A stretch of DNA of 64,000 bases, taken from assembly GCA_949285135.1 (NCBI GenBank), contig CASDXO010000013.1:1-64000 (forward strand). The letters are read 5' to 3'. Numbering within the stretch: the first letter of the stretch is position 1; every line of letters starts with the position of its first letter. Origin of the DNA: an uncultured Phascolarctobacterium sp. GTDB lineage: Bacteria > Bacillota > Negativicutes > Acidaminococcales > Acidaminococcaceae. A program made the position numbers and the translations under genes. The notes beneath the pieces were generated by a model that saw nothing but the letters and a program-made list of their open reading frames with translations, had not been told where the DNA came from and searched no databases. Below, in pieces: positions 1 through 64,000 of the stretch.

Positions 1-93
<93 letters not shown>

Positions 94-100
94 GGAAGAA

Positions 101-137
101 GAACAGCACCTGTTTTACAGGTGCTGTTCTTTTTTTG
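101..137 (+). terminator. Terminator of the rRNA operon
   Basis: Inverted repeat gaacagcacctg / caggtgctgttc with a four-base loop, followed by an uninterrupted T run. Confidence 0.9.
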
Positions 138-223
138 TATTGATAAACTCAAGTTTTTAGCATAGGTATTTTAGTTATTTTGTGGTAAAATAACTGGTAT
201 ATTATTTTTATATGGTGATAAAT

Positions 224-1420
224 ATGAGTGTAAAAGATAAATCTATGCTGCCTGTTATGGCACTGGTACTGGGACATCTTGTCACAGATTTACAGGGCGG
301 AGCTTTGCCTATCGTATTGCCGCATCTTAAAGAGCTTTTTGCTCTTTCGTATTCTCAGCTGGCAGCTATCGTGCTTACGCAGAATATTACTTCTTCTGTT
401 ATTCAGCCGGTATTTGGCTATATGACGGATAAAAAGTCTATGCCCCAGCTTCTGCCTTACTGTGCAGCGCTGGCAGGAGCAGGTTTTGCTCTGATAGGAT
501 GGGTAAGCGCTTATGAACTTTTGCTTTTAACAGTAATTTTCATCGGTATTGCTAGTGCTACTTATCATCCACAGGCCTCTAAGACAGTAAACTTTTTAAG
601 CACTGCTGAAAGTAAGGCAAAAAATATGGGACTTTTTTCTCTGGGCGGTAATGCCGGTATGGCATTTGGTTCTGTGGCCATGGCTTTTTTAATAAATCTT
701 ACGGGAGGGCTGCATAATACCGCTTATTTTGTGTTACCAGGGTTGTTTGTTTTTGGCTTGATGGTAAAATGTATGCCAGATTACGTAAGAGTAAATAATG
801 AGTATAATCTGCAGCAAAATAAGGCTAAGACAAGCGGTAAATGTCTGGAAATCTCATATCTTGGCATTGGCTTGCTGCTGATTTTTATTTTTTTGCGTTC
901 TACTATTCATACCGGACTTTCTACATATCTGCCCCTGTTTTTTATGAAGTTTCGTGGTTGTGAAAGTGCTTTTGCCAGTATGCTTGTCTCAGGTTTTCTT
1001 TTAGGTGGTGTAGCAGGCACTTATATTGGCGCAGTGCTGAGTGATAAATTGGGAGCAAGAAATATTATTGTTGGTTCTATTATCTGCAGTATTCCGGCCA
1101 TTTGGCTTATCAGTGCTGTCGAATCTGAAATTGCTGTTTTGGCTGCAGTAGTATTGGCAGGATTTTCTATTATCGGGTCTTTTGCTACGACGATTATAGT
1201 AGCACAGACGATGCTGCCTAATAATGTAGGTATGGCCGCCGGTCTGACTATAGGTTTTAGTGTAGGTATGGGAGGTTTTGGCGTTACGGTACTTGGTTTT
1301 CTTGCTGATACATGGGGGCTTCCTTTTGTTATGCATCTGATTACCTGGTTGCCTGTTCTTGCGGCCGCTGTTGCCCTTGCTATACCTATTCCGCAGGAAC
1401 TGCAAAAACGTTTGAGATGA
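224..1420 (+). CDS. MFS transporter, fosmidomycin-resistance (Fsr)-like
   Basis: Inner-membrane major facilitator superfamily protein of about 398 residues with roughly 12 hydrophobic segments, the usual MFS size. The N-terminal stretch with GHLVTDLQGGALPIVLPHL and the following loop GYMTDKK (the MFS loop 2-3 motif region) resemble the Fsr/fosmidomycin-efflux subgroup, so drug or metabolite export is the likely role; the substrate cannot be read from sequence. An in-frame ATG lies at 212, but GGTGAT at 214-219 is well placed for the ATG at 224, so 224 is preferred. It lies 16 bases upstream of rarD and is probably cotranscribed with it. Confidence 0.75.
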   Translation: MSVKDKSMLPVMALVLGHLVTDLQGGALPIVLPHLKELFALSYSQLAAIVLTQNITSSVIQPVFGYMTDKKSMPQLLPYCAALAGAGFALIGWVSAYELLLLTVIFIGIASATYHPQASKTVNFLSTAESKAKNMGLFSLGGNAGMAFGSVAMAFLINLTGGLHNTAYFVLPGLFVFGLMVKCMPDYVRVNNEYNLQQNKAKTSGKCLEISYLGIGLLLIFIFLRSTIHTGLSTYLPLFFMKFRGCESAFASMLVSGFLLGGVAGTYIGAVLSDKLGARNIIVGSIICSIPAIWLISAVESEIAVLAAVVLAGFSIIGSFATTIIVAQTMLPNNVGMAAGLTIGFSVGMGGFGVTVLGFLADTWGLPFVMHLITWLPVLAAAVALAIPIPQELQKRLR

Positions 1421-1436
1421 AGCAGGAGGTTTATAG

Positions 1437-2321
1437 ATGGATAAAAATTATCGACAGGGTATTATATATGGATTAGGTGCATATTGTTTGTGGGGTATTT
1501 TGCCTGTTTACTGGAAACTTTTGCAGGAGGTACCTGCATTAGAAATTTTAGCTAACAGGTTTATCTGGTCGGCTGTATTTGTCTTTTTTCTGCTGCTTGC
1601 AACCGGTAAGCTGAAGGTATTTCTGTCAGAAACTGCTTCCGTATTTGGTACAGTTAAAACAGCTGCGGCTATGCTGGCGGCCGCTGTTGCCATCAGTTTT
1701 AATTGGGGTATCTTTATCTGGGCAGTAGAAGCAGGACGAATTGTAGAAACAAGTATGGGCTATTATATTAATCCTCTGGTAAGTGTTCTGTTTGGAATGA
1801 TATTTCTGCGTGAACGACTGGATAAATTGCAGCTGACAGCAGTTATTTGTGCAGTTGTCGGTATTGTGATTATGCTGGTGAAAAATGGCAGCTTGCCTTG
1901 GGTATCTGTATCGCTGGCAGTAACTTTTGCTTTTTATGCACTGCTTAAAAAAATTATCCCTGTTTCGGCGCTGACAAGTATAATGCTGGAAACTCTTTTA
2001 ATTACGCCGCTGGCATTAGGGTATCTGTACTATCTGAGTACTTCCGGTAACTGCAGTTACCAGTCAGGTAACTGGCTGACCATTCTGGTGCTGATAGGTG
2101 CAGGTGCAGTAACGGCAACGCCCTTACTGCTTTTTACGGGCTGCGCTAAGTTACTTCCCCTTAAGATTGTAGGCTTTATGCAATATTTATCACCAACCAT
2201 AAGTTTATTTTTAGGAGTATTTGTTTATGGTGAGTCTTTTACCGTAACTCATCTTCTGTCTTTTGGCTGTATTTGGCTGGGTCTGTTGTTTTTTACTTGG
2301 TCGCAGATAAGGCTGAAATAA
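1437..2321 (+). CDS. rarD: EamA-family transporter RarD
   Basis: Integral membrane protein of 294 residues with about ten predicted transmembrane segments and two EamA repeats. The start, with YGLGAYCLWGILPVYWKLL, and the segment NWGIFIWAVEAGRIVETSMG are typical of RarD proteins of the drug/metabolite transporter superfamily. The natural substrate of RarD is not established. AGGAGG ends about 8 bases before the ATG. The gene follows the MFS gene closely and ends before a terminator. Confidence 0.85.
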   Translation: MDKNYRQGIIYGLGAYCLWGILPVYWKLLQEVPALEILANRFIWSAVFVFFLLLATGKLKVFLSETASVFGTVKTAAAMLAAAVAISFNWGIFIWAVEAGRIVETSMGYYINPLVSVLFGMIFLRERLDKLQLTAVICAVVGIVIMLVKNGSLPWVSVSLAVTFAFYALLKKIIPVSALTSIMLETLLITPLALGYLYYLSTSGNCSYQSGNWLTILVLIGAGAVTATPLLLFTGCAKLLPLKIVGFMQYLSPTISLFLGVFVYGESFTVTHLLSFGCIWLGLLFFTWSQIRLK

Positions 2322-2340
2322 AATATACGTATAATGATAA

Positions 2341-2376
2341 AAACACAGTTTATAAAAAAATGACTGTGTTTTTTTA
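2341..2376 (+). terminator. Terminator after rarD
   Basis: Stem aaacacagt / actgtgttt with a 13-base loop and a following T run. Confidence 0.75.
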
Positions 2377-2572
2377 TTTTCTGAAAATTTTACCCGCTTG
2401 TTTACTGCATTTATAATTGTTTACAGGGTGAAAGAATTGACAAGTATGTATAATTAATGAAATTACTACTTGACATGTACCTAAAAGGATGATTTTTATC
2501 CAAATTTTTACTGTTAAAAAGAAAGAAAATCAATATTTAGTATTGTGGAAAGATGCGTGGAAAGATATAAAG

Positions 2573-2781
2573 TTATCCACAATCTGTGTATAAAATGTTG
2601 ATAAGTAATAGAAATATTGGCAAGTATTGTGTATAAGTGCCTAAAATATGTGTAAAATAACAAGTAAAAAATAAGTTATCCACTTTTTTTGTGGATAAGT
2701 ATGTGAATATTGTTGATAAAAACATAAAATTACCGATAAAAAAAGTACAGATTTTGTGGATAAAAGAAAAATAGTGGATAA
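2573..2781. other. DnaA-box cluster, origin-like AT-rich DNA
   Basis: Lies in the 577-base gene-free stretch between rarD and the next gene. Seven 9-mers fit TTATNCACA or TTATCCACT: 2573-2581 (+), 2585-2593 (-), 2628-2636 (-), 2676-2684 (+), 2690-2698 (-), 2755-2763 (-) and 2773-2781 (-). Five of these match the E. coli consensus TTATNCACA exactly. Two further TTATCAACA sites (2596-2604, 2711-2719, minus) differ by one base. The surrounding DNA is very AT-rich. This is what an oriC or a DnaA-titration locus looks like. dnaA is not in the window, and the plus-strand 5S gene to the left would be head-on to a fork leaving this point leftwards. The rest of the stretch (2377-2572) shows only AT-rich sequence with TTGACA-like words. 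Confidence 0.7.
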
Positions 2782-2835
2782 ATGTCTTAAAATAAAGGGC
2801 AAACAAAAGTTTTTTCTGCAGAGGATAGTTTGTAC

Positions 2836-2864
2836 TTGCATAAGCCGCCTGTTTTGTAGATAAT
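2836..2864 (+). promoter_or_regulatory. Probable promoter of the UxaE-like gene
   Basis: TTGCAT at 2836-2841, 17-base spacer, GATAAT at 2859-2864. It lies directly downstream of the DnaA-box cluster. Confidence 0.45.
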
Positions 2865-2898
2865 AGTAATAGTGTATAAAATGGATGGAGGATGAAAA

Positions 2899-4272
2899 AT
2901 GGCTTTAAAACAAGCAAATGCCTGTGCTGCTGCAGAAAAGCATGTGGGGCAGGTAATAAATAAATCTTTATGTGAAATTCCCGGAGGCTGGCTCTGTTTG
3001 GCACAAACAGAAGCAGGTAGACGTCTTGTATGTATTACGGCAGGAGACTCACCGCTAAGTAAGATGTGGGCTGTGGAAAAAAGTGTTGATGAAGGCAGTA
3101 CACATCTGGATATCATGCAGCTTAATCCTAATAATGCTGCTGTGGTACGTCGTTTTGTCAAATGGGCTGCTCCCAGCGCCTGTGGTACGAAAGGTGCCAG
3201 CGTAGGTTTTAGCGACTGGGTAGGAGCGGCAGATGCTTACGTGGCAGACTTGTTTGCCAAACGTCAGTTGAAACCTGTACTGGCAGATTACAGTGCTGCT
3301 GACAGTACTCTGTTGCAGCGTAATTTTCTGGAAGCAGTTGATACAGCTACCTGGGGTGTACTGGAAGCCGGTTACAAAGAAGGCTATGGTGCCAACGCGG
3401 CAGGGCTGACCACAGAGGAAGAAATAGTTAAGGCTCTTTTATATGGTTACAGCATGATTGGATTTGACTGCAGCGATAAGATTAATCTGGAGATTGAAAA
3501 ACTGACGGATGAACAGGTAGAAAGCCGTTATAATCAGTTTAACGATCAGTTCCGCAGTGCACTGGAAGCTTCCTATTTAAATGCAGAATTTAAGGTTGGT
3601 ACTTCTTCTGTAAGCTTTACCGATAAGGAGCTGCGTCGCATTGTACTGGAATACGGCGAAGCTATTATGCATGTACAGTTTATCTATAATTCCTATCTGA
3701 AAAATACTCCCTGGGATATTGATTTTGAACTTGCTTTATCTAAACCCGGCAAGGTACTTACTCCGCAGGAGCATTATCTGATTGCCAATGAGCTGCAGCG
3801 TAACGGTATCAAGTTGGCAGCTGTATGCGTAGACGGATTGAAAGAGCCGGAGGCTTTACAGGACAACCTGCAGCTGCACTGCGAAATTGCCGATACTTTT
3901 GGTTACCGTATCAGTTTCTGCAATGCTGATTTAACTATTAAAGAGCCTGCGGTTGCTATGAAGTATCTGAAAGGCAAGGTACATTTTAAACTGAATAATA
4001 TTCTCTGGCTGTCTGCTTTACAGCTTATTGCTGCTGAAAATAATACTTTATTTACTAAAATCTGTACTGCAGCAGGATTGCAGCCTGTAACTGCCGAACA
4101 GCTGACCTGCACTTCTGAGGCAGGCAGGGAATACGCACTTGGTTATGGTAAAGTGCTGAGTCCTGCAGAAGGAAATTTGGCAGGAGAAATAAAAGACTTT
4201 TTAATTACAGAAAGTCAAAAATATGCAACAATAGTTACAAATAACACAGAAAAATTCTTAAAAGCATTATAA
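2899..4272 (+). CDS. Tagaturonate epimerase (UxaE)-family protein, apparent metal ligands lost
   Basis: Cytosolic protein of 457 residues, close to the usual UxaE length. The segment with DTATWGVLEAGYKEGYGA (about residues 147-165), the following TTEEEIVKALLYGYSMIGFD and the C-terminal region FGYRISF...VHFKLNN follow the UxaE (tagaturonate/fructuronate epimerase) pattern as I remember it from Thermotoga. The remembered family motif GADADH reads GANAAG here (residues 164-169), and the His of the family's SLHSGS motif is Cys341. The metal-binding acids and histidines therefore seem to be missing, so ordinary hexuronate epimerisation is doubtful. GGAGG precedes the ATG. The gene stands alone between the DnaA boxes and the ilv leader, with no uronate genes nearby. 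The family assignment is from memory, not a search. Confidence 0.55.
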   Translation: MALKQANACAAAEKHVGQVINKSLCEIPGGWLCLAQTEAGRRLVCITAGDSPLSKMWAVEKSVDEGSTHLDIMQLNPNNAAVVRRFVKWAAPSACGTKGASVGFSDWVGAADAYVADLFAKRQLKPVLADYSAADSTLLQRNFLEAVDTATWGVLEAGYKEGYGANAAGLTTEEEIVKALLYGYSMIGFDCSDKINLEIEKLTDEQVESRYNQFNDQFRSALEASYLNAEFKVGTSSVSFTDKELRRIVLEYGEAIMHVQFIYNSYLKNTPWDIDFELALSKPGKVLTPQEHYLIANELQRNGIKLAAVCVDGLKEPEALQDNLQLHCEIADTFGYRISFCNADLTIKEPAVAMKYLKGKVHFKLNNILWLSALQLIAAENNTLFTKICTAAGLQPVTAEQLTCTSEAGREYALGYGKVLSPAEGNLAGEIKDFLITESQKYATIVTNNTEKFLKAL

Positions 4273-4285
4273 TTTACATTTTTTG

Positions 4286-4314
4286 TTGACACATAAAAAA
4301 ATATATTGCATAAT
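4286..4314 (+). promoter_or_regulatory. Promoter of the ilv operon
   Basis: TTGACA at 4286-4291, 17-base spacer, CATAAT at 4309-4314, just upstream of the T-box leader. Confidence 0.7.
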
Positions 4315-4334
4315 ACACTTAATTTCAAATTCAA

Positions 4335-4577
4335 ACTAAAGGTAATGACTGGGAAGAAAGACAAACGTTAAGTTTCAGAGAGCCGATGTTTGGTGCGAAT
4401 CGGTACGCAGCCTTGTTGAGTAAATCACCCATGAACTCGTCAGCGAAAGTTTTACAAGTAGACTGATGCGCAGCAGATGCGTTATTTCTGAGCCGGTTGA
4501 TGGACTGGTGCTGAAGTTACAAATTAGGGTGGTACCGCGTATACTATACGCCCCTGCATAAGCAGGGGCGTTTTTTT
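4335..4577 (+). promoter_or_regulatory. T-box leader (probably leucine-responsive) with terminator
   Basis: The T-box sequence agggtggtaccgcg is at 4526-4539, followed by a terminator hairpin cgcccctgc / gcaggggcg (4549-4570) and seven T. Stem I is recognisable from agagagccgatgtttggtgc around 4375-4395. The bases after the conserved GAA at 4433-4435 read CTC (4436-4438), a leucine codon in the expected specifier position, which fits the branched-chain genes downstream. Uncharged tRNA-Leu would be expected to favour antitermination. The specifier reading is my inference from position, not from a folded model. Confidence 0.9.
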
Positions 4578-4633
4578 ATAACCTGAAATGCAGCACTGCT
4601 TTTCCATCAAGATGTATTATGAGGAGGATGAAA

Positions 4634-4858
4634 ATGATGTTTGAAAAAGTGCTTGTTACAGGAAGAAATGAAGAAACCTTATTGCCTCGTGTTCTGCGCG
4701 TTTTATCAAAACAGGGCCTACAGGTACGTTCACTGCATATGGATGCAGATAATGAAATGCTGCGGCTGGAAATCTGGCTGACAGGTACTGTTGCAGTTCA
4801 GGTTGCCAAACTGCTGTCCAAGCAGGTATCTGTAGTATCTGTAGATATGGTGGCATAA
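4634..4858 (+). CDS. ilvN: Acetolactate synthase small subunit, short ACT form
   Basis: Protein of 74 residues consisting of a single ACT domain (FEKVLVTGRNEETLLPRVLR onward). Regulatory subunits of acetohydroxyacid synthase bind the large subunit and usually confer valine feedback. This one resembles the short E. coli IlvM type and lacks the C-terminal domain found in the ~160-residue IlvN. The start is set at the ATG at 4634 because GAGGAGG (4621-4627) is ideally placed; an ATG at 4619 lies upstream of that ribosome binding site. It is the first gene of the T-box-controlled operon, 12 bases before ilvB. Confidence 0.8.
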   Translation: MMFEKVLVTGRNEETLLPRVLRVLSKQGLQVRSLHMDADNEMLRLEIWLTGTVAVQVAKLLSKQVSVVSVDMVA

Positions 4859-4870
4859 GGAGGATCATAA

Positions 4871-6532
4871 ATGAAATTAACCGGTGCACAGGCCATCATC
4901 AAAGTGCTGCTGGAGCAGGGTGTGGATACTGTTTTTGGTTATCCTGGCGGGCAGGTTATACCGCTTTATAATGCTTTGTATGATGCTCCTTTGAGAAATA
5001 TCCTTACGGTTCATGAACAGGGAGCTGTACATGCAGCAGACGGTTATGCCAGAGCGAGCGGCAGAACGGGAGTCTGTATCGCGACTTCCGGACCAGGAGC
5101 TACTAATATCGTTACAGGGCTTGCAACCGCCTATCTTGATTCTGTACCGCTGGTTGCGATTACAGGGCAGGTTCCGGTAGCGAATCTTGGACGTGATTCT
5201 TTTCAGGAAATAGATATCGTCGGCGTAACGATGCCGATTACTAAATATAATCTGATGGTGCGGCGCAGTGAGGATTTAGTGCCGTCGCTGAGAAAAGCCT
5301 TTGCCATTGCCAGTGAAGGCAGGCCAGGTCCTGTACTGATTGATATTCCCAGTAATCTGCAGGTGGAGGAGCTGGAATGGGTGGAGGCTGAAACCAGGGC
5401 AGCTGCCATGAAACAGTCTGCCTGTGCAGATAAGGTTGCAGAAGCTGCCGTAGTACTTAATAAAGCCCAGCAGCCAGTATTACTGGTAGGCGGCGGAGCA
5501 ATTAACAGTAATGCGGCCGCAGAACTGCAGGAACTTGCTGATCGGGCAGATTTGCCTGTGGTCAGTACGCTGATGGGTTTGGGCGTGTTCCCGGCTTCTG
5601 ATGCCAAATCATTCGGTATGACGGGTATGCACGGGCATATTGCTGCTAATATGGCAGTTGCCAATGCCGACGTACTGATTGTTGCCGGCAGCAGATTCAG
5701 TGACAGGGTAACGGGCGACCGCAGCAGGTATGTAGGTAAAAAGACTATTATCCAGCTTGATATCGATCCTTCCGAGCTGGATAAGAATGTAGCGACAGGT
5801 ATACCTCTGGAAGGTAATATTAAAACAGTGCTGCAGCAGCTTCTGCCGTTAATAGAACAAAAGCAGCATGCGCAATGGTTTAGGCAGATCCGACAGTGGG
5901 ATGCGCAGGAAGAAAGAAAGCTTCTGTCAGGTGAGCAGCTTACGGCGCCCTGGATTATGGAATGTTTAAATGAAGTTATGGCTGGCAAAGATGTAGTATT
6001 TGTTACCGATGTGGGACAGAACCAGATGTGGGCAGCCCAGTATCTTAAAATAAACAGGCCGCGTCAGCATCTTACTTCCGGTGGCTGCGGTACCATGGGT
6101 TTTGGTATGCCGGCAGCTTTAGGAGCCGCATTAGCATGTCCTGATAAAAGAGTAATTCATATCTGCGGCGATGGTGGTTTTAAGATGACAGGGCTGGAAT
6201 TATTTACAGCCAGTCGGGAACAGGTGCCGCTGATAAGTATTGTTATCAATAACAGTTGTCTGGGCATGGTGAGACAGTGGCAGCAGCTTTTTTATAACGG
6301 CAGATATTCTTCTACCCTGCTGACAGAATTTGATTTCCCTGGTTTTGCTGCTTCCTGCGGCGCCAGCGGCAAAAGAGTTATGAGCAGGCAGGAGTTTAAA
6401 GAGACATTGCAGGAAGCGCTGCATAAGCAGCAGCCCTGTGTTATTGAGGCAGTAATCATGCAGCAGGATCTGGTAGAGCCAATGGTGGCTCCGGGAGCTG
6501 TGTTGGATGACTTTGTTAAAGTACAGAGATAG
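4871..6532 (+). CDS. ilvB: Acetolactate synthase large subunit
   Basis: Thiamine-diphosphate enzyme of 553 residues that condenses pyruvate to acetolactate, or pyruvate plus 2-oxobutyrate to acetohydroxybutyrate, in branched-chain amino-acid synthesis. The catalytic Glu49 lies in VHEQGAVHAADGYARASG; the ThDP/Mg motif GDGGFKMTGLELFTA with downstream INNSCLGMVRQWQ is intact. Length and domain order (ThDP-Pyr, central, ThDP-PP) are normal. AAGGAGG precedes the ATG. Expression should be set by the T-box leader together with ilvN and ilvC. Confidence 0.95.
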   Translation: MKLTGAQAIIKVLLEQGVDTVFGYPGGQVIPLYNALYDAPLRNILTVHEQGAVHAADGYARASGRTGVCIATSGPGATNIVTGLATAYLDSVPLVAITGQVPVANLGRDSFQEIDIVGVTMPITKYNLMVRRSEDLVPSLRKAFAIASEGRPGPVLIDIPSNLQVEELEWVEAETRAAAMKQSACADKVAEAAVVLNKAQQPVLLVGGGAINSNAAAELQELADRADLPVVSTLMGLGVFPASDAKSFGMTGMHGHIAANMAVANADVLIVAGSRFSDRVTGDRSRYVGKKTIIQLDIDPSELDKNVATGIPLEGNIKTVLQQLLPLIEQKQHAQWFRQIRQWDAQEERKLLSGEQLTAPWIMECLNEVMAGKDVVFVTDVGQNQMWAAQYLKINRPRQHLTSGGCGTMGFGMPAALGAALACPDKRVIHICGDGGFKMTGLELFTASREQVPLISIVINNSCLGMVRQWQQLFYNGRYSSTLLTEFDFPGFAASCGASGKRVMSRQEFKETLQEALHKQQPCVIEAVIMQQDLVEPMVAPGAVLDDFVKVQR

Positions 6533-6607
6533 GCAGTCATAAATAAGGGATTTTATTTTAAATTAAAAATAAAAAGATAAAAAATTAGGAAAATGGAGTG
6601 AAGTAAA

Positions 6608-7603
6608 ATGGTAAAAGTATATTATGATGCAGACGCAGATTTAAAGGTATTGGCAGGTAAAACTGTTGCTGTTATCGGCTATGGCTCTCAGGGACATGCT
6701 CATGCACTTAACTTGAAAGAAAGTGGCGCAGACGTAGTTGTAGGTCTTTACGAAGGCTCTAAATCCTGGGCTAAAGCAGAAGGCCATGGCTTGAAGGTTA
6801 TGACTGCTGCTGACGCAGTTAAGGCAGCAGATGTTGTAATGATGCTTATTCCGGATGAAAAACAGGCAGCAGTATATAAAAAAGATGTTGCCCCCAACTT
6901 GAAATCCGGCAGCGCTTTAGCATTTGCTCATGGTTTTAATATTCATTATGGACAAATCGTACCGCCGGCAGATGTAGACGTTTTCATGGTTGCTCCTAAA
7001 GGACCGGGTCATCTGGTAAGACGCGTATTTACTGAAGGTGCCGGTGTTCCCTGTCTGGTTGCTGTGCATCAGGATGCTACCGGCAAAGCTTACGAGATTG
7101 CCCTTGCTTATGCCAAAGGCATCGGCGGTACCCGTGCCGGTGTACTTGACACTACTTTCCGTGAAGAAACAGAAACAGACCTGTTTGGTGAACAGGCAGT
7201 TCTTTGCGGCGGCATTACTGCTCTGATTACTGCCGGCTATGAAACTCTTGTTGAAGCTGGCTACAAACCGGAAAGCGCTTATTTTGAATGCATGCATGAG
7301 ATGAAGCTGATTGTGGATTTAATGTATGAAGGCGGCATGGCAAAAATGCGTCACTCCATTTCTGATACTGCTGAATACGGCGATTATGTAACTGGCAGCA
7401 GAATTATTACTGACGCAACTAAAGCAGAAATGAAACAGGTGCTTGCTGAAATTCAGGACGGTACTTTCGCTAAGAAATGGCTGCTGGAAAATCAGGTTAA
7501 TCGTCCTCAGTTCAACGCTCTGCGTCGTAAAGCTGCTGAACATCCTATCGAAAAAGTTGGTGCGCAGCTGCGTGGCATGATGAGTTGGATGAAGAAAAAA
7601 TAA
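6608..7603 (+). CDS. ilvC: Ketol-acid reductoisomerase
   Basis: Class I ketol-acid reductoisomerase of 331 residues, which isomerises and reduces acetolactate to dihydroxyisovalerate. The nucleotide-binding motif is [17 protein letters not shown]. Metal-binding residues sit in [12 protein letters not shown] and in [18 protein letters not shown]. It lies 75 bases after ilvB with no terminator between and is followed by a strong terminator, so it is the last gene of this ilv operon. ilvD, ilvE and leu genes are not in the window. Confidence 0.97.
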
Positions 7604-7620
7604 TAGTAGGATATACAGAG

Positions 7621-7653
7621 TGCTGCTATCCTTACAGGATAGCAGCATTTTTT
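7621..7653 (+). terminator. Terminator after ilvC
   Basis: Perfect 11-base stem tgctgctatcc / ggatagcagca with a five-base loop and six T. Confidence 0.92.
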
Positions 7654-7725
7654 GGTTGATAAACCTGCAGCAGAGAAGATGGCAGAAAGAAATATTTATG
7701 TACAGATAAAAATGTGATATATTTC

Positions 7726-7831
7726 TTGCATTACAGCAAAACTAATGATATAATTATCAAGCTTGTATATAGTAATATATACTTCCCCTGCTCCCATAAG
7801 GGGGCCAAAGTCCAAAGGAGGAGGTGATTTC
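7726..7831 (+). promoter_or_regulatory. Promoter and structured leader of rpsF
   Basis: TTGCAT (7726-7731), 17-base spacer, TATAAT (7749-7754). The leader that follows can form two hairpins: gtatata / tatatac (7765-7782) and cccct / agggg (7785-7803). A very strong Shine-Dalgarno, aaaggaggaggtgat, ends just before the GTG. rpsF leaders in many bacteria are bound by the S6:S18 complex; whether this one is cannot be decided by eye. Confidence 0.6.
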
Positions 7832-8116
7832 GTGAAAGCATACGAAGTCATGTACATCGTTAAACCTGTTGAAGAGGAAGCATTTGAAGCAGTTGTTGCT
7901 AAATTTGAAAACCTCATCACTGCCAACGGTGGTAATGTAGAAAAAACCGATCGCTGGGGCAAAAAACGCCTTGCTTATGAGATTCAGGACCTGAACGAAG
8001 GCCTGTACGTTCTCGTAACCTTCAGCGCTGAACCCGCTGCTGTAAAAGAACTTGATCGTGTTATGAAAATTACCGACGAAGTTCTGCGCCATATGATTAT
8101 CAGAAAAGGTGAATAA
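7832..8116 (+). CDS. rpsF: Ribosomal protein S6
   Basis: Protein of 94 residues, normal for bacterial S6, beginning MKAYEVMYIVKP and containing TDRWGKKRLAYEI. It is a 30S platform protein that pairs with S18. The start is the GTG at 7832, directly behind an extended Shine-Dalgarno at 7816-7828; an upstream in-frame ATG at 7763 lies within the untranslated leader. First gene of the classical rpsF-ssb-rpsR operon. Confidence 0.95.
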   Translation: MKAYEVMYIVKPVEEEAFEAVVAKFENLITANGGNVEKTDRWGKKRLAYEIQDLNEGLYVLVTFSAEPAAVKELDRVMKITDEVLRHMIIRKGE

Positions 8117-8119
8117 TCC

Positions 8120-8536
8120 ATGAATAAGATTATACTTATGGGCCGTTTAGTACGTGATCCTGAGGTACGCTACACTCAGACCGGCAAAGTTGTTTGCCAG
8201 TTCACGCTGGCGGTCGACAGACCTTTTACCAATCAGGAAGGCCAAAGAGAAGCCGATTTTATCCCTGTCATTGTCTGGGGTAAACAGGCTGAATTATGCG
8301 GGAACAGTCTCACCAAAGGACAGAGAGCACTTGTGGAAGGACGTCTGCAAATTCGCAGCTATGATGCCAAAGATGGCTCCAAACGCTGGGTAACTGAAGT
8401 TATTGCCAATAACTTTGAATTTATTGAGCGTAAGGGTGATTTTGGCGGCCATACTGCAGCAGATAACGGCGCTCATAAGAGCGATATGGAATCCTTCGGT
8501 TCTCCCGTTCCCTTTGATGAAGAAATTCCATTCTAA
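8120..8536 (+). CDS. ssb: Single-stranded DNA-binding protein
   Basis: SSB of 138 residues, with an N-terminal OB fold ([20 protein letters not shown]) and a flexible tail ending PFDEEIPF, the acidic tip through which SSB recruits replication and repair proteins. It starts three bases after the rpsF stop, so the two are probably translationally coupled. It is somewhat shorter than the 160-175 residues common in Firmicutes because the linker is short. Confidence 0.95.
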
Positions 8537-8553
8537 TTAAGGGAGGTTATGTA

Positions 8554-8784
8554 ATGAAACGCGAAAGAGGCAGAAGACCCAGAAGAAAAGTTTGCAGCTT
8601 CTGTGTTGATAAAGTAGAAGAAATCGATTACAAGGATGTAGCAAAACTGCGCCGCTATATTACCGAACGTGGTAAGATTTTACCGCGCCGTATTTCCGGC
8701 ACCTGCGCTAAACATCAACGCCAGCTGACCGTAGCAATCAAACGTGCTCGTAACGTTGCTTTGCTGCCGTTCACCTGCGAATAA
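8554..8784 (+). CDS. rpsR: Ribosomal protein S18
   Basis: Protein of 76 residues beginning [17 protein letters not shown] and containing the family core [19 protein letters not shown] CxxC pair near the N-terminus (CSFC) plus a Cys in GTCAKHQ suggests the zinc-binding form of S18. Preceded by GGGAGG and followed by a terminator shared with the convergent transporter operon. Confidence 0.96.
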
Positions 8785-8796
8785 TTTAACGCACTT

Positions 8797-8830
8797 AAAG
8801 CACCCTGCATTTATGCAGGGTGCTTTTTTT
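8797..8830. terminator. Bidirectional terminator between rpsR and the betaine transporter
   Basis: Stem aaagcaccctgcat / atgcagggtgcttt with T run on the plus side and A run on the other. It sits between convergent genes. Confidence 0.9.
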
Positions 8831-10049
8831 AACGCGCAACTTTTGGATTATCCAGAACAATTGATGATAATACGGAAGCTTTAGTAACAATACCGCGAAA
8901 ATGATGTTCTTTATCAACTACAGCCAAAGGATAAGGTGTATTGGCAGCAATGGGCATAATATCTGCTAATGGTGCATCAATATTATCTATAACAGGAATA
9001 CTACGGAAAATTGCATCGTTAAAGGTACTGTAACCGGCCAAAACTTTTAAAGCACTTTCTATGGTTATCAGTCCGATAAATTCCAGATGTTCTCCAATTA
9101 CATAAGCACTGGATACACCATTTGACTGCATGCTTTTTAAAGCCATACCTGCACCGTCACTGATACGAACCATACAGGTAGGTGTTGTCATAATATTATG
9201 TACGGTAAATACTTTACTGGAATTAACATTATTGATAAAATTGCGTACATACTGATCAGCAGGACTGGTTATCATTTCCTCAGGAGAAGCTATTTGTACC
9301 ATACGCCCGTCGCGTAAAATACCTACCCGATTGCCTAAACGGAAAGCCTCATTTATATCGTGGGTAATAAAAACTATAGTTTTGTCCATTTTTTCCTGTA
9401 TGCGTAAAAGTTCAAATTGTAAATCATTTTTTACCAGTGGATCAAGAGCAGAAAAAGCTTCGTCCATCAATAAAATGTCAGGATCATTGGTAAGTGCTCT
9501 GGCTATACCTACACGCTGCTTCATACCACCAGAAAGTTCACTTATTTTTTTATGTTCCCAGCCTTCCAGTCCAACCATTGCCAGCATTTCCAAGGCTTTA
9601 TTTTCACGTTCTTTTTTTGGCACACCACGTATTTCAAGACCATAATAGGTATTTTCCAAAACATTTCGGTTATCCATTAAGCCAAAACTTTGAAAAACCA
9701 TAGAGATTTTTCTTCTTCTGAATTCCTGCAGCTCTCCTGAAGTAAATTTAGTAATATCTCTATTCTCAAAATAGATACTACCATAGCTTGGTTTATGCAG
9801 CATGTTAAGGCAGCGGACTAATGTAGATTTACCGCTTCCCGATAAACCTATGAGAACAAATATTTCTCCTTTTTTAACATTGAAATTAATATCAGTTAGG
9901 CCTGCCGTAATGCCTGTAGCTTGAAGCACTTCTGAACGTGTATGTCCCGACTTAAGCAGCTGCATAGCTTCGTCTTCTTTTTTGAATGATTCTAAGGGAA
10001 TAAAAAGTTTATATAGATTCTCTACTCTTAAGATGTCTTCAGCTGTCAT
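8829..10049 (-). CDS. opuAA: Glycine betaine/proline-type ABC transporter ATP-binding protein
   Basis: ATPase of 406 residues that energises osmolyte uptake at the inner face of the membrane. Walker A is GLSGSGKST, the signature is LSGGMKQRVGIARAL, and Walker B is ILLMDEAFSALDP. The C-terminal third (after about residue 290) carries a CBS-domain pair (e.g. VFTVHNIMTTPTCMVRISDG), as in OpuAA/ProV, where such domains sense ionic strength or nucleotides. The start at 10049 follows AAGGAG; an upstream in-frame ATG would overlap the preceding gene. It lies four bases behind the fused binding-protein/permease gene. Confidence 0.9.
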   Translation of the reverse strand: MTAEDILRVENLYKLFIPLESFKKEDEAMQLLKSGHTRSEVLQATGITAGLTDINFNVKKGEIFVLIGLSGSGKSTLVRCLNMLHKPSYGSIYFENRDITKFTSGELQEFRRRKISMVFQSFGLMDNRNVLENTYYGLEIRGVPKKERENKALEMLAMVGLEGWEHKKISELSGGMKQRVGIARALTNDPDILLMDEAFSALDPLVKNDLQFELLRIQEKMDKTIVFITHDINEAFRLGNRVGILRDGRMVQIASPEEMITSPADQYVRNFINNVNSSKVFTVHNIMTTPTCMVRISDGAGMALKSMQSNGVSSAYVIGEHLEFIGLITIESALKVLAGYSTFNDAIFRSIPVIDNIDAPLADIMPIAANTPYPLAVVDKEHHFRGIVTKASVLSSIVLDNPKVAR

Positions 10050-10053
10050 AATT

Positions 10054-11919
10054 TTACTCCTTTTTATTTTTAACAATACTTTGGGTAAGTCTGTCGATGA
10101 TAATTGCAATAATAACGATTGATATTCCGGCAATAAAACCACGTCCGGATTCAGTACGGTTAATAGCAATTAAAACTTCCATACCGAGGCCATTAGCTCC
10201 AATCATTGCGCAGGTTACTACCATAGCAATAGCCATCATCATAGTCTGGTTAACACCCGCCATAATAGTGGGAAGTGCCTGTGGTATTTGTACTTTAAAC
10301 AGAGTCTGCCAACGGGAGGAGCCAAAAGAAACAGCAGCTTCAACAATTTCCTGGTCTACCTGCTGGATACCATGGCTGGTAAGTCGTATTACAGGTACAA
10401 CAGCATAAACAACAGTTGCCAGAACTGCAGGAACTTTTCCTGGGCCTAAAAGCATAACGGCGGGAATCATATAAACGAAAGTAGGCATAGTCTGCATGGC
10501 ATCAAGCAAAGGGCGCATTATATCAGCTGCAAGTTTATTAGTTGATACTAAAATACCTAATGGCAAGCCTATAAGCAGTGAAAGGATTACAGAAGCAATT
10601 ACAACTGCAAGTGTTTCATTCATCATATTCCAGTAACCAAAGATACCAATTGCAAAAAGGCTTAAACCAAATAAAACGCCATTACGCCATTTACCGGAAG
10701 TTTCTTTACCGGCTAAAACAGTCAGTAAAATAGTAACCCACCAGGGAATGAGATTTAATAAGTTTTCAATTCCAAGAATTACAGCAGTTAAAATATCCTT
10801 GATACTGTTAAAAAATTGACCATATTTAGCATTGATATACTTAATAAAATTATCGATAGGCGCAGTTAAGTCAATTTTTAATTGTTCAGGAAATTCAGTT
10901 AAAAATTTGCTGGAGGATGTGTTTTTTTCGTTTAATGCATCATTTACAAGCTGTGCTTTATCATTAGGAAGCCATTTGGCAAGAAGTTCAGGATGTTTTT
11001 TTAAAAACCAGATTGCTGTTTCTTCGTAAGTAGCCTTATTATCGGCAATGTATGTCAGGGCCTCTGCTGTTAGTGCACTTGAAGTATGATAATGCTTTAA
11101 AAATTCAGTAAACTCCGGTGCTTTAGTTAACAGCTGTTTGTTTGCTACAACCAGAACAGGTACGGAACGAGCTTCAGTAAGACCTTCTTCAAATGCTTCC
11201 TGGCTGTAAGGAGCATCTTTTAATAAAACTAAATCAAGTTTGCCGCTAATCCAGGTTGGTTCATAATTATAGCCTACAATTGGTTCTCCTTTAGTATAAG
11301 CAGAGATAAACGCAGTGTTTGAAGCTGCTTCACTGCCGGCCCGAAAATAAATAAAATCTTTGTTTAAGCCATAGGCTTTATATTTTTTATACATAATCTC
11401 ATCAATCGCCCAGCCAGGAACAGCACCGTAAATTCTTCCTTTATCAGGATTTTCCGGATCCTTGAAAAGGTGAGAATATTTTTTTAGATCCTTTACAGTT
11501 TTCAGATTCGGAGCTAAAGGTTTAATGCCTCTATCTTCATCTCCTTCGATTATATAGCGCGGTACATAAAATCCTTGTTTGTTATCATCAAAATTAGTAC
11601 TAAGATTAACTAATTTACCAGTTTTCATATCTTTATGATAAGATGGTATATTATCAACCCATAATTCCATATTAACGTCAATATCACCGCGTACTAAAGC
11701 TGCCTGCACAATTGATGAAGAACCCATAATTGTTTTTTGTTCTACATTATAGGCATGCTTACCAATGTATCCGGCAACAGCATTGTGAAATTTAATACTG
11801 TCCCAGCCGGCATCAGAGAATGTAACAGTTACTTTTTCGTTATTATTGTCAGTGTTGCTGCATGCTGAAATAAAAAATGTACAGATAATCAGTAATAAGA
11901 AAAATATTTTTTTTCGCAT
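10054..11919 (-). CDS. Fused glycine betaine-binding lipoprotein and ABC permease
   Basis: A 621-residue fusion. Residues 1-20 form a lipoprotein signal ending in the lipobox ISAC. Residues ~28-310 are an OpuAC/ProX-type binding domain with aromatic residues in DAGWDS, MELWVDN and PGWAIDE that would form the betaine cage. Residues ~390-615 are a ProW-type permease with about six membrane segments and the EAA loop EAAVSFGSSRWQTLFKVQIP. Fusions with the binding domain at the C-terminus are known (Lactococcus OpuABC); here it is N-terminal and lipid-anchored. Stop and the downstream ATPase start are four bases apart. Probably a BusR target, from the divergent regulator. Confidence 0.88.
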   Translation of the reverse strand: MRKKIFFLLLIICTFFISACSNTDNNNEKVTVTFSDAGWDSIKFHNAVAGYIGKHAYNVEQKTIMGSSSIVQAALVRGDIDVNMELWVDNIPSYHKDMKTGKLVNLSTNFDDNKQGFYVPRYIIEGDEDRGIKPLAPNLKTVKDLKKYSHLFKDPENPDKGRIYGAVPGWAIDEIMYKKYKAYGLNKDFIYFRAGSEAASNTAFISAYTKGEPIVGYNYEPTWISGKLDLVLLKDAPYSQEAFEEGLTEARSVPVLVVANKQLLTKAPEFTEFLKHYHTSSALTAEALTYIADNKATYEETAIWFLKKHPELLAKWLPNDKAQLVNDALNEKNTSSSKFLTEFPEQLKIDLTAPIDNFIKYINAKYGQFFNSIKDILTAVILGIENLLNLIPWWVTILLTVLAGKETSGKWRNGVLFGLSLFAIGIFGYWNMMNETLAVVIASVILSLLIGLPLGILVSTNKLAADIMRPLLDAMQTMPTFVYMIPAVMLLGPGKVPAVLATVVYAVVPVIRLTSHGIQQVDQEIVEAAVSFGSSRWQTLFKVQIPQALPTIMAGVNQTMMMAIAMVVTCAMIGANGLGMEVLIAINRTESGRGFIAGISIVIIAIIIDRLTQSIVKNKKE

Positions 11920-12055
11920 AAATTTTAATTCCCTCTTTTCATTAACAACTTAAAACAAAAATAAGGTTGCCAACATTAGGATAATATGTTATGCTATTTT
12001 TGTCAAATGGCTGCAATGGTTTTTTTAATAATTTTATTCATTGGAGGTAATAAGG
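11920..12055. promoter_or_regulatory. Divergent promoter region of the betaine transporter and busR
   Basis: Rightward promoter candidate: TTGCCA (11968-11973), 16-base spacer, TATGCT (11990-11995). The -35 box lies inside the near-palindrome gttgccaac (11966-11974), a possible operator half. No convincing leftward promoter was found by eye. BusR-type regulators bind such intergenic regions in other bacteria; the exact site here is not established. Confidence 0.4.
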
Positions 12056-12682
12056 TTGGCCAATAAACATAAAACAGGTGAGGCAATTTATCAGAAAATA
12101 GCTAATGATATGGCTGAAAAGATTGCTTTAGGTAAGTATCAAGAAGGAGATCTGCTTTCCGGAAGATCCTCATTAGCGGCTCAATATTCAGTTTCTCCCG
12201 AAACTATCAGAAGGGCAGCAGCTTTGCTGCGTGAATGGGGTATTGTCAACAGTGAAACACGTAATGGCATTAAAATTATTTCCAAACAGAAAGCTATTGC
12301 TATTACAGACAGGCTGAATAGTGTTAATGAATTGCTGCAGATAAAAAAGAATATTAATGATATTATTAGTGTTCAGAAAAAACAGCAAATAATGCTGGAA
12401 GAACAGATTAATATCTTATTGAGCTATATTGAAAAGAAAAGCCTTGCTTCACCAATTAAGCCTTATGAAATAAAAATAACAGATAAATGCAAATTTATCG
12501 GTAAAAAAGTAGCTGAAGTGGCTTTCTGGCAGCAGACCGGTGTTACTGTGGTTGGTATTAACAGAAATAATGAGCTTAATATATCTCCTGGGCCCAATGC
12601 TAAATTTAAAACAGAGGATATATTTATTTTTGTTGGACCCGAAGGCAGTTATGATTTAGTATATAAATACTTATATGAATAA
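12056..12682 (+). CDS. busR: BusR-type regulator (GntR helix-turn-helix plus RCK_C)
   Basis: DNA-binding protein of 208 residues. A GntR-type winged helix occupies residues ~8-75 (AIYQKIANDMAEKIALGKYQ, then SPETIRRAAALLREWGIV). A coiled linker follows, and a C-terminal TrkA-C/RCK_C domain covers ~135-205 (EIKITDKCKFIGKKVAEV...). This architecture is that of BusR, a cyclic-di-AMP-dependent repressor of betaine uptake in streptococci and lactococci. The divergent position to a betaine transporter supports the same job. The TTG at 12056 is chosen because GGAGG at 12043-12047 fits it. Effector binding is inferred from the domain, not seen. Confidence 0.82.
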   Translation: MANKHKTGEAIYQKIANDMAEKIALGKYQEGDLLSGRSSLAAQYSVSPETIRRAAALLREWGIVNSETRNGIKIISKQKAIAITDRLNSVNELLQIKKNINDIISVQKKQQIMLEEQINILLSYIEKKSLASPIKPYEIKITDKCKFIGKKVAEVAFWQQTGVTVVGINRNNELNISPGPNAKFKTEDIFIFVGPEGSYDLVYKYLYE

Positions 12683-12722
12683 AAAAGAAGCATGTTTTCT
12701 TCTGAAAACATGCTTCTTTTTT
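12683..12722 (+). terminator. Terminator after busR
   Basis: Long stem aagaagcatgttttc / gaaaacatgcttctt with T run. Confidence 0.92.
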
Positions 12723-13126
12723 ACTTTAATGCTGTCTGAGCTTCCAATAAAATATTTTTTTCATGGGTATACGGTGTCCAGCGTTCTGTAAGCAGCATAA
12801 AATCTGTTGTTTCGCAGTAAAAAAAATCTTAATATCGAATCTGTCTGTTGGTGAATAATACAGTTATGTTTGCCGGCAGGGAGAGTAAAAAATAAAGACT
12901 CCTGTTGTTTGGGATTTTTTATGTCTACAAAAATATAAAAATTTTTTCTGCTATTTTTATTAACAGACTTGATATCGTTTTGACAGAAAGCTGGGCAGCC
13001 TTTCTGTTCAATGATATTATAAAAATTACTGATTTGTTGAATGTATTTATGATTTACAAATACGGTCCCATTAACTGGTGCAGATAGAAGATAACGCTGA
13101 AGAAAAATTTCCTGATAGCTTTCATT
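12721..13126 (-). pseudogene. Remnant of a protein resembling MerR-family effector domains
   Basis: On the minus strand a continuous protein-like reading runs from about 13126 (ESYQEIFLQRYLLSAPVN...) through IYIFVDI-like strands and LFFTLPAGKHNCIIHQQ to a run of T/A bases near 12825. There a one-base shift is needed to continue as ETTDFMLLTERWTPYTHEKN and end at 12721. A stop lies immediately upstream (13127-13129), so the N-terminal DNA-binding part is missing. The strand pattern resembles the GyrI/BmrR-like ligand-binding half of MerR regulators. Truncation plus frameshift indicate a decayed gene. The family call is tentative. Confidence 0.5.
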
Positions 13127-13460
13127 TTAGGATGATAAAAACAATAGCTATTTTCAGAATTAATATAATCAGGCTTTAAAATACCTATTTATAAAAAAGC
13201 AAACAAATTAAGAAAGGAGTAAAGCGTGAATTATACAAAGGCGACTCTTTCTTCCATTGTCCTGGGTGAAAAAAGCAGGAGCAAGCTCAAAATATTTTTA
13301 ATACCAGTATTTTTACTATTTTGATAATTGCCTTAATTTTTATATCCTTTACGTATCTTTTTTGGAAAAGATAGTAAATTTTTTAGGAGCTAATATGATT
13401 CTTTTTGATTACACAGCCGAAAATTACTTACGATACCAATGGAGAAATTTTAAAGTAGAC
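13127..13460 (+). other. Gene-poor stretch with two tiny, probably broken reading frames
   Basis: After GAAAGGAG a GTG at 13226 opens a 32-codon frame (MNYTKATLSSIVLGEKSR...) that stops at 13324 just as a hydrophobic segment begins. The neighbouring frame continues that segment as ILIIALIFISFTYLFWKR to 13374, so a frameshift in a small membrane protein is possible. A second ATG at 13395 behind AGGAG gives 34 codons whose end is made of the terminator stem, so it is unlikely to be functional. Neither product is recognised. Confidence 0.3.
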
Positions 13461-13461
13461 A

Positions 13462-13493
13462 AAAAGGCTTACTGCCTCAGCAGTAAGCCTTTT
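13462..13493. terminator. Bidirectional terminator
   Basis: Perfect 14-base stem aaaaggcttactgc / gcagtaagcctttt with loop ctca. It has an A run before and T after, and would stop the minus-strand gene at 13510. Confidence 0.88.
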
Positions 13494-13509
13494 GCTTAAA
13501 AATCACATA

Positions 13510-13722
13510 TTAAATAGAAAATAACTCTTCCTCAAAACCATGTGGCAGCAGTCCGTATTTGGAAGCAGCGAAATAAGCTGCTATGATGATGACTGCCAGA
13601 AAAGCTGCAGCATGGACATAATCTTTCTTTTTCAGACAGGAATATTCTGCACGCAGAGCAAGCAGCAGGATAAAAATCCATAAGTAGGGACTGGTTACTT
13701 CGTGAGAGAATTTTTCAAACAT
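13510..13722 (-). CDS. Small membrane protein, unknown function
   Basis: Protein of 70 residues with two hydrophobic segments (PYLWIFILLLALRA and HAAAFLAVIIIAAYFAAS) separated by a Lys-rich turn, so probably a two-helix inner-membrane hairpin. AAGGAG precedes the ATG by a good distance and a terminator follows. It lies between the tRNA array terminator and the decayed region. No family recognised. Confidence 0.6.
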   Translation of the reverse strand: MFEKFSHEVTSPYLWIFILLLALRAEYSCLKKKDYVHAAAFLAVIIIAAYFAASKYGLLPHGFEEELFSI

Positions 13723-13753
13723 GAGCAGACTCCTTTATATTTTAATACAGATA

Positions 13754-13783
13754 TAAAAAAACACCTGCTCAATCTGCAGGTGT
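13754..13783 (-). terminator. Terminator of the tRNA array
   Basis: Minus-strand stem acacctgc / gcaggtgt followed by a run of T (plus-strand A at 13755-13761). Confidence 0.8.
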
Positions 13784-13795
13784 AATGTTTTCCAA

Positions 13796-13871
13796 TGGTG
13801 CCTCAGCACAGAATCGAACTGTGGACACAAGGATTTTCAGTCCTTTGCTCTACCAACTGAGCTACCGAGGC
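13796..13871 (-). tRNA. tRNA-Phe (GAA)
   Basis: 76-base cloverleaf ending in encoded CCA. The anticodon loop ctgaaaa gives GAA. Acceptor stem gcctcgg pairs with ctgaggc, and the T arm contains gttcgat. Confidence 0.97.
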
Positions 13872-13875
13872 ATAA

Positions 13876-13952
13876 TGGCGACCCGGATGGGACTCGAACC
13901 CACGACCTCCGCCGTGACAGGGCGGCATTCTAACCAACTGAACCACCGGGCC
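13876..13952 (-). tRNA. tRNA-Asp (GTC)
   Basis: 77-base cloverleaf with encoded CCA. The anticodon loop ctgtcac gives GTC, and the anticodon stem is ccgcc / ggcgg. Confidence 0.97.
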
Positions 13953-13976
13953 ATTACATAGAGGATACATGGAAAA

Positions 13977-14052
13977 TGGTGGGCGCTAACGGGATCGAAC
14001 CGCTGACATTCTGCTTGTAAGGCAGACGCTCTCCCAGCTGAGCTAAGCGCCC
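13977..14052 (-). tRNA. tRNA-Val (TAC)
   Basis: 76-base cloverleaf with encoded CCA. The anticodon loop cttacaa gives TAC. Acceptor stem gggcgct / agcgccc is perfect. Confidence 0.97.
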
Positions 14053-14058
14053 GTATTT

Positions 14059-14133
14059 TGGTGACCGGTGGGGGAATCGAACCCCCGATACCGCCGTGAA
14101 AGGGCGGTGTCTTAACCGCTTGACCAACCGGCC
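14059..14133 (-). tRNA. tRNA-Glu (TTC)
   Basis: 75-base cloverleaf with encoded CCA. The anticodon loop ctttcac gives TTC. Acceptor stem ggccggt / accggtc. Confidence 0.97.
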
Positions 14134-14139
14134 AATTTT

Positions 14140-14215
14140 TGGTGACCCATGTAGGCCTCGAACCTACGACACCCTGATTAAGAGTCAGGTGCTCTACCAA
14201 CTGAGCTAATGGGCC
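14140..14215 (-). tRNA. tRNA-Lys (CTT)
   Basis: 76-base cloverleaf with encoded CCA. The anticodon loop ctcttaa gives CTT. First gene of the minus-strand array Lys-Glu-Val-Asp-Phe. Confidence 0.96.
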
Positions 14216-14234
14216 GTAGTGATGTTACTTGCAT

Positions 14235-14263
14235 ATAATACACGATTTTCGCTTTTTTGGCAA
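14235..14263 (-). promoter_or_regulatory. Promoter of the tRNA array
   Basis: Minus strand: TTGCCA (14263-14258), 17-base spacer, TATTAT (14240-14235), about 20 bases before tRNA-Lys. Confidence 0.75.
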
Positions 14264-14362
14264 GTATTTTTTTAAAGAAATTAGAAAAAATTTGACTACT
14301 ATTTTATAAAAGCATAAAATATTAAGAAAAAGCTTCTAATAAATTTTTTTGGAGGAAAGAAT

Positions 14363-15235
14363 ATGAAATATGATATCGCTGTTATTGGCGGCGGACCTGC
14401 AGGTATTTCCGCAGCTATTACCGCAGCCAGCAAAGGAAGAAAGGTCGTACTGTTTGAAGCCCATGGTTTTAGCCCCCGTCTGCGCAGTGTAGAAAAGATT
14501 ACCGATTATATGGGTGTACCGGATGTAAGCGGCAGCAGGCTGATGGATATCTTTGTGGAACATCTGCGACTGACTGATGCTGATGTGGTAGAAGAAAAGA
14601 TAATTTCCCTTAAAGAAGTAGGCGAAGGGTTCCAGCTTGGTACTCCTAACGGTACGTATGATGCTGATGCTGTTGTTTTGGCTACCGGTATTTCCCGTTC
14701 AGAACTTTTGACAGGCGAAAAGGAATTTTTGGGACGCGGCGTAAGCTACTGTGCTAAAGTTGACGGTATGGATTATAAAGGCAAAAAGGTAATTGCCATA
14801 GCTACCGTTCCTGATGCTCTTGCTGAAGTGGAATATTTGGCTGATATCTGTGAGCATGTTTTCTTTTTCCCGCGTTATACCGGCTTTGTACCTCCAAAAA
14901 AGAAAAATATTACTGTCGTTATGGAAACGCCGTTGGAGATTACCGGTACCGATAAGGTTACCGGTCTGCATACTGACAGTGATTTCTTCAGTGTACAGGC
15001 TGTCTTCATGTTCCGGGCCAGTGATCCCTTAAACAGCTTCCTGCCGGGATTGCAAATCCGCGGACGCAGTATATATGTTGATGATCAGGCAGAAACCAAT
15101 ATTGAAGGCGTTTTTGCCGGCGGTGACTGCACGGGTCAGCCGTGGCAGTGCAACCGTGCTGCAGGGCAGGGACAGAAAGCTGCGCTGAGCGCTATCAGAT
15201 ATCTGGCTAAGCGTGATGAACGCATAGGATATTAA
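14363..15235 (+). CDS. Thioredoxin reductase-like flavoprotein lacking the CxxC pair
   Basis: Protein of 290 residues with the FAD-binding start YDIAVIGGGPAGISAAI and the C-terminal FAD motif GVFAGGDCTGQPWQ, as in TrxB. Where TrxB has CATC in GRGVSYCATCDG, this protein has CAKV, so the redox-active disulfide is incomplete. The second Rossmann region (KVIAIATVPDALAEVEYL) lacks the GGGNSA-type NADPH motif. It is therefore not a standard NADPH-thioredoxin reductase; an alternative electron donor (ferredoxin, as in FFTR-type proteins) or another substrate is possible. GGAGG precedes the ATG. It stands alone before serS. Confidence 0.75.
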   Translation: MKYDIAVIGGGPAGISAAITAASKGRKVVLFEAHGFSPRLRSVEKITDYMGVPDVSGSRLMDIFVEHLRLTDADVVEEKIISLKEVGEGFQLGTPNGTYDADAVVLATGISRSELLTGEKEFLGRGVSYCAKVDGMDYKGKKVIAIATVPDALAEVEYLADICEHVFFFPRYTGFVPPKKKNITVVMETPLEITGTDKVTGLHTDSDFFSVQAVFMFRASDPLNSFLPGLQIRGRSIYVDDQAETNIEGVFAGGDCTGQPWQCNRAAGQGQKAALSAIRYLAKRDERIGY

Positions 15236-15244
15236 GATACTGCT

Positions 15245-15273
15245 TTGATTATCCATATAAATTGTGTTAAAAT
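15245..15273 (+). promoter_or_regulatory. Promoter of serS
   Basis: TTGATT (15245-15250), 17-base spacer, TAAAAT (15268-15273). No T-box sequence lies in the short leader. Confidence 0.6.
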
Positions 15274-15304
15274 AGCTATTATGAGAATTTGTTTGGAGGC
15301 ATAG

Positions 15305-16588
<1,284 letters not shown>

Positions 16589-16613
16589 TCCTATATTCTT
16601 TTGACAAACTCAT

Positions 16614-16660
16614 AAGACATCTGCAATTCATATTTATGATGGATTTCAGATGTCTTTTTA
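16614..16660 (+). terminator. Probable terminator after serS
   Basis: Stem aagacatctg / cagatgtctt with a long 23-base loop and a short T run. Confidence 0.6.
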
Positions 16661-16681
16661 TTTTGTTTTGACATAAATTAT

Positions 16682-16710
16682 TTGAATTATACTGCAGTTT
16701 AGTTTATAAT
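16682..16710 (+). promoter_or_regulatory. Promoter of the orphan membrane protein
   Basis: TTGAAT (16682-16687), 17-base spacer, perfect TATAAT (16705-16710). Confidence 0.65.
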
Positions 16711-16756
16711 GATTAAGTCATAATAAGTGACTAATCAGTCAGAAAAGAGTGTTGAG

Positions 16757-17359
16757 ATGTTTAAAAAAGGAGAATGGTTTAAATTAGGCTGGATATACCT
16801 GCCAGTAATGTTTCTTTTGGAAATTATACTTCCTGTGTGGACGGGAGATGAAAATGGCCCTATTGAAAATTTACAGATGCTGTGGCTTTTCGGTGGTTTT
16901 TACTGGTGCTGGAAGACGCTTTCGCATCAGCTGCGACAATGGGGAGGTAATGCTAAAAGTCTGTTATATGGCGGAATGATTTATTTTTTCCTTTTGATTA
17001 TGAGGGAAATAAATTGGGGCAGGACATTGCTGACACATCCGGACGGCAGTTATTACGAATACAGTGATATGGGATTGTACGGTCAGCTTGTCCATCCTAT
17101 GGTAGCAGTGCTTATTGTAGCATTGCTGATATGTCTGTGGCGTGCTAAAGTCTGGAAGTTCTTACTGATGATAAAGATTCCTGCGCGTAGTTTTACCTTG
17201 CTGCTGCTGTTTATTTATTTTTCCTGGCTGGGAGAAAAAGGAAATGTTACAGGATTTCATGGGGCTGTTGCTGAAGAGCTGGCAGAATTTGGCGCATATA
17301 TGATGATGTTTCATCTTCTTCAGTATGCATTGCATGAAGCAGAAGAATTCAAAAAATAA
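16757..17359 (+). CDS. Multi-pass membrane protein, unknown function
   Basis: About 200 residues with five to six hydrophobic segments (e.g. LGWIYLPVMFLLEIILPVW, LLYGGMIYFFLLIMREI, MVAVLIVALLICLW, FTLLLLFIYFSWLG). A charged cytosolic tail ends HEAEEFKK. I do not recognise the family. A GTG at 16727 would extend it by ten residues, but it lies only about 17 bases from the -10 box and has no ribosome site, so the ATG at 16757 (weak AAAGAG upstream) is preferred. It is monocistronic, with its own promoter and terminator. Confidence 0.65.
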   Translation: MFKKGEWFKLGWIYLPVMFLLEIILPVWTGDENGPIENLQMLWLFGGFYWCWKTLSHQLRQWGGNAKSLLYGGMIYFFLLIMREINWGRTLLTHPDGSYYEYSDMGLYGQLVHPMVAVLIVALLICLWRAKVWKFLLMIKIPARSFTLLLLFIYFSWLGEKGNVTGFHGAVAEELAEFGAYMMMFHLLQYALHEAEEFKK

Positions 17360-17371
17360 TATATGCCTTTT

Positions 17372-17416
17372 GTCGGTAAATGCTTTTAAAATAAAAGTGT
17401 TTACCGACTTTTAATT
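17372..17416 (+). terminator. Terminator after the orphan membrane protein
   Basis: Perfect 9-base stem gtcggtaaa / tttaccgac, then a T-rich tail. Confidence 0.7.
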
Positions 17417-17599
17417 TTCTCAAAAAGTCTAAAAAAATAGCTGTTTTTTGCAAAAATATGAGGTTTTAGCTTATTATTTTGAAATTTTTCTTTTCTCCTT
17501 AAAAAAAATCCTTTTTCTGCGGTTTTCCTATTGTACTTTCTGATTTTTGTGATAAAATCATATGAGTAAAAATATTGCTAAAGCAAGGGGAGAGTGGAT

Positions 17600-18748
17600 A
17601 TGAACAGAGACAAAGTATTTCAACTGGAACGTGAATCTGTAGAAAAACTGGCAGATAAATACGGTTCCCCGTTGTTGGTTCTTTCTTTAAAGCAAATAGA
17701 AGCAAATTATAATTGCTTAAAAACATATATGCCCAGAGCAAGGGTTTTTTATGCGATTAAAGCTAATCCGCATCCCGCTATTTTAAAAACCATGATTGCA
17801 ATGGGTTCTTCTTTTGATGTGGCATCAGACGGAGAAATACGTACTCTGCATGAAATGGGCGTTGACGGTGAACGTTTGATTTATGCCAACCCTGTTAAAA
17901 CAACAGGCGGCCTGCAGGCCTGTCGTGCGTGTGGCGTCAGCAAGATGACTTTTGACAGTGCCAGTGAGATAGAAAAAATAAAGGCAATATGCCCTGATGC
18001 TACCGTGCTTTTACGTCTGAGAATTGATAACTCTTCAGCACATGTTGATCTTAACAAAAAATTTGGTGCTGCCAGAGAACATGCTCTGGAGCTGATGCTT
18101 AAAGCTAAAGAGGCAGGTCTTGATATGGCAGGTGTTGCTTTCCATGTAGGCAGTCAGACTGTAAGTGCTGACCCGTACCTGCATGGTCTGGATATTGCCA
18201 GAGAATTATTTGAAGAAGCTGAAGAAGCCGGCTTAAAATTACGCATTCTTGATATTGGCGGCGGTTTTCCGATTCCTGAACCCAAGGTACGCTTTAATCT
18301 TCCGGAAATGCTGAAACAGATTAACGCACGTTTGGATGAAGATTTCCCTGGTATTGATGTCTGGGCGGAACCGGGACGTTATATCTGCGGTACAGCTGTA
18401 AACCTGATTACCAGCGTTATTGGTGTTAATGAACGCGGCGGTCAGCCATGGTATTTTCTGGATGAAGGCTTATATGGAACTTTTTCCGGCGTTATTTTTG
18501 ACCAGTGGGATTTCAAGCTGATCAGTTTTAAAGAGGGAGAAGATAAAGTAGCTGCTACTTTTGCGGGACCAAGCTGTGATTCTCTTGATATTATGTTCCG
18601 CGGTAAAATGACAGTGCCGCTGGAGGTTGGCGATTTGCTGCTGGTACCTTCCTGTGGTGCTTATACTTCTGCTTCTGCTACTACTTTCAATGGCTTTGGT
18701 AAAGCTCGTTTTGTAATCTGGGAAGAAGAAGCTGCTTTGGCAGATTAA
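17600..18748 (+). CDS. Ornithine/lysine decarboxylase, alanine-racemase fold
   Basis: Fold-III PLP enzyme of 382 residues. The PLP lysine is Lys54 in FYAIKANPHP. The glycine loop DIGGGFP and the family motif GPSCDSLD, whose Cys completes the active site across the dimer, are present. The closest relatives I know are eukaryote-type ornithine decarboxylases and the Selenomonas ruminantium lysine/ornithine decarboxylase, which makes the cadaverine or putrescine attached to peptidoglycan in Negativicutes. Both lysine and ornithine use is plausible. The ATG at 17600 is preferred over GTG at 17594 because AAGGGGAG (17585-17592) fits. Promoter TTGTAC/TAAAAT at 17531-17558. Confidence 0.85.
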   Translation: MNRDKVFQLERESVEKLADKYGSPLLVLSLKQIEANYNCLKTYMPRARVFYAIKANPHPAILKTMIAMGSSFDVASDGEIRTLHEMGVDGERLIYANPVKTTGGLQACRACGVSKMTFDSASEIEKIKAICPDATVLLRLRIDNSSAHVDLNKKFGAAREHALELMLKAKEAGLDMAGVAFHVGSQTVSADPYLHGLDIARELFEEAEEAGLKLRILDIGGGFPIPEPKVRFNLPEMLKQINARLDEDFPGIDVWAEPGRYICGTAVNLITSVIGVNERGGQPWYFLDEGLYGTFSGVIFDQWDFKLISFKEGEDKVAATFAGPSCDSLDIMFRGKMTVPLEVGDLLLVPSCGAYTSASATTFNGFGKARFVIWEEEAALAD

Positions 18749-18762
18749 AAATACGATAATAT

Positions 18763-18797
18763 AGCTCCGTGATAGTATAAGTCACGGAGCTTATTTA
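18763..18797 (+). terminator. Terminator after the decarboxylase
   Basis: Perfect 10-base stem agctccgtga / tcacggagct, then TTATTTATT. Confidence 0.8.
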
Positions 18798-18907
18798 TTG
18801 GGTGTATTAACTGAGATAAAAACAGTATTTTTTCGTGGTTTAAATCATGCCTTTGTGATAAAATAAAAAAATATAGTGGAAAAGTGTTTTTTTGATGGAG
18901 GTTACAG

Positions 18908-20365
18908 GTGCGTTCAGATAAGAAATGCAGCAGGATGCCGCTGGTAGCGGCTATGCTGAAATATAAATATGATGATGTCTATCCTCTTCATACACCTGGG
19001 CACAAGGGTGGACGCGGCATGCAGCGTCTTCTGCGGCAGGAATTGGGAGCCGGTGTTCAGATGGATGTATCGCTGATGAGCGAGCTTGACGATATCCACG
19101 AGCCGGTAAGCTCTATCAAAGAAGCACAGCAGCTGGCTGCTGCGACTTATGGCAGTGATGCCTGCTTCTGGGCGGTAAATGGTACTACACAGGCTATCCA
19201 TGCCATGCTGCTTACAGCGTTGAAACCGGGAGAAAAAGTGCTGCTGCCGCGCAATGCTCATCGCAGTGTGGCCGGAGGACTGATATTAGGGGATATAGAA
19301 GCCGTATATATCAAGCCGGAGTATAACTGTGAGTTTGGTATTCAGACGCAGGTTACCGCAGCTGCTGTAGAGCAGGCACTGGCGCAGGACAGCGACATAA
19401 AAGCCGTACTGCTTACCAGCCCCAGCTATTATGGTATAGCAGCTCCGCTGCAGGAAATTGCCGCTATCTGTCATCGCCGCGGCATCGTCCTTCTGGTGGA
19501 TGAAGCTCATGGCCCGCATCTTGGTTTTAGTGACCTGCTGCCGCCATCGGCGCTGCAGGGAGGAGCTGATGCCTGCGCTCAGAGTACCCATAAGCTGTTG
19601 GGTGCAATGACGCAGTGCAGTATGCTGCATGTACAGGGTGAACGACTTGACTTGCAGAGAGCGGCAGATGTTATGAGTCTGCTGACGACTACAAGTCCTA
19701 ATTATCTGTTGATGGCTTCGCTGGACGCAGCAAGATATCAGGTTCAGCAGCATGGCAGGCAGATGGCAGAGACGGCACTGCAGGCGGCAGAAAAGCTGCG
19801 CCAGTTATGTGCCGGTATGCAAGGACTGAAGGTGCTGGAACAGACAGACTGCGGTGCATTTCTTTTAGACAGAACTAAAGTAACAGTAAATTTCAGTGGT
19901 TGGGGTTACACCGGTATTGAAGCTGGAGAAAAGCTGCGTCAGGCAGGTGTGGCGGTAGAGCTGGTAGATGAGAGCAATGTCTTATTCCTTGTTACTTATG
20001 CCGACAATACGGAAGATTTTGACGCGGCACTTGAACGTATAGAAGCAGTACTGGCAGATATGCAGAAAAATAAGCGTTCGGCAAAGATCATCAAGGCCGT
20101 ACAGCTGCCGCCTCCGGCTCAGTCGGGACTGGGTCTGAGAAGCGTATTTAACAGCGATAAGATTAACATCAGGCTGCAGGACGCAGCGGGCTGTATCTGC
20201 GGTGAGCAGGTAAGCTTCTATCCTCCCGGAATACCTGTACTGCTGCCGGGAGAAATAATAACGGAAGAAATTATAGCTTACTGCAGGAAGATGAAAGAAC
20301 TGGGATTACCGGTTAGCGGACCGGCAGACAGCAATCTGGAACTGATACGGGTGGTGAAGCCATGA
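18908..20365 (+). CDS. Orn/Lys/Arg decarboxylase family protein (YaaO-like)
   Basis: Fold-I PLP enzyme of 485 residues, the length of the short SpeA/YaaO group. The N-terminal motif HTPGHKGGRGM, DEAHGPHLGF and the PLP lysine Lys229 in STHKLLGAMTQ are all present, and a C-terminal domain follows (~residues 390-485). The substrate (arginine, lysine or ornithine) cannot be fixed by eye. It starts with GTG behind GGAGG. Its stop overlaps tmk by four bases, the same neighbourhood as B. subtilis yaaO-tmk, so the order is ancient. Confidence 0.88.
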   Translation: MRSDKKCSRMPLVAAMLKYKYDDVYPLHTPGHKGGRGMQRLLRQELGAGVQMDVSLMSELDDIHEPVSSIKEAQQLAAATYGSDACFWAVNGTTQAIHAMLLTALKPGEKVLLPRNAHRSVAGGLILGDIEAVYIKPEYNCEFGIQTQVTAAAVEQALAQDSDIKAVLLTSPSYYGIAAPLQEIAAICHRRGIVLLVDEAHGPHLGFSDLLPPSALQGGADACAQSTHKLLGAMTQCSMLHVQGERLDLQRAADVMSLLTTTSPNYLLMASLDAARYQVQQHGRQMAETALQAAEKLRQLCAGMQGLKVLEQTDCGAFLLDRTKVTVNFSGWGYTGIEAGEKLRQAGVAVELVDESNVLFLVTYADNTEDFDAALERIEAVLADMQKNKRSAKIIKAVQLPPPAQSGLGLRSVFNSDKINIRLQDAAGCICGEQVSFYPPGIPVLLPGEIITEEIIAYCRKMKELGLPVSGPADSNLELIRVVKP

Positions 20366-20991
20366 AAGGTATATTTATAACTTTTGAAGGGCCTGACGGC
20401 AGCGGCAAGACAACACAGCTGCATAAAGCTGCAGAAAAGCTGCGCCAGATGGGGTACGAGGTTCTGGAAAGCCGCGAACCCGGCGGTACGGAACTGGCAG
20501 AAAAGGTGCGTTCTCTTGTGCTGGATGCTTCACTGCCTCTGGCGGCTAAAACGGAAGTGCTGCTGTATCTTGCGGCACGCAGTGAGCATGTGGAAAAGGT
20601 GCTGCGCCCTGCTTTGGCTACAGGGAAAATTATCCTGTGTGACCGTTTCTGTGATTCTACCCTTGTTTATCAGGGGCTGGTAAAAGGCTTGAGCAAGGAG
20701 CAGCTGGCAGAATTACGCAGGCTTAATGCTTATGCCTGTGACGAGCTGATTCCTGATCTGACCCTGCTTTTGGACGGCAGGACGGAAGTGCTGGCAGAGC
20801 GCCGCAGTCTGCGTGGTGTCAGTGACCGATATGAAGATAAGGGACTGGAATTTCAGCGACAGGTACGCACTGGCTTCTGCACCCTGGCAGAGCTGGAGCC
20901 GCAGCGTATCCGCGTTATCAATGCTGAGCAAAGTGCTGATAAGGTAGCTGCTGATGTGTTGCAGGTCATCAGGGCAGTATTGCCGGAGTAA
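20362..20991 (+). CDS. tmk: Thymidylate kinase
   Basis: Phosphorylates dTMP to dTDP. Protein of 209 residues with P-loop FEGPDGSGKTTQ, the substrate motif ESREPGGTELAEKVR and DRFCDSTLVYQG. Length is standard. The ATG overlaps the upstream decarboxylase stop by four bases. It belongs to the conserved tmk-holB-ricT run. Confidence 0.97.
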   Translation: MKGIFITFEGPDGSGKTTQLHKAAEKLRQMGYEVLESREPGGTELAEKVRSLVLDASLPLAAKTEVLLYLAARSEHVEKVLRPALATGKIILCDRFCDSTLVYQGLVKGLSKEQLAELRRLNAYACDELIPDLTLLLDGRTEVLAERRSLRGVSDRYEDKGLEFQRQVRTGFCTLAELEPQRIRVINAEQSADKVAADVLQVIRAVLPE

Positions 20992-20996
20992 AAATA

Positions 20997-21986
20997 ATGT
21001 GGGACCGTATTTTAGGACATAAACAAAATAAAGAGTTCCTTGAAAGATATTTACATGTTGCAAGCAGACCGCATGCATTGCTGTTTTGTGGTGCGGAAGG
21101 ACTGGGAAAACTTGCGTTGGCGCAGCAGTTTGCCAGGACGCTTTTATGTCTGCACGGTGACGGTATGGATAACTGTGAATCCTGTCGTTTGTTAAATTTT
21201 GCCGACGGCAATATCAGCCATCCGGATTTTTTGCTGCTGGCTCCTGAGGAAGACAGCAGAAATATCAAGATAGAACAGGTTAAAGAAATTATCAGGCAAT
21301 CTGCATTTGCACCCGTTCTTGCTGCAAATAAGGTCTGTATTGTAGATGGAGCAGACAGGATGACTGTTGATGCGGCCAACAGCTTTTTAAAGCTGCTGGA
21401 AGAACCGCCGCACAGTTGGGTGATTATACTTATTGCCGCGTCAGAAAATGCACTTCTGCCAACTATTCTTTCAAGAGTAGTACGGCTGCGTTTTAATCCG
21501 GTAGAAGTTTCTCTGGTTAAACAAGCGCTTGTGATGCGGCAGATACCGGAGCAGGAAGCAGAAGTACTGGCGCGCATCAGTGAAGGCTCGCCGGGTACGG
21601 CACTGCAGCTTGTAGAGCAGCAGTTTTTTGACTGCAGGAAGCAGGCTCAGGCGCTGCTGGAAGCATTGCCTTTGCCGGGTGCTTTTAATTATCTGGGTAA
21701 TTTCCATATGCCTGACAAAGATTATGCGCAGGCTTTGCTGTTTGTGAAAACGTTACAGGTATTATTGCGGGATATGCTGCTGTTGAAAGTAGGAATGTCT
21801 GAAAAGCTGTATAATACAGATATGCCGGATTTGCTGCAGGAACTGGCTGCAGGCTGGCAGACGCGGCAGCTGCGTAAATCGCTGCAGGAAATTGATAATG
21901 CTTATAAGGCCCTGACTGAAAGTGCCGGTATCAAGCTGACGCTGGAAGCCATGGCTGTGAAAATAGATATGCTGAGAAAGGGGTGA
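20997..21986 (+). CDS. holB: DNA polymerase III delta' subunit
   Basis: Clamp-loader subunit of 329 residues. HALLFCGAEGLGKLALAQQ is a P-loop-like region, followed by the zinc-type cysteine cluster CLHGDGMDNCESC and the conserved LEEPPHSWVIILIA. As usual for delta', ATPase residues are not expected to be active. Five bases separate it from tmk, and its end overlaps or abuts ricT. Position and composition match bacterial holB. Confidence 0.93.
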   Translation: MWDRILGHKQNKEFLERYLHVASRPHALLFCGAEGLGKLALAQQFARTLLCLHGDGMDNCESCRLLNFADGNISHPDFLLLAPEEDSRNIKIEQVKEIIRQSAFAPVLAANKVCIVDGADRMTVDAANSFLKLLEEPPHSWVIILIAASENALLPTILSRVVRLRFNPVEVSLVKQALVMRQIPEQEAEVLARISEGSPGTALQLVEQQFFDCRKQAQALLEALPLPGAFNYLGNFHMPDKDYAQALLFVKTLQVLLRDMLLLKVGMSEKLYNTDMPDLLQELAAGWQTRQLRKSLQEIDNAYKALTESAGIKLTLEAMAVKIDMLRKG

Positions 21987-21991
21987 AGCAG

Positions 21992-22834
21992 GTGCCGACA
22001 GTTGTAGGTATCAGATTTAAAAAAGCTTCTAAGATATATTATTTTGATCCGGCACAGACCGGTGTTAATAAAGGTGATTTCGCCATAGTTGAAACAGCGC
22101 GTGGCGTAGAATACGGTGAAGTAGTAATTGGCAGCCGCGAAGTAGCCGAAGAGGATATCATTGCGCCGCTGAAACCGGTGATGCGTAAGGCGACTGAGCA
22201 GGATGCTGCCAAAGTAGCAGAAAATAAAGTGCGCGAGCGTGAGGCCTTTAACATCTGCCTGCGTAAGATAAAAAATCATGGCCTGCCCATGAATTTAATA
22301 GATGTGGAATTTACCTTTGATGTGAATAAGATTATTTTTTATTTCACTGCTGAAGGACGTATTGACTTCCGTGAACTGGTTAAGGATCTGGCGGCCGTAT
22401 TTCGTACCCGTATCGAGCTGCGTCAGATAGGCGTGCGTGATGAAGCCAAGCTGCTGGGAGGTATCGGCAGCTGTGGTCGTCCATTGTGTTGTGCGACCTT
22501 TCTGGGAGATTTTGAGCCCGTCTCCATCAGGATGGCCAAGGACCAGAATCTGTCCCTGAATCCGACTAAGATTTCCGGCATCTGCGGACGATTGATGTGC
22601 TGCCTTAAATATGAAAACCATATGTACTGCAAAAACAGCTGCAGCGGCTGCGGACGTCGTGAAAAGGCGGATATTCCCAAGATGGGAGCCATGGTAGTAA
22701 CGCCGCTGGGTGAAGGCAAGGTAACCGGCATCAATCGTAGCCAGCGTACTGCTTCCGTGCAGCTGGCTCCGGATAATATCATCCAGGTAGAATGGGATGA
22801 AATCGTAGATGCTTCTCAGGCGGACAATATCTGA
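21992..22834 (+). CDS. ricT: PSP1-domain protein RicT (YaaT)
   Basis: Protein of 280 residues starting MPTVVGIRFKKASKIYYFDP, the characteristic YaaT start. The C-terminal PSP1 domain carries the Cys-rich segment GSCGRPLCCATF...GICGRLMCCLKYE. In B. subtilis YaaT works with YmcA and YlbF to promote RNase Y processing and binds iron-sulfur clusters through such cysteines; the partner genes are not in this window. The GTG at 21992 is chosen because AAAGGGGTGA ends five bases before it; the alternative GTG at 21983 overlaps that site. Confidence 0.92.
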   Translation: MPTVVGIRFKKASKIYYFDPAQTGVNKGDFAIVETARGVEYGEVVIGSREVAEEDIIAPLKPVMRKATEQDAAKVAENKVREREAFNICLRKIKNHGLPMNLIDVEFTFDVNKIIFYFTAEGRIDFRELVKDLAAVFRTRIELRQIGVRDEAKLLGGIGSCGRPLCCATFLGDFEPVSIRMAKDQNLSLNPTKISGICGRLMCCLKYENHMYCKNSCSGCGRREKADIPKMGAMVVTPLGEGKVTGINRSQRTASVQLAPDNIIQVEWDEIVDASQADNI

Positions 22835-22835
22835 G

Positions 22836-23543
22836 ATGGAAAGTTCAGTAAGATGTGATTATCTGCCGGGCTGTCTGTATAAAATCTGGCAGGATGCTGC
22901 CCAGTTCTGCTTTACGACTGATGCTGTGTTTTTAGGGCATTTTCCGCATTTGGTAAGGCAGGCTAAGGTACTGGAGCTGGGCTGCGGTACCGGGGCTATC
23001 AGTATGCTGCTGGAAAGCCGTGGGGCTGCGCACGTTACGGCAGTGGACTGCAATCCGCAGGTGACAGAGCTGCTGCGGCGCAGTATCGAGGATAATATGC
23101 TGCAGGAGAAATTTACTGTCGTAGATGGTGATATCCGCAGCATCAGAGAATTTATTAAGCCTGAAAGTATGGATTTGGTAGCGGCCAATCCACCCTACCG
23201 CAACAGCGGTAATGTGCGCCAGATAGGTACTGCTGCCTGCCATGAGGTAACGGCTACTCTGGAAGATTTTTTTCAGGCAGCGGCTTATGCAGTGCGTTAT
23301 CGCGGGCGTTTTGCTCTGGTGCAGCTGCCGGAGCGTTTTGCCGAAGCTATGCAGCTGGCGCTGAAATACGGTCTGCAGCCGAAAAAGCTGCAATGGGTAC
23401 ATTCTGCCATAGATAAACCGGCCTGGATCTTCCTTATGGAGATGGTCAAGGGAGGCAGTTACGGACTCGATGTCTTACCGCCGCTGATTATGTATGAAGC
23501 AGACGGCAGTTATACACAGCAGGTAAAAAAATATTATGAATAG
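22836..23543 (+). CDS. trmN6: tRNA1(Val) (adenine-N6)-methyltransferase-like protein
   Basis: SAM-dependent methyltransferase of 235 residues. Motif I is VLELGCGTGAISMLL and the N6-adenine catalytic motif is NPPY in LVAANPPYRNSG. The early FCFTTDAVFLGHF is typical of TrmN6/YfiC/YabB. It starts one base after the ricT stop (ATG at 22836), so it should be translated by coupling. In Bacillus the homologue yabB also sits downstream of yaaT. Confidence 0.87.
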   Translation: MESSVRCDYLPGCLYKIWQDAAQFCFTTDAVFLGHFPHLVRQAKVLELGCGTGAISMLLESRGAAHVTAVDCNPQVTELLRRSIEDNMLQEKFTVVDGDIRSIREFIKPESMDLVAANPPYRNSGNVRQIGTAACHEVTATLEDFFQAAAYAVRYRGRFALVQLPERFAEAMQLALKYGLQPKKLQWVHSAIDKPAWIFLMEMVKGGSYGLDVLPPLIMYEADGSYTQQVKKYYE

Positions 23544-23550
23544 ACAGAAG

Positions 23551-23577
23551 GCACGGCAATGGTTGCCGTGCTTTTTG
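23551..23577 (+). terminator. Terminator after trmN6
   Basis: Stem gcacggcaa / ttgccgtgc with a three-base loop and five T. Confidence 0.88.
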
Positions 23578-23668
23578 CTGTCAGTGCTTTATTGCCCGCG
23601 CCGCCACTCTGTGATACAATAAGGAAACAATAATAAGGGCGCGCAAGGCGCAGATGGGAGGCAAAGTT

Positions 23669-24511
23669 ATGGCAAGAGAAACTGCATACGGGACTTTATA
23701 TCTGTGCGCTACGCCTATTGGTAATCTGGAGGATATGACGCCGCGCGCGATACGTATGCTCAGTGAGGCGGATATTATTGCTGCCGAGGATACGCGCCAT
23801 ACCAGGCAGCTGCTTAATCATTTTGAGATTAAGGGACACCTGGTACGGTATGACGAACACAGCAAGGAAAAACAGGGAGCCTATCTGCTGCAGGAGCTGC
23901 AGGAAGGGAAAAATGTTGCCCTTGTAAGTGATGCTGGTTTTCCCGGCATTGCCGATCCCGGCGAGGCGTTGGCTAAAGAAGCTATTGCGGCAGGCATCAA
24001 AGTAGTGCCGGTGCCGGGTGCTAACGCTGCCCTTTGCGCGCTGATTGCTTCCGGACTGCCTGCCTATCCGTTCTTTTTCGGTGGTTTTTTGCCCAAAAGT
24101 AAACGTAACCGCAGAGAGCAGCTGGCAAAATGGCAGTATGTTCCTGCTACTGTCATCCTGTACGAAGCTCCGCACCGTCTGGAAGAAGTGCTGCAGGATA
24201 TTTTGGCGTGCTGGGGCGACAGACAGATGGCAGCTGCAAGGGAACTGACCAAGTTGCACGAGGAGTTTTTCCGCGGTACGGTATCGGAGTGTCTGGCATG
24301 GCTCAAGGTGCAGCCGCCGCGCGGAGAGTTCTGTCTGGTGCTGGCTCCAGGAGAGCAGCCTGTGCAGGAGGAAACAGAAGTTGACCCGCTGACAGAAGTT
24401 AAACAGCTTATCGCCGGCGGTATGGATAAAAAAGAAGCGCTGGCAAAGGTTGCCAAAGCGCGCCGCGTGCCGAAACGGGAATTGTATAACAGTTTGCTGA
24501 ACGAAGAATAA
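23669..24511 (+). CDS. rsmI: 16S rRNA 2'-O-ribose C1402 methyltransferase
   Basis: Tetrapyrrole-methylase-fold protein of 280 residues starting around YLCATPIGNLEDMTPRAI. SDAGFPGIADPGE and PVPGANAALCALIASGLP are RsmI hallmarks, and a short C-terminal helical domain follows. It modifies C1402 in the decoding centre together with RsmH. The ATG at 23669 is preferred because GGGAGG (23656-23661) precedes it; the ATG at 23654 lies upstream of that site. Confidence 0.95.
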   Translation: MARETAYGTLYLCATPIGNLEDMTPRAIRMLSEADIIAAEDTRHTRQLLNHFEIKGHLVRYDEHSKEKQGAYLLQELQEGKNVALVSDAGFPGIADPGEALAKEAIAAGIKVVPVPGANAALCALIASGLPAYPFFFGGFLPKSKRNRREQLAKWQYVPATVILYEAPHRLEEVLQDILACWGDRQMAAARELTKLHEEFFRGTVSECLAWLKVQPPRGEFCLVLAPGEQPVQEETEVDPLTEVKQLIAGGMDKKEALAKVAKARRVPKRELYNSLLNEE

Positions 24512-24536
24512 AAGGCTGCCTTTTGGCAGTCTTTTT
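24511..24536 (+). terminator. Terminator after rsmI
   Basis: Stem aaggctgcc / ggcagtctt with T run. Confidence 0.75.
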
Positions 24537-24663
24537 GCTTTACAGGCTGCCGTCCGTTATAATCCTGTATATTAAAGGTTTTAGACAGATAAATTATCTG
24601 TACGCTTAATATTTTTGGACAATGACAGGCAAAATATGTTAAAATTACAGGGTAACTGGTAGT

Positions 24664-24702
24664 ATGTTTGCCTTTGGCGACGTACATAGTACATAAAGGC
24701 AA
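24664..24702 (+). promoter_or_regulatory. Hairpin and tiny open frame in the metG leader
   Basis: ttgccttt (24668-24675) pairs with aaaggcaa (24695-24702), and an inner gtac / gtac pair lies between. The same segment holds an 11-codon frame from ATG 24664 (MFAFGDVHST). No S-box, SAM riboswitch or T-box motif is visible here. A regulatory role is only a possibility. Confidence 0.3.
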
Positions 24703-24738
24703 TAAGCCATAATCTATAAAGTGAGAAGGGATTACAGA

Positions 24739-26700
24739 ATGACAAAACCGGCGTATTATATTACGACACCTATTTATTATCCCAGTGATAACCTGCATAT
24801 CGGACATGCTTACTGCACTACGATTGCCGATTCTCTGGCACGTTTTCACAGAGCTAAGGGAGAAGACGTATTCTTCCTGACTGGCAGCGATGAACACGGC
24901 CTTAAAATTCAGCGCAAAGCCAATGAACAGGGCATTACTCCTATTCAATACGTTGATAAGATTATTGCCAATTTCAAACTGCTGTGGCAGCGTCTGAATA
25001 TTTCCAATAACGATTTTATCCGCACCAGTGAAGAACGCCATCATAAGGTTGTGCAGGAAGTACTGCAAAAAATCTTTGACCAGGGCGATATCTACAAAAA
25101 GAACTATGAAGGTCTGTACTGCGTTCCCTGCGAATCTTACTGGCTGGAACGTCAGCTGGTAGACGGAAAGTGCCCTGACTGCGGTCGTCCGGTAGAAAAA
25201 ATGGCGGAAGAAAGCTATTTCTTTAAACTGTCCAAATATCAGGACAGACTGCTGGAATATATTGAAACCCATCCTGATTTCATCCAGCCTGTCAGCCGCC
25301 GCAATGAGATGATTAACTTTATTAAACAAGGTCTGGAAGACCTGTGTATTACCAGAACAACTTTCGACTGGGGTATTCCTGTTCCTTTCGATAAAAAACA
25401 TGTTGTATACGTATGGTTTGATGCACTGCTGAACTATTTTACCGGTATCGGCTACGGCAGCGATCCGGAAAAATTCCAGAAATACTGGCCTGCCAGCCTG
25501 CATCTGGTTGGCAAGGAAATCGTACGTTTCCATACTATCATCTGGCCGATTATGCTGATGGCTATGGGTCAGCCCCTGCCGGAAAAAGTATACGGACATG
25601 GCTGGCTGGTTGTAGAAGGCGACAAGATGTCCAAATCCAAAGGCAATGTAATTGACCCGCTGGGTTTGATTGACGAATTCGGCGCTGACGCTATTCGTTA
25701 TTTCCTGCTGCGTGAAATCAATCTGGGCAGCGACGGCAACTTCTCCCGTGATGCCCTTATCAACCGTATTAACGCCGATTTGGCAAACGACCTGGGCAAC
25801 CTGCTGCACAGAACTGTGAGCATGATTGAAAAATATCACGGCGGTGTTGTTACGAATGCCGGCGCTGTGGAAGCAATCGATGAAGAGCTGCAGGCACTGG
25901 TAAAAACTACTGTTGAGCAATATGTTAAAGATATGGATAACATGGAAATCAACAGTGCTATTAAAGGCGTTTGGGCGCTGATCAGTCGCGCTAATAAATA
26001 TATTGATGAAACAGCTCCCTGGATTTTGGCTAAAGATGAAGCAAAGGCAGCACGTTTGCAGACTGTAATGTACAATCTGGCAGAAACCCTGCGTATTGTA
26101 GCTATCCTGATTGCTCCGTTTATTCCGTCCACCAGTCCGAAAATCTTTACCCAGCTGGGTCTGGCAGTGCCGGAAGAATTCCTGCTGGCAGAGGCAGTTT
26201 GGGGCGGTATTGCTGACGGTACCAAGGTACAGAAAGGCGAGCCCCTGTATCCGCGTATCGAAATAGCTGAAGACGGCGCTACCATTATCGGTGGCAAACG
26301 CTTTGAACATAAACCGGAAGCTGTTCCTGCCCCTAAAGCAGAAGCAAAACCGGCGGCTAAGGTAGAAGAAATCAAACCGGAAATCAGTATTGATGATTTT
26401 GGCAAGCTGGATCTGCGTGTAGCAGAAATTATTGCCGCAGAACGTGTGCCCAAAACCGACAAGCTGATGAAGCTGCAGGTAAGAATCGGTGAAGAAGAAC
26501 GCACTATCGTCAGCGGTATTGCTCAATACTATGAAGCAGAGCAGCTGATTGGCCGTAACGTTATTGTCATTGCCAACCTGAAGCCCGCCAAGCTGCGCGG
26601 CATTGAATCCCGCGGTATGCTGCTTGCTGCTTCTGACGGCAACGGCAATCTGGTGCTGGCAGATGCTCCCGGTATTGCTTCCGGCAGCAGAGTAAAATAA
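24739..26700 (+). CDS. metG: Methionine-tRNA ligase
   Basis: Class I aminoacyl-tRNA synthetase of 653 residues. HIGH (residues 20-23) and KMSKSKGN are intact. The connective-peptide knuckle has one set of four cysteines (YCVPC...KCPDC). After a Pro/Ala/Lys-rich linker (~residues 530-550), a C-terminal Trbp111-like tRNA-binding domain follows (DFGKLDLRVAEII). Start ATG at 24739 behind AGAAGGGAT; a GTG at 24721 precedes that site. metG follows rsmI as in Bacillus (metS after yabC). Confidence 0.97.
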   Translation: MTKPAYYITTPIYYPSDNLHIGHAYCTTIADSLARFHRAKGEDVFFLTGSDEHGLKIQRKANEQGITPIQYVDKIIANFKLLWQRLNISNNDFIRTSEERHHKVVQEVLQKIFDQGDIYKKNYEGLYCVPCESYWLERQLVDGKCPDCGRPVEKMAEESYFFKLSKYQDRLLEYIETHPDFIQPVSRRNEMINFIKQGLEDLCITRTTFDWGIPVPFDKKHVVYVWFDALLNYFTGIGYGSDPEKFQKYWPASLHLVGKEIVRFHTIIWPIMLMAMGQPLPEKVYGHGWLVVEGDKMSKSKGNVIDPLGLIDEFGADAIRYFLLREINLGSDGNFSRDALINRINADLANDLGNLLHRTVSMIEKYHGGVVTNAGAVEAIDEELQALVKTTVEQYVKDMDNMEINSAIKGVWALISRANKYIDETAPWILAKDEAKAARLQTVMYNLAETLRIVAILIAPFIPSTSPKIFTQLGLAVPEEFLLAEAVWGGIADGTKVQKGEPLYPRIEIAEDGATIIGGKRFEHKPEAVPAPKAEAKPAAKVEEIKPEISIDDFGKLDLRVAEIIAAERVPKTDKLMKLQVRIGEEERTIVSGIAQYYEAEQLIGRNVIVIANLKPAKLRGIESRGMLLAASDGNGNLVLADAPGIASGSRVK

Positions 26701-26717
26701 ATTCATAGGAGGACATA

Positions 26718-27311
26718 ATGTCAGAAAAGCTGTTTTTCAGACTTTACTGGCGTCCTTATGTACTTTTAGGCGTCAGTGTGCTGCTGGTCTTGATCGGCAG
26801 CCTGGCGCCTTATATATTGCCTTATGCGTGGCTGGAGCAGCATGTGCCCGGCTATTACTTCTATCTGGTTAAGACCGTAACCTGGATGGTGAAGCTGTCG
26901 ATGCTGATAGCTATTATTTCTCTGGTAAGGGCCATGACGGCTGATTATTTTCCTACGCTGGAAAAGCTCTGTACAGAAAAAACTAACGGTACTATATCCG
27001 GCTATAAGAAGACCTGGGACAGAGGCAGTCAGCTTCGTCCGATTATTGACTTTAAAGTACAGCATCAGGATTACAGCTGTCCTATCAATGAGGCAAAGGG
27101 ACGCAGAACGAAAAACGAGGACATTATCGACAGCGGCTTTACAGCAGGCTTAAAGAAAAAGCTGATGTATAATGCGCAGAATCCGCGACTGTTTTATCTG
27201 CCGGGAGAAGAAATCTACTCCCGTAAGGCTGCGGTGCTGAGATATATTTTGTTATGGATAATGTTCGTATTGGAATTATATATAGGCTTTTTACGTTATA
27301 TGTTGGGGTAA
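26718..27311 (+). CDS. Membrane protein with central soluble domain, unknown function
   Basis: Protein of 197 residues. Two N-terminal hydrophobic segments (YVLLGVSVLLVLIGSLAPYI and VTWMVKLSMLIAIISLV) are followed by a soluble stretch of about 90 residues (TISGYKKTW...RPIIDFKVQHQDYSCP) and one C-terminal segment (YILLWIMFVLELYIGF). The layout recalls DUF3592-type proteins, but I cannot confirm that. AGGAGG precedes the ATG. It lies between metG and tatD with gaps of 17 and 3 bases, so it belongs to their operon. Confidence 0.7.
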   Translation: MSEKLFFRLYWRPYVLLGVSVLLVLIGSLAPYILPYAWLEQHVPGYYFYLVKTVTWMVKLSMLIAIISLVRAMTADYFPTLEKLCTEKTNGTISGYKKTWDRGSQLRPIIDFKVQHQDYSCPINEAKGRRTKNEDIIDSGFTAGLKKKLMYNAQNPRLFYLPGEEIYSRKAAVLRYILLWIMFVLELYIGFLRYMLG

Positions 27312-27314
27312 ATT

Positions 27315-28094
27315 ATGAGCAGAACAGGATTGTGGGATTCCCACGCACACCTTGATTCCGATTATTTTACAGACGATCGGGCAGAACTTATCAGCAAGTT
27401 GCAGCAGGATTTGGACGGCATCGTCAATCCCGGCTGTGATGAAGCTACTTCCGCCTTTGCGGTAGAACTGGCGGAAAAATATGATTTTATTTATGCGGCA
27501 GTGGGCTGGCATCCGGAAGAATTAAAGGGTATACCTGCCGATTATCTGGATAAGCTGGCGGCATGGGCCGTACATCCGAAGGTTGTTGCCATCGGAGAAG
27601 TAGGGCTTGACTACTACTGGAAGGAAAATGAGCCTAAAGAGGTACAGAAGCGTATTTTTTTAGAGCAGATAGACCTTGCCAAACAGTTTGACTTGCCGGT
27701 TATCATCCATGACCGTGATGCTCATGGGGATATGCTGGAAATCTTTCAGAAGGAAGTAACAGGCGTGCGCGCAGTATTCCACTGTTTTTCCGGCTCGCTG
27801 GAAATGGCTAAGGAACTGGTTAAACGCGGTTATTATTTTGGCTTTGGCGGTACTTCTACCTATAAGAATGCACAGAAGGTGCGGGAGGTAATGAGCTATA
27901 TTCCCCGCGAGCTGCTGCTGTTTGAAACAGACAGTCCCTATCTGACACCGGTACCGTACCGCGGCAAGCGCAATAATCCGGGTTATGTGGAGCTGACGGC
28001 ACGTAACGCGGCTGAGGTATTGGGTGTATCTTTTGAAGAACTGGCAGAACAGACTACAAAAAATGTCAAAGCGTTGTTTACGAAAATTAAATAA
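27315..28094 (+). CDS. tatD: TatD-family metal-dependent deoxyribonuclease
   Basis: TIM-barrel hydrolase of 259 residues. Metal ligands are in DSHAHLD (start), GEVGLDYYW (Glu), PVIIHDRDAH and VFHCFSGS, with ETDSPYLTP near the end. Length is standard. TatD proteins act as 3'-5' DNases/RNases. It begins three bases after the membrane-protein gene; in Bacillus yabD likewise follows metS. Confidence 0.95.
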   Translation: MSRTGLWDSHAHLDSDYFTDDRAELISKLQQDLDGIVNPGCDEATSAFAVELAEKYDFIYAAVGWHPEELKGIPADYLDKLAAWAVHPKVVAIGEVGLDYYWKENEPKEVQKRIFLEQIDLAKQFDLPVIIHDRDAHGDMLEIFQKEVTGVRAVFHCFSGSLEMAKELVKRGYYFGFGGTSTYKNAQKVREVMSYIPRELLLFETDSPYLTPVPYRGKRNNPGYVELTARNAAEVLGVSFEELAEQTTKNVKALFTKIK

Positions 28095-28099
28095 AATAA

Positions 28100-28134
28100 A
28101 AATCTGTATAATCTATGATTATACAGATTTTTTT
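28100..28134 (+). terminator. Terminator after tatD
   Basis: Perfect 14-base stem aaatctgtataatc / gattatacagattt with loop tat and T run. Confidence 0.92.
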
Positions 28135-28189
28135 GTTGTCGTCTGCTGGTTTAAAGGTATACTATACTGTTAAAGGCGGTGCAAAAAAG

Positions 28190-28777
28190 ATGCGTAAATT
28201 ACTGATAACAGGTTTTGACCCTTTTGGCAAATATACTATTAACCCTTCCTGGCAGGCTGTGCAGGCACTTCCTGATAAGATAGGTGATTTTGAGCTGCAT
28301 AAGCTGCAGCTTTTAAATATCTACGGTTCCGAATTTAAAAAGATTGCCCACGCAGTTGAGCAGCTGCAGCCGGATTGTCTTTTAATGCTGGGAATGAACA
28401 GCGGCAGTACGGATATTATTTTAGATACTGTGGCAATTAATCTGAGAGATGCACTGATAGAAGATAATTTAGGTAAAAAGCCCTGGAATGAGCCTATTAT
28501 AACAGATGGCCCGGCAGCTTATTTTGCCACACTTGATGTGCATACGCTGGTGAAGAAACTGCGCAAGGAAAAATTGCCGGTAGCCATAGGTTACAGCAGC
28601 GGAGCCTATATCTGCAACGAGGTTTTTTATCTCTCGCTGCATAATTATCAGAATACTAAAATGAAGATTGGGTTCGTTCATGTGCCGTTAATGCCGGAAA
28701 TGGTTTGGGATGAAAGTATGTCGCGTCCTTTGGAGGAAACGGCAGCGATACTGCAGAAGATTATAGAAGCAATTTAA
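28190..28777 (+). CDS. pcp: Pyrrolidone-carboxylate peptidase
   Basis: Cysteine peptidase (C15 family) of 195 residues that removes N-terminal pyroglutamate. The start RKLLITGFDPFGKYTINPSW is diagnostic. The catalytic Cys lies in SSGAYICNEVFYLSLH and the His in IGFVHVPLMPE. The ATG at 28190 follows AGGCGGTG. Upstream in-frame codons from 28115 overlap the tatD terminator and were not used. Confidence 0.94.
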   Translation: MRKLLITGFDPFGKYTINPSWQAVQALPDKIGDFELHKLQLLNIYGSEFKKIAHAVEQLQPDCLLMLGMNSGSTDIILDTVAINLRDALIEDNLGKKPWNEPIITDGPAAYFATLDVHTLVKKLRKEKLPVAIGYSSGAYICNEVFYLSLHNYQNTKMKIGFVHVPLMPEMVWDESMSRPLEETAAILQKIIEAI

Positions 28778-28808
28778 AAAGACTTAGGCGTAGCCTAAGT
28801 CTTTTTTT
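28776..28808. terminator. Bidirectional terminator between pcp and the GNAT gene
   Basis: Perfect 14-base stem aaaaagacttaggc / gcctaagtcttttt. Confidence 0.92.
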
Positions 28809-29244
28809 GTAAAGCCATATAAAGAAGTGGATAGGGTCTGCCCTGTTCGTCGACAGGTGTTTCCTTAAAAACTGCAAAACCCATTTTTTCATAAAATACT
28901 ATAGCCTGTCGGTTTTGTTTGTTGACGGTTACTTTATCTGCCGCATATTTATTTAAAGCATAACTGATAAGTATTTTACCTATACCTTTACCACGGTAGT
29001 TCTCATCAATAAAAAGCATTTCGATATTGTCTTCCTGCAGACCTATGAAAGCAATCTGTTTATTGTTATCTGATACGGTGATTAGTATAGGCACAGCCGC
29101 CAGATATTGAGGAATACATTTTTTGATAGCAATAATATCTGATTCCGGCAGAAAGAGATGTGTTGCTCTTACTGAGCTTTCCCAAACCTGTGTCAGCTGC
29201 TGCAGTAAAGCATCGGGACGATAAAGTTCTTCTTTAAGCTGCAT
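28795..29244 (-). CDS. GNAT-family N-acetyltransferase
   Basis: Protein of 149 residues with the acetyl-CoA-binding motif A in DENYRGKGIGKILISYAL and the closing GNAT strand AIVFYEKMGFAVFKE. The YjaB-like group is the nearest I can name; the acceptor substrate is unknown. It is cotranscribed with the upstream FeMo-co-binding-like gene (three-base gap). Confidence 0.85.
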   Translation of the reverse strand: MQLKEELYRPDALLQQLTQVWESSVRATHLFLPESDIIAIKKCIPQYLAAVPILITVSDNNKQIAFIGLQEDNIEMLFIDENYRGKGIGKILISYALNKYAADKVTVNKQNRQAIVFYEKMGFAVFKETPVDEQGRPYPLLYMALQKKT

Positions 29245-29247
29245 AAA

Positions 29248-29640
29248 TTAATTATGACAGCCGCAGGTATGATGTTCGCCGCAGTGGTGTTCACCATGCT
29301 CATGGTCGTGGTGACTGCAATGTACGTCAGGATTGAAAGTAAGCTTGCCTGCTAAAAGTGCTGCTACTGCTTCGTCAGCACTGCCGGTTGCGCCGCCATA
29401 TAATTTAATGCCAGCCTGTGCCAGAGCATTTTGCGCGCCGGCGCCGATGCCGCCGCAAATCAGCGTATCTACCTGCAGATCAGAGAGCAGAACTGCCAAA
29501 GCACCGTGACCGCTGCCGTTAGTGCTGATGATCTGGGCGGAGATGACTTGCCCGTTTTCTGCTTCATATACTTTAAACTGTTCGGTATGACCGAAGTGCT
29601 GAAAAATATTTCCGTCTGCATAAGTTACTGCTATTTTCAT
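29248..29640 (-). CDS. Dinitrogenase FeMo-cofactor-binding-like protein with His/Cys tail
   Basis: Protein of 130 residues. Residues 1-100 form a NifX/NifB-C-like domain (MKIAVTYADGNIFQHFGHTE...LICGGIGAGAQNALAQAGIK). The last 25 residues are extremely rich in His and Cys (SHHDHEHGEHHCGEHH...CGC), a likely metal-binding tail. Such small proteins in non-diazotrophs are thought to carry iron-sulfur or molybdenum clusters. No nitrogenase genes are visible. SD AGGAAGAAAT-like. Divergent from the TrmB-type regulator. Confidence 0.88.
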   Translation of the reverse strand: MKIAVTYADGNIFQHFGHTEQFKVYEAENGQVISAQIISTNGSGHGALAVLLSDLQVDTLICGGIGAGAQNALAQAGIKLYGGATGSADEAVAALLAGKLTFNPDVHCSHHDHEHGEHHCGEHHTCGCHN

Positions 29641-29666
29641 AGTTATTTCTTCCTTTCAAATTAGCT

Positions 29667-29709
29667 GTTTACAGCAGCTTGATGAATATGCTAAGTAAGT
29701 GCTGTAAAC
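29667..29709. repeat. Perfect inverted repeat upstream of the FeMo-co-like gene
   Basis: gtttacagca (29667-29676) and tgctgtaaac (29700-29709) match over ten bases with a 23-base spacer. Position near the start of the minus-strand gene suggests an operator or an RNA hairpin. Confidence 0.5.
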
Positions 29710-29763
29710 GTAATATAATTTTCTGACATATGACGATAATATTATAACGCTGGATGTCAGCGG

Positions 29764-29849
29764 TGGCAAGCAAAGTTTGCCAAAGAAAAATAGCTGTTAG
29801 CTATTGACAACTCAAAAAAAATATAATATAGTGTTCTTAAACAGGAACA
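29764..29849 (+). promoter_or_regulatory. Promoter of the trmB-lysA operon with three flanking palindromes
   Basis: TTGACA (29804-29809), 17-base spacer, TATAGT (29827-29832). The palindrome tagctgttagcta (29791-29803) abuts the -35 box. tggcaa / ttgcca (29764-29782) lies further upstream. tgttcttaaacaggaaca (29832-29849) overlaps the start region and would be a good autoregulatory operator. Confidence 0.65.
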
Positions 29850-29876
29850 ATAAAAAGAAGAGCTGAATGAGGGACA

Positions 29877-30584
29877 ATGGAACTTATCGAAGGATTGACA
29901 AACTTTAATCTTACCAAGCAGGAAGCAACGCTGTATGTACTGCTGCTTAAGGCAGGCAGCCTGACAGGCTACGAAGCTGCCAAGCAGACAGGTATCTCAC
30001 GTTCCAATACCTATACGGCTTTGGCCGGTTTGGTAGAAAAAGGTGCTGCCTATATCCTTGAAGAGGGCAAGGTAACGCGCTATACGCCGGTAGCGGCAGA
30101 AGAATTTTGTCAAAATAAACTGGAACGGCTGCAAAAAATCAAGCAGGACATTCTGCAGCAGCTGCCGCAGTTAAAAAATGATGCCGAAGGCTATATCACC
30201 ATCAAAGGCGAGCAGGAGATAATCAATAAACTAAAAAATACCGTCCGCCAGGCACAGGCCAGAATCTATGTTTCTGCCAATGCCAGAGTGATGGAGCTAT
30301 TGCAGCAGGAGCTGCAGGAGGCGGTAGACAGGAAATTAAAGGTTGTAATCATCAGCGATAAGGATTTTACGATGCAGGGGGCTATCTGCTACTCTGCCAG
30401 CAAGCAGCATGAACAGATTCGTCTGATTGCCGATTCGCATACGGTACTAACCGGTGATTTGGCAGACGAAGAAAATTCTACCTGTTTATATTCCTGCAAG
30501 CGCAACCTGGTAGATTTATTTAAGGATGCGCTAAAAAATGAAATCAAACTAATAGAACTGCAGAAAGGTGATAACCGTGGCTGA
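29877..30584 (+). CDS. TrmB-family transcriptional regulator
   Basis: Protein of 235 residues with an N-terminal winged helix (NFNLTKQEATLYVLLLKAGS...SRSNTYTALAGLVEKG), a short coiled linker, and a C-terminal domain (~120-230) resembling the PLD-like sensor part of TrmB proteins. TrmB members usually sense sugars, but the ligand here is unknown. The lysA start lies inside its last codons (eight-base overlap), so diaminopimelate decarboxylase is a likely target or partner. Confidence 0.85.
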   Translation: MELIEGLTNFNLTKQEATLYVLLLKAGSLTGYEAAKQTGISRSNTYTALAGLVEKGAAYILEEGKVTRYTPVAAEEFCQNKLERLQKIKQDILQQLPQLKNDAEGYITIKGEQEIINKLKNTVRQAQARIYVSANARVMELLQQELQEAVDRKLKVVIISDKDFTMQGAICYSASKQHEQIRLIADSHTVLTGDLADEENSTCLYSCKRNLVDLFKDALKNEIKLIELQKGDNRG

Positions 30585-31839
30585 AAAAATACCCTTTGTA
30601 AACAAAGAGCAGCTGGATGAAATTGCTGCACATTATGCAACTCCGTTTTATCTGTATGACGAGGCTGGCATCCGTAAAACTGCCCGCCTGGTAAATCAGG
30701 CTTTTGCCTGGAATAAGGGTTTTAAGGAATATTTTGCTGTTAAGGCAACGCCTAACCCTTTTATTTTACAAATCCTGCGTGAGGAAGGCTGCGGCGCAGA
30801 CTGCTCCTCTTATACTGAACTGGTAATGGCGGACGCCGCCGGTTTTAAAAATGACGAGATTATGTTTTCTTCCAACGCTACTCCGGCAGAAGACTTCCAG
30901 CTGGCACGCAAGCTCAATGTAACCATCAATCTTGATGATATTACCCATATTGCCTTTTTGGAAAAGGTTGCGGATATTCCCGATACTATCAGCTGCCGTT
31001 TTAATCCCGGCGGTCATTTTGCCATTGAGAACAATATTATGGATAACCCCGGTGATGCCAAATACGGGCTGACCCGTGCCCAGATGACCGAAGCTTTCAA
31101 AATCCTGCTGCAAAAAGGCGTTAAGCATTTTGGTATGCATGCTTTCCTGGCTTCCAATACCGTTACCAACGAGTATTATCCCGAGCTGGCAAGAATCCTC
31201 TTTAAAACTGCAGTAGAACTGAAAGAAGAAACCGGTGCTCATATTGAATTTATCAACCTTTCCGGTGGTGTTGGTATTCCTTACAAACCGGAACAGGAAG
31301 GCAATGATATTTTGGCTATTGGCGAAGGTGTACGCAAAGCATATGAAGAAATCCTGGTGCCTGCCGGTATGGATGATGTAAAAATCTTTACTGAAATGGG
31401 ACGTTTCATGCTTGCTCCTCATGGCGCACTTATCGCTAAAGCTATCCATGAAAAACATACCTATAAAGAATATATCGGACTGGATGCCTGCGCTGCCAAT
31501 CTGATGCGTCCTGCTATCTACGGTTCTTATCATCATATTACCGTTATGGGCAAGGAAAATGATCCCTGCGACCATAAATATGATGTTACCGGCGGCCTGT
31601 GCGAAAATAATGACAAGTTCGCTATCGACCGTATGCTGCCGAAAATCGATATCGGCGACCTGCTCTTTATCCATGACGCAGGCGCGCACGGTTTTGCCAT
31701 GGGCTACAATTATAACGGCAAACTGCGCAGCGCCGAAGTACTGCTGAAAGAAGACGGCAGCACTCAGCTGATCAGACGCGCAGAAACTCCGGCTGATTAT
31801 TTTGCAACTTTTGATTTCACCGGTTTATTTAATAAATAA
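30577..31839 (+). CDS. lysA: Diaminopimelate decarboxylase
   Basis: Fold-III PLP enzyme of 420 residues that makes lysine from meso-diaminopimelate. The PLP lysine is Lys56 in YFAVKATPNP. NLSGGVGIPY is the glycine loop, and GLCENNDKFAIDR holds the active-site Cys and Glu. The GTG at 30577 is chosen because AAAGGTGAT ends just before it. It overlaps the TrmB gene, an unusual arrangement. It is separate in type from the ornithine/lysine decarboxylase at 17.6 kb. Confidence 0.9.
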   Translation: MAEKIPFVNKEQLDEIAAHYATPFYLYDEAGIRKTARLVNQAFAWNKGFKEYFAVKATPNPFILQILREEGCGADCSSYTELVMADAAGFKNDEIMFSSNATPAEDFQLARKLNVTINLDDITHIAFLEKVADIPDTISCRFNPGGHFAIENNIMDNPGDAKYGLTRAQMTEAFKILLQKGVKHFGMHAFLASNTVTNEYYPELARILFKTAVELKEETGAHIEFINLSGGVGIPYKPEQEGNDILAIGEGVRKAYEEILVPAGMDDVKIFTEMGRFMLAPHGALIAKAIHEKHTYKEYIGLDACAANLMRPAIYGSYHHITVMGKENDPCDHKYDVTGGLCENNDKFAIDRMLPKIDIGDLLFIHDAGAHGFAMGYNYNGKLRSAEVLLKEDGSTQLIRRAETPADYFATFDFTGLFNK

Positions 31840-31862
31840 AAACAGGAAAATTTGCTAAAAAT

Positions 31863-31899
31863 AAAGGAACTGTATATGATATATATAGTTCCTTTTTTA
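31863..31899 (+). terminator. Terminator after lysA
   Basis: Stem aaaggaact...agttccttt with an AT-rich loop that can pair further, then T run. Confidence 0.85.
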
Positions 31900-31945
31900 T
31901 TTGAGGAGAAGGTTTTCGTTGCCAAAAGTCGGAGGAGGAAACAGT

Positions 31946-33208
31946 ATGCAGGATAAATATGCAGTGTATGTGGAGGCGTTGAAGGCAGAGCTTATCCCTG
32001 CCATGGGCTGTACTGAGCCTATTGCTATTGCTTATGCCAGTGCGGTATGCAGAGAGCAGCTGGGGGGCTTTCCTGAGAGCATAGATATCTATGTAAGCCG
32101 TAATATTATTAAGAACGTTAAAAGCGTAGTGGTACCCAATACTAATAAGATGCGCGGCATTGAGGTTGCCTGTGTAGCAGGTTTTGTGGCCGGGCATTCT
32201 GAACGTCAGCTGCAGGTTCTTGCTTATATCAGTGAGGAAGAAAAAGCAGCTATCAAAAAATATACGGAATCAGGAGTAGTAAAAGTGCATGTGGCAGAAG
32301 AGCCGGATATTTTCTATATCAGGGTGGAAGCTGCTTGGGGAGGTCATACGGCGGCGGTAACTATCCGTACAGACCATACCAATATTACCTGCATTAAAAA
32401 AGATGACGCAGTAATAATGGAGAAGCCTGTGGAGCCGGTGCAGGCAGAAGAGGCTGTGAGCTTATGGAAGCTGGACGAAGTTATCAGCGCAGCTGCCAAT
32501 ATGCCTTTAGAGCCTGTTGAAGAGTTTTTGCAGCGCCAGATTGATTACAACATGGCTATTGCCGAGGAAGGGCTGAAAAACGAATACGGCGCCAGCATCG
32601 GAAAAATTCTGCTGCAGCGCGAACCAAACAGCAGGCGTATTCAGGCTAAGGCCAACGCGGCAGCAGCTTCTGATGCCCGTATGAACGGCTGCGAGCTGCC
32701 GGTAGTAATTGTTTCCGGCAGTGGCAATCAGGGCATTACTGCTTCCGTACCGGTGGTGGTTTATGGTCGTGCCATGAAGGCTGAGCAGGAAAAACTGCTG
32801 CGTGCTTTGCTGTTAAGTGATTTGATTACTGTTTATCTGAAACAGGGTATCGGCAAGCTTTCCGCCTACTGCGGTGCTGTCAGTGCCGGCTGCGGCAGTG
32901 GTGCTGGTATAGCTTTCCTGCATGACTGTACTGCCAAACAGATCGAGCATGTAGTAGAAAATGCGTTGGCGATTAACTCCGGCATTATTTGTGACGGTGC
33001 TAAATCCTCCTGCGCGGCTAAAATAGCTATTTCCATTGAAGGTGGTCTTTTAGCCTTTGATATGATGATGGCGGAGAAAAATTTTGCCGGCGGAGACGGC
33101 ATTGTACAAAAAACGGCGGATGAAACTATTGCTGCCGTAGGCAAGATTGCCAGTCAGGGTATGGTGGAAACGGACAGAGAAATTATTGATGTTATGCTGG
33201 GAATCTGA
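31946..33208 (+). CDS. L-cysteine desulfidase / serine dehydratase-like protein (UPF0597)
   Basis: Protein of 420 residues of the CyuA/YhaM group, [4Fe-4S] enzymes that release sulfide and ammonia from cysteine to give pyruvate. Conserved cysteines are in PAMGCTEPIAIAYA (near residue 21) and in SAYCGAVSAGCGSGAGIAFL with following HDC. KSSCAAKIA carries another. The ATG at 31946 follows GGAGGAGG. Monocistronic between two terminators. The oxygen-sensitive cluster fits an anaerobe. Confidence 0.87.
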   Translation: MQDKYAVYVEALKAELIPAMGCTEPIAIAYASAVCREQLGGFPESIDIYVSRNIIKNVKSVVVPNTNKMRGIEVACVAGFVAGHSERQLQVLAYISEEEKAAIKKYTESGVVKVHVAEEPDIFYIRVEAAWGGHTAAVTIRTDHTNITCIKKDDAVIMEKPVEPVQAEEAVSLWKLDEVISAAANMPLEPVEEFLQRQIDYNMAIAEEGLKNEYGASIGKILLQREPNSRRIQAKANAAAASDARMNGCELPVVIVSGSGNQGITASVPVVVYGRAMKAEQEKLLRALLLSDLITVYLKQGIGKLSAYCGAVSAGCGSGAGIAFLHDCTAKQIEHVVENALAINSGIICDGAKSSCAAKIAISIEGGLLAFDMMMAEKNFAGGDGIVQKTADETIAAVGKIASQGMVETDREIIDVMLGI

Positions 33209-33228
33209 CAGCTTCATTAGCAAAAAAT

Positions 33229-33260
33229 AAAAGCACTGCTTGGGCAGTGCTTTTATTTTT
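33229..33260. terminator. Bidirectional terminator
   Basis: Perfect 11-base stem aaaagcactgc / gcagtgctttt between convergent genes. Confidence 0.9.
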
Positions 33261-34827
33261 GCGTTTGCTTTTCACCGGTAAGCTGTTGCAGGAAAAGAAT
33301 ATTTTTATTATGTGTAAGGATATAAAGAAAATCTCCGGCGCGAATTCTGGTAGTACCTGCCGGAATCAGCCGCTGTTCACCTCGCTTGATGTCAACCAGC
33401 AAAGTATCAGCAGGCCATTTGATATCACGTATTAGCTTATTTTCAACTGCGCTGCCGCTGCAGACGGCAAATTCCGCTATATTACGCTGTTCCAGCAGGC
33501 TCGGTTCCGGCTGTTTCTGCAGCAGAGAACGCTGCAGAAGCTCTTCGTAAATGGGCTTGCTGCGGCACAGCTCGGCAATGATTAGCGCAACCATGGAGGA
33601 AATAGCCAGAGGTAAAAGCTGCTCATAGGAAGCAGTCATTTCCATAATCAGCACCGTACCGGTAATAGGTGCGCGTACAGAAGCAGCAAACAGAGCGGCC
33701 ATTGCCATGATGACCATGTCAGCAGCATACTGGGGAGCAATGAGCTGGCAGGAGACAAGGATATTGCTGCAGATACTGCCGCAGAGCGCTCCGATAACAA
33801 GCATGGGCAGAAAAAAGCCGCCGGGAACACCGCAGCCATAGCTGAGTAATGTGAACAGCAGCTTGACGACCAGCAGCAGGATAAGCATTTGCAGAGATAC
33901 AGGAGCAGCAGCGAGGCTGTTAATCAGCTGGTTGCCGCCGCCGAGCACCTGAGGCAGGACATAACCTAACATACCTGCGATAAACAGGGGAAAACAAATT
34001 TTAATTATAGGCTTTTGCAAACAGGGCAAAGCATAAAAAGCAGGGATTGTCAGCAATCCCTTGTTAAAAATAACACCGCAGAAGCCGGTGACGACTGCTA
34101 CTAAAACGACATAACCATAATAGCCGAGCGGCAGAGCTGGCAACTGGGGAAAAATAAATACTGCCTCAGCGCCAAATAACGCGCGGGAAACAATCGTGGC
34201 GGTCATAGCGGCAGCCATGGCAGGAAGCATGACGGCTACAGAAAAATTACGGTGCAGTTCTTCCAAAGCAAAAATGACGCCTGCCAGAGGTGCGTTAAAG
34301 GAAGCTGCCAGACCGGCGCTGGCACCGCTGGTGAGCAGGTAGCGTTCTTCCATACGCGTCCGTCCCAGTAAGCGGCTGATGCCCTGGGCTGCCACTGCGC
34401 CCAGCTGAATGGAAGGGCCTTCGCGTCCCAGAGAAAGTCCTGCACCGATGGCGATAATACCGCCAACGAGTTTGGTGCAGAGGACGGAGAGCCAGCGCAG
34501 TTTGACAAGACCAAGCAGTACGCCTTTGACCTGGGGAATGCCGCTGCCGCCGGCTAACGGCTCGAAGCGGATAAGCAGGGTCAGCAGCCAGGCTAAGAAA
34601 AGCAGCAGCAGAAACCAGCCGAAGTGCCAATACCACTCTGCCCCTGTCAGAGACAGGTAGATAAGGCTGCGCAGTTCTTCTGCCTGCTGCAGGCCAAAAC
34701 GGAACAGACAGATAACAAGACCTGCTGTCAGCCCTGTCAGGATGCCTTCAGTAAAAAGGCGCAGCCTGAAGCCGTGCCAGTCGCTTAAAGATTTATAGGT
34801 ATTGATGACCTGATATTTGGTGTTCAT
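33253..34827 (-). CDS. ClC-type chloride channel/antiporter with RCK_C domain
   Basis: Protein of 524 residues with 10-12 membrane helices. The selectivity-filter motifs GGSGIPQVKG, GREGPSIQLG (gating Glu) and GGFFLPML are intact, so chloride rather than fluoride is the expected ion. The C-terminal ~75 residues (from about 445, ENKLIRDIKWPADTLLVDIK) form a TrkA-C/RCK_C domain, a known cyclic-di-AMP-binding fold in other transporters. Its start overlaps the hydE stop by four bases (ATGA). Confidence 0.9.
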   Translation of the reverse strand: MNTKYQVINTYKSLSDWHGFRLRLFTEGILTGLTAGLVICLFRFGLQQAEELRSLIYLSLTGAEWYWHFGWFLLLLFLAWLLTLLIRFEPLAGGSGIPQVKGVLLGLVKLRWLSVLCTKLVGGIIAIGAGLSLGREGPSIQLGAVAAQGISRLLGRTRMEERYLLTSGASAGLAASFNAPLAGVIFALEELHRNFSVAVMLPAMAAAMTATIVSRALFGAEAVFIFPQLPALPLGYYGYVVLVAVVTGFCGVIFNKGLLTIPAFYALPCLQKPIIKICFPLFIAGMLGYVLPQVLGGGNQLINSLAAAPVSLQMLILLLVVKLLFTLLSYGCGVPGGFFLPMLVIGALCGSICSNILVSCQLIAPQYAADMVIMAMAALFAASVRAPITGTVLIMEMTASYEQLLPLAISSMVALIIAELCRSKPIYEELLQRSLLQKQPEPSLLEQRNIAEFAVCSGSAVENKLIRDIKWPADTLLVDIKRGEQRLIPAGTTRIRAGDFLYILTHNKNILFLQQLTGEKQTQK

Positions 34828-35885
34828 GACAGTACTCCCGGCGCATCGCCGCGGCTGACGGGCACACTGTAGCCTATTTCAGCCAGCTGAGCTTTTAAGC
34901 TGGCTATGCCTTCAGCAGCCTCGCTGCCTGTAGAACGCTTGTTATCGTATAAGGTGTATTTAGCGCGTACATCCTGCGGCGAAAGATTAGGCATGATGAC
35001 ATTTGCTCCTGCCAGTATGCCCAGCTGATGACCTTTAGCCGACAGGGTATTGAGCGCCGTAGTAGCCGGCAGCAGTACTTCCGGCAACAGCAGCCGCAGG
35101 ATGGCCAGCAGTCTGAGCGTCAGCTGGACGCTACCTGCGGGGAAGGCGGAGAAAGGCGTATCATGGTGCGGGATAAAAGGGCCGATGCCGACCATATGGG
35201 GCCGGAATTTTTTTATAAACAGCAGATCCTGCACAAGGTTTTCATCGGTCTGCCAGGGAGAACCCACCATGAAGCCGGTACCGACCTGATAACCTATTTC
35301 CTTAAGACTGTACAGACATTCAAGACGCGACTGCAAGGAAAGCTCCGGCGGATGAAGTCTGCCGTAATGCCCGGCGTCAGCTGTTTCATGGCGCAGCAGG
35401 TAGCGGTCAGCACCGGCGTTATGCCACTGCTGGTAAATATGGGGTGCCCGCTCGCCTGCTGAAAGAGTAACAGCGCAGTCAGGATGCTGCTTTTTGATGC
35501 TGCTGATAACCTGTGTAAGTTTTTGGTCGTCATAGGCGAAATCTTCACCGCCTTGCAGTACGAAAGTGCGCAGACCGAGTTTGTAGCCTGCCCGGCAGCA
35601 GGTAAGAATATCTTCCGGAGTCAGACGGTAACGGCTGACATTTTTGTTGCTGCGGCGGATACCGCAGTAGAGACAGTCATTACGGCAGTAATTGCTGAAT
35701 TCAATAAGGCCGCGCAGATAGACATTTTTACCAAAAATTTGTTGAGCCTGCCTGCGGGCGTGCTCAAACAATAATCTGTCAGAAGTTTCGCTGCTGTTTT
35801 GCAGCAGCTGTAAAAGCTCCGGAGCAGACAGAGTATGTTCTTTTGCAAGCCTGTTTATATATGCAGATATATCATTAGAAGGCAT
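34824..35885 (-). CDS. hydE: [FeFe]-hydrogenase maturase HydE
   Basis: Radical-SAM enzyme of 353 residues. The cluster motif is CRNDCLYCGIR (CxxxCxxC). GLIEFSNYC before it and FVLQGGEDFAYD after it are typical of HydE, as is TGFMVGSPWQTDENLVQDL. It helps build the diiron H-cluster subsite of [FeFe]-hydrogenase. HydF, HydG and hydrogenase genes are absent from the window. The gene is translationally coupled to the ClC transporter, a partner I would not expect. Confidence 0.92.
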   Translation of the reverse strand: MPSNDISAYINRLAKEHTLSAPELLQLLQNSSETSDRLLFEHARRQAQQIFGKNVYLRGLIEFSNYCRNDCLYCGIRRSNKNVSRYRLTPEDILTCCRAGYKLGLRTFVLQGGEDFAYDDQKLTQVISSIKKQHPDCAVTLSAGERAPHIYQQWHNAGADRYLLRHETADAGHYGRLHPPELSLQSRLECLYSLKEIGYQVGTGFMVGSPWQTDENLVQDLLFIKKFRPHMVGIGPFIPHHDTPFSAFPAGSVQLTLRLLAILRLLLPEVLLPATTALNTLSAKGHQLGILAGANVIMPNLSPQDVRAKYTLYDNKRSTGSEAAEGIASLKAQLAEIGYSVPVSRGDAPGVLS

Positions 35886-35962
35886 ATGCTTTCACCTCTT
35901 TATTTTCTGTGTCCATTATAGCATAAGCGGCTTTATCAGACGTATTTTTTATATGCAGAGAC

Positions 35963-35997
35963 AAAAAAATACAGTACCGCAAGGCGATACTGTATTT
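35963..35997 (-). terminator. Terminator after the BASS-family gene
   Basis: Minus-strand stem aaatacagta / tactgtattt followed by T run (plus-strand A at 35963-35969). Confidence 0.85.
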
Positions 35998-36007
35998 AGC
36001 AAAAGCA

Positions 36008-36991
36008 TTATTTGGCTGTTTCTTCAGCGATATAATCCGGGTCATATTTTGGATTCAGGAAATTGATGAAGATCCATGCCAGTACGGCACCGGAAATATT
36101 ATGCCATGCGGAGAAGATAGCTCCCGGAACGGTAGCCATGGGCATGGAAGCAAAATGTGCTTTGGCAAGGCCGGTGGCCAGACCGGAATTCTGCATACCT
36201 ACTTCTACAGAAAGGGCGATAGCTTTTTTCCAGGTCATGCCGGTAAGGCGTGCCAGCAGGAAGCCCAGGGTGTAACCCAGGCAGTTATGCAGGATTACTA
36301 CCAGCAGGATGGTACCGGAGGTCTGCAGAATATTATCACGGCTGACGGCGATAACACCGGCAATGATAAGAGAGATGGCGATAGCAGAAACAGCTGGCAG
36401 GTAATCTGTTGCCGTAGCAGCCAGTTTGGGCAGGAAGGATTTTACTGCCAGACCCAGACAAATAGGTACGATAACGATTTGAACGATGCTCCAGAACATG
36501 CCGATGGGATCAAAAGCAATTCTTTCACCAATCAGCTGATAAGTAATGAAAGGAGTAAGGATGGGAGAAAGTACAGTAGAAACGCTGGTCATAGTAACAG
36601 AAAGTGCTACGTCGCCTTTGGACATAAAGGTAATAACGTTGGAGGAAGTGCCGCCGGGGCAGGTACCAACGAGTACTACGCCGGCAGTAAGTGCCGGGTC
36701 AAGATTAAACGCGCTGGCGATAAGGTAAGCCAGACCGGGCATGATGATGAACTGTGCGCAGGCACCGATAAATACATCCAGCGGTCTTTTTAAGACAAGG
36801 GCGAAATCCTTGAGGTCAAGGGTAGTACCCATACCGAACATAACTACGCCTAACAGCAGACTAAGAACAGCTACGCCACCGAATTTACCGACTACCCAGG
36901 TAAAGTTCTGCGGCATCGTCATACCGAGAATCAAAAACAGTACAGCAATCATACCGAAATATTTTCCGATAAGCTTACAAACATTTTTCAT
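36008..36991 (-). CDS. Bile acid:sodium symporter (BASS)-family transporter
   Basis: Integral membrane protein of 327 residues with about ten helices. GTCPGGTSSNVITFMSKGD and the later EVGMQNSGLATGLA are BASS signature regions (the crossing helices that bind sodium and substrate). Bacterial members carry diverse organic acids such as pantoate or 2-oxoacids, so the substrate is open. It has a good ribosome site and its own terminator. Confidence 0.92.
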   Translation of the reverse strand: MKNVCKLIGKYFGMIAVLFLILGMTMPQNFTWVVGKFGGVAVLSLLLGVVMFGMGTTLDLKDFALVLKRPLDVFIGACAQFIIMPGLAYLIASAFNLDPALTAGVVLVGTCPGGTSSNVITFMSKGDVALSVTMTSVSTVLSPILTPFITYQLIGERIAFDPIGMFWSIVQIVIVPICLGLAVKSFLPKLAATATDYLPAVSAIAISLIIAGVIAVSRDNILQTSGTILLVVILHNCLGYTLGFLLARLTGMTWKKAIALSVEVGMQNSGLATGLAKAHFASMPMATVPGAIFSAWHNISGAVLAWIFINFLNPKYDPDYIAEETAK

Positions 36992-37310
36992 ACAGAAAAC
37001 CTCTTTCCCTTTTAAAAATAAGATGGACTAATGTCCTGGAAAAGTACTCTTGAGACGCCTTTCCTTTATATTTGTGCAGTATTATAACAAATATAAAATA
37101 TAAAATAAACAGAAAAGCAGTAAATGTATAAAAAATACAGAAAAACAATTTTATAATAGAAGAAATATGTAAAGATATTTACGATACTGTTATAGTCAGA
37201 AAATAATTTAGTAAATATTTTTACTAAAATTTTAAATAAAATCAGCTGTGTACATTCTCATAATGAGTGATTATGGTATAATAACAATATATTTATAAGG
37301 AGGAGCAGAC
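36992..37310. promoter_or_regulatory. Divergent intergenic region, AT-rich, with inverted repeats
   Basis: 319 bases between the minus-strand transporter and the plus-strand YigZ gene. Palindromes: tttagtaaa / tttactaaa (37207-37228, four-base loop) and gtaaa / tttac (37169-37182). A rightward -10-like TATAAT-type word (ggtataataacaa) lies near 37276. Nothing protein-like was found. Confidence 0.45.
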
Positions 37311-37931
37311 TTGTTTACCATTGTCAAAGATTTCAGACAGGAAACGGTTATTGAGAAATCACGCTTTATCTGTACGTTGAAAAAAGTGGAAAATGAAGCT
37401 CAGGCTCAGGAATTCATAAAAAATATTAAAAAGGAATTCTGGGATGCTACTCATAACTGTTCAGCCTACATTATTGATGAGCTGGCTCAGCGTTCCAGTG
37501 ATGACGGTGAACCTTCTGGGACGGCAGGCATACCCATGCTGGAAGTTCTGCGCAAGAACAGGCTGACTAATACGGCAGCGGTGGTGACAAGGTATTTTGG
37601 CGGTATTAAGCTGGGGGCCGGCGGTCTGGTACGTGCCTATACCAACAGTGTTGCCGGTGCTGTGCGCGGCAGCGGGATTGCCGAAAAGGTAGTAATGGGC
37701 AGATATTTCTTCCTTGATGATTTAAATGATGTAGGTAAGATTCTCAATATCCTGTATCAGCAGCAGCTTTTTGAAATTGCCGATGTGGAATACGGTCTGC
37801 GTGCCAGGATTATCCTGCGTCTGAAAGAAAGTGACAGACAGCAGGCAGAGTCATGGCTCACCGAAAATCTTAACAGGCCTGTAGAATTGCAGCTGGAAAT
37901 GCTGGAGATTGTAGAAGTGCCTGTAGAGTAA
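37311..37931 (+). CDS. yigZ: YigZ/IMPACT-family protein
   Basis: Protein of 206 residues. The UPF0029 N-terminal domain includes SRFICTLKKVENEAQAQEF and the hallmark SSDDGEPSGTAGIPML, then YFGGIKLGAGGLVRAYTNS. A C-terminal DUF1949 ferredoxin-like domain follows (~residues 135-200). The role is unclear; the eukaryotic IMPACT relative affects translation control. It starts with TTG, supported by AAGGAGGAG seven bases upstream. It is followed after 23 bases by the sodium/amino-acid symporter. Confidence 0.92.
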   Translation: MFTIVKDFRQETVIEKSRFICTLKKVENEAQAQEFIKNIKKEFWDATHNCSAYIIDELAQRSSDDGEPSGTAGIPMLEVLRKNRLTNTAAVVTRYFGGIKLGAGGLVRAYTNSVAGAVRGSGIAEKVVMGRYFFLDDLNDVGKILNILYQQQLFEIADVEYGLRARIILRLKESDRQQAESWLTENLNRPVELQLEMLEIVEVPVE

Positions 37932-37954
37932 AAAATATTTTAGGAGGCGGGAGA

Positions 37955-39370
37955 ATGGAATTTATCGAAAGTATTGTAGGAATGCTTAATGGTTTCTTAT
38001 GGTCCTATGTGCTGATTATTATGCTGATTGGCCTGGGGCTTTGGTTTACTGTGCGCAGCGGTTTTGTACAGCTGCGCTGCATTAAGGAAATGGTACGTCT
38101 GATTACGAAAACAGCAGGCAGCAAAGTGGAAGAAAACAGTGTTTCTTCTTTCCAGGCTTTCTGCATCAGTACGGCATCACGTGTCGGTGTAGGCAATATT
38201 GCCGGTATCGCCATTGCAGTAGTAACCGGCGGTCCGGGTGCTATTTTCTGGATGTGGGTCATCGCTCTTATCGGCAGTGCTACCGGTTTTGTGGAAAGCA
38301 CTCTGGGACAGATTTACAAGGTGCCGCGTGAAGGCGGCGGTTTCCGCGGCGGTCCGGCATATTATATTAAAAATGTGCTGGGCAATAAACCCATGGCTAT
38401 TTTATTTGCTATCCTCATAAGCGTTACTTACGGCCTCATCTTTAACTCTGTGCAGTCCAACACTATTGCGGTTTCTTTCAGTGCAGCCTTTGGCGTCAGC
38501 CGTACCGTAGTAGGCGTAATCATTGCTGCTTTAACTGCAGCTGTTATCTTTGGCGGCGTTACTCGTATTGCCAAGGTAGCAGAAATGATGGTGCCTGTAA
38601 TGGCTGGTATTTACCTCTTGGTGGCCTTGTATGTTACTATTGTAAATATTTCTCTGGTACCGCAGATGCTTGCTGATATAGTTTCTTCTGCTTTTGGGCT
38701 GCAGGCTGTTGCCGGCGGCGGTATGGGTGCGGCCTTAATGACAGGTATCCAGCGCGGTCTGTTTTCTAACGAAGCCGGCATGGGTGCGGTTCCTAATGCT
38801 GCAGCAACCGCTTCTACCAGTCATCCTGTCAAGCAGGGTCTGATTCAGGCATTTGGCGTTTTTGTAGATACCTTGTTTGTCTGCACTGCTTCCGCATTTA
38901 TCATCCTGCTGACTCAGGATTACACGGCCAGCGGCAAAACCGGTATTGAACTGGCGCAGGTGGCACTGGCTGAGCATATCGGCGGCTGGGCGCCTACTTT
39001 CCTGGCAGTTATGATTATTTTATTTGCTTTCAGTTCTATTGTGGGTAATTATTATTACGGCGATATCAATATTCCGTTTATTAACAAGAACAGAAATTTC
39101 CTGATGGTATACCGTGCTGCTGTAGTAGCTATGGTTATGTTCGGCAGTATCGCTGAAGTGCCCTTTGTCTGGAATCTGGCGGATTTATTTATGGCGTTGA
39201 TGGCTATTACAAACCTTGTTGCGATAGCTTTTCTGGGTAAATATGCGTTTATTGCGTTGCAGGATTATCTGCAGCAGAAACGTTCCGGTATTGTGGAACC
39301 AGAGTTTGACCCTGCTGTAATGCCTGACCAGAAAGGCATTTTCTGCTGGGGCAAAAAAGGTGAAAAATAA
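37955..39370 (+). CDS. Sodium:alanine symporter (AGCS family)
   Basis: Membrane protein of 471 residues with about eleven helices that imports alanine or glycine with sodium. AGCS signatures include STASRVGVGNIAGIAIAV, REGGGFRGGPAYYIKN and QRGLFSNEAGMGAVPNAAA. Length is standard. AGGAGGCGGG precedes the ATG. It is in an operon with YigZ and ends at a strong terminator. Confidence 0.94.
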   Translation: MEFIESIVGMLNGFLWSYVLIIMLIGLGLWFTVRSGFVQLRCIKEMVRLITKTAGSKVEENSVSSFQAFCISTASRVGVGNIAGIAIAVVTGGPGAIFWMWVIALIGSATGFVESTLGQIYKVPREGGGFRGGPAYYIKNVLGNKPMAILFAILISVTYGLIFNSVQSNTIAVSFSAAFGVSRTVVGVIIAALTAAVIFGGVTRIAKVAEMMVPVMAGIYLLVALYVTIVNISLVPQMLADIVSSAFGLQAVAGGGMGAALMTGIQRGLFSNEAGMGAVPNAAATASTSHPVKQGLIQAFGVFVDTLFVCTASAFIILLTQDYTASGKTGIELAQVALAEHIGGWAPTFLAVMIILFAFSSIVGNYYYGDINIPFINKNRNFLMVYRAAVVAMVMFGSIAEVPFVWNLADLFMALMAITNLVAIAFLGKYAFIALQDYLQQKRSGIVEPEFDPAVMPDQKGIFCWGKKGEK

Positions 39371-39384
39371 ATTTAAATAAAAAT

Positions 39385-39420
39385 AAAACGTCTGCATTTT
39401 ATTGCAGACGTTTTATTTTT
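39385..39420. terminator. Bidirectional terminator
   Basis: Perfect 12-base stem aaaacgtctgca / tgcagacgtttt between convergent genes. Confidence 0.92.
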
Positions 39421-40270
39421 GACTGATCAGACTGATGATTCTATCATACGCTTCCAGCCCACAGCCGATACCATGATCGTGCAGGGCCAGTAATTTATCC
39501 GGTTTGGTGTCAAGACGGTCAATTTCAAGAGGTATCTGAGGACGAATGATGACTGCTTTACCCTCTTTTGCCAACTGCTCGACATATTCCAGCTGCCTGT
39601 TATAAACAGCAGGACGCTGCTGCATGATTTCCCATAATTTAGGATAATTTTTATACCAGGTTTTGAGCAGCAGCTGCGGTACAGATTTTTTCTTGCGATA
39701 ACCGCTGTTACGGGTAAGTACGATGATAAATTTTTTATAGCCTGCTTCCTGAGCCTTTTCGTAGGGGATAGGGGCTACCAGAGCTCCGTCCAGCAGGTCG
39801 CGGCCGCCGATGTGCACAATGGGCGCCAGAAAGGGCAGCGAAGCAGAGGCACGTACTGGCAGGAAGGAATGGCCGATAGCTTCTTTGCCGAACCAGACGG
39901 ACTGTCCTGTATGACAGTCTGTGGTGCCTACCTGCAGCGTACCGGGATAATTGTAATAGGTTTCAAAATCAAAGGGCAGCAGCTTCTGCGGCAGATCTTC
40001 AAAGATGAAATCAAAGCCGAAGATACTGCCTTTTTCCATCCAGTTTTTAAGGCTGAAATAGCGTTTGTCAGTAACGTAGTTTTCGATAATTCTGCGGGTG
40101 CGCAGAGGCTGGTTGGACATATATGATAAAATATTGCAGGCACCGGCGGAAACAGCAGTGATATAGGGAAAAACAAGTCCTTTAAGCATGAAGGCTTCGA
40201 AAACACCTGCCGAAAACATACCGCGCATGCCGCCGCCTTCCAGTACAAGGGCTGTATCAGTTATTTGCAT
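39413..40270 (-). CDS. Patatin-like phospholipase family protein
   Basis: Protein of 285 residues, YjjU-like. The oxyanion motif EGGGMRGMFSAGVFEAF starts it, the nucleophile Ser lies in AVSAGACN (the first Gly of GxSxG is Ala), and the catalytic Asp is in LLDGALVAPIP. Predicted cytosolic serine esterase/lipase with a Ser-Asp dyad; the natural lipid is unknown. Confidence 0.9.
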   Translation of the reverse strand: MQITDTALVLEGGGMRGMFSAGVFEAFMLKGLVFPYITAVSAGACNILSYMSNQPLRTRRIIENYVTDKRYFSLKNWMEKGSIFGFDFIFEDLPQKLLPFDFETYYNYPGTLQVGTTDCHTGQSVWFGKEAIGHSFLPVRASASLPFLAPIVHIGGRDLLDGALVAPIPYEKAQEAGYKKFIIVLTRNSGYRKKKSVPQLLLKTWYKNYPKLWEIMQQRPAVYNRQLEYVEQLAKEGKAVIIRPQIPLEIDRLDTKPDKLLALHDHGIGCGLEAYDRIISLISQK

Positions 40271-40385
40271 GATTTTTATCCTCCGTGCTCTTATTATACA
40301 CTACAATTTTCCTTGATGTGCAGAATTTTATTTGCGTAAATATTGTGCTATCATAGAAGTATCTGGAAAGAAAGGCGGACAGAAA

Positions 40386-41375
40386 ATGAAAAAAATAGTA
40401 GTGATAACTACCGGCGGTACCATCGCCATGAAATATGATGCTGCTGCAGGCGGATTAGTACCTGCTGTAAGCGGTGCTGACCTTTTGGAAGCTGTTCCTG
40501 CGCTGCAGGAGATTGCCGAGCTTGAAGTAAAGGAATATGCCAATGTGCCCAGCGGGCATATGACGCCGCAGATGATGCTGGAGGTAGCTGCTCTGGCAGA
40601 TAAATATGCTGCACGTGCAGATGTAAGCGGCATTGTTGTTACTCACGGTACTGATACTATGGAGGAAACAGCCTATATGCTGAGTCTGGCCTGCAGGACG
40701 GAAAAACCTGTATGTATTACGGGAGCCATGCGCGGTGCCAGTGATATGGGTTATGACGGGCTGGCCAACATTCTGGCGGCAGTAAAGACAGCTGCCTGCA
40801 GCGAAGCCTGCGGCAGAGGCGCTCTGCTGGTTTTTAATGACGAGATTCATGCAGCGGCTGAGGTTACCAAGACTCATACGGTTTCCTGCAGTACTTTTGC
40901 TTCGCCCCACTGGGGTCCTGTAGGCCATGTGTATGAAGACGGCGTAGTTTTCCGCCGCCACAGTGAAAATCTGGAAAAAATAACTGTGAACGGAATATTG
41001 CCGGATAATGTAGAGCTGCTTAAGGTATATGCCGGCATGGATGATTTCTTTTTCCGCTGTGCTGCGGATAAGCCTGTACAGGGTCTGGTAGTTGAAGCAG
41101 TAGGCTGCGGCAATGTTCCGCCCAAGGTTATGGAAGGCATACGTTATGTACGCGCTAAGGGAATACCGGTGGTGCTTGCCAGCAGGGTACATGCGGGACG
41201 GGTAGTGCCTGTTTACAGTTATTTGGGCAGTGCAGGATCGATGAAAGGGTTCAACCTGCTCTATGCAGGAGAGCTGACAGGGCAAAAAGCACGTCTTAAA
41301 CTTATGCTGGCACTGACTGAAGCTGCCGATTTTAACGAATTAAAACAGTATTTTACGGAGGAAGCAGTAAAATGA
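40386..41375 (+). CDS. L-asparaginase, cytoplasmic
   Basis: Protein of 329 residues that hydrolyses asparagine to aspartate and ammonia. The first catalytic Thr is in VVITTGGTIAMKYD, the second in VVTHGTDTMEETAYML. The substrate-binding Ser is in VPSGHMTP. No signal peptide is present, so it acts in the cytosol. Start at ATG 40386 with AAAGGCGG upstream. Its stop overlaps the next gene by four bases. Confidence 0.92.
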   Translation: MKKIVVITTGGTIAMKYDAAAGGLVPAVSGADLLEAVPALQEIAELEVKEYANVPSGHMTPQMMLEVAALADKYAARADVSGIVVTHGTDTMEETAYMLSLACRTEKPVCITGAMRGASDMGYDGLANILAAVKTAACSEACGRGALLVFNDEIHAAAEVTKTHTVSCSTFASPHWGPVGHVYEDGVVFRRHSENLEKITVNGILPDNVELLKVYAGMDDFFFRCAADKPVQGLVVEAVGCGNVPPKVMEGIRYVRAKGIPVVLASRVHAGRVVPVYSYLGSAGSMKGFNLLYAGELTGQKARLKLMLALTEAADFNELKQYFTEEAVK

Positions 41376-42325
41376 AAATAGTTGTTGCAGAACCGCTAGG
41401 GATAAGCAAAGAAAAGTTAGACATGTTGGCGCAGCCTTTGCGACAGGCTGGATATGATTTTGTTGCCTATGAGGACAGGGCTGCAGATACAAAACAGATG
41501 ACTGACAGGATTGCTGATGCTGATGTGGTAATTATAGCTAATCAACCGCTGCCGGGTGGTGTCATTACGGCTTGCGACAGGCTGAAACTGCTGTCTGTGG
41601 CTTTTACCGGTGTTGATCATGTAGATTTGGCAGCCTGCAAAGCGAAAAATATCCTGGTATGCAATGCGGCAGGTTATTCGACTAACGCTGTGGCAGAGCT
41701 TACTTTTGGCCTTGCCATCAGCGTTATCCGTAATATTGTTCCCTGTGATGCGCGCTGCCGCAGCTGCGGTACTAAAGACGGACTGATAGAATTTGAGCTT
41801 TACGGCAAAACGTTTGGCGTAGTTGGTACCGGTGCTATCGGCAGCCGCGTAGCTCAGATTGCTCAAGCTTTTGGCTGTCGTGTTATTGCCAGCAGCCGTA
41901 CGGAAAAACAGGAACTGAAAGATGCCGGTGTAGAATATGTATCGCTGGCAACCTTGCTACAGTCAGCAGATTTTGTTTCCTTGCATGTACCACTTACGGA
42001 AGCAACAAGAAATCTGATTGACGCACAGGCAGTAGCGATGATGAAGCCGGGTGCTGTGCTGCTCAATACTTCCCGCGGGCCGGTTATCGACAGCGAAGCG
42101 GTAGCTGCGGCGCTTAATGACGGAAGGCTGGGCGGTGCCGGTATTGACGTATTTGAGAACGAGCCGCCCATTGCGTCTGAGCATCCTTTATGCAGTGCAA
42201 AAAATACAGTACTGACGCCTCATGTTGCCTTTGCCAGCCGTGAAGCATTGGAAAAACGTGCGGAAATAGTTTTTGCCAATATTAAATGTTGGCTTGAAGG
42301 AAAGCCTCAGAATATCATAAGATAA
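41372..42325 (+). CDS. D-2-hydroxyacid dehydrogenase family protein
   Basis: NAD-dependent oxidoreductase of 317 residues. The NAD-binding motif is GVVGTGAIGSRVAQIAQAFG. The catalytic Arg is in LLNTSRGPVIDSEAV, the Glu in DVFENEPP and the His in LTPHVAF. The substrate is a 2-hydroxy or 2-oxo acid that cannot be named. Overlap with asparaginase (ATGA) implies a shared pathway, perhaps handling asparagine-derived acids. Confidence 0.88.
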   Translation: MKIVVAEPLGISKEKLDMLAQPLRQAGYDFVAYEDRAADTKQMTDRIADADVVIIANQPLPGGVITACDRLKLLSVAFTGVDHVDLAACKAKNILVCNAAGYSTNAVAELTFGLAISVIRNIVPCDARCRSCGTKDGLIEFELYGKTFGVVGTGAIGSRVAQIAQAFGCRVIASSRTEKQELKDAGVEYVSLATLLQSADFVSLHVPLTEATRNLIDAQAVAMMKPGAVLLNTSRGPVIDSEAVAAALNDGRLGGAGIDVFENEPPIASEHPLCSAKNTVLTPHVAFASREALEKRAEIVFANIKCWLEGKPQNIIR

Positions 42326-42336
42326 CATTAGATATA

Positions 42337-42377
42337 AAAAAGCCTGCCAGGTTTGCAATTCCTGGCAGGCTCTTTTT
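42337..42377. terminator. Terminator after the dehydrogenase
   Basis: Perfect 11-base stem agcctgccagg / cctggcaggct with A run before and T run after. Confidence 0.9.
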
Positions 42378-42383
42378 ATATGC

Positions 42384-43334
42384 TTATAATACTTTTTGCA
42401 TCAGATTAAGTACATTGCGATGAGTAATCTTGGCGATAGTTTCGTCACTGTAATTTTTGCTTTGCAGATATTCTATCAGCGGACGGTAATCCTGTACGCC
42501 TTTAATGTTATAAGGAGGATGGCTGATGCCGTCAAAATCGCTGCCGAAACCGATATGCTCGTCATTACCCATCAGGTTCAGCATGTAGTCGATGTGGCGG
42601 TAAACGCTGTCGATGCAGGCGTTGTTATAGTCTTCCTCCAGAAACTGTCCGGCAAAGGTGATGCCGATTAAGCCGTCATTTTTGTTGATAGCCATAATCT
42701 GTTTGTCATCCAGATTACGCGGATGAGAGCAGAGACTTTTAGCATTGGAGTGAGTAGCGATAATAGGCTTGCTGCTGGTTTCAATAACATCCCAGAAGCC
42801 GGCAGGAGCAATATGAGAAACATCTACCAGCATACCCAGTTTATTCATTTCCTGCACTACCTGACGGCCAAAAATGGTAAGTCCGCCGCCGGTGGCAGCT
42901 TCATTGATGCCGTCGGCAATGTCGTTGCGGTTACTCCAGGTAAGGGTCATGGCACGTACTCCCAGGTCATACAGGCATCTCAGGGCTTCCAGACTGCCGT
43001 CGATAGCGCCGCCTTCTTCAATGGCGAGCAGGGTGGCTGCTTTATGGTTTAAAGCATCAGCAGCATCTTCCTTAGTAAGGATGGGCAGTACATCAATGCC
43101 GTCAGCATGCATCTTTTTAATTTCCTGTCTGTATTTGTCTAACAGGCAGAGGGTGTAACGCAGGCCGCCATAGTAACGGAATTCATGGGTTGGTACGAAA
43201 ATAGCGCAGAACTGCAGGCCGCCGCCAAGTTCCATCTGACGTTTAATATCAAAGTGCTGGTCGTTGCTGTACAGAGAAGTCTGTTTTTTATACAGCTCGG
43301 TAAGGGTATCGCAGTGACAGTCACAGATAAACAT
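42384..43334 (-). CDS. Membrane-dipeptidase-family zinc peptidase (M19)
   Basis: Protein of 316 residues. Metal ligands: His and Asp in CDCHCDTLTEL, Glu in AIEEGGAID, His in DVSHIAPAG and ATHSNAKSLCSHPRNL. Despite the family name there is no signal peptide, so it is probably a cytosolic dipeptidase. Three near-contiguous ATG codons occur; AAAGGA is best spaced from the one at 43334. A terminator separates it from dcuC upstream. Confidence 0.92.
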   Translation of the reverse strand: MFICDCHCDTLTELYKKQTSLYSNDQHFDIKRQMELGGGLQFCAIFVPTHEFRYYGGLRYTLCLLDKYRQEIKKMHADGIDVLPILTKEDAADALNHKAATLLAIEEGGAIDGSLEALRCLYDLGVRAMTLTWSNRNDIADGINEAATGGGLTIFGRQVVQEMNKLGMLVDVSHIAPAGFWDVIETSSKPIIATHSNAKSLCSHPRNLDDKQIMAINKNDGLIGITFAGQFLEEDYNNACIDSVYRHIDYMLNLMGNDEHIGFGSDFDGISHPPYNIKGVQDYRPLIEYLQSKNYSDETIAKITHRNVLNLMQKVL

Positions 43335-43352
43335 GTACATCATTCCTTTCTA

Positions 43353-43387
43353 AATAAAAACAGCCGGCTGCTCTGGCAGCCAGCTGT
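43353..43387 (-). terminator. Terminator after dcuC
   Basis: Minus-strand stem acagctggctgc / gcagccggctgt with T-rich tail. Confidence 0.75.
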
Positions 43388-43398
43388 CGGTAAGTTAA

Positions 43399-44769
43399 TC
43401 AATAACCGGAATAGTAGTAGAAGAAGGTCATGCCAATAGTTACGATCATGGCGCCTGCCATCGGAATAGCAGTACGTTTTACCAGGTCAAAGGAGGACAC
43501 GCCGCCCATACCGGAAGAAACAACAATAACGGCAGTGATCGGAGAGCAGTTACGCATGATGGAAGCTGCAAAGTGCATCGGTAGCAGCATCAGCACCGGA
43601 TGCAGGCCTGTGTGGGCTGCAACTGCCGGAGTAAGTGCGGCGAAGGCAAAGAAGGGAGCATTGCCGCTGCCCATTACTACTGCAGACACAGCAATAATGC
43701 CTACCATTACCAGCATCATGGCCATCGGGCCGAAGCCGAGGTCTTTACTGCTTTCAATCAGGGTGTTGATGGTACCCATAGCAATCAGGCCCTGTGCGAA
43801 GGTCTGACCGGCGATAATCAGGGTGATAACATTAGCCATCTGCATGCCAAGGCCGTCAAAGAAGGCCTGAATGTCGCCAAATACTTTTTTGGCATCGCGC
43901 CATCTGATATATTCGCAGCACATACCGATAAAGAGACCGATAAACATAGCCATAACAATGTTCATCTTAACGGTAGTAATCCACAGAGAGCTGAAAGAAA
44001 GAATCAGTGCCAGCGGGATTACCGGCAGGATAGCGTAAATCATCGGAGCAGTATCAGATTCATCTTTAACGGTTTCTACTTCCATGGGAGCAACAACATG
44101 ACCGGCACGTTTGTCCATATATTTCTGTGTGAAATAATGCAGTGCGCCTACAACTACAAATGCTACGGCAACGATGGGTACCTGATAGTGGCTCCAGTAG
44201 AATACCGGATTTACACCTGCGGTTTCAGCGGAAAGGATGGTGCCTGTGTCACTGGGGCTCCAGTCAAAGCAGAGCGTAGTGGCAACGGCTGCAGTAGCAG
44301 ACAGGCGGCTTACGCCAAGACCAAGCAGGATTGGGAACATGGTAACCATGAGCAGCATGGCCAGACCGGAGGCACTGTTGATGCACAGGCCGATCAGCAT
44401 GCCGACAATCCAGGTACCGGACATTACCAGATAAGGAGATTTCAGTGCTAAGAGCGGTTTAATAGTCAGACGTACCAGAGCGCGGGAAGCACCGATTTTA
44501 TCCATATAGCGGGCAAATGCGCCTACGGACATAATGTTCAGACCAAGCTTGCCGACATTGGAGCTCATGGCAGAACGCATAAATTCAAAAGCATCAAAGA
44601 AAACAGAACCGGTTCTGGCTTTTTCTCCGAGAATCTGGCCATAACCTAAGATAACAGCCAGATACATCAGAATCATACCGCCGAGGAAAAGTACCGGCTG
44701 CGGCTTGTATTTCTTGTAGATCAGATAACCAACCCAGAAGGTAACAAGAGCCGAAATAACAACACCCAT
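43399..44769 (-). CDS. dcuC: C4-dicarboxylate transporter DcuC
   Basis: Membrane protein of 456 residues with about twelve helices. SVGAFARYMDKIGASRALV and INSASGLAMLLMVTMFPIL match DcuC-family carriers, which export succinate or exchange C4-dicarboxylates during anaerobic growth. The start is set at 44769, behind GGAAAGGGTG; the longer in-frame extension to 44841 runs into the untranslated leader. A plausible succinate carrier for a succinate-metabolising gut anaerobe. Confidence 0.88.
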   Translation of the reverse strand: MGVVISALVTFWVGYLIYKKYKPQPVLFLGGMILMYLAVILGYGQILGEKARTGSVFFDAFEFMRSAMSSNVGKLGLNIMSVGAFARYMDKIGASRALVRLTIKPLLALKSPYLVMSGTWIVGMLIGLCINSASGLAMLLMVTMFPILLGLGVSRLSATAAVATTLCFDWSPSDTGTILSAETAGVNPVFYWSHYQVPIVAVAFVVVGALHYFTQKYMDKRAGHVVAPMEVETVKDESDTAPMIYAILPVIPLALILSFSSLWITTVKMNIVMAMFIGLFIGMCCEYIRWRDAKKVFGDIQAFFDGLGMQMANVITLIIAGQTFAQGLIAMGTINTLIESSKDLGFGPMAMMLVMVGIIAVSAVVMGSGNAPFFAFAALTPAVAAHTGLHPVLMLLPMHFAASIMRNCSPITAVIVVSSGMGGVSSFDLVKRTAIPMAGAMIVTIGMTFFYYYSGY

Positions 44770-44917
44770 TTGCAACACCCTTTCCAGAAGAGAATAGTTT
44801 TTAAGCAGGTAAAGTATATCATTTTCAGAAAACTTTGGCAATGTAAAAATATTTACATAATGTAAAGACTTTAATATTTATACATAAAAAGAAAAAGATT
44901 TCTGTATAATGTAAAGG

Positions 44918-45730
44918 TTATTTTATTTCGTTAAAGAATAATGCTTTTAAAGCATGCCTGATATAAAGTGACTGTATTGCTTTATTGCGTCCCAGACCGT
45001 AGAGATGTCCATGCGTGGTAATACCGATTCTTTCTATACGGTTTTTCCAGCTGTCAGGCTCATCGCCATACATATCGTTATTGGCGTGATCGCCGGATAC
45101 GACCATCAGCGGATACATATGTACGCAGCTGTAGCGTCTTTGCTGCAGCTGCTGCAGAACAGCAGCAAAATTAGGACTGTCTTCATCTTCTACGGTACCG
45201 ACGATGACAGGCAGTCCCATGGCGTCGAACGTTTCCTGTAGTCTGACATAGGTACGGCCGAAAGCCTGATTATTGCGCCGCGGGGTGCCGTGGCCCATAA
45301 GGATGATGCCTTCTGATGGTGCCACCGGTGGGAACTGCGCTGCAATAGCGGCAGCGGCAGGGGTATAGTCATCATCGGAGGCAATCAGAGGAGTACTGAT
45401 TTTAAAAGAGTCAAAGGCATCGGCAAATTTTTCTTTTAACGACAGAATTTTTTGTTCAAATTCTTCTCCGTGCAGCAGATGAGTAGGTTGCAGGAGGATA
45501 TGGCGGAACCCTTCGTCATGCAGCTTCTGCAGCGCTGTTGCCGGGTCGTCGATAAAAATATTTTCTTTTGCCAGCTGGCGGCGCACAATAGCCGAGGTAT
45601 AGGCGCGGCAGTGATAATAATAAGGGAAAGCATCTTTCAGAGCCTGCTCGATCCCGCCGATATCCTGCTGGCGGGATTCCGGATAGGTAGAACCAAAGCT
45701 GAGAGTTAGAAAGGCATGATTGTTTTTCAT
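44918..45730 (-). CDS. cbiK: Sirohydrochlorin cobaltochelatase CbiK, cytosolic
   Basis: Protein of 270 residues that inserts cobalt into sirohydrochlorin in anaerobic cobalamin synthesis. Both metal-binding histidines of the CbiK family are present: LLQPTHLLHGEEFE and YPLMVVSGDHANNDM. No signal peptide is seen when started at the ATG at 45730 (GAGG upstream). A paralogue that carries a signal peptide lies directly upstream, but no other cobalamin genes are in the window. Confidence 0.92.
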   Translation of the reverse strand: MKNNHAFLTLSFGSTYPESRQQDIGGIEQALKDAFPYYYHCRAYTSAIVRRQLAKENIFIDDPATALQKLHDEGFRHILLQPTHLLHGEEFEQKILSLKEKFADAFDSFKISTPLIASDDDYTPAAAAIAAQFPPVAPSEGIILMGHGTPRRNNQAFGRTYVRLQETFDAMGLPVIVGTVEDEDSPNFAAVLQQLQQRRYSCVHMYPLMVVSGDHANNDMYGDEPDSWKNRIERIGITTHGHLYGLGRNKAIQSLYIRHALKALFFNEIK

Positions 45731-45790
45731 AAATAAAACCTCGTAAATTAGTTTAGATACAGTATAATCAATATATTTATTCATACAGTA

Positions 45791-45820
45791 AATAATCCCT
45801 GCCTGAAGGCAGGGATTATT
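45791..45820 (-). terminator. Hairpin after the exported CbiK gene
   Basis: Perfect 13-base stem aataatccctgcc / ggcagggattatt with loop tgaa. Confidence 0.75.
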
Positions 45821-45831
45821 ATACGTGCTAT

Positions 45832-46824
45832 TTATTTTTGCAGAGCTTCCCAGGATTGTTCAGCTTTATCTACAAATAATTTCTGGATAGCCGGATTTTC
45901 TCCCAGTCCATGAATATAGGGGGTAACTTTGAAACCTTCTTTTTCCAGAATAGATTTATGAGAATCTTCCTCACTGCCAGCCATATCATTATTGGCATGA
46001 TCGCCGGCAACCATCATCAGCGGCATAATAGTGATATTTTTGATTTTTTTGGCTTTAAGCTGCGGAATTACCGTTTCCAGATGCGGCCAGCCTTCAACAG
46101 AATAAATAAATACATTGTCATAACCAAGCTCATTGAGGCGATCCTGCATTACGGCGTAGTAAGCATTGGCAGGATGCGGAGTGCCGTGTGCCATGATAAG
46201 CACGGCATCCTTTTTACCCAGTTTGGGGAATTGTGTGGCAACTGCCTGCATGGTGGCAGTAATATCATCTTCCTGACCTTCCTGCCCCTGCCAGTACATC
46301 AGCGGGGTACCAATAGTCATTTTTTTGAAGTCGTTTTTATGCAGATTGTAAACTGCTTCTTTATAGGCATATTCCATACCGGGAATGATATCCAGAGAAG
46401 TAAGGGCTACACGGGTATACCCTTCTTTTTTTAGCTGTTCCAGCGCCTGTTCCGGTGTAGGATATTCGATGCCTTCATTAGCTTTGATACGGTCAATAAT
46501 GATGTGGGAGGTGAAAGCAACCATGACCTTGGTATCAGGATGTTTTGCCTGGATTGCCTTAACGGTAGCGTCGATAGTTTTTTCACGGGTATCTTTAAAG
46601 GTGGTACCAAAACTCATGATTAAAATAGCATCCTTGTCGGGAAGCTGCTGCAGAGCTGCTGTTTCATGGGTGCGAACGCCAATCTGAGTGGCCTGCAGTA
46701 ATGCCGGAGTAGGCGCCTTAACTTCTTCGCTGAGGCTGTAGGCTGCCTGAGTAACTGCTGTAGTGCTGAGCAGAGCTGCACAGGTAAAGGTCATTACTGC
46801 TAATTTCTTCATACTGGATTTCAT
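45832..46824 (-). CDS. Exported CbiK-family cobaltochelatase-like protein
   Basis: Protein of 330 residues. A Sec signal peptide occupies residues 1-27 (KKLAVMTFTCAALLS...VTQA). The CbiK fold follows, ending AGDHANNDMAGSE and GLGENPAIQKLF. The second metal His is present (His276), but the position of the first is Asp145 (LDIIPGMEY, versus THLLHGEEF in the cytosolic paralogue). Periplasmic CbiK is known from Desulfovibrio. Its job is unsettled: metal or tetrapyrrole handling rather than biosynthesis is likely. A probable cobalamin riboswitch precedes it. Confidence 0.88.
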   Translation of the reverse strand: MKSSMKKLAVMTFTCAALLSTTAVTQAAYSLSEEVKAPTPALLQATQIGVRTHETAALQQLPDKDAILIMSFGTTFKDTREKTIDATVKAIQAKHPDTKVMVAFTSHIIIDRIKANEGIEYPTPEQALEQLKKEGYTRVALTSLDIIPGMEYAYKEAVYNLHKNDFKKMTIGTPLMYWQGQEGQEDDITATMQAVATQFPKLGKKDAVLIMAHGTPHPANAYYAVMQDRLNELGYDNVFIYSVEGWPHLETVIPQLKAKKIKNITIMPLMMVAGDHANNDMAGSEEDSHKSILEKEGFKVTPYIHGLGENPAIQKLFVDKAEQSWEALQK

Positions 46825-46870
46825 AATATAAACACTCCTTTTTTATTATGCTGAATACATACAGAGGAAT

Positions 46871-47035
46871 AAAAAAACCTTGCTGAGATGGCAAGGGAAA
46901 AATATTGCTTCAATTTCCTCCCTATCGCTCGTAGATCAACGGTAAATATAGTAATGCAGGCCGGCTGCTGCAGCCGTTAGCGGCGGGACCGCGTCACAAA
47001 GGACTTGATATTCTAAAAAGAACCTGCTCTGTATT
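46871..47035 (-). promoter_or_regulatory. Probable cobalamin riboswitch with terminator
   Basis: On the minus strand the leader contains caggttct near its start, the core gcggtcccgccgctaacgg (46993-46975) that matches the GCGGTCCCGCCACTGTAA consensus region, and gcgatagggaggaaattgaa before the end. It closes with a terminator stem ccttgc / gcaagg and seven T (46897-46871). High cobalamin would then stop transcription into the exported CbiK gene. Identification is by eye; covariance scoring was not possible. Confidence 0.6.
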
Positions 47036-47120
47036 CAGCTTTGGATATTAAAATTATAACATTTTTTGTTAAGAAGTCAATAAAGATAAGAATAGATTTT
47101 AATAACAAAAAACATTATAT

Positions 47121-47150
47121 AAAAACAGCTCTGCTTTAGCAGAGCTGTAA
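47121..47150 (-). terminator. Terminator after the secreted protein gene
   Basis: Stem acagctctgct / agcagagctgt; T run on the minus strand. Confidence 0.85.
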
Positions 47151-47156
47151 AATAAA

Positions 47157-47816
47157 TTATTTGCCTTTTTTGATATTTTTCAGTAAATCTTTAGCAGAAC
47201 GTTCCAGCATACCGCTGGTATCATAAGTGCCACCACGTTCGCGGAAGTCACGGCTGTTGAAAATCATGGTATCTGTTTCAGGGTCATAAAGATTATAGAG
47301 TATTTCTACATGAGCAGTGTAGTAGGTAGCTTCAGGAACATAGACCTGATGCGTAACAGGAACGCTTACTTCGTTATAATTACCGTTACTGTCTTTCACT
47401 TTGGTTTTGACATAATCTACCTGGTTATCATAATGTGCAGGAATGACGGTAGAGGAATAGCCCAGCTTATTAACAGTAATTTGCAGGTTTATAACTTTAG
47501 GGGTTTTACGTGTTTTTTTCAGTAACGAGGTTTGGGTGCTATTATACGGTTCCGCTGGTGCAGCATTTTCTGTGATAAGTAAATTTTGTTTGGAAGAAGC
47601 AGCATACAGGGCAGACATAATATTCTCCTGAGCATTTTTTTCAGCTGTATAATTGCCTCCTGATTTGCTGTTATTGGTAAAATTAGTGACATTGATGGTA
47701 GTAATCTGTGTTAAATCATATTCCGGATGAACCCAATGACTGGGTGACGCTGCTGCAGAAAGTGCAAAAGACAGCGATACAAGAAGACAGACTGCAAAAG
47801 TAATGAATTTTTTCAT
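47157..47816 (-). CDS. Secreted or periplasmic protein, unknown function
   Basis: Protein of 219 residues with a clear Sec signal (residues 1-23, KKFITFAVCLLVSLSFALSA then AAS). The mature part has alternating strands (TTINVTNFTNNS, KVINLQITVNKLGYSS, AHVEILYNLYDPETD), suggesting a beta-rich fold. I do not recognise the family. It lies 28 bases downstream of a DtxR/MntR-type regulator in the same direction, so metal-responsive expression is conceivable. Confidence 0.75.
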   Translation of the reverse strand: MKKFITFAVCLLVSLSFALSAAASPSHWVHPEYDLTQITTINVTNFTNNSKSGGNYTAEKNAQENIMSALYAASSKQNLLITENAAPAEPYNSTQTSLLKKTRKTPKVINLQITVNKLGYSSTVIPAHYDNQVDYVKTKVKDSNGNYNEVSVPVTHQVYVPEATYYTAHVEILYNLYDPETDTMIFNSRDFRERGGTYDTSGMLERSAKDLLKNIKKGK

Positions 47817-47844
47817 TTAGACACCTCTTTTCAGTATTTTTATA

Positions 47845-48213
47845 TTATTCTTTATCCAACAGATTTTTAATTCCGTTGAAAGTTTCCGGACTTATAATGT
47901 GCTCAATGCGGCAGGCATCTTTTTCGGCTATTTCTTTGGGAACCTGCAGATATTCATTGATAAAGCGAGTCAGAGTAACATGTCTGTCCAGCACGGAAGA
48001 AGCCTTGCGCATGCCTGCTTCCGTAAGGTTAATTCTGCCGTCGGCCTCCATGGTTATATAGTTATCACGTTTGAGGATACTCATGGCACGACTGACACTC
48101 GCCTTAGTAAAATTCATTTCTGTGGCTATGTCGATAGAGCGAACATTACCGTTACGCTGTTTCAGGATGAGGATAGTTTCCAGATAATTTTCTCCGGATT
48201 CAAGCAAGGGCAT
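47845..48213 (-). CDS. DtxR/MntR-family metal-dependent regulator
   Basis: Protein of 122 residues. The winged helix is RSIDIATEMNFTKASVSRAMSILKRDNYITM. The metal-sensing dimerisation helix region contains DACRIEHIISPETF, the usual position of the C/E/H ligands. It is short and lacks the SH3-like third domain, as in MntR. It probably senses manganese or iron. The start is set at 48213 (GGAGG upstream); the ATG at 48231 precedes the ribosome site. Confidence 0.88.
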   Translation of the reverse strand: MPLLESGENYLETILILKQRNGNVRSIDIATEMNFTKASVSRAMSILKRDNYITMEADGRINLTEAGMRKASSVLDRHVTLTRFINEYLQVPKEIAEKDACRIEHIISPETFNGIKNLLDKE

Positions 48214-48326
48214 AATAAGACCTCCGTACAAAATGGTGTATATGTATATTTTAGCATAAGAAAAGCTAATGATAAAGCAGTACAGACTGCTAAGATAGTG
48301 TATAATAAAGAAAAACGGAGGTCATG

Positions 48327-49400
48327 ATGCTGGATTTTATTAAAGAAACTACAGATGTCTGGACAAAACTGCGCACTACAGCAAAACCGGTCATCCTGTA
48401 TGGTATGGGAAATGGCGCTGATAAGATTATTGACTGGTGCGAAAGTAATGGTGTTCAGGTACAAGGCATTTTTGCCAGCGATGGCTTTGTACGCTATCAG
48501 CAATTCAGAGGTTTTACTGTATGCAGTTATCAGGATATTATTGAACGTTTTGGCGAGGATATCTTAATAGTGATAGCCTTTGCCAGCGAGCTGCCGGAGG
48601 TACTGAACAAATTCAGAGAGCTGGCAAATAAGCATGAGGTTTTGGCGCCGCATTTACCTCTTTTTGCTGAGGCAGATACGGTTAGCTGCCAGTGGCTGCA
48701 CAAATATGAGCAGCAGCTGCAGCAGGTATATGAAAAACTGGCAGATGAGCAGTCGCGCAAAGTATTTGCTGCTGCACTTAATTATAAACTCAGTGGTGAT
48801 ATCAGGTATCTTTTTGCGTGTGAAACAGACAGACGTGAAGATCTCAGCAGTCTGTTTGTTTTTAAGGAGGACGAAGTATATCTTGATCTGGGAGCTTATA
48901 ACGGCGATACGGTACAGGAATTTTTGGAACTGACAGGCGGCAGCTATTGCAGGATAATAGCTGTTGAGCCTGACAGACGTAATTTTAATAAGCTGGAGCG
49001 GCTGCATGAAACCCTGAAGGAAAATTTTATTACTCACAATAAAGGTGTCTGGCGGCAGGCAGACGAGAAGGGATTTTCCGACAGCGGCGGCAGGCAGTCC
49101 ACGCTGCTGGCAGCACAGAAAAAGATGGTTCCTGTTGATTCCATAGATAACTTGTGTCGTAATCAGATGGTAACCTATATAAAAATGGACGTGGAAGGCG
49201 TGGAAAAGGAAGCGCTTGAAGGCGGCAGAGAAACGATTAGCCGCTGTAAACCTAAAATTATGACGGCTGCCTATCATTATGATGTTGATATTTTCCTGCT
49301 GCCGTTATTTTTATGGCAGCTTGTACCAGAATACAGGATTTATCTGCGTAAGCATCCCTATATTCCAGCCTGGGAATTAAACTTTTTTGCTGTGATATAA
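48327..49400 (+). CDS. FkbM-family methyltransferase
   Basis: Protein of 357 residues. Residues ~20-110 form a nucleotide-sugar-like Rossmann segment (PVILYGMGNGADKIIDWCES). Residues ~180-330 are a SAM-dependent FkbM domain with YLDLGAYNGDTVQEF, IAVEPDRRNF and YIKMDVEGVEKEALEGG. Such enzymes often methylate sugars or polyketide-like products. ATG ATG follows GGAGGTC; the second is better spaced. It stands alone; the target is unknown. Confidence 0.87.
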   Translation: MLDFIKETTDVWTKLRTTAKPVILYGMGNGADKIIDWCESNGVQVQGIFASDGFVRYQQFRGFTVCSYQDIIERFGEDILIVIAFASELPEVLNKFRELANKHEVLAPHLPLFAEADTVSCQWLHKYEQQLQQVYEKLADEQSRKVFAAALNYKLSGDIRYLFACETDRREDLSSLFVFKEDEVYLDLGAYNGDTVQEFLELTGGSYCRIIAVEPDRRNFNKLERLHETLKENFITHNKGVWRQADEKGFSDSGGRQSTLLAAQKKMVPVDSIDNLCRNQMVTYIKMDVEGVEKEALEGGRETISRCKPKIMTAAYHYDVDIFLLPLFLWQLVPEYRIYLRKHPYIPAWELNFFAVI

Positions 49401-49617
49401 AGCGGGACACAATAAGTCCAAGCAGGACGAAATGCGTCAAATGTAATATAGTGGTGGAATGTCTTTTTAAAAAGCGTAAAAGTGACAGAAATTCTTAAAA
49501 AAACGTAAAGTATTTGTAAACTGTAAGCAGGAAATAAACAGGTTGAAGAGAAATTTAGAAAGGAAAGTGTGTGTGCTGTAGTTTATGAATGATAAATTAA
49601 AAAAAGGAGTGTTAAGA

Positions 49618-50652
49618 ATGAAAAAATCTAAATGGGTTTTAGGTGCTGCTGCTTTACTGGCTTTGTCTGTAGCTGTTGCTGGCTGCGGCGGTGATGACAA
49701 GAAAGCTGACAGCGGTAAAGGCGGTCCTTCCGGAGAAGTAATGGTTTATACTTCCATTTATCCGGATATCATCGACAATATGTGCAAACCTAATGTTGCC
49801 AAAGCCTTTCCCAATATGAAAGTAAACTGGTTCCAGGGCGGTACTGAAAAAGTAATCACCAAGATTACCGGTGAAATTAAAGCTAAAAAGATTTCTGCTG
49901 ATGCTCTGATGGTTGCAGATCCGTCCTATTATCTGAAACTTGACGAACAGAAACTGCTGTTGCCGTATGTTTCTCCTGAAGCAAAGAACGTTATCAGTGA
50001 TAAAGATAAGGAAGGAGCATGGACTGCTGTTCGTATCAGCAACATGATTATTGCCTATAATTCCGATAAACTGAAACCGGAAGATGCTCCTAAGACCTGG
50101 CAAGACCTGACCGATCCGAAATGGAAAGGCAAAATTGCCATGCCTAATCCGATGCTTTCCGGTACTGCTTATGTTGCAGTAGGAGCATTGGCTGACAAAT
50201 ACGGCTGGGAATATTTTGACAAGCTGAAAGCAAACGACATCCGTGTTGAAGAAGGCAACTCCGCTATCCAGAATAAACTGCTGACTGGCGAATACGCTGC
50301 AGCTATGATTTTGGAAGAAAATATCCTGAAACTTGCCAATACTAAGAATGAACCTTTGAAAGTATCCTATCCTGAAGACGGTGTAGTAATGGTTCCGTCT
50401 CCGATTGCTATTTTCAATACTACCAAGAATCCGGAAGGTGCCAAAGCACTGGTTGACTGGTGGTTGTCCAAAGAAGGCCAGGAAGCCGTTGTTAAAGGCT
50501 GGATGCACTCTGTACGCGGAGATGTTCCGGCTCCGAAAGGTGCTCCTGAAACTAAGAAACTGGTAGAAGGCGCAATCAAGGTTGACTGGCAGAAACTTGC
50601 CAATAATAACGCTGAAATTAAGGAAGAATTCCGTAAGAGAGTTATGGAATAA
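49618..50652 (+). CDS. ABC transporter substrate-binding lipoprotein, Fe(III) type
   Basis: Lipoprotein of 344 residues with lipobox VAGC at residues ~19-22. The mature domain (VMVYTSIYPDIIDNM...) is of the type-2 periplasmic binding fold used by Fe(III), spermidine and phosphonate importers. LTGEYAAAMILEENIL and SPIAIFNTTKNPEGAKALV are shared features of the iron-type group. AAAGGAG precedes ATG 49618. First gene of a three-gene importer; the actual ligand is not proven. Confidence 0.85.
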   Translation: MKKSKWVLGAAALLALSVAVAGCGGDDKKADSGKGGPSGEVMVYTSIYPDIIDNMCKPNVAKAFPNMKVNWFQGGTEKVITKITGEIKAKKISADALMVADPSYYLKLDEQKLLLPYVSPEAKNVISDKDKEGAWTAVRISNMIIAYNSDKLKPEDAPKTWQDLTDPKWKGKIAMPNPMLSGTAYVAVGALADKYGWEYFDKLKANDIRVEEGNSAIQNKLLTGEYAAAMILEENILKLANTKNEPLKVSYPEDGVVMVPSPIAIFNTTKNPEGAKALVDWWLSKEGQEAVVKGWMHSVRGDVPAPKGAPETKKLVEGAIKVDWQKLANNNAEIKEEFRKRVME

Positions 50653-50689
50653 GCTGCCGTTAATCAATTTCAGAAATGATATTATGGAG

Positions 50690-50723
50690 AAAAACAGGGG
50701 CGTTTAGACGTTCCCTGTTTTTC
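50690..50723 (+). terminator. Hairpin between binding-protein and permease genes
   Basis: aaaaacaggg / ccctgttttt with inner gcgt / acgt. It is probably a partial terminator or mRNA stabiliser that raises binding-protein yield over the permease. Confidence 0.6.
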
Positions 50724-50787
50724 CTGTGTTATAAAAGTATGTATTGATTCACCTGATTTATGTACAGAAAGGAGTTTTTTGTGATTT

Positions 50788-52455
50788 ATGGGAAGAATTA
50801 ACAGTAAATTCTTGGTCATTGCGTTTTCCGTATTGATGCTGATCTATTTTGTAATATTCCCGATGGGTGTGCTGCTGTATGACAGCATTATCTATAACGG
50901 CAGTATTAATTTTGAAAATTATCGCAACGTGTACAGTCAGGATGTTAACTGGCGTGCACTTACCAATACAATCAATTTGTCGCTTTTAGTAATGGTTGCC
51001 AGTGTCATCATTACTTTCCCCCTTGCCTGGCTGGTAGGTCGTACTGATATGCCCGGTAAAAAGACTTATCGTACTTTGCTGGTGTCCAGCTACATGATTC
51101 CGCCGTATGTTGGTGCCATTGCCTGGGTGCAGCTGCTGAATCCCAGCGTCGGCTATATGAATAATATTTTCAAGTGGATGTTTGATTTGCAGCAGGCTCC
51201 TTTTGATATTTATACCATGGGCGGTCTGGCATGGGTGTTAACGCTGTTTTATTCTCCTTTTGCCTTTATTACTATTTCCCGCGCAATGGAGAAAATGGAT
51301 CCAACTTTGGAAGAAGCAGCACGTGTGTCCGGTGCTTCTCCGCTGCGTACGCTGCTTGACGTTACTTTACCGTTGATGGCCCCCAGTATCTTTGCCGGCG
51401 GCCTGCTGGTATTCATTGCGGCCGGCAGCTGCTTCGGTATTCCTGCTATCGTTGGTATGCCGGGCAATATTGAGGTTATGACTACCCGTATTGTAACCTA
51501 TATCTATATGGGCGACGTGGATGGTGTCCGTGATGCTACGGCACTGGCTGCTTCGCTGATGTTTCTGGCAAATTTCCTGCTGTTCTTTATGACCTGGGTT
51601 GTCGGACGCAAGGATTATACTACTATCAGCGGTAAGAGTACCCGTCCGAATATTGTCGAACTGGGCAAATGGAAATGGCCTGCTTTCTGTGCCGTAGGTG
51701 CCTACAGCATGATTTCCGTTATTATTCCGCTGGGTTCCATCGTGCTGACCTCTCTTATTAAGAGCTTATCCCGTCCCATCAATCTGGATAATCTGGGCTT
51801 TGATGCCTGGATTCCCGTTATTACCAGTTCCCAGTATATGGAAAGTATTTGGAATTCTGTTATTTACGCAGTTATTGCTGCTACTATCGGTACGCTGCTG
51901 TCGTTGTTTGTGGCTTACCTGGCAGTTAAAACTCATGTTAAAGGCCGCAGCATACCTGACTTGCTGACCGTTATCGGCGGCAGTACTCCGAGTATCGTTA
52001 TTGCTCTGGCACTGGTTGTTACCTTCTCCGGTAATTTTGGCCTGAACCTGTATTCCACTATGTGGATACTGGTAGTCAGCTATCTGGTAAAATATATGAC
52101 TATGTCCGTACGTACTATTGCCGCTTCTCTGAGTCAGGTACATATTTCTCTGGAAGAAGCTGCACTTAATTCCGGTGCTAACTGGCTGAGGTGCTGCAAG
52201 GACATCATCATGCCGCTTATTGCTCCGTCAATTATTGCCGGCTGGTTCCTGATTTTTATGCCGTCTTTCTACGAACTGACCATGTCATTGCTTTTGTACG
52301 GCAGCGATACTAAGACTATCGGCGTACTGCTGTATGAACTGCAGACTTATGCAGATACGCAGAATGCTTCCGTATTGTCGGTAATTATTCTGGCTATCGT
52401 TTTAATCGGTAACCTGATTCTTAACAAACTGAGCAAGGGTAATGTTGGTATTTAA
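50788..52455 (+). CDS. ABC transporter permease, Fe(III) type (two permease domains)
   Basis: Inner-membrane protein of 555 residues with about twelve helices in two halves, the FbpB layout. Each half carries an EAA loop: EEAARVSGASPLRTLLDVTLP (first 20 residues of that loop are typical) and EEAALNSGANWLRCCKDIIM. The second half begins after the linker TTISGKSTRPNIVELGKWKW. It lies 16 bases before the ATPase gene. Confidence 0.9.
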   Translation: MGRINSKFLVIAFSVLMLIYFVIFPMGVLLYDSIIYNGSINFENYRNVYSQDVNWRALTNTINLSLLVMVASVIITFPLAWLVGRTDMPGKKTYRTLLVSSYMIPPYVGAIAWVQLLNPSVGYMNNIFKWMFDLQQAPFDIYTMGGLAWVLTLFYSPFAFITISRAMEKMDPTLEEAARVSGASPLRTLLDVTLPLMAPSIFAGGLLVFIAAGSCFGIPAIVGMPGNIEVMTTRIVTYIYMGDVDGVRDATALAASLMFLANFLLFFMTWVVGRKDYTTISGKSTRPNIVELGKWKWPAFCAVGAYSMISVIIPLGSIVLTSLIKSLSRPINLDNLGFDAWIPVITSSQYMESIWNSVIYAVIAATIGTLLSLFVAYLAVKTHVKGRSIPDLLTVIGGSTPSIVIALALVVTFSGNFGLNLYSTMWILVVSYLVKYMTMSVRTIAASLSQVHISLEEAALNSGANWLRCCKDIIMPLIAPSIIAGWFLIFMPSFYELTMSLLLYGSDTKTIGVLLYELQTYADTQNASVLSVIILAIVLIGNLILNKLSKGNVGI

Positions 52456-52471
52456 CGAAGGAGTGTAATCT

Positions 52472-53518
52472 ATGTCTGAAGTACGTATTGAACATGTTTA
52501 TAAAAGATTTGGCAAAGTAACTGCTGTTAATGATTTTGACCTTGTCGTGAAAGATGGTGAGTTTGTATCCATCCTTGGTCCTTCCGGCTGTGGTAAGACT
52601 ACGACTCTGCGTATGATTGCCGGTTTTGAGCGTGCTACGGAAGGTGAGATTTATATTGGGGATGCCTGCGTAAGCTCTTCTGTGCAGGGCAGTTTTACCC
52701 CGCCGGAAAAACGCGATATCGGCATGGTATTCCAGTCCTATGCCGTATGGCCACATATGACGGTTGAAGAAAATGTTGCTTATCCGCTGAAAATTCAAAA
52801 AGTACCCAAAGAAGAAAGAATGAAACGCGTTCAGGAAATGCTGGAGCTGGTACATCTGGGTGAATACGGCAAGCGTTATCCTCACCAGTTGTCCGGTGGT
52901 CAGCAGCAGCGTGTGGCTCTGGCACGTGCATTGGTTGCTCAGCCTGGCCTTTTACTGCTTGACGAACCTCTGTCCAATCTGGATGCCAAGTTGCGTGAAA
53001 GCATGCGTTTTGAAATTCTGTCTATCCAGAAGAAGCTGGGTATTACCGTTGTCTATGTAACCCATGATCAGAGCGAAGCCATGGCAATGAGCGACCGTGT
53101 CGTTGTTATGAGTAAAGGCGTTGTACAGCAGATCGGTGCTCCCCATGAAATTTATACTACACCGGCTAATAAGATGGTTGCTGACTTTATCGGCCTGGTT
53201 AACTTCATGGACGGTGAAGTCAAGGGTGACCGTGTCTTTATCAAAGGCACTGATATTTCCTTTGCCAATACTGCCAATGTCAGTGGTGCAGCCGTTATTG
53301 CCGTACGTCCGGAAAATATTACCATGTCCCTTGACGGCGGTTTAATTAAAGGTGTGCTGACACATCGTTTCTATCTTGGCGATGCTGTTGATTACCGTAT
53401 CAAAGTTGGCGACCATGATGTGCGTGTTATTGAAAAAGGCGCTGATTTACACAAATTTAAAGACGGTGATACCGTATATCTTGATTTTGAACGGGTTATG
53501 ATTTTTGGCCGTGACTGA
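52472..53518 (+). CDS. ABC transporter ATP-binding protein, Fe(III)/spermidine type
   Basis: ATPase of 348 residues. Walker A is GPSGCGKTT, the signature LSGGQQQRVALARAL, and Walker B LLLDEPLSNLDAKLRE. A C-terminal TOBE regulatory domain occupies ~residues 240-345. Family: PotA/FbpC. GAAGGAG precedes the ATG. A strong terminator follows, closing the importer operon. Confidence 0.93.
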   Translation: MSEVRIEHVYKRFGKVTAVNDFDLVVKDGEFVSILGPSGCGKTTTLRMIAGFERATEGEIYIGDACVSSSVQGSFTPPEKRDIGMVFQSYAVWPHMTVEENVAYPLKIQKVPKEERMKRVQEMLELVHLGEYGKRYPHQLSGGQQQRVALARALVAQPGLLLLDEPLSNLDAKLRESMRFEILSIQKKLGITVVYVTHDQSEAMAMSDRVVVMSKGVVQQIGAPHEIYTTPANKMVADFIGLVNFMDGEVKGDRVFIKGTDISFANTANVSGAAVIAVRPENITMSLDGGLIKGVLTHRFYLGDAVDYRIKVGDHDVRVIEKGADLHKFKDGDTVYLDFERVMIFGRD

Positions 53519-53525
53519 TAACAGC

Positions 53526-53565
53526 AAAATCCGTAAAGGCTTTACTGCCTTTACGGATTTTTTTA
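53526..53565 (+). terminator. Terminator after the importer operon
   Basis: Perfect 14-base stem aaatccgtaaaggc / gcctttacggattt with T run. Confidence 0.94.
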
Positions 53566-53629
53566 TGCGCCAACGTTTACCGTGCCGGAAGATTTTATTA
53601 CGGTAATAAACACAAGCTGTCTGTACGTA

Positions 53630-53638
53630 TGCTATAAT
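53630..53638 (+). promoter_or_regulatory. Extended -10 promoter of the lyase unit
   Basis: TGC-TATAAT at 53630-53638 with no good -35 box. A 7-base inverted repeat ttaccgt / acggtaa (53577-53606) lies upstream. Confidence 0.5.
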
Positions 53639-53664
53639 TGAGACAGAAAGGCGGATGTAAATAT

Positions 53665-54675
53665 ATGCGAAATTTTATTATAGCCGTTCTGTTGCTGTTA
53701 ATTATGGCTGCGACAGGTTGCGGCAGTCATAAAGAGGAGCAGCGAGAGCTGAATATCTGCTGCAGTATGGAAAGTAAGGTTGCTGCACTGCTGGCAGAAG
53801 ATTTTACTGAACGCACGGGCATAAAGGTTAATATTAGCCGTTTGCCCGCTGGCTCGTTTAATGAACGTATGGAATTTATCAGAAAGAATAATATTGACTG
53901 CTGGCTGGGTGGTACTGTTGAAGAATATTACCTTGCCAGTCAGCAGAATCTGCTGCAGCCATATCTTGCGGCAGAAGCGTATAAGGTACCGGCAGCAATG
54001 CGCAGCAAAGAAGGTTACTGGACAAGCCTGTACCTGGAATATGTCGCTTTTATCAGCAATAAAGAGCGTCTGCATGAACTGGGACTTTATGCACCTGACA
54101 CCTGCGGCGAGCTTTTGAAACCACAGCTGCAAGGAGAGATTGTGGTTCCTGATTATATTTATGGCGGCGCCAGCTATGGTCTTGTAACATCTATCTGGCA
54201 GCTGCAGGGAAGAGAACAGGCTTTAAAATACGCTGCTGCACTTAACAGGCAGCAGGTTACCTATACTGATCATGTCAGCGATGCTGTAGATATGGTATAT
54301 TCCGGGCAGAAAACAGTGGCGGTTTTGCCCCTCAGGTATGCGCTGAAACTGGAAGAACGCTACAATCACCTTTTTGCTACCGTGGTAGAAGATGCTAACA
54401 GAAATTTGCTGACAGGAGCGGCTGTTATCAGCAGCAGTAAACATCAGGAGGAAGCTCGCAGCTTTTTGGATTATCTTATGAGTGATGAAAGTATGCTGGT
54501 GCTGCAGAACAACGGTTACAGGTATTTGTGGCATGTTAAGGATTATCCGCACAATAATCTGCGCAAGGAGCTGCTGGGTAATGTACAGGTGCCCGTAGAT
54601 GATCTGAGCTGGACGGCAGTAGAAAAAAATGAAATCATCAGGCAATGGCTGAGTGCCGGAACGGAGGAGAAATAA
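53665..54675 (+). CDS. Second substrate-binding lipoprotein, Fe(III) type
   Basis: Lipoprotein of 336 residues with lipobox ATGC (residues ~16-19). The binding fold begins ELNICCSMESKVAALLAEDF and includes NNIDCWLGGTVEEYYLAS and NRQQVTYTDHVSDAVDMVYS, as in AfuA/FbpA-like proteins. It has no permease of its own and may feed the importer just upstream. Start ATG 53665 (AAAGGCGGATG upstream). Its TAA overlaps the lyase ATG by one base (TAATG). Confidence 0.85.
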   Translation: MRNFIIAVLLLLIMAATGCGSHKEEQRELNICCSMESKVAALLAEDFTERTGIKVNISRLPAGSFNERMEFIRKNNIDCWLGGTVEEYYLASQQNLLQPYLAAEAYKVPAAMRSKEGYWTSLYLEYVAFISNKERLHELGLYAPDTCGELLKPQLQGEIVVPDYIYGGASYGLVTSIWQLQGREQALKYAAALNRQQVTYTDHVSDAVDMVYSGQKTVAVLPLRYALKLEERYNHLFATVVEDANRNLLTGAAVISSSKHQEEARSFLDYLMSDESMLVLQNNGYRYLWHVKDYPHNNLRKELLGNVQVPVDDLSWTAVEKNEIIRQWLSAGTEEK

Positions 54676-56174
54676 TGCTGAAAAAACTTGGTGTTTTAAC
54701 GCTGCTGGCGCTGTTGACGGCAAATACTGCTGCGGCAGACAGCGGACAGAAAGACAGCTTTTACTGGCTGGGGCAGATTAACAAGGCCACAGCTGTTATC
54801 AACACGCAGCAGGGTTTGCTGACCAGGGAGCAGGGCCAAAGATTTGCCAGAAGTATTGAACAGGTGCTGGAAGATGGGGAAAAGAAAAACGGACCGCGGC
54901 CTAATTTAGTAATAACTTTTGAACCGCTGCTGATTAAAGCTTATGGCAGTGAAGAAATTACCATGCTGCACGCAGGACGTTCCAGTCAGGATATGCTCAG
55001 CACGGTAAATTTTGCCATGAGCAGGCAGCAGGCACTTGAACTTGCTGAAGCATTGAATAAGATGCAGGGAACGCTGCTCAAACTGGCGGCTGAGCAGCAG
55101 AAGACGATTATTCCCAATTATACCAACGGAGTAGCAGCGCAGCCTAACAGCCTGGGACATTATCTGCTGGGGTATGCGTATGCTTTCGGGCGCGATGCTC
55201 AGAGACTGCAGCAGTATTATACCAGACTGAATCGCTCTCCTATGGGTGCTACCGTGCTTAATGGTACAGGTTGGCCGTTAAACCGTGAGAAAATGGCAGA
55301 TTATCTTGGCTTTGATACGATTGCCTATAATACTTATGATGCAGGGCAGATCTATACCTCAGAAAATGCCGCCGATGCTGCAGCGGTAACAGGTAATATT
55401 GCGCTGCATATCAGCAGCTTTATTGAAGAAATTATGCAGCAGTATGCTCAGCCGCGGCCCTGGATTATTTTGCAGGAGGGCGGCGGCAATACCTATGTAT
55501 CAAGTGCCATGCCTCAAAAGCGTAATCCTGGCATTCTGAACAATGCAAGACGTGATGCATCCATACTGCTGGGAGAAGGAACTGCAGCTCTGTTCAGGGC
55601 ACATAATATCCCGGCAGGGATGCCGGACGGAAGAACAGGTGCAGAAGCATTGCTCGAAAATGCAACGAAGCTGGTACAAAATTTTGACCATATTTTACAG
55701 GCGTTGGTAATTGACCCTGAACGCAGTCTGGAGGAACTGAATCTGGACTGGACCTGCTCACAGGAAATTGCTGACGTGATGATGCGTAAATACAACATTC
55801 CTTTCCGGACAGGTCATCATTTTGCGTCGGAAATAGTTACCTATGCCCGTAAAAATAATATTACTCCCTCTGATTTTTCCTATGAAGATGCCAGGAACAT
55901 CTATCGGCAGATAGCTGCAGGTGATGCAGATATTCCGGCAGAGCTGCCGCTGAGCAGACAGGAATTCAGGGCGGCTCTTGATCCGGCCGCTATTGTTGCC
56001 GCACGGGCAGTAAAAGGTGGCCCGCAGCCGGCAGAAATGACAGAAATGCTGCAGCAGTGTAACAGGGTGCTGGAGAAAAATGAAGTGTGGACGGCTGCTG
56101 CCGTAAAGCGTCAGCAGGAAGCGGAGAAAAAACTGGAAAAAGACTTTGCATCCTTGCTGCAAACGGAACAATAA
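54675..56174 (+). CDS. Exported argininosuccinate-lyase-like protein (fumarase/aspartase superfamily)
   Basis: Protein of 499 residues. A Sec signal peptide covers residues 1-22 (KKLGVLTLLALLTANTAAA). The rest follows argininosuccinate lyase: HAGRSSQDM (ASL HTARSRNDQ), NYTNGVAAQP (ASL GYTHLQRAQP) and the superfamily signature SSAMPQKRNPG (ASL GSSIMPQKKNP). The catalytic-loop Ser is kept (about Ser276), but the His of GYTH is Asn151 and the Asn of SRNDQ is Gln. The reaction is therefore probably a related beta-elimination or none. EDDS lyase, which cleaves a metal-chelating aminopolycarboxylate, is in the same subgroup. Coupled to a binding lipoprotein; GGAGGAG precedes the ATG. Confidence 0.82.
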   Translation: MLKKLGVLTLLALLTANTAAADSGQKDSFYWLGQINKATAVINTQQGLLTREQGQRFARSIEQVLEDGEKKNGPRPNLVITFEPLLIKAYGSEEITMLHAGRSSQDMLSTVNFAMSRQQALELAEALNKMQGTLLKLAAEQQKTIIPNYTNGVAAQPNSLGHYLLGYAYAFGRDAQRLQQYYTRLNRSPMGATVLNGTGWPLNREKMADYLGFDTIAYNTYDAGQIYTSENAADAAAVTGNIALHISSFIEEIMQQYAQPRPWIILQEGGGNTYVSSAMPQKRNPGILNNARRDASILLGEGTAALFRAHNIPAGMPDGRTGAEALLENATKLVQNFDHILQALVIDPERSLEELNLDWTCSQEIADVMMRKYNIPFRTGHHFASEIVTYARKNNITPSDFSYEDARNIYRQIAAGDADIPAELPLSRQEFRAALDPAAIVAARAVKGGPQPAEMTEMLQQCNRVLEKNEVWTAAAVKRQQEAEKKLEKDFASLLQTEQ

Positions 56175-56175
56175 G

Positions 56176-56210
56176 AAAAGCCCTTTCGGTTTGTACCGAA
56201 AGGGCTTTGT
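56176..56210. terminator. Bidirectional terminator
   Basis: Stem aaagccctttcggt / accgaaagggcttt between convergent genes. Confidence 0.9.
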
Positions 56211-56215
56211 AAGTT

Positions 56216-56554
56216 TTAGACCATTTTATGTTTGACGTGATCCAAAGCCTGAGCAAAAAGAGTCAGAACATGTTCGTCATCCAGTGAATAGATGACTTCT
56301 TTGCCATCTTTAGTGTACTTAACAAGATTGGCAGAACGCAGCAGACGCAGTTGATGGGAAATTGCCGAATGGGTCATGTTCAGTGCTTCTGCTATACAGC
56401 TTACGCAGAGTTCCTGCTGTGCCAGCAGCGCCAGAATTCGGATGCGCGTAGGGTCGCTTAATACTTTGAAGATGGCCGCCATCGGCATGATATATTTTTC
56501 ATTTTCATGGCCCGGAAGCGGGAGAGAGGTTGTGTGCCGTGAAGAAGTAGTCAT
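56216..56554 (-). CDS. ArsR/SmtB-family regulator with alpha-5 zinc site
   Basis: Protein of 112 residues. Winged helix: VLSDPTRIRILALL...MTHSAISHQLRLLRSA. The last helix has Asp-x-His, ten residues, His-x-x-His (DEHVLTLFAQALDHVKH), the alpha-5 ligand set of zinc/cobalt sensors such as CzrA and SmtB. The alpha-3 ELCVxD motif reads ELCVSC. Start at 56554, behind AGGTGA, five bases after the upstream stop. Third gene of the thiW operon, which it may regulate. Confidence 0.9.
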   Translation of the reverse strand: MTTSSRHTTSLPLPGHENEKYIMPMAAIFKVLSDPTRIRILALLAQQELCVSCIAEALNMTHSAISHQLRLLRSANLVKYTKDGKEVIYSLDDEHVLTLFAQALDHVKHKMV

Positions 56555-56559
56555 AAAGT

Positions 56560-56853
56560 TCACCTGTTTTTAATATATGTTCTGTAACCCTGAGAAAAAA
56601 AGTAAATCAGTACTGCGCAGTAGAAAAAGCCGCCAATGGGTGTTCTGGTGATGAACCAGGCCGGAAAAACAAAAAAACAGACAAGTAAGAACAGCAGCTG
56701 CGGCAGAGTTGTTATCAGGCCGCCAATACCGGATGCAGCAACACGTTCCTTGATTTTCAGACAGGAAAGTACGCTGTAGCGGGAGGCAAAAATACCGAAG
56801 CAAAAACCGCTGAGTGCATATAAGATATAATTTATCAGAGTGCCGATATCCAT
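56560..56853 (-). CDS. Small membrane protein in the thiW operon
   Basis: Protein of 97 residues with three hydrophobic segments (NYILYALSGFCFGIFAS, GGLITTLPQLLFLLVCFFVF and GGFFYCAVLIYFFSQG). No family recognised. It starts one base after the thiW stop and ends five bases before the ArsR start, so it sits between a transport component and its probable regulator. It may be an accessory of the transporter. Confidence 0.7.
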   Translation of the reverse strand: MDIGTLINYILYALSGFCFGIFASRYSVLSCLKIKERVAASGIGGLITTLPQLLFLLVCFFVFPAWFITRTPIGGFFYCAVLIYFFSQGYRTYIKNR

Positions 56854-56854
56854 A

Positions 56855-57352
56855 TTATTTGTCCGTTCTGCCGGAAAGCCGGCTTTGTTTTAGAATTCCG
56901 CTCTTAATAAGCAGGCCTGCGATAATACTGCCGCCTACAGTACTGATAAGAAAAGGCGGAATAAAGAACCACGCTGCAGTATTGCTGCCCAGTACATAAG
57001 AGGCAATTAACCAAGCTGTAAAGCCGCCAAGCAGGCCGGTACCAATAATCTCTCCGGTCATGGCGGCAAGGATGCTGTGGCAGCGTGCAAAGGCAAGCCC
57101 GGCAAGCAGGGCTCCTATCATACTGCCCGGAAAGGCCAGCAGTGAACCCGTACCTAACATATTACGCAGACAGGAAATAATAAAGGCGATAGCCGTACTA
57201 TAAAAGGGGCCAAGAATTACTGCGGACAATACGTTGATGGCATGCTGCACGGGAAAGCATCTGGAAACACCGGCGGGAATATAGACCAGATGTGCACTAA
57301 GGGTACCGATGGCAATCAGCAGTGCTGCCGTGGTGAGTTTGCGTACCTGCAT
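56855..57352 (-). CDS. thiW: Energy-coupling-factor S component ThiW-like
   Basis: Membrane protein of 165 residues with five to six helices. The segment GVSRCFPVQHAINVLSAVIL and GTGSLLAFPGSMIGALLAGL are typical of ThiW, the substrate-binding S unit for the thiazole moiety of thiamine. ECF ATPases and the T unit are elsewhere. No TPP-riboswitch motif was found in the 147-base leader; instead a palindrome at 57421-57437 and a metal-type ArsR gene downstream suggest another control. Confidence 0.85.
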   Translation of the reverse strand: MQVRKLTTAALLIAIGTLSAHLVYIPAGVSRCFPVQHAINVLSAVILGPFYSTAIAFIISCLRNMLGTGSLLAFPGSMIGALLAGLAFARCHSILAAMTGEIIGTGLLGGFTAWLIASYVLGSNTAAWFFIPPFLISTVGGSIIAGLLIKSGILKQSRLSGRTDK

Positions 57353-57420
57353 GGAACAGACCTCGTTTCATAATTGCAAAAGATAGTTTAACTTTTATTA
57401 TAAGCATTAGCAGGCAGGGG

Positions 57421-57437
57421 TGCAATAAAAAATTGCA
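57421..57437. promoter_or_regulatory. Palindrome upstream of thiW
   Basis: tgcaat-aaaaa-attgca, a perfect 6+5+6 inverted repeat in the divergent region between thiW and the CoA-transferase gene. Candidate operator for the ArsR-type regulator. Confidence 0.4.
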
Positions 57438-57499
57438 GGTGAAAAAGAAATTTTGTAGAATTTAAAAAGAAACATCTTTAATCGTGTGAGGTACTTATT

Positions 57500-58642
57500 A
57501 TGCAGGTGTTAGAAGGCATCAAAGTAATAGATTTTTCCAAGTGGCTTCCCGGACAGTATTGCGGTATGCTGCTGGGTGATTATGGAGCAGAAGTTATTAA
57601 GGTTGAGGATATAAAAGGAGACAGTACGAGGAATTTTTTTCCGGCAAAAGCTGCGGGGATGAGCTACTGGCATCTGATGCTGAACCGTAATAAAAAGGGT
57701 ATTGCTTTGGACATTCGCCAGAAGCAGGGGCAGGAAATACTGTTAAAACTGCTGCGGGGTGCAGATGTATTTTTGGAGGGTTTCCGACCAGGTTATCTGG
57801 CACGTTACGGACTGGATTATGATGCGGTGCGGAAAATTAATCCGCGGCTGGTATACTGTTCCATTACCGGCTTTGGACAGCAGTGCCATAAACCTGCCCA
57901 TGACCTTAATGTGGTAGGTCTGGCCGGGCTTAATTCTCTTGATGACACTGGCGGAGCCTGCGTATCAGAAGTACAGGTTTCGGCTATTGGCAGCGGTCTT
58001 CATGCACTGAGTGCTGTTTGTATGGCCTTGCTGGCACGGGAACGAACTGGTGCAGGCCAGCATCTTGATGTAAGTCTTTATGCGACGGCGCTCAGCATGC
58101 AGGTGACTGGCATCAGCAGCCGCTGGGGCAGTGAAGAAACAGGGGAAGCTGAGTTTGGGCGTACTGCTCATTATTATAATATTTATCGTACCAAAGACGG
58201 CAGATATCTGACTGTGGGAACCATTGAACCCAAGTTTTGGCGACGTTTCTGCAGTTTGATTGGCTGCGAAGAACTGGCAGAACGGCAGTATGATTTTGCC
58301 CATGAAGAAGAGCTGCAAGATATTATTGCTGCCAAAATTGCCGGACGTACGCAGCAGGAGTGGCTGCAGCTGATTGGTGATGAGGAATTCTGCGTAACAC
58401 CTGTATGTACGCTGCGGGAGGCGCTGCAAAGTGAACTGACGTATCAGCAGAAGCTGCTGATGCAGCAGGACAGTGATCTGGGACCATTGCGATATATCGG
58501 TGCGCCGGTACATTTTTCCGGTCAGGATGCTTCTGTGCGCACAAGAGCGCCGCTGCTGGGCGAGCATACTGCAGAGATTTTGAAAGAGCTTGGCTACAGC
58601 GAACAGGAAATTGCTCAGCTGGTACAGGAAAAGGTTATATAA
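57500..58642 (+). CDS. CaiB/BaiF (family III) CoA-transferase
   Basis: Protein of 380 residues. The N-terminal LEGIKVIDFSKWLPGQYCG and GDYGAEVIKVED are family hallmarks. The catalytic Asp lies in HKPAHDLNVVGLAG (about residue 136). Moves CoA between organic acids; candidate substrates in an anaerobe include succinate, carnitine-like or aromatic acids, not determinable here. The start at 57500 lacks a strong ribosome site (GAGG about 9 bases upstream). Ten bases before the M48 gene. Confidence 0.9.
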   Translation: MQVLEGIKVIDFSKWLPGQYCGMLLGDYGAEVIKVEDIKGDSTRNFFPAKAAGMSYWHLMLNRNKKGIALDIRQKQGQEILLKLLRGADVFLEGFRPGYLARYGLDYDAVRKINPRLVYCSITGFGQQCHKPAHDLNVVGLAGLNSLDDTGGACVSEVQVSAIGSGLHALSAVCMALLARERTGAGQHLDVSLYATALSMQVTGISSRWGSEETGEAEFGRTAHYYNIYRTKDGRYLTVGTIEPKFWRRFCSLIGCEELAERQYDFAHEEELQDIIAAKIAGRTQQEWLQLIGDEEFCVTPVCTLREALQSELTYQQKLLMQQDSDLGPLRYIGAPVHFSGQDASVRTRAPLLGEHTAEILKELGYSEQEIAQLVQEKVI

Positions 58643-58652
58643 AGGAGGAGCC

Positions 58653-59723
58653 ATGAAAAAAATATTTTTAGCTGTCATATTTTTCTGCTGCCTGTTTTTT
58701 GGTTTTGTTCCTCCAATGGAAGCCGGCATTATCAGTCAGAAGCAGGAAATAGAAATGGGCAGAGAAACAGCAATGCAGCTGGAAGCCCAGTATGGTGTGG
58801 TGCAGGATGAACAGCTGCAGGCAAGGGTCAACAGTATCGGGCAAAAGCTGGTAAGCGTCTGCGGCAGGCAGGATATAGAATATTCCTTTAAAGTACTTAA
58901 CAGTAATGAGGTTAATGCGCTGGCGTGTCCCGGAGGTTTTATCTATGTATTCAAGGGGCTGACAGATTATATGCCTACAGATGCAGAGCTTGCAGGTGTA
59001 CTGGGGCATGAAATAGGGCATGTGGTAGAGAAACATACGGTACATCAGATAGAAAAACAGATGCTGACAACCCTGCTGCTGATAGCTGTTACCAAAGGGG
59101 AATCACTTGGGCTGGTACAGATGGCGCAGCAGGCACTGTTTGCCGGTTACAGCCGTACAGATGAACGCGGCGCTGATAAAGAAGGTTTTTATAATACGGT
59201 GAAAGCCGGTTATAATCCTTACAGCATGATTATTACTCTTAATAAATTGGATGATCTGGCTGCTCAGCAGGGAAATCCAGGTTATGGTTTGTTTTCCAGC
59301 CATCCTGAACCGGAAGAGCGTATTAAAAGAGTAATGAAGCTGATTAACAAGCTTGATATCCATCCGGACGTAGTTATTGAAGATGATGACCATGCTTCCG
59401 TCTGTGAAGGCGACTGGCGTTTTAATATCAGCCGCAGCATAGGAAGCAATAAAGCTAAATATCGTGCTTATCTGCTCGCTGGCGGGTTGTGGACAGTGCG
59501 CCAGCGAGGTACTGTAAATCCGGATTATTTCGTTGTATATGACAACGGCAGTTATGCCAATATCTATTATGATGATATCCAGCTGCTGACGGTATATAAT
59601 CAGGATGCCGGAGCTTTTGGATCTGCGGGAAATTATGCGGCAGCCTGCACGGATTTACTGCGGCAATGGGCAGTGATTGCTAATACTAATGATGCAGCTG
59701 ATAAAGCTAAAAAGAAAAAATAA
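58653..59723 (+). CDS. Exported M48-family metalloprotease
   Basis: Protein of 356 residues with a Sec signal (residues 1-24, FLAVIFFCCLFFGFV). Zinc ligands are HEIGH in GVLGHEIGHVVEKH and the Glu/Asp of RTDERGADKEG. The peptidase part ends near residue 235 (SHPEPEERIKRV). The last ~110 residues (CEGDWRFNISRSIG onward) are an extra domain not usual in LoiP/BepA-type proteases. Probably a periplasmic quality-control protease. AAAGGAGGAG precedes ATG 58653. Confidence 0.9.
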   Translation: MKKIFLAVIFFCCLFFGFVPPMEAGIISQKQEIEMGRETAMQLEAQYGVVQDEQLQARVNSIGQKLVSVCGRQDIEYSFKVLNSNEVNALACPGGFIYVFKGLTDYMPTDAELAGVLGHEIGHVVEKHTVHQIEKQMLTTLLLIAVTKGESLGLVQMAQQALFAGYSRTDERGADKEGFYNTVKAGYNPYSMIITLNKLDDLAAQQGNPGYGLFSSHPEPEERIKRVMKLINKLDIHPDVVIEDDDHASVCEGDWRFNISRSIGSNKAKYRAYLLAGGLWTVRQRGTVNPDYFVVYDNGSYANIYYDDIQLLTVYNQDAGAFGSAGNYAAACTDLLRQWAVIANTNDAADKAKKKK

Positions 59724-59732
59724 GCTATAATA

Positions 59733-59765
59733 AAAAACTCCGTCATCATGCAGATGACGGAGTTT
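59733..59765 (+). terminator. Terminator after the M48 gene
   Basis: Stem aaactccgtcat / atgacggagttt with a seven-base loop. Confidence 0.85.
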
Positions 59766-59782
59766 GTATGTTTTAAGATTTC

Positions 59783-60325
59783 TTATGCGAAATAACGTTT
59801 CAGCAGACCTTCAAATGCTTTGCCGTGACGAGCTTCGTCGCGTGCCATTTCATGTACGGTGTCATGGATTGCATCCAAGTTCAGTGCTTTGGCACGTTTA
59901 GCCAGGTCAGCTTTACCAGCGGTAGCACCGTTTTCAGCTTCAACACGCATTTCCAGGTTTTTCTTGGTGGACGGAGTTACAACTTCGCCCAGCAGTTCAG
60001 CAAATTTTGCTGCATGTTCTGCTTCTTCAAAAGCAGCTTTTTCCCAGTACAGGCCGATTTCAGGATAACCTTCACGGAAAGCAACACGGCTCATAGCCAG
60101 ATACATACCTACTTCGCTGCATTCGCCGTTGAAGTTAGCGCGCAGGTCTGCTTTAATATCTTCAGGAACGTCTGCTGCGATGCCTACTACATGTTCAGCA
60201 GCCCAGCTCATTTCACCAGCCATTTCGGTGAATTTGGAAGCGGGAGCTTTACATTGCGGGCAATAGTCCGGAGCAGCTTCACCTTCATATACATAACCAC
60301 ATACTTGACAAACGAATTTTTTCAT
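59783..60325 (-). CDS. Reverse rubrerythrin
   Basis: Protein of 180 residues with the rubredoxin domain first: [10 protein letters not shown] and DYCPQCKAP provide the four Cys ligands. The diiron four-helix domain follows, with [32 protein letters not shown] and [11 protein letters not shown]. This order is that of clostridial revRbr, which reduces peroxide and oxygen in anaerobes. Start ATG 60325 behind GGAGGGAT. Confidence 0.96.
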
Positions 60326-60461
60326 TGAGTATCCCTCCACATAATTAGCTTGATTTTTGTATTTTATCACACATCTTTAGTGATGTATCCTTGACATGAC
60401 ATATAATAGCATACTTCAAATGATTCGTCAACAATAATTATTATTTATTACGAAAAATAAA

Positions 60462-60491
60462 AATAAAACACGTGCCAAGCGGCACGTGTTT
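60462..60491 (-). terminator. Terminator after the outer-membrane protein gene
   Basis: Stem aaacacgtgcc / ggcacgtgttt, T-rich on the minus strand. Confidence 0.85.
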
Positions 60492-60498
60492 ATAAATG

Positions 60499-61107
60499 TT
60501 AAAATTTCAGTGTTACGCCCATATTGACGCCTTTAGCTTTCATATCGCCGTCGTCACCCAGAGCGTCCTGGAATTTGTGGTCGTAATAGGAAACATTCAA
60601 TTCTACATTATTAAGGATAGGTTTGCTTACGCCTATTTCATAGGATCTGTTTTTGTTGCCATAACCAACATTACCCCATACTGTAAACAGCAGCGGCAGT
60701 TCAAATTGAGCCTGCAGACCTACCTGACCGGAATTGTTGTCGTGGCCTCCAGCGTGGTCGGTACTGGTATCGGCATTCAGATAGCCGGCATAGGCGGAAA
60801 GATTAGGCAGGAGTTTATACATCAGGTTCAGTTGCTGAGTGCGTGTTTTGCCTTCGTCAGCCTTGAAGTTATCCCATCTGTAATTTAAAGCAGTATTGCT
60901 GCCAAGGCCTACGGTAGCACCCAGATAGGTACTGTCAGATTTACTCATTTTATAATTATCCCCTTCGATACTGGAGGGAAGGGTGATGCCTGCATCGACA
61001 GCGATTTTACCGGCGTCATAATTTTTCAGCGGAGATGCGTATGCTGCCGTAGAAAGACTGGCCGCAATAACGGCGCTCAGAATAAAAGAGGCGTAGATTT
61101 TCTTCAT
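60499..61107 (-). CDS. Outer-membrane beta-barrel protein
   Basis: Protein of 202 residues with a Sec signal (KKIYASFILSAVIAA...AYAS). Alternating amphipathic strands follow (TYLGATVGLGSNTALNYRW, QQLNLMYKLLPNLSAYAGYL, VELNVSYYDHKF), and it ends VNMGVTLKF with the terminal Phe used for barrel assembly. About eight strands fit the length. This is direct evidence of an outer membrane. Start at 61107; the ATG at 61116 abuts the ribosome site. Function (porin or adhesin-like) unknown. Confidence 0.88.
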   Translation of the reverse strand: MKKIYASFILSAVIAASLSTAAYASPLKNYDAGKIAVDAGITLPSSIEGDNYKMSKSDSTYLGATVGLGSNTALNYRWDNFKADEGKTRTQQLNLMYKLLPNLSAYAGYLNADTSTDHAGGHDNNSGQVGLQAQFELPLLFTVWGNVGYGNKNRSYEIGVSKPILNNVELNVSYYDHKFQDALGDDGDMKAKGVNMGVTLKF

Positions 61108-61273
61108 AATAGTCATTCCTTTGCTTTAAATATCTTGTTTTCATTTTAACATACTAAAAATTTTATGCAAGAATAATAAGTGTCAGTAATTTTACAAAAG
61201 TGTTAAAAGACTTGTAAAAAAATATAAAAAATAGGATAATATCAATGTATATCTAATTTTAAAGGCGGATTAT

Positions 61274-62896
61274 ATGGGCGAGACTGCAGTTAATGCTAAT
61301 AATGATAATAAAAAATTTCTCAAGGGAACTTTAATCCTGACTGCCTCCAGTATCGTGGTCAAGGTAATTGGGTCGCTGAACTGGATTATTCTGTCACGTG
61401 TGCTGGGCGGCGAGGGTATCGGCCTGTACCAGATGGGCTTTCCTATTTACCTGATGGCGATAACCGTTTCCTCAGCAGGCATTCCTGTAGCCATTTCCAT
61501 TATTACTGCCGAAAAGCTGGCAAATAAGGATTATCGGGGAGCGAAAAGAGTATTCAGCGTATCGCTTCGGCTGCTGCTGGTAAGCGGTCTGCTGTTTTCT
61601 TCGGCGCTGTTTTTTGGCGCCGGCTGGCTTATCGACCATAATTTTATTCGCGACGGGCGTGCTTATTATTCAATTATTGCGCTGGCACCGGCTGTTTTCT
61701 TTGTAACCTTTCTGGCAAGTTTCCGCGGTTATCTGCAAGGCTGGCAGATTATGACGCCTACGGCGGTATCGGAAATTGTGGAACAGCTGATGCGCGTTAT
61801 TACCATGCTGATTTTTGCAGATTTGCTGCTGCCTTACGGACTGGCTTATGCCGCTGGCGGTGCCAGCATGGGCGCAGGTGTAGGCGCTTTCTGTGCCTTA
61901 CTGGTACTGATGTGGTTTTACAGGCGTCTGAAACGCCGCCTGCATGCGGAAATAGCTGCGCAGGCTGATACTGCAGAGGTTGAAGGTGCCTGGCATATTA
62001 TCAAAAGGATGCTGCGTTTGGCGTTGCCGGTATCACTGTCCAGTCTGATGCTGCCGATTGGGGCGAATCTTGACCTTTTAATCGTACCCCAGCGTCTGGA
62101 AGTGGCAGGTTTCAGTGTCAGGACTGCTACGGAATTGTTTGGTTATCTTACCGGTATGGCGGTGCCGCTGGTAAATTTGGCGGCAATTTTTACTGCTGCC
62201 ATGACCATCAGCCTTGTGCCTTCTATTTCTGAGTCCAGAGCTTTGGGTAATCTTGATGCTATCAGAGAAAAAATCATGATTGCTTTCAGAGTTGCTATGA
62301 TTATTACCTGCCCTTGTTTTATGGGACTGTATTTTCTGGCTGAGAAGGTCGCTGCGCTGATCTATAATGCGCCGGGAGCTGCTGATGCTATTCAGACCAT
62401 GAGTATAGGCATTTTGTTCCTGGGCTTACACCAGATTAGTACCGGCATTCTGCAGGGACTCGGTAAAACGGCCATCCCTGTTATTAATATGATTTTAGCC
62501 GGTGTAGTTAAAGTTGTGCTCAGCTGGACGCTGACGGCTGTGCCTGCTTTGGGTGTGAAAGGTGCTTCCATGGCGACTGTTGCTGATTTTGCCGTAGCAG
62601 CCATTATTAATATGTGTTTTATCTATAAGTTTACGGGTTATCATCTCTCCTGTGGCAATCTGCTGAGGCCTTTGGCTGCTTCCGGAGTCATGGGGGCGGC
62701 TATTTACGGGGTGCTGTATTTCTGTGACAGCTGGGGTGCATGGTCTATTCTGGTTGCGATGGCGGTTGCCGTGCCTTCCTATGCATTAGCGCTTACAGCC
62801 TGCGGCGGACTGCACAGAGAGGATTTGGAAAATATACCTTTTGTAGGCGCAAGAATGCTGCGGGCCGGGCAGCGGTTTGGTTATTTTAAGGGATGA
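61274..62896 (+). CDS. SpoVB/MurJ-like polysaccharide or lipid flippase
   Basis: Membrane protein of 540 residues with about fourteen helices of the MOP (MATE-like) superfamily. LTASSIVVKVIGSLNWIILS, GIGLYQMGFPIYLMAITVSS and GIPVAISIITAEK are typical of the SpoVB/YtgP branch, which includes lipid II flippase candidates. It probably moves lipid-linked cell-wall precursors. AAAGGCGG precedes the ATG. The M23 peptidase follows after four bases, so a cell-wall role is consistent. Confidence 0.88.
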   Translation: MGETAVNANNDNKKFLKGTLILTASSIVVKVIGSLNWIILSRVLGGEGIGLYQMGFPIYLMAITVSSAGIPVAISIITAEKLANKDYRGAKRVFSVSLRLLLVSGLLFSSALFFGAGWLIDHNFIRDGRAYYSIIALAPAVFFVTFLASFRGYLQGWQIMTPTAVSEIVEQLMRVITMLIFADLLLPYGLAYAAGGASMGAGVGAFCALLVLMWFYRRLKRRLHAEIAAQADTAEVEGAWHIIKRMLRLALPVSLSSLMLPIGANLDLLIVPQRLEVAGFSVRTATELFGYLTGMAVPLVNLAAIFTAAMTISLVPSISESRALGNLDAIREKIMIAFRVAMIITCPCFMGLYFLAEKVAALIYNAPGAADAIQTMSIGILFLGLHQISTGILQGLGKTAIPVINMILAGVVKVVLSWTLTAVPALGVKGASMATVADFAVAAIINMCFIYKFTGYHLSCGNLLRPLAASGVMGAAIYGVLYFCDSWGAWSILVAMAVAVPSYALALTACGGLHREDLENIPFVGARMLRAGQRFGYFKG

Positions 62897-62900
62897 GAAA

Positions 62901-63860
62901 ATGAAGATAACAGAAAACAATAATCACGATGAACAATGTGAAAGCTGCAGAATAATCCTGCCGGGTAATAAAGTTTTTTCCTGCAGTGCAGGCAGTTTTA
63001 AATGGTTGGTGGTGCTGGGAGCAATTATTATTCTGGCATCTGTATCGGCAGCAGGTTATTTCGGTTACCGTTTATATCAGTTTCGCAGTGAGCAGCAGGC
63101 TTTTGCCGAATATCAGCAGCATAAGGCTGAAGAGCAGGCTGCATTGCAGAAAATGCTGAATGATAATGAGAAAATGCTGCGTGATATGGCAGAGCTTTCC
63201 AACCTTGAGAAAAAATTGCGCCGTACTCTGATTCGTGAAGTTGACAGCAATAAATTTTTAAGCGGTAATGATGTGGCAAATGAGCAGCAGGAAGCTGCTC
63301 GCTATCTGGGACAGGGTGGTCCCAGAGAAAGTATGGGAGCCAATGAGATTAAGGCAGTGCTGCAGGCTCAGAATCAGAATATCGGGCAGATGATTGCAGA
63401 GAGGAAAAGCTCTGTTTCAGAGCTGCTGCAAATAATAGGCGGCAGCAGCGGTTCACTGGCAGCATTTCCTGATAAGTGGCCTGTACAGGATGGTGAAATC
63501 AGTTCGCCGTACGGCAGCCGTGTGGGCCCAATAGAAGGCGGTTATGAATGGCATCAGGGCATTGATATCGCTGTCGACTTTGGTGCTCCGGTATATGCCA
63601 GTGCGGCCGGCAAGGTTGAACAGGCTGGCTGGAATGGCGGTTATGGACGCTATGTGAGAATTGACCACGGTAACGGTTATGAAAGTGCTTACGGACATAT
63701 GAGCAGTATTGCCGTAGAAGCCGGGCAGCAGGTGTCCAAAGGTGAGATTATCGGTTTTGTTGGCAGCAGCGGTTACAGTACCGGGCCCCATGTACATTAT
63801 GAGGTTCTTGTAGACGGACAGGCAGTTGATCCTTATTATATGCTTAAAAGCAAAGAATAA
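62901..63860 (+). CDS. Membrane-anchored M23 peptidoglycan endopeptidase
   Basis: Protein of 319 residues. A cytosolic N-terminus has two Cys pairs, then comes one membrane segment (~residues 35-55, KWLVVLGAIIILASVSAAGY). A coiled coil follows (~65-110), and an M23/LytM domain (~195-315) carries the zinc motifs HQGIDIAVD and HVHYE, with GHMSSI between. Cuts peptide cross-links or acts as an activator of amidases. Start ATG 62901 behind AAGGGATGAG. Operon with the flippase-like gene. Confidence 0.92.
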   Translation: MKITENNNHDEQCESCRIILPGNKVFSCSAGSFKWLVVLGAIIILASVSAAGYFGYRLYQFRSEQQAFAEYQQHKAEEQAALQKMLNDNEKMLRDMAELSNLEKKLRRTLIREVDSNKFLSGNDVANEQQEAARYLGQGGPRESMGANEIKAVLQAQNQNIGQMIAERKSSVSELLQIIGGSSGSLAAFPDKWPVQDGEISSPYGSRVGPIEGGYEWHQGIDIAVDFGAPVYASAAGKVEQAGWNGGYGRYVRIDHGNGYESAYGHMSSIAVEAGQQVSKGEIIGFVGSSGYSTGPHVHYEVLVDGQAVDPYYMLKSKE

Positions 63861-63862
63861 AT

Positions 63863-63902
63863 AAAAAAGCAGTTATATCCTTCAGGATATAACTGCTTTT
63901 TG
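63863..63902. terminator. Bidirectional terminator
   Basis: Perfect 16-base stem aaaagcagttatatcc / ggatataactgctttt with loop ttca. Confidence 0.93.
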
Positions 63903-63916
63903 CTGTTTGCGGTAAA

Positions 63917-64000
63917 TTATTTGCCGAGAATAATCTTGGTCAGATCCATGGGGTCAACGATTTTGCCGTCTTTGTAAACGCGCATATTGCCGCTGGCAAT
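63917..64000 (-). CDS. C-terminus of an unidentified protein (cut by the window edge)
   Basis: The minus strand is open from the window edge to a TAA at 63917. The last 27 residues end GKIVDPMDLTKIILGK. Codon use is protein-like and a shared terminator follows immediately. The fragment is too short for a family call. Confidence 0.6.
   Translation of the reverse strand: MASGNMRVYKDGKIVDPMDLTKIILGK

Follow-up and report, generated by a model that had tools for sequence, protein, structure and literature searches.

The window, that is, the whole stretch of 64,000 nucleotides analysed here, carries the genes of an ABC importer, a second solute-binding lipoprotein (SBP2), a lyase-like protein (xASL) and a convergent ArsR-type regulator (Table 1). 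A sequence-only reading of this DNA had described a lyase-like open reading frame at 54675 with the full argininosuccinate-lyase layout, an SSAMPQKRNPG loop, an asparagine (Asn151) in place of the histidine of the GYTH motif, and a one-base overlap with the lipoprotein gene. All of these were recovered: the layout corresponds to the Pfam domains Lyase_1 and ASL_C2, the loop and the asparagine codon lie where Table 1 places them, and the last base of the lipoprotein TAA is the first base of the ATG at 54675, an overlap from which cotranslation of SBP2 and xASL is possible.

Table 1. Features of the importer, SBP2 and xASL region (positions in the window)
Feature	Position	Strand	Basis or remark
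SBP1, solute-binding lipoprotein of the ABC importer	49618..50652	+	
Fused double permease of the ABC importer	50788..52455	+	
ATPase of the ABC importer	52472..53518	+	
Terminator-like hairpin between the ATPase gene and SBP2	53527..53560	+	dG -23.7 kcal/mol, z -6.6
SBP2, solute-binding lipoprotein, second binding protein of the upstream importer locus	53665..54675	+	Pfam SBP_bac_6/11
xASL, predicted exported argininosuccinate/EDDS-lyase-like protein, 499 aa	54675..56174	+	Pfam PF00206 and PF14698, PDB sequence matches, AlphaFold2, Foldseek
Signal peptide, Sec-type, codons 1-21, cleavage predicted between AAA and D	54675..54737	+	Sequence, hydropathy table against cytosolic relatives, low pLDDT
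GRSSQD, residues 101-106, in place of GRSRND of ASL/EDDS lyase	54975..54992	+	29/29 xASL members
Asn151, at the site of the catalytic His of ASL (duck H162) and of EDDS lyase Gln159	55125..55127	+	
SSAMPQKRNPG catalytic signature loop, residues 276-286, with the putative catalytic-base serines	55500..55532	+	
Terminator-like hairpin between xASL and the convergent ArsR gene, bidirectional use possible	56177..56208	.	
ArsR-type regulator	56216..56563	-	

Domains, fold, pocket and predicted export of xASL

Regarding its domain content, xASL matched Lyase_1 (7.8e-28; 98.2 bits against a cut-off of 27) and ASL_C2 (4.5e-11), and it fell below all the curated NCBIfam cut-offs, with 196.6 bits for the argH model TIGR00838 against the 279.5 required. 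EDDS lyase (6rx8/6g3d) gave the best matches in a PDB sequence search. The dN/dS ratio was 0.065-0.108 between the window and its sister species, and 0.04-0.09 for other pairs; xASL is far beyond chance, because this ratio comes together with 20 close relatives in species genomes. A canonical argG-argH is present elsewhere in the window's genome, separate from xASL.

As for the fold, the AlphaFold2 model of the monomer (27 aligned sequences) had a mean pLDDT of 88.1 and a pTM of 0.87, and it was poorly defined at the N-terminus only, with low pLDDT at residues 1-4 and 13-23; in the fumarase/aspartase superfamily, the active sites form between subunits. The model has the mostly helical fold of the superfamily, and Foldseek ranked EDDS lyase first (TM 0.84-0.86), followed by argininosuccinate lyases and delta crystallins. 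EDDS lyase, which the sequence-only reading had chosen as the nearest characterised relative, therefore leads both the sequence and the structure searches, and the structure comparison that it had suggested returned an argininosuccinate/EDDS-lyase-type fold, with TM up to 0.86 to EDDS lyase.

The residues T150, S276, S277, K282, N284 and D106 were invariant in 29 of 29 xASL members, as was the motif SSAMPQKRNP. Equally fixed (29/29) were S104, Q105, N151, G286 and M316, which stand at the places of R112, N113, Q159, D290 and Y320 of EDDS lyase; these five and N288 lie 4-6 Å from the substrate in that enzyme (PMC12363623), and N288 (N284 in xASL) is the only one of the six that is kept. The earlier remark that other substrate-site residues are altered thus extends to five positions fixed across the whole family. 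The counterpart of N151 in duck delta-2 crystallin is His162, and the title of the PDB entry 1DCN describes H162N as an inactive mutant with argininosuccinate bound. In the argH residue test, both the catalytic histidine of the TH motif and GRSRND proved to be replaced (N151 and GRSSQD, 29/29); in addition, the NPD aspartate is a glycine in xASL. GRSSQD, YTNG, KRNPG and the NxxxGM loop together serve as diagnostic residues of xASL. Argininosuccinate is an unlikely substrate, because N151 matches the inactive duck variant and the genome has its own argG-argH; EDDS lyase is active with Gln159, so Asn151 argues against argininosuccinate more than against catalysis. With five substrate-site positions of EDDS lyase changed throughout the family, xASL may act on something other than an N-substituted aspartate.

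Regarding export, the N-terminus of xASL, MLKKLGVLTLLALLTANTAAA and then, after the predicted cleavage point, DSG, combines a K-K n-region with a hydrophobic core of 10 residues (mean Kyte-Doolittle 2.77) and cleavage sites of the AxA type. The Sec signal peptide claimed by the sequence-only reading was predicted in the window protein and in 26 of 29 members overall, from Negativicutes and from Alpha- and Betaproteobacteria, by heuristics of hydropathy, charge and AxA sites and not by SignalP or another trained predictor; in the same hydropathy comparison, none was found in seven cytosolic relatives or in the genome's own ArgH. The ten-residue hydropathy maximum was 1.6-3.4 in the 26 signalled members; ArgH, the seven distant relatives and the three members without a signal ranged from -0.5 to 1.6. 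The signalled stretch precedes the conserved xASL core, D-x-F-x-W-L-G-Q/E-I-N-K-A. Three members (L067, L068 and L069) have no signal peptide, therefore the export trait was lost or gained inside the family. Upstream of L067 there are a DcuC-type C4-dicarboxylate carrier, in this one case only, and a LysR regulator; in L068 and L069, a superoxide dismutase is encoded upstream and an AAA/VWA pair downstream.

A phrase search of the literature for argininosuccinate lyases described as periplasmic, exported or secreted gave no match. Three "argininosuccinate lyases" of Achromobacter xylosoxidans are predicted Tat substrates and were detected by proteomics in periplasmic fractions, for which cytosolic contamination is also reported (PMC11533796); likened to xASL by annotation and location alone, they may be independent support for exported lyases.

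Distribution and gene neighbourhoods

When species genomes were scanned, 20 relatives of xASL turned up, with identities of 58-84%; their labels are Phascolarctobacterium, Succiniclasticum ruminis, Schwartzia, Dialister succinatiphilus and rumen or gut Acidaminococcaceae/Selenomonadales. By profile scan, xASL occurred in 33 of 380 Negativicutes genomes; it is present in 20 of the 59 genomes of the window's family, and among 398 genomes spread evenly over the phylum the scan matched just one distant relative besides the genome of the window. Proteobacterial members were sampled through plasmids only: 14 of 72,556 plasmid records matched at 50-58% identity (Agrobacterium, Comamonadaceae, Caballeronia, Cupriavidus metallidurans, Pseudoroseomonas and Paracoccus), and the next best reached at most 31%. 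In Cupriavidus metallidurans CH34, the xASL gene is on the megaplasmid. In the maximum-likelihood tree, a long stem with 100/100 support unites the 29 members and separates them from EDDS lyase, the seven cytosolic relatives and the genome's own ArgH; EDDS lyase falls among those relatives on long branches, which make the order outside the xASL group unsure. Judged from these sequences, xASL is a discrete clade inside the argininosuccinate/EDDS-lyase branch and a distinct, conserved family, mostly with predicted export, common to the gut bacterium and soil proteobacteria. The xASL of the window's genus joins a Schwartzia (Selenomonadaceae) sequence (99/97) and not most of its own family, which is compatible with horizontal acquisition. 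One homologue (L070:2225-3376, genome G359) lies in several alignment pieces with frame breaks and resembles a decayed copy.

The xASL gene is usually solitary on its strand or near unrelated genes. Conserved neighbours gave no clue to the substrate: the close neighbours tested, identified by Pfam, were mutually unrelated, and they encode a metallo-hydrolase, an adenine deaminase-like protein, a succinyl-CoA ligase, a serine dehydratase, an autotransporter, an ArsP permease and a transposase. The adenine deaminase-like gene, 21 bp downstream of xASL in L063, is the single instance bearing on a purine (succinyladenosine) reading. In L058:8802-18979 (genome G036), a locus identical with L006, about 1.2 kb separate xASL from a downstream series of apparent argC, J, B, D, F and G genes followed by an argH-like gene on the same strand, with an opposite-strand transglycosylase gene between; it is the sole arg-adjacent case among the loci examined.

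The distant lyase relatives are placed otherwise: at 26-31% identity, five of the six that are annotated lie in ABC importer operons of assorted types, as does the distant Bacillota relative L073. The cluster of the latter (L073:3819-14874, genome G716) comprises a ROK regulator, an ATPase, a fused permease, a BadF/NAGK-like kinase, a solute-binding protein and a PIG-L-type deacetylase, and a similar ROK/PIG-L/ABC/kinase set is found in Aminobacter (L085); this gene content suggests an amino-sugar conjugate as the substrate there.

As for genes that might handle fumarate, flavocytochrome c fumarate reductase (TIGR01813) was absent from all 59 family genomes, and periplasmic fumarate respiration, looked for through this model alone, was set aside as unsupported. 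DcuA/B occurred in 6 of the 59 genomes, only two of them xASL carriers; fumarate uptake by DcuA/B, not tracking xASL, was also rejected.

SBP2, whose lipobox-like motif is ATGCGS, has homologues in 45 of the 59 family genomes. In several relatives (G036, G025, G026, G024, G037, G038, G039, G014 and G044) it lies directly behind the importer ATPase gene without an adjoining xASL, and the order SBP1-permease-ATPase-SBP2 was found wherever a longer stretch was read. In G037 and G038, SBP2 abuts ArsR with nothing between, that is, the site is empty; the longer stretch read in G037 has QueT-like, CoA-transferase and M48 genes after ArsR, as in the window, and the xASL of G037 is on a different contig from its SBP2. 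In genus g5 (L060 and L061), SBP2 abuts ArsR as well, and xASL is about 2.4 kb away on the same strand. Adjacency of SBP2 and xASL was found only in the window's genus (the window and L001/L072), and the simplest reading is that xASL was inserted there between SBP2 and ArsR.

Two claims of the sequence-only reading do not survive this comparison. It had described a lipoprotein with no permease; SBP2 is normally part of the importer locus, directly behind the permease and ATPase genes in most relatives examined, therefore it does have one. It had also proposed a lipoprotein-lyase pair that captures and cleaves a substrate, to be sought in relatives; the adjacency is not conserved, and the two genes differ in spread (45/59 for SBP2 and 20/59 for xASL). 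The candidate partnership was rejected on family-wide gene order and the empty site: with xASL inserted behind the SBP2 of an unrelated importer locus, the lipoprotein is probably not its partner. Finally, the "iron-type" label of the importer stands only as a broad one, because the closest NCBIfam models, with scores below cut-off, belong to the putative 2-aminoethylphosphonate set phnS2/PhnU2/PhnT2 and the best solved relatives of SBP2 are mixed, namely 6wce (a PLP-binding protein) and 4r72 (deposited as an Fe3+-type component, which we take to be the sugar-phosphate binder AfuA).

Between the window and the sister species (window 49618-54675), SBP2 and xASL are 81-84% identical, and SBP1, permease and ATPase 97-98%; thus, the second binding protein evolves much faster than its importer. 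In L105:12024-14797 (genome G028), SBP2 is beside ArsR without the usual importer genes, and a different permease/ATPase pair, 34-48% identical, lies past the M48 gene.

Candidate function and comparison with known systems

The reading we prefer, and to which we give an even chance, is that xASL is an exported C-N lyase of the EDDS-lyase-like branch, with its gene inserted at this locus and SBP2 a neighbour that is not its partner. A working C-N lyase is suggested by the low dN/dS, the confident model (pLDDT 88) and EDDS lyase as the top structural match. After Sec export and signal cleavage, xASL would fold in the periplasm and assemble the usual tetramer of the superfamily; a loop serine, S276 or S277 of SSAMPQKRNP, would act as the base, and fumarate would be eliminated from an N-(1,2-dicarboxyethyl) compound (an N-substituted aspartate), giving fumarate and an amine that would be taken up separately. 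Our best guess is that, outside the cytoplasm, xASL would release fumarate from an N-(1,2-dicarboxyethyl) amine; a chelator as substrate would be a guess. In the cytosolic relatives, the conjugate would be imported by a dedicated ABC transporter and then cleaved, whereas with xASL cleavage would come first; this opposition of import-then-cleave and cleave-then-import is suggested by relatives within ABC operons and a solitary xASL.

Among the rival explanations, it is unlikely that xASL is a non-catalytic descendant, similar to delta-1 crystallin, that would be exported and use the lyase scaffold for binding or in a structural role: the whole family has changes at several substrate-site residues and an asparagine where the catalytic histidine used to be, but the signature loop is invariant (29/29) over two phyla, dN/dS is low, and EDDS lyase also functions in the absence of that histidine. 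A little less probable is cleavage of a C-S or C-O bond in a fumarate adduct (a succinated thiol, mercaptosuccinate or a malyl ether) and not of a C-N bond; the pocket differs from that of ASL and from that of EDDS lyase, and NCBIfam gives the branch a weak tie to the bacterial coenzyme M synthesis proteins XcbC and XcbD. Moreover, the "putative argininosuccinate lyase" MIM_c16970 of Advenella mimigardefordensis, likened to xASL by annotation alone, is 6.4-fold higher on mercaptosuccinate than on succinate (PMC5373536); however, it may be an ordinary ArgH, mercaptosuccinate breakdown is assigned to a dioxygenase in the same work, and the closest structural relatives found for xASL are C-N lyases.

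The functional pair, in which the lipoprotein and the exported lyase would capture and cleave, or bind, a chelator or conjugate and feed the adjacent importer, is very unlikely. The one-base overlap in the window, the close, same-strand placement of the two genes in both species of the genus and the 2.4 kb spacing in genus g5 speak for it; against it, SBP2 follows the same ABC operon without xASL in most relatives, it is no neighbour of xASL elsewhere, its junction with ArsR is empty in two genomes, and the grouping of the window xASL with Schwartzia suggests acquisition. Least probable of all is a periplasmic argininosuccinate lyase scavenging external arginine and fumarate: the ASL family domains and the arginine cluster of L058 agree with it, but the argH score is far below cut-off, N151 reproduces the inactive duck variant, GRSRND and the NPD aspartate are replaced, and arginine genes adjoin no other xASL locus examined.

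Within an enzyme class that is viewed as cytosolic and whose members are annotated as arginine biosynthesis, xASL forms a conserved clade with predicted export and fixed pocket residues of its own, so that the "argininosuccinate lyase" annotations of these proteins are probably wrong. If active, xASL would release fumarate outside the cytoplasm in gut and rumen bacteria; its named carriers include Succiniclasticum ruminis and Dialister succinatiphilus, both known for living on succinate. A false lead is also removed, as the neighbouring lipoprotein should not be used for guessing the xASL substrate. The wider proposal is tentative, and in our judgement would sooner fail than hold: xASL would be the founder of a family of lyases that release fumarate in the periplasm from a new substrate, the cleave-first counterpart of the ABC-linked cytosolic lyases, shared horizontally between succinate fermenters of gut and rumen and soil proteobacteria.

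Among known systems, EDDS lyase of Chelativorans sp. BNC1 (PDB 6G3D-6G3I, 6RX8) has in common with xASL the fold, the GTGWPLNR motif, the loop S-S-x-M-P-Q-K-K/R-N-P and a missing catalytic histidine; it differs in being cytosolic, in its ~25% identity, in the five pocket positions changed to S, Q, N, G and M, and in its place in the tree. ArgH and delta-crystallin share the two Pfam domains and the superfamily signature loop with xASL, which differs in its sub-cut-off score for the argH equivalog, in the changes TH to TN and GRSRND to GRSSQD, in its predicted export and in the separate argG-argH of its genome. The ABC-linked, argH-annotated plasmid lyases (Aminobacter, Roseibium, Geminicoccaceae, Terrarubrum and Variovorax; 26-31% identity) have the broad branch and the catalytic loop in common with xASL, but they have no signal peptide, retain the TH motif and lie inside ABC importer operons. 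The Achromobacter xylosoxidans proteins A0A0D6FWL1, A0A0D6I447 and A0A0D6IQY6 (PMC11533796) resemble xASL, as far as their description goes, in being predicted to be exported (by Tat); they were detected in periplasmic fractions. Finally, SBP2 is a relative of the AfuA/P5PA-type solute-binding proteins (4R72 and 6WCE, the latter named for pyridoxal-5-phosphate binding) by sequence.
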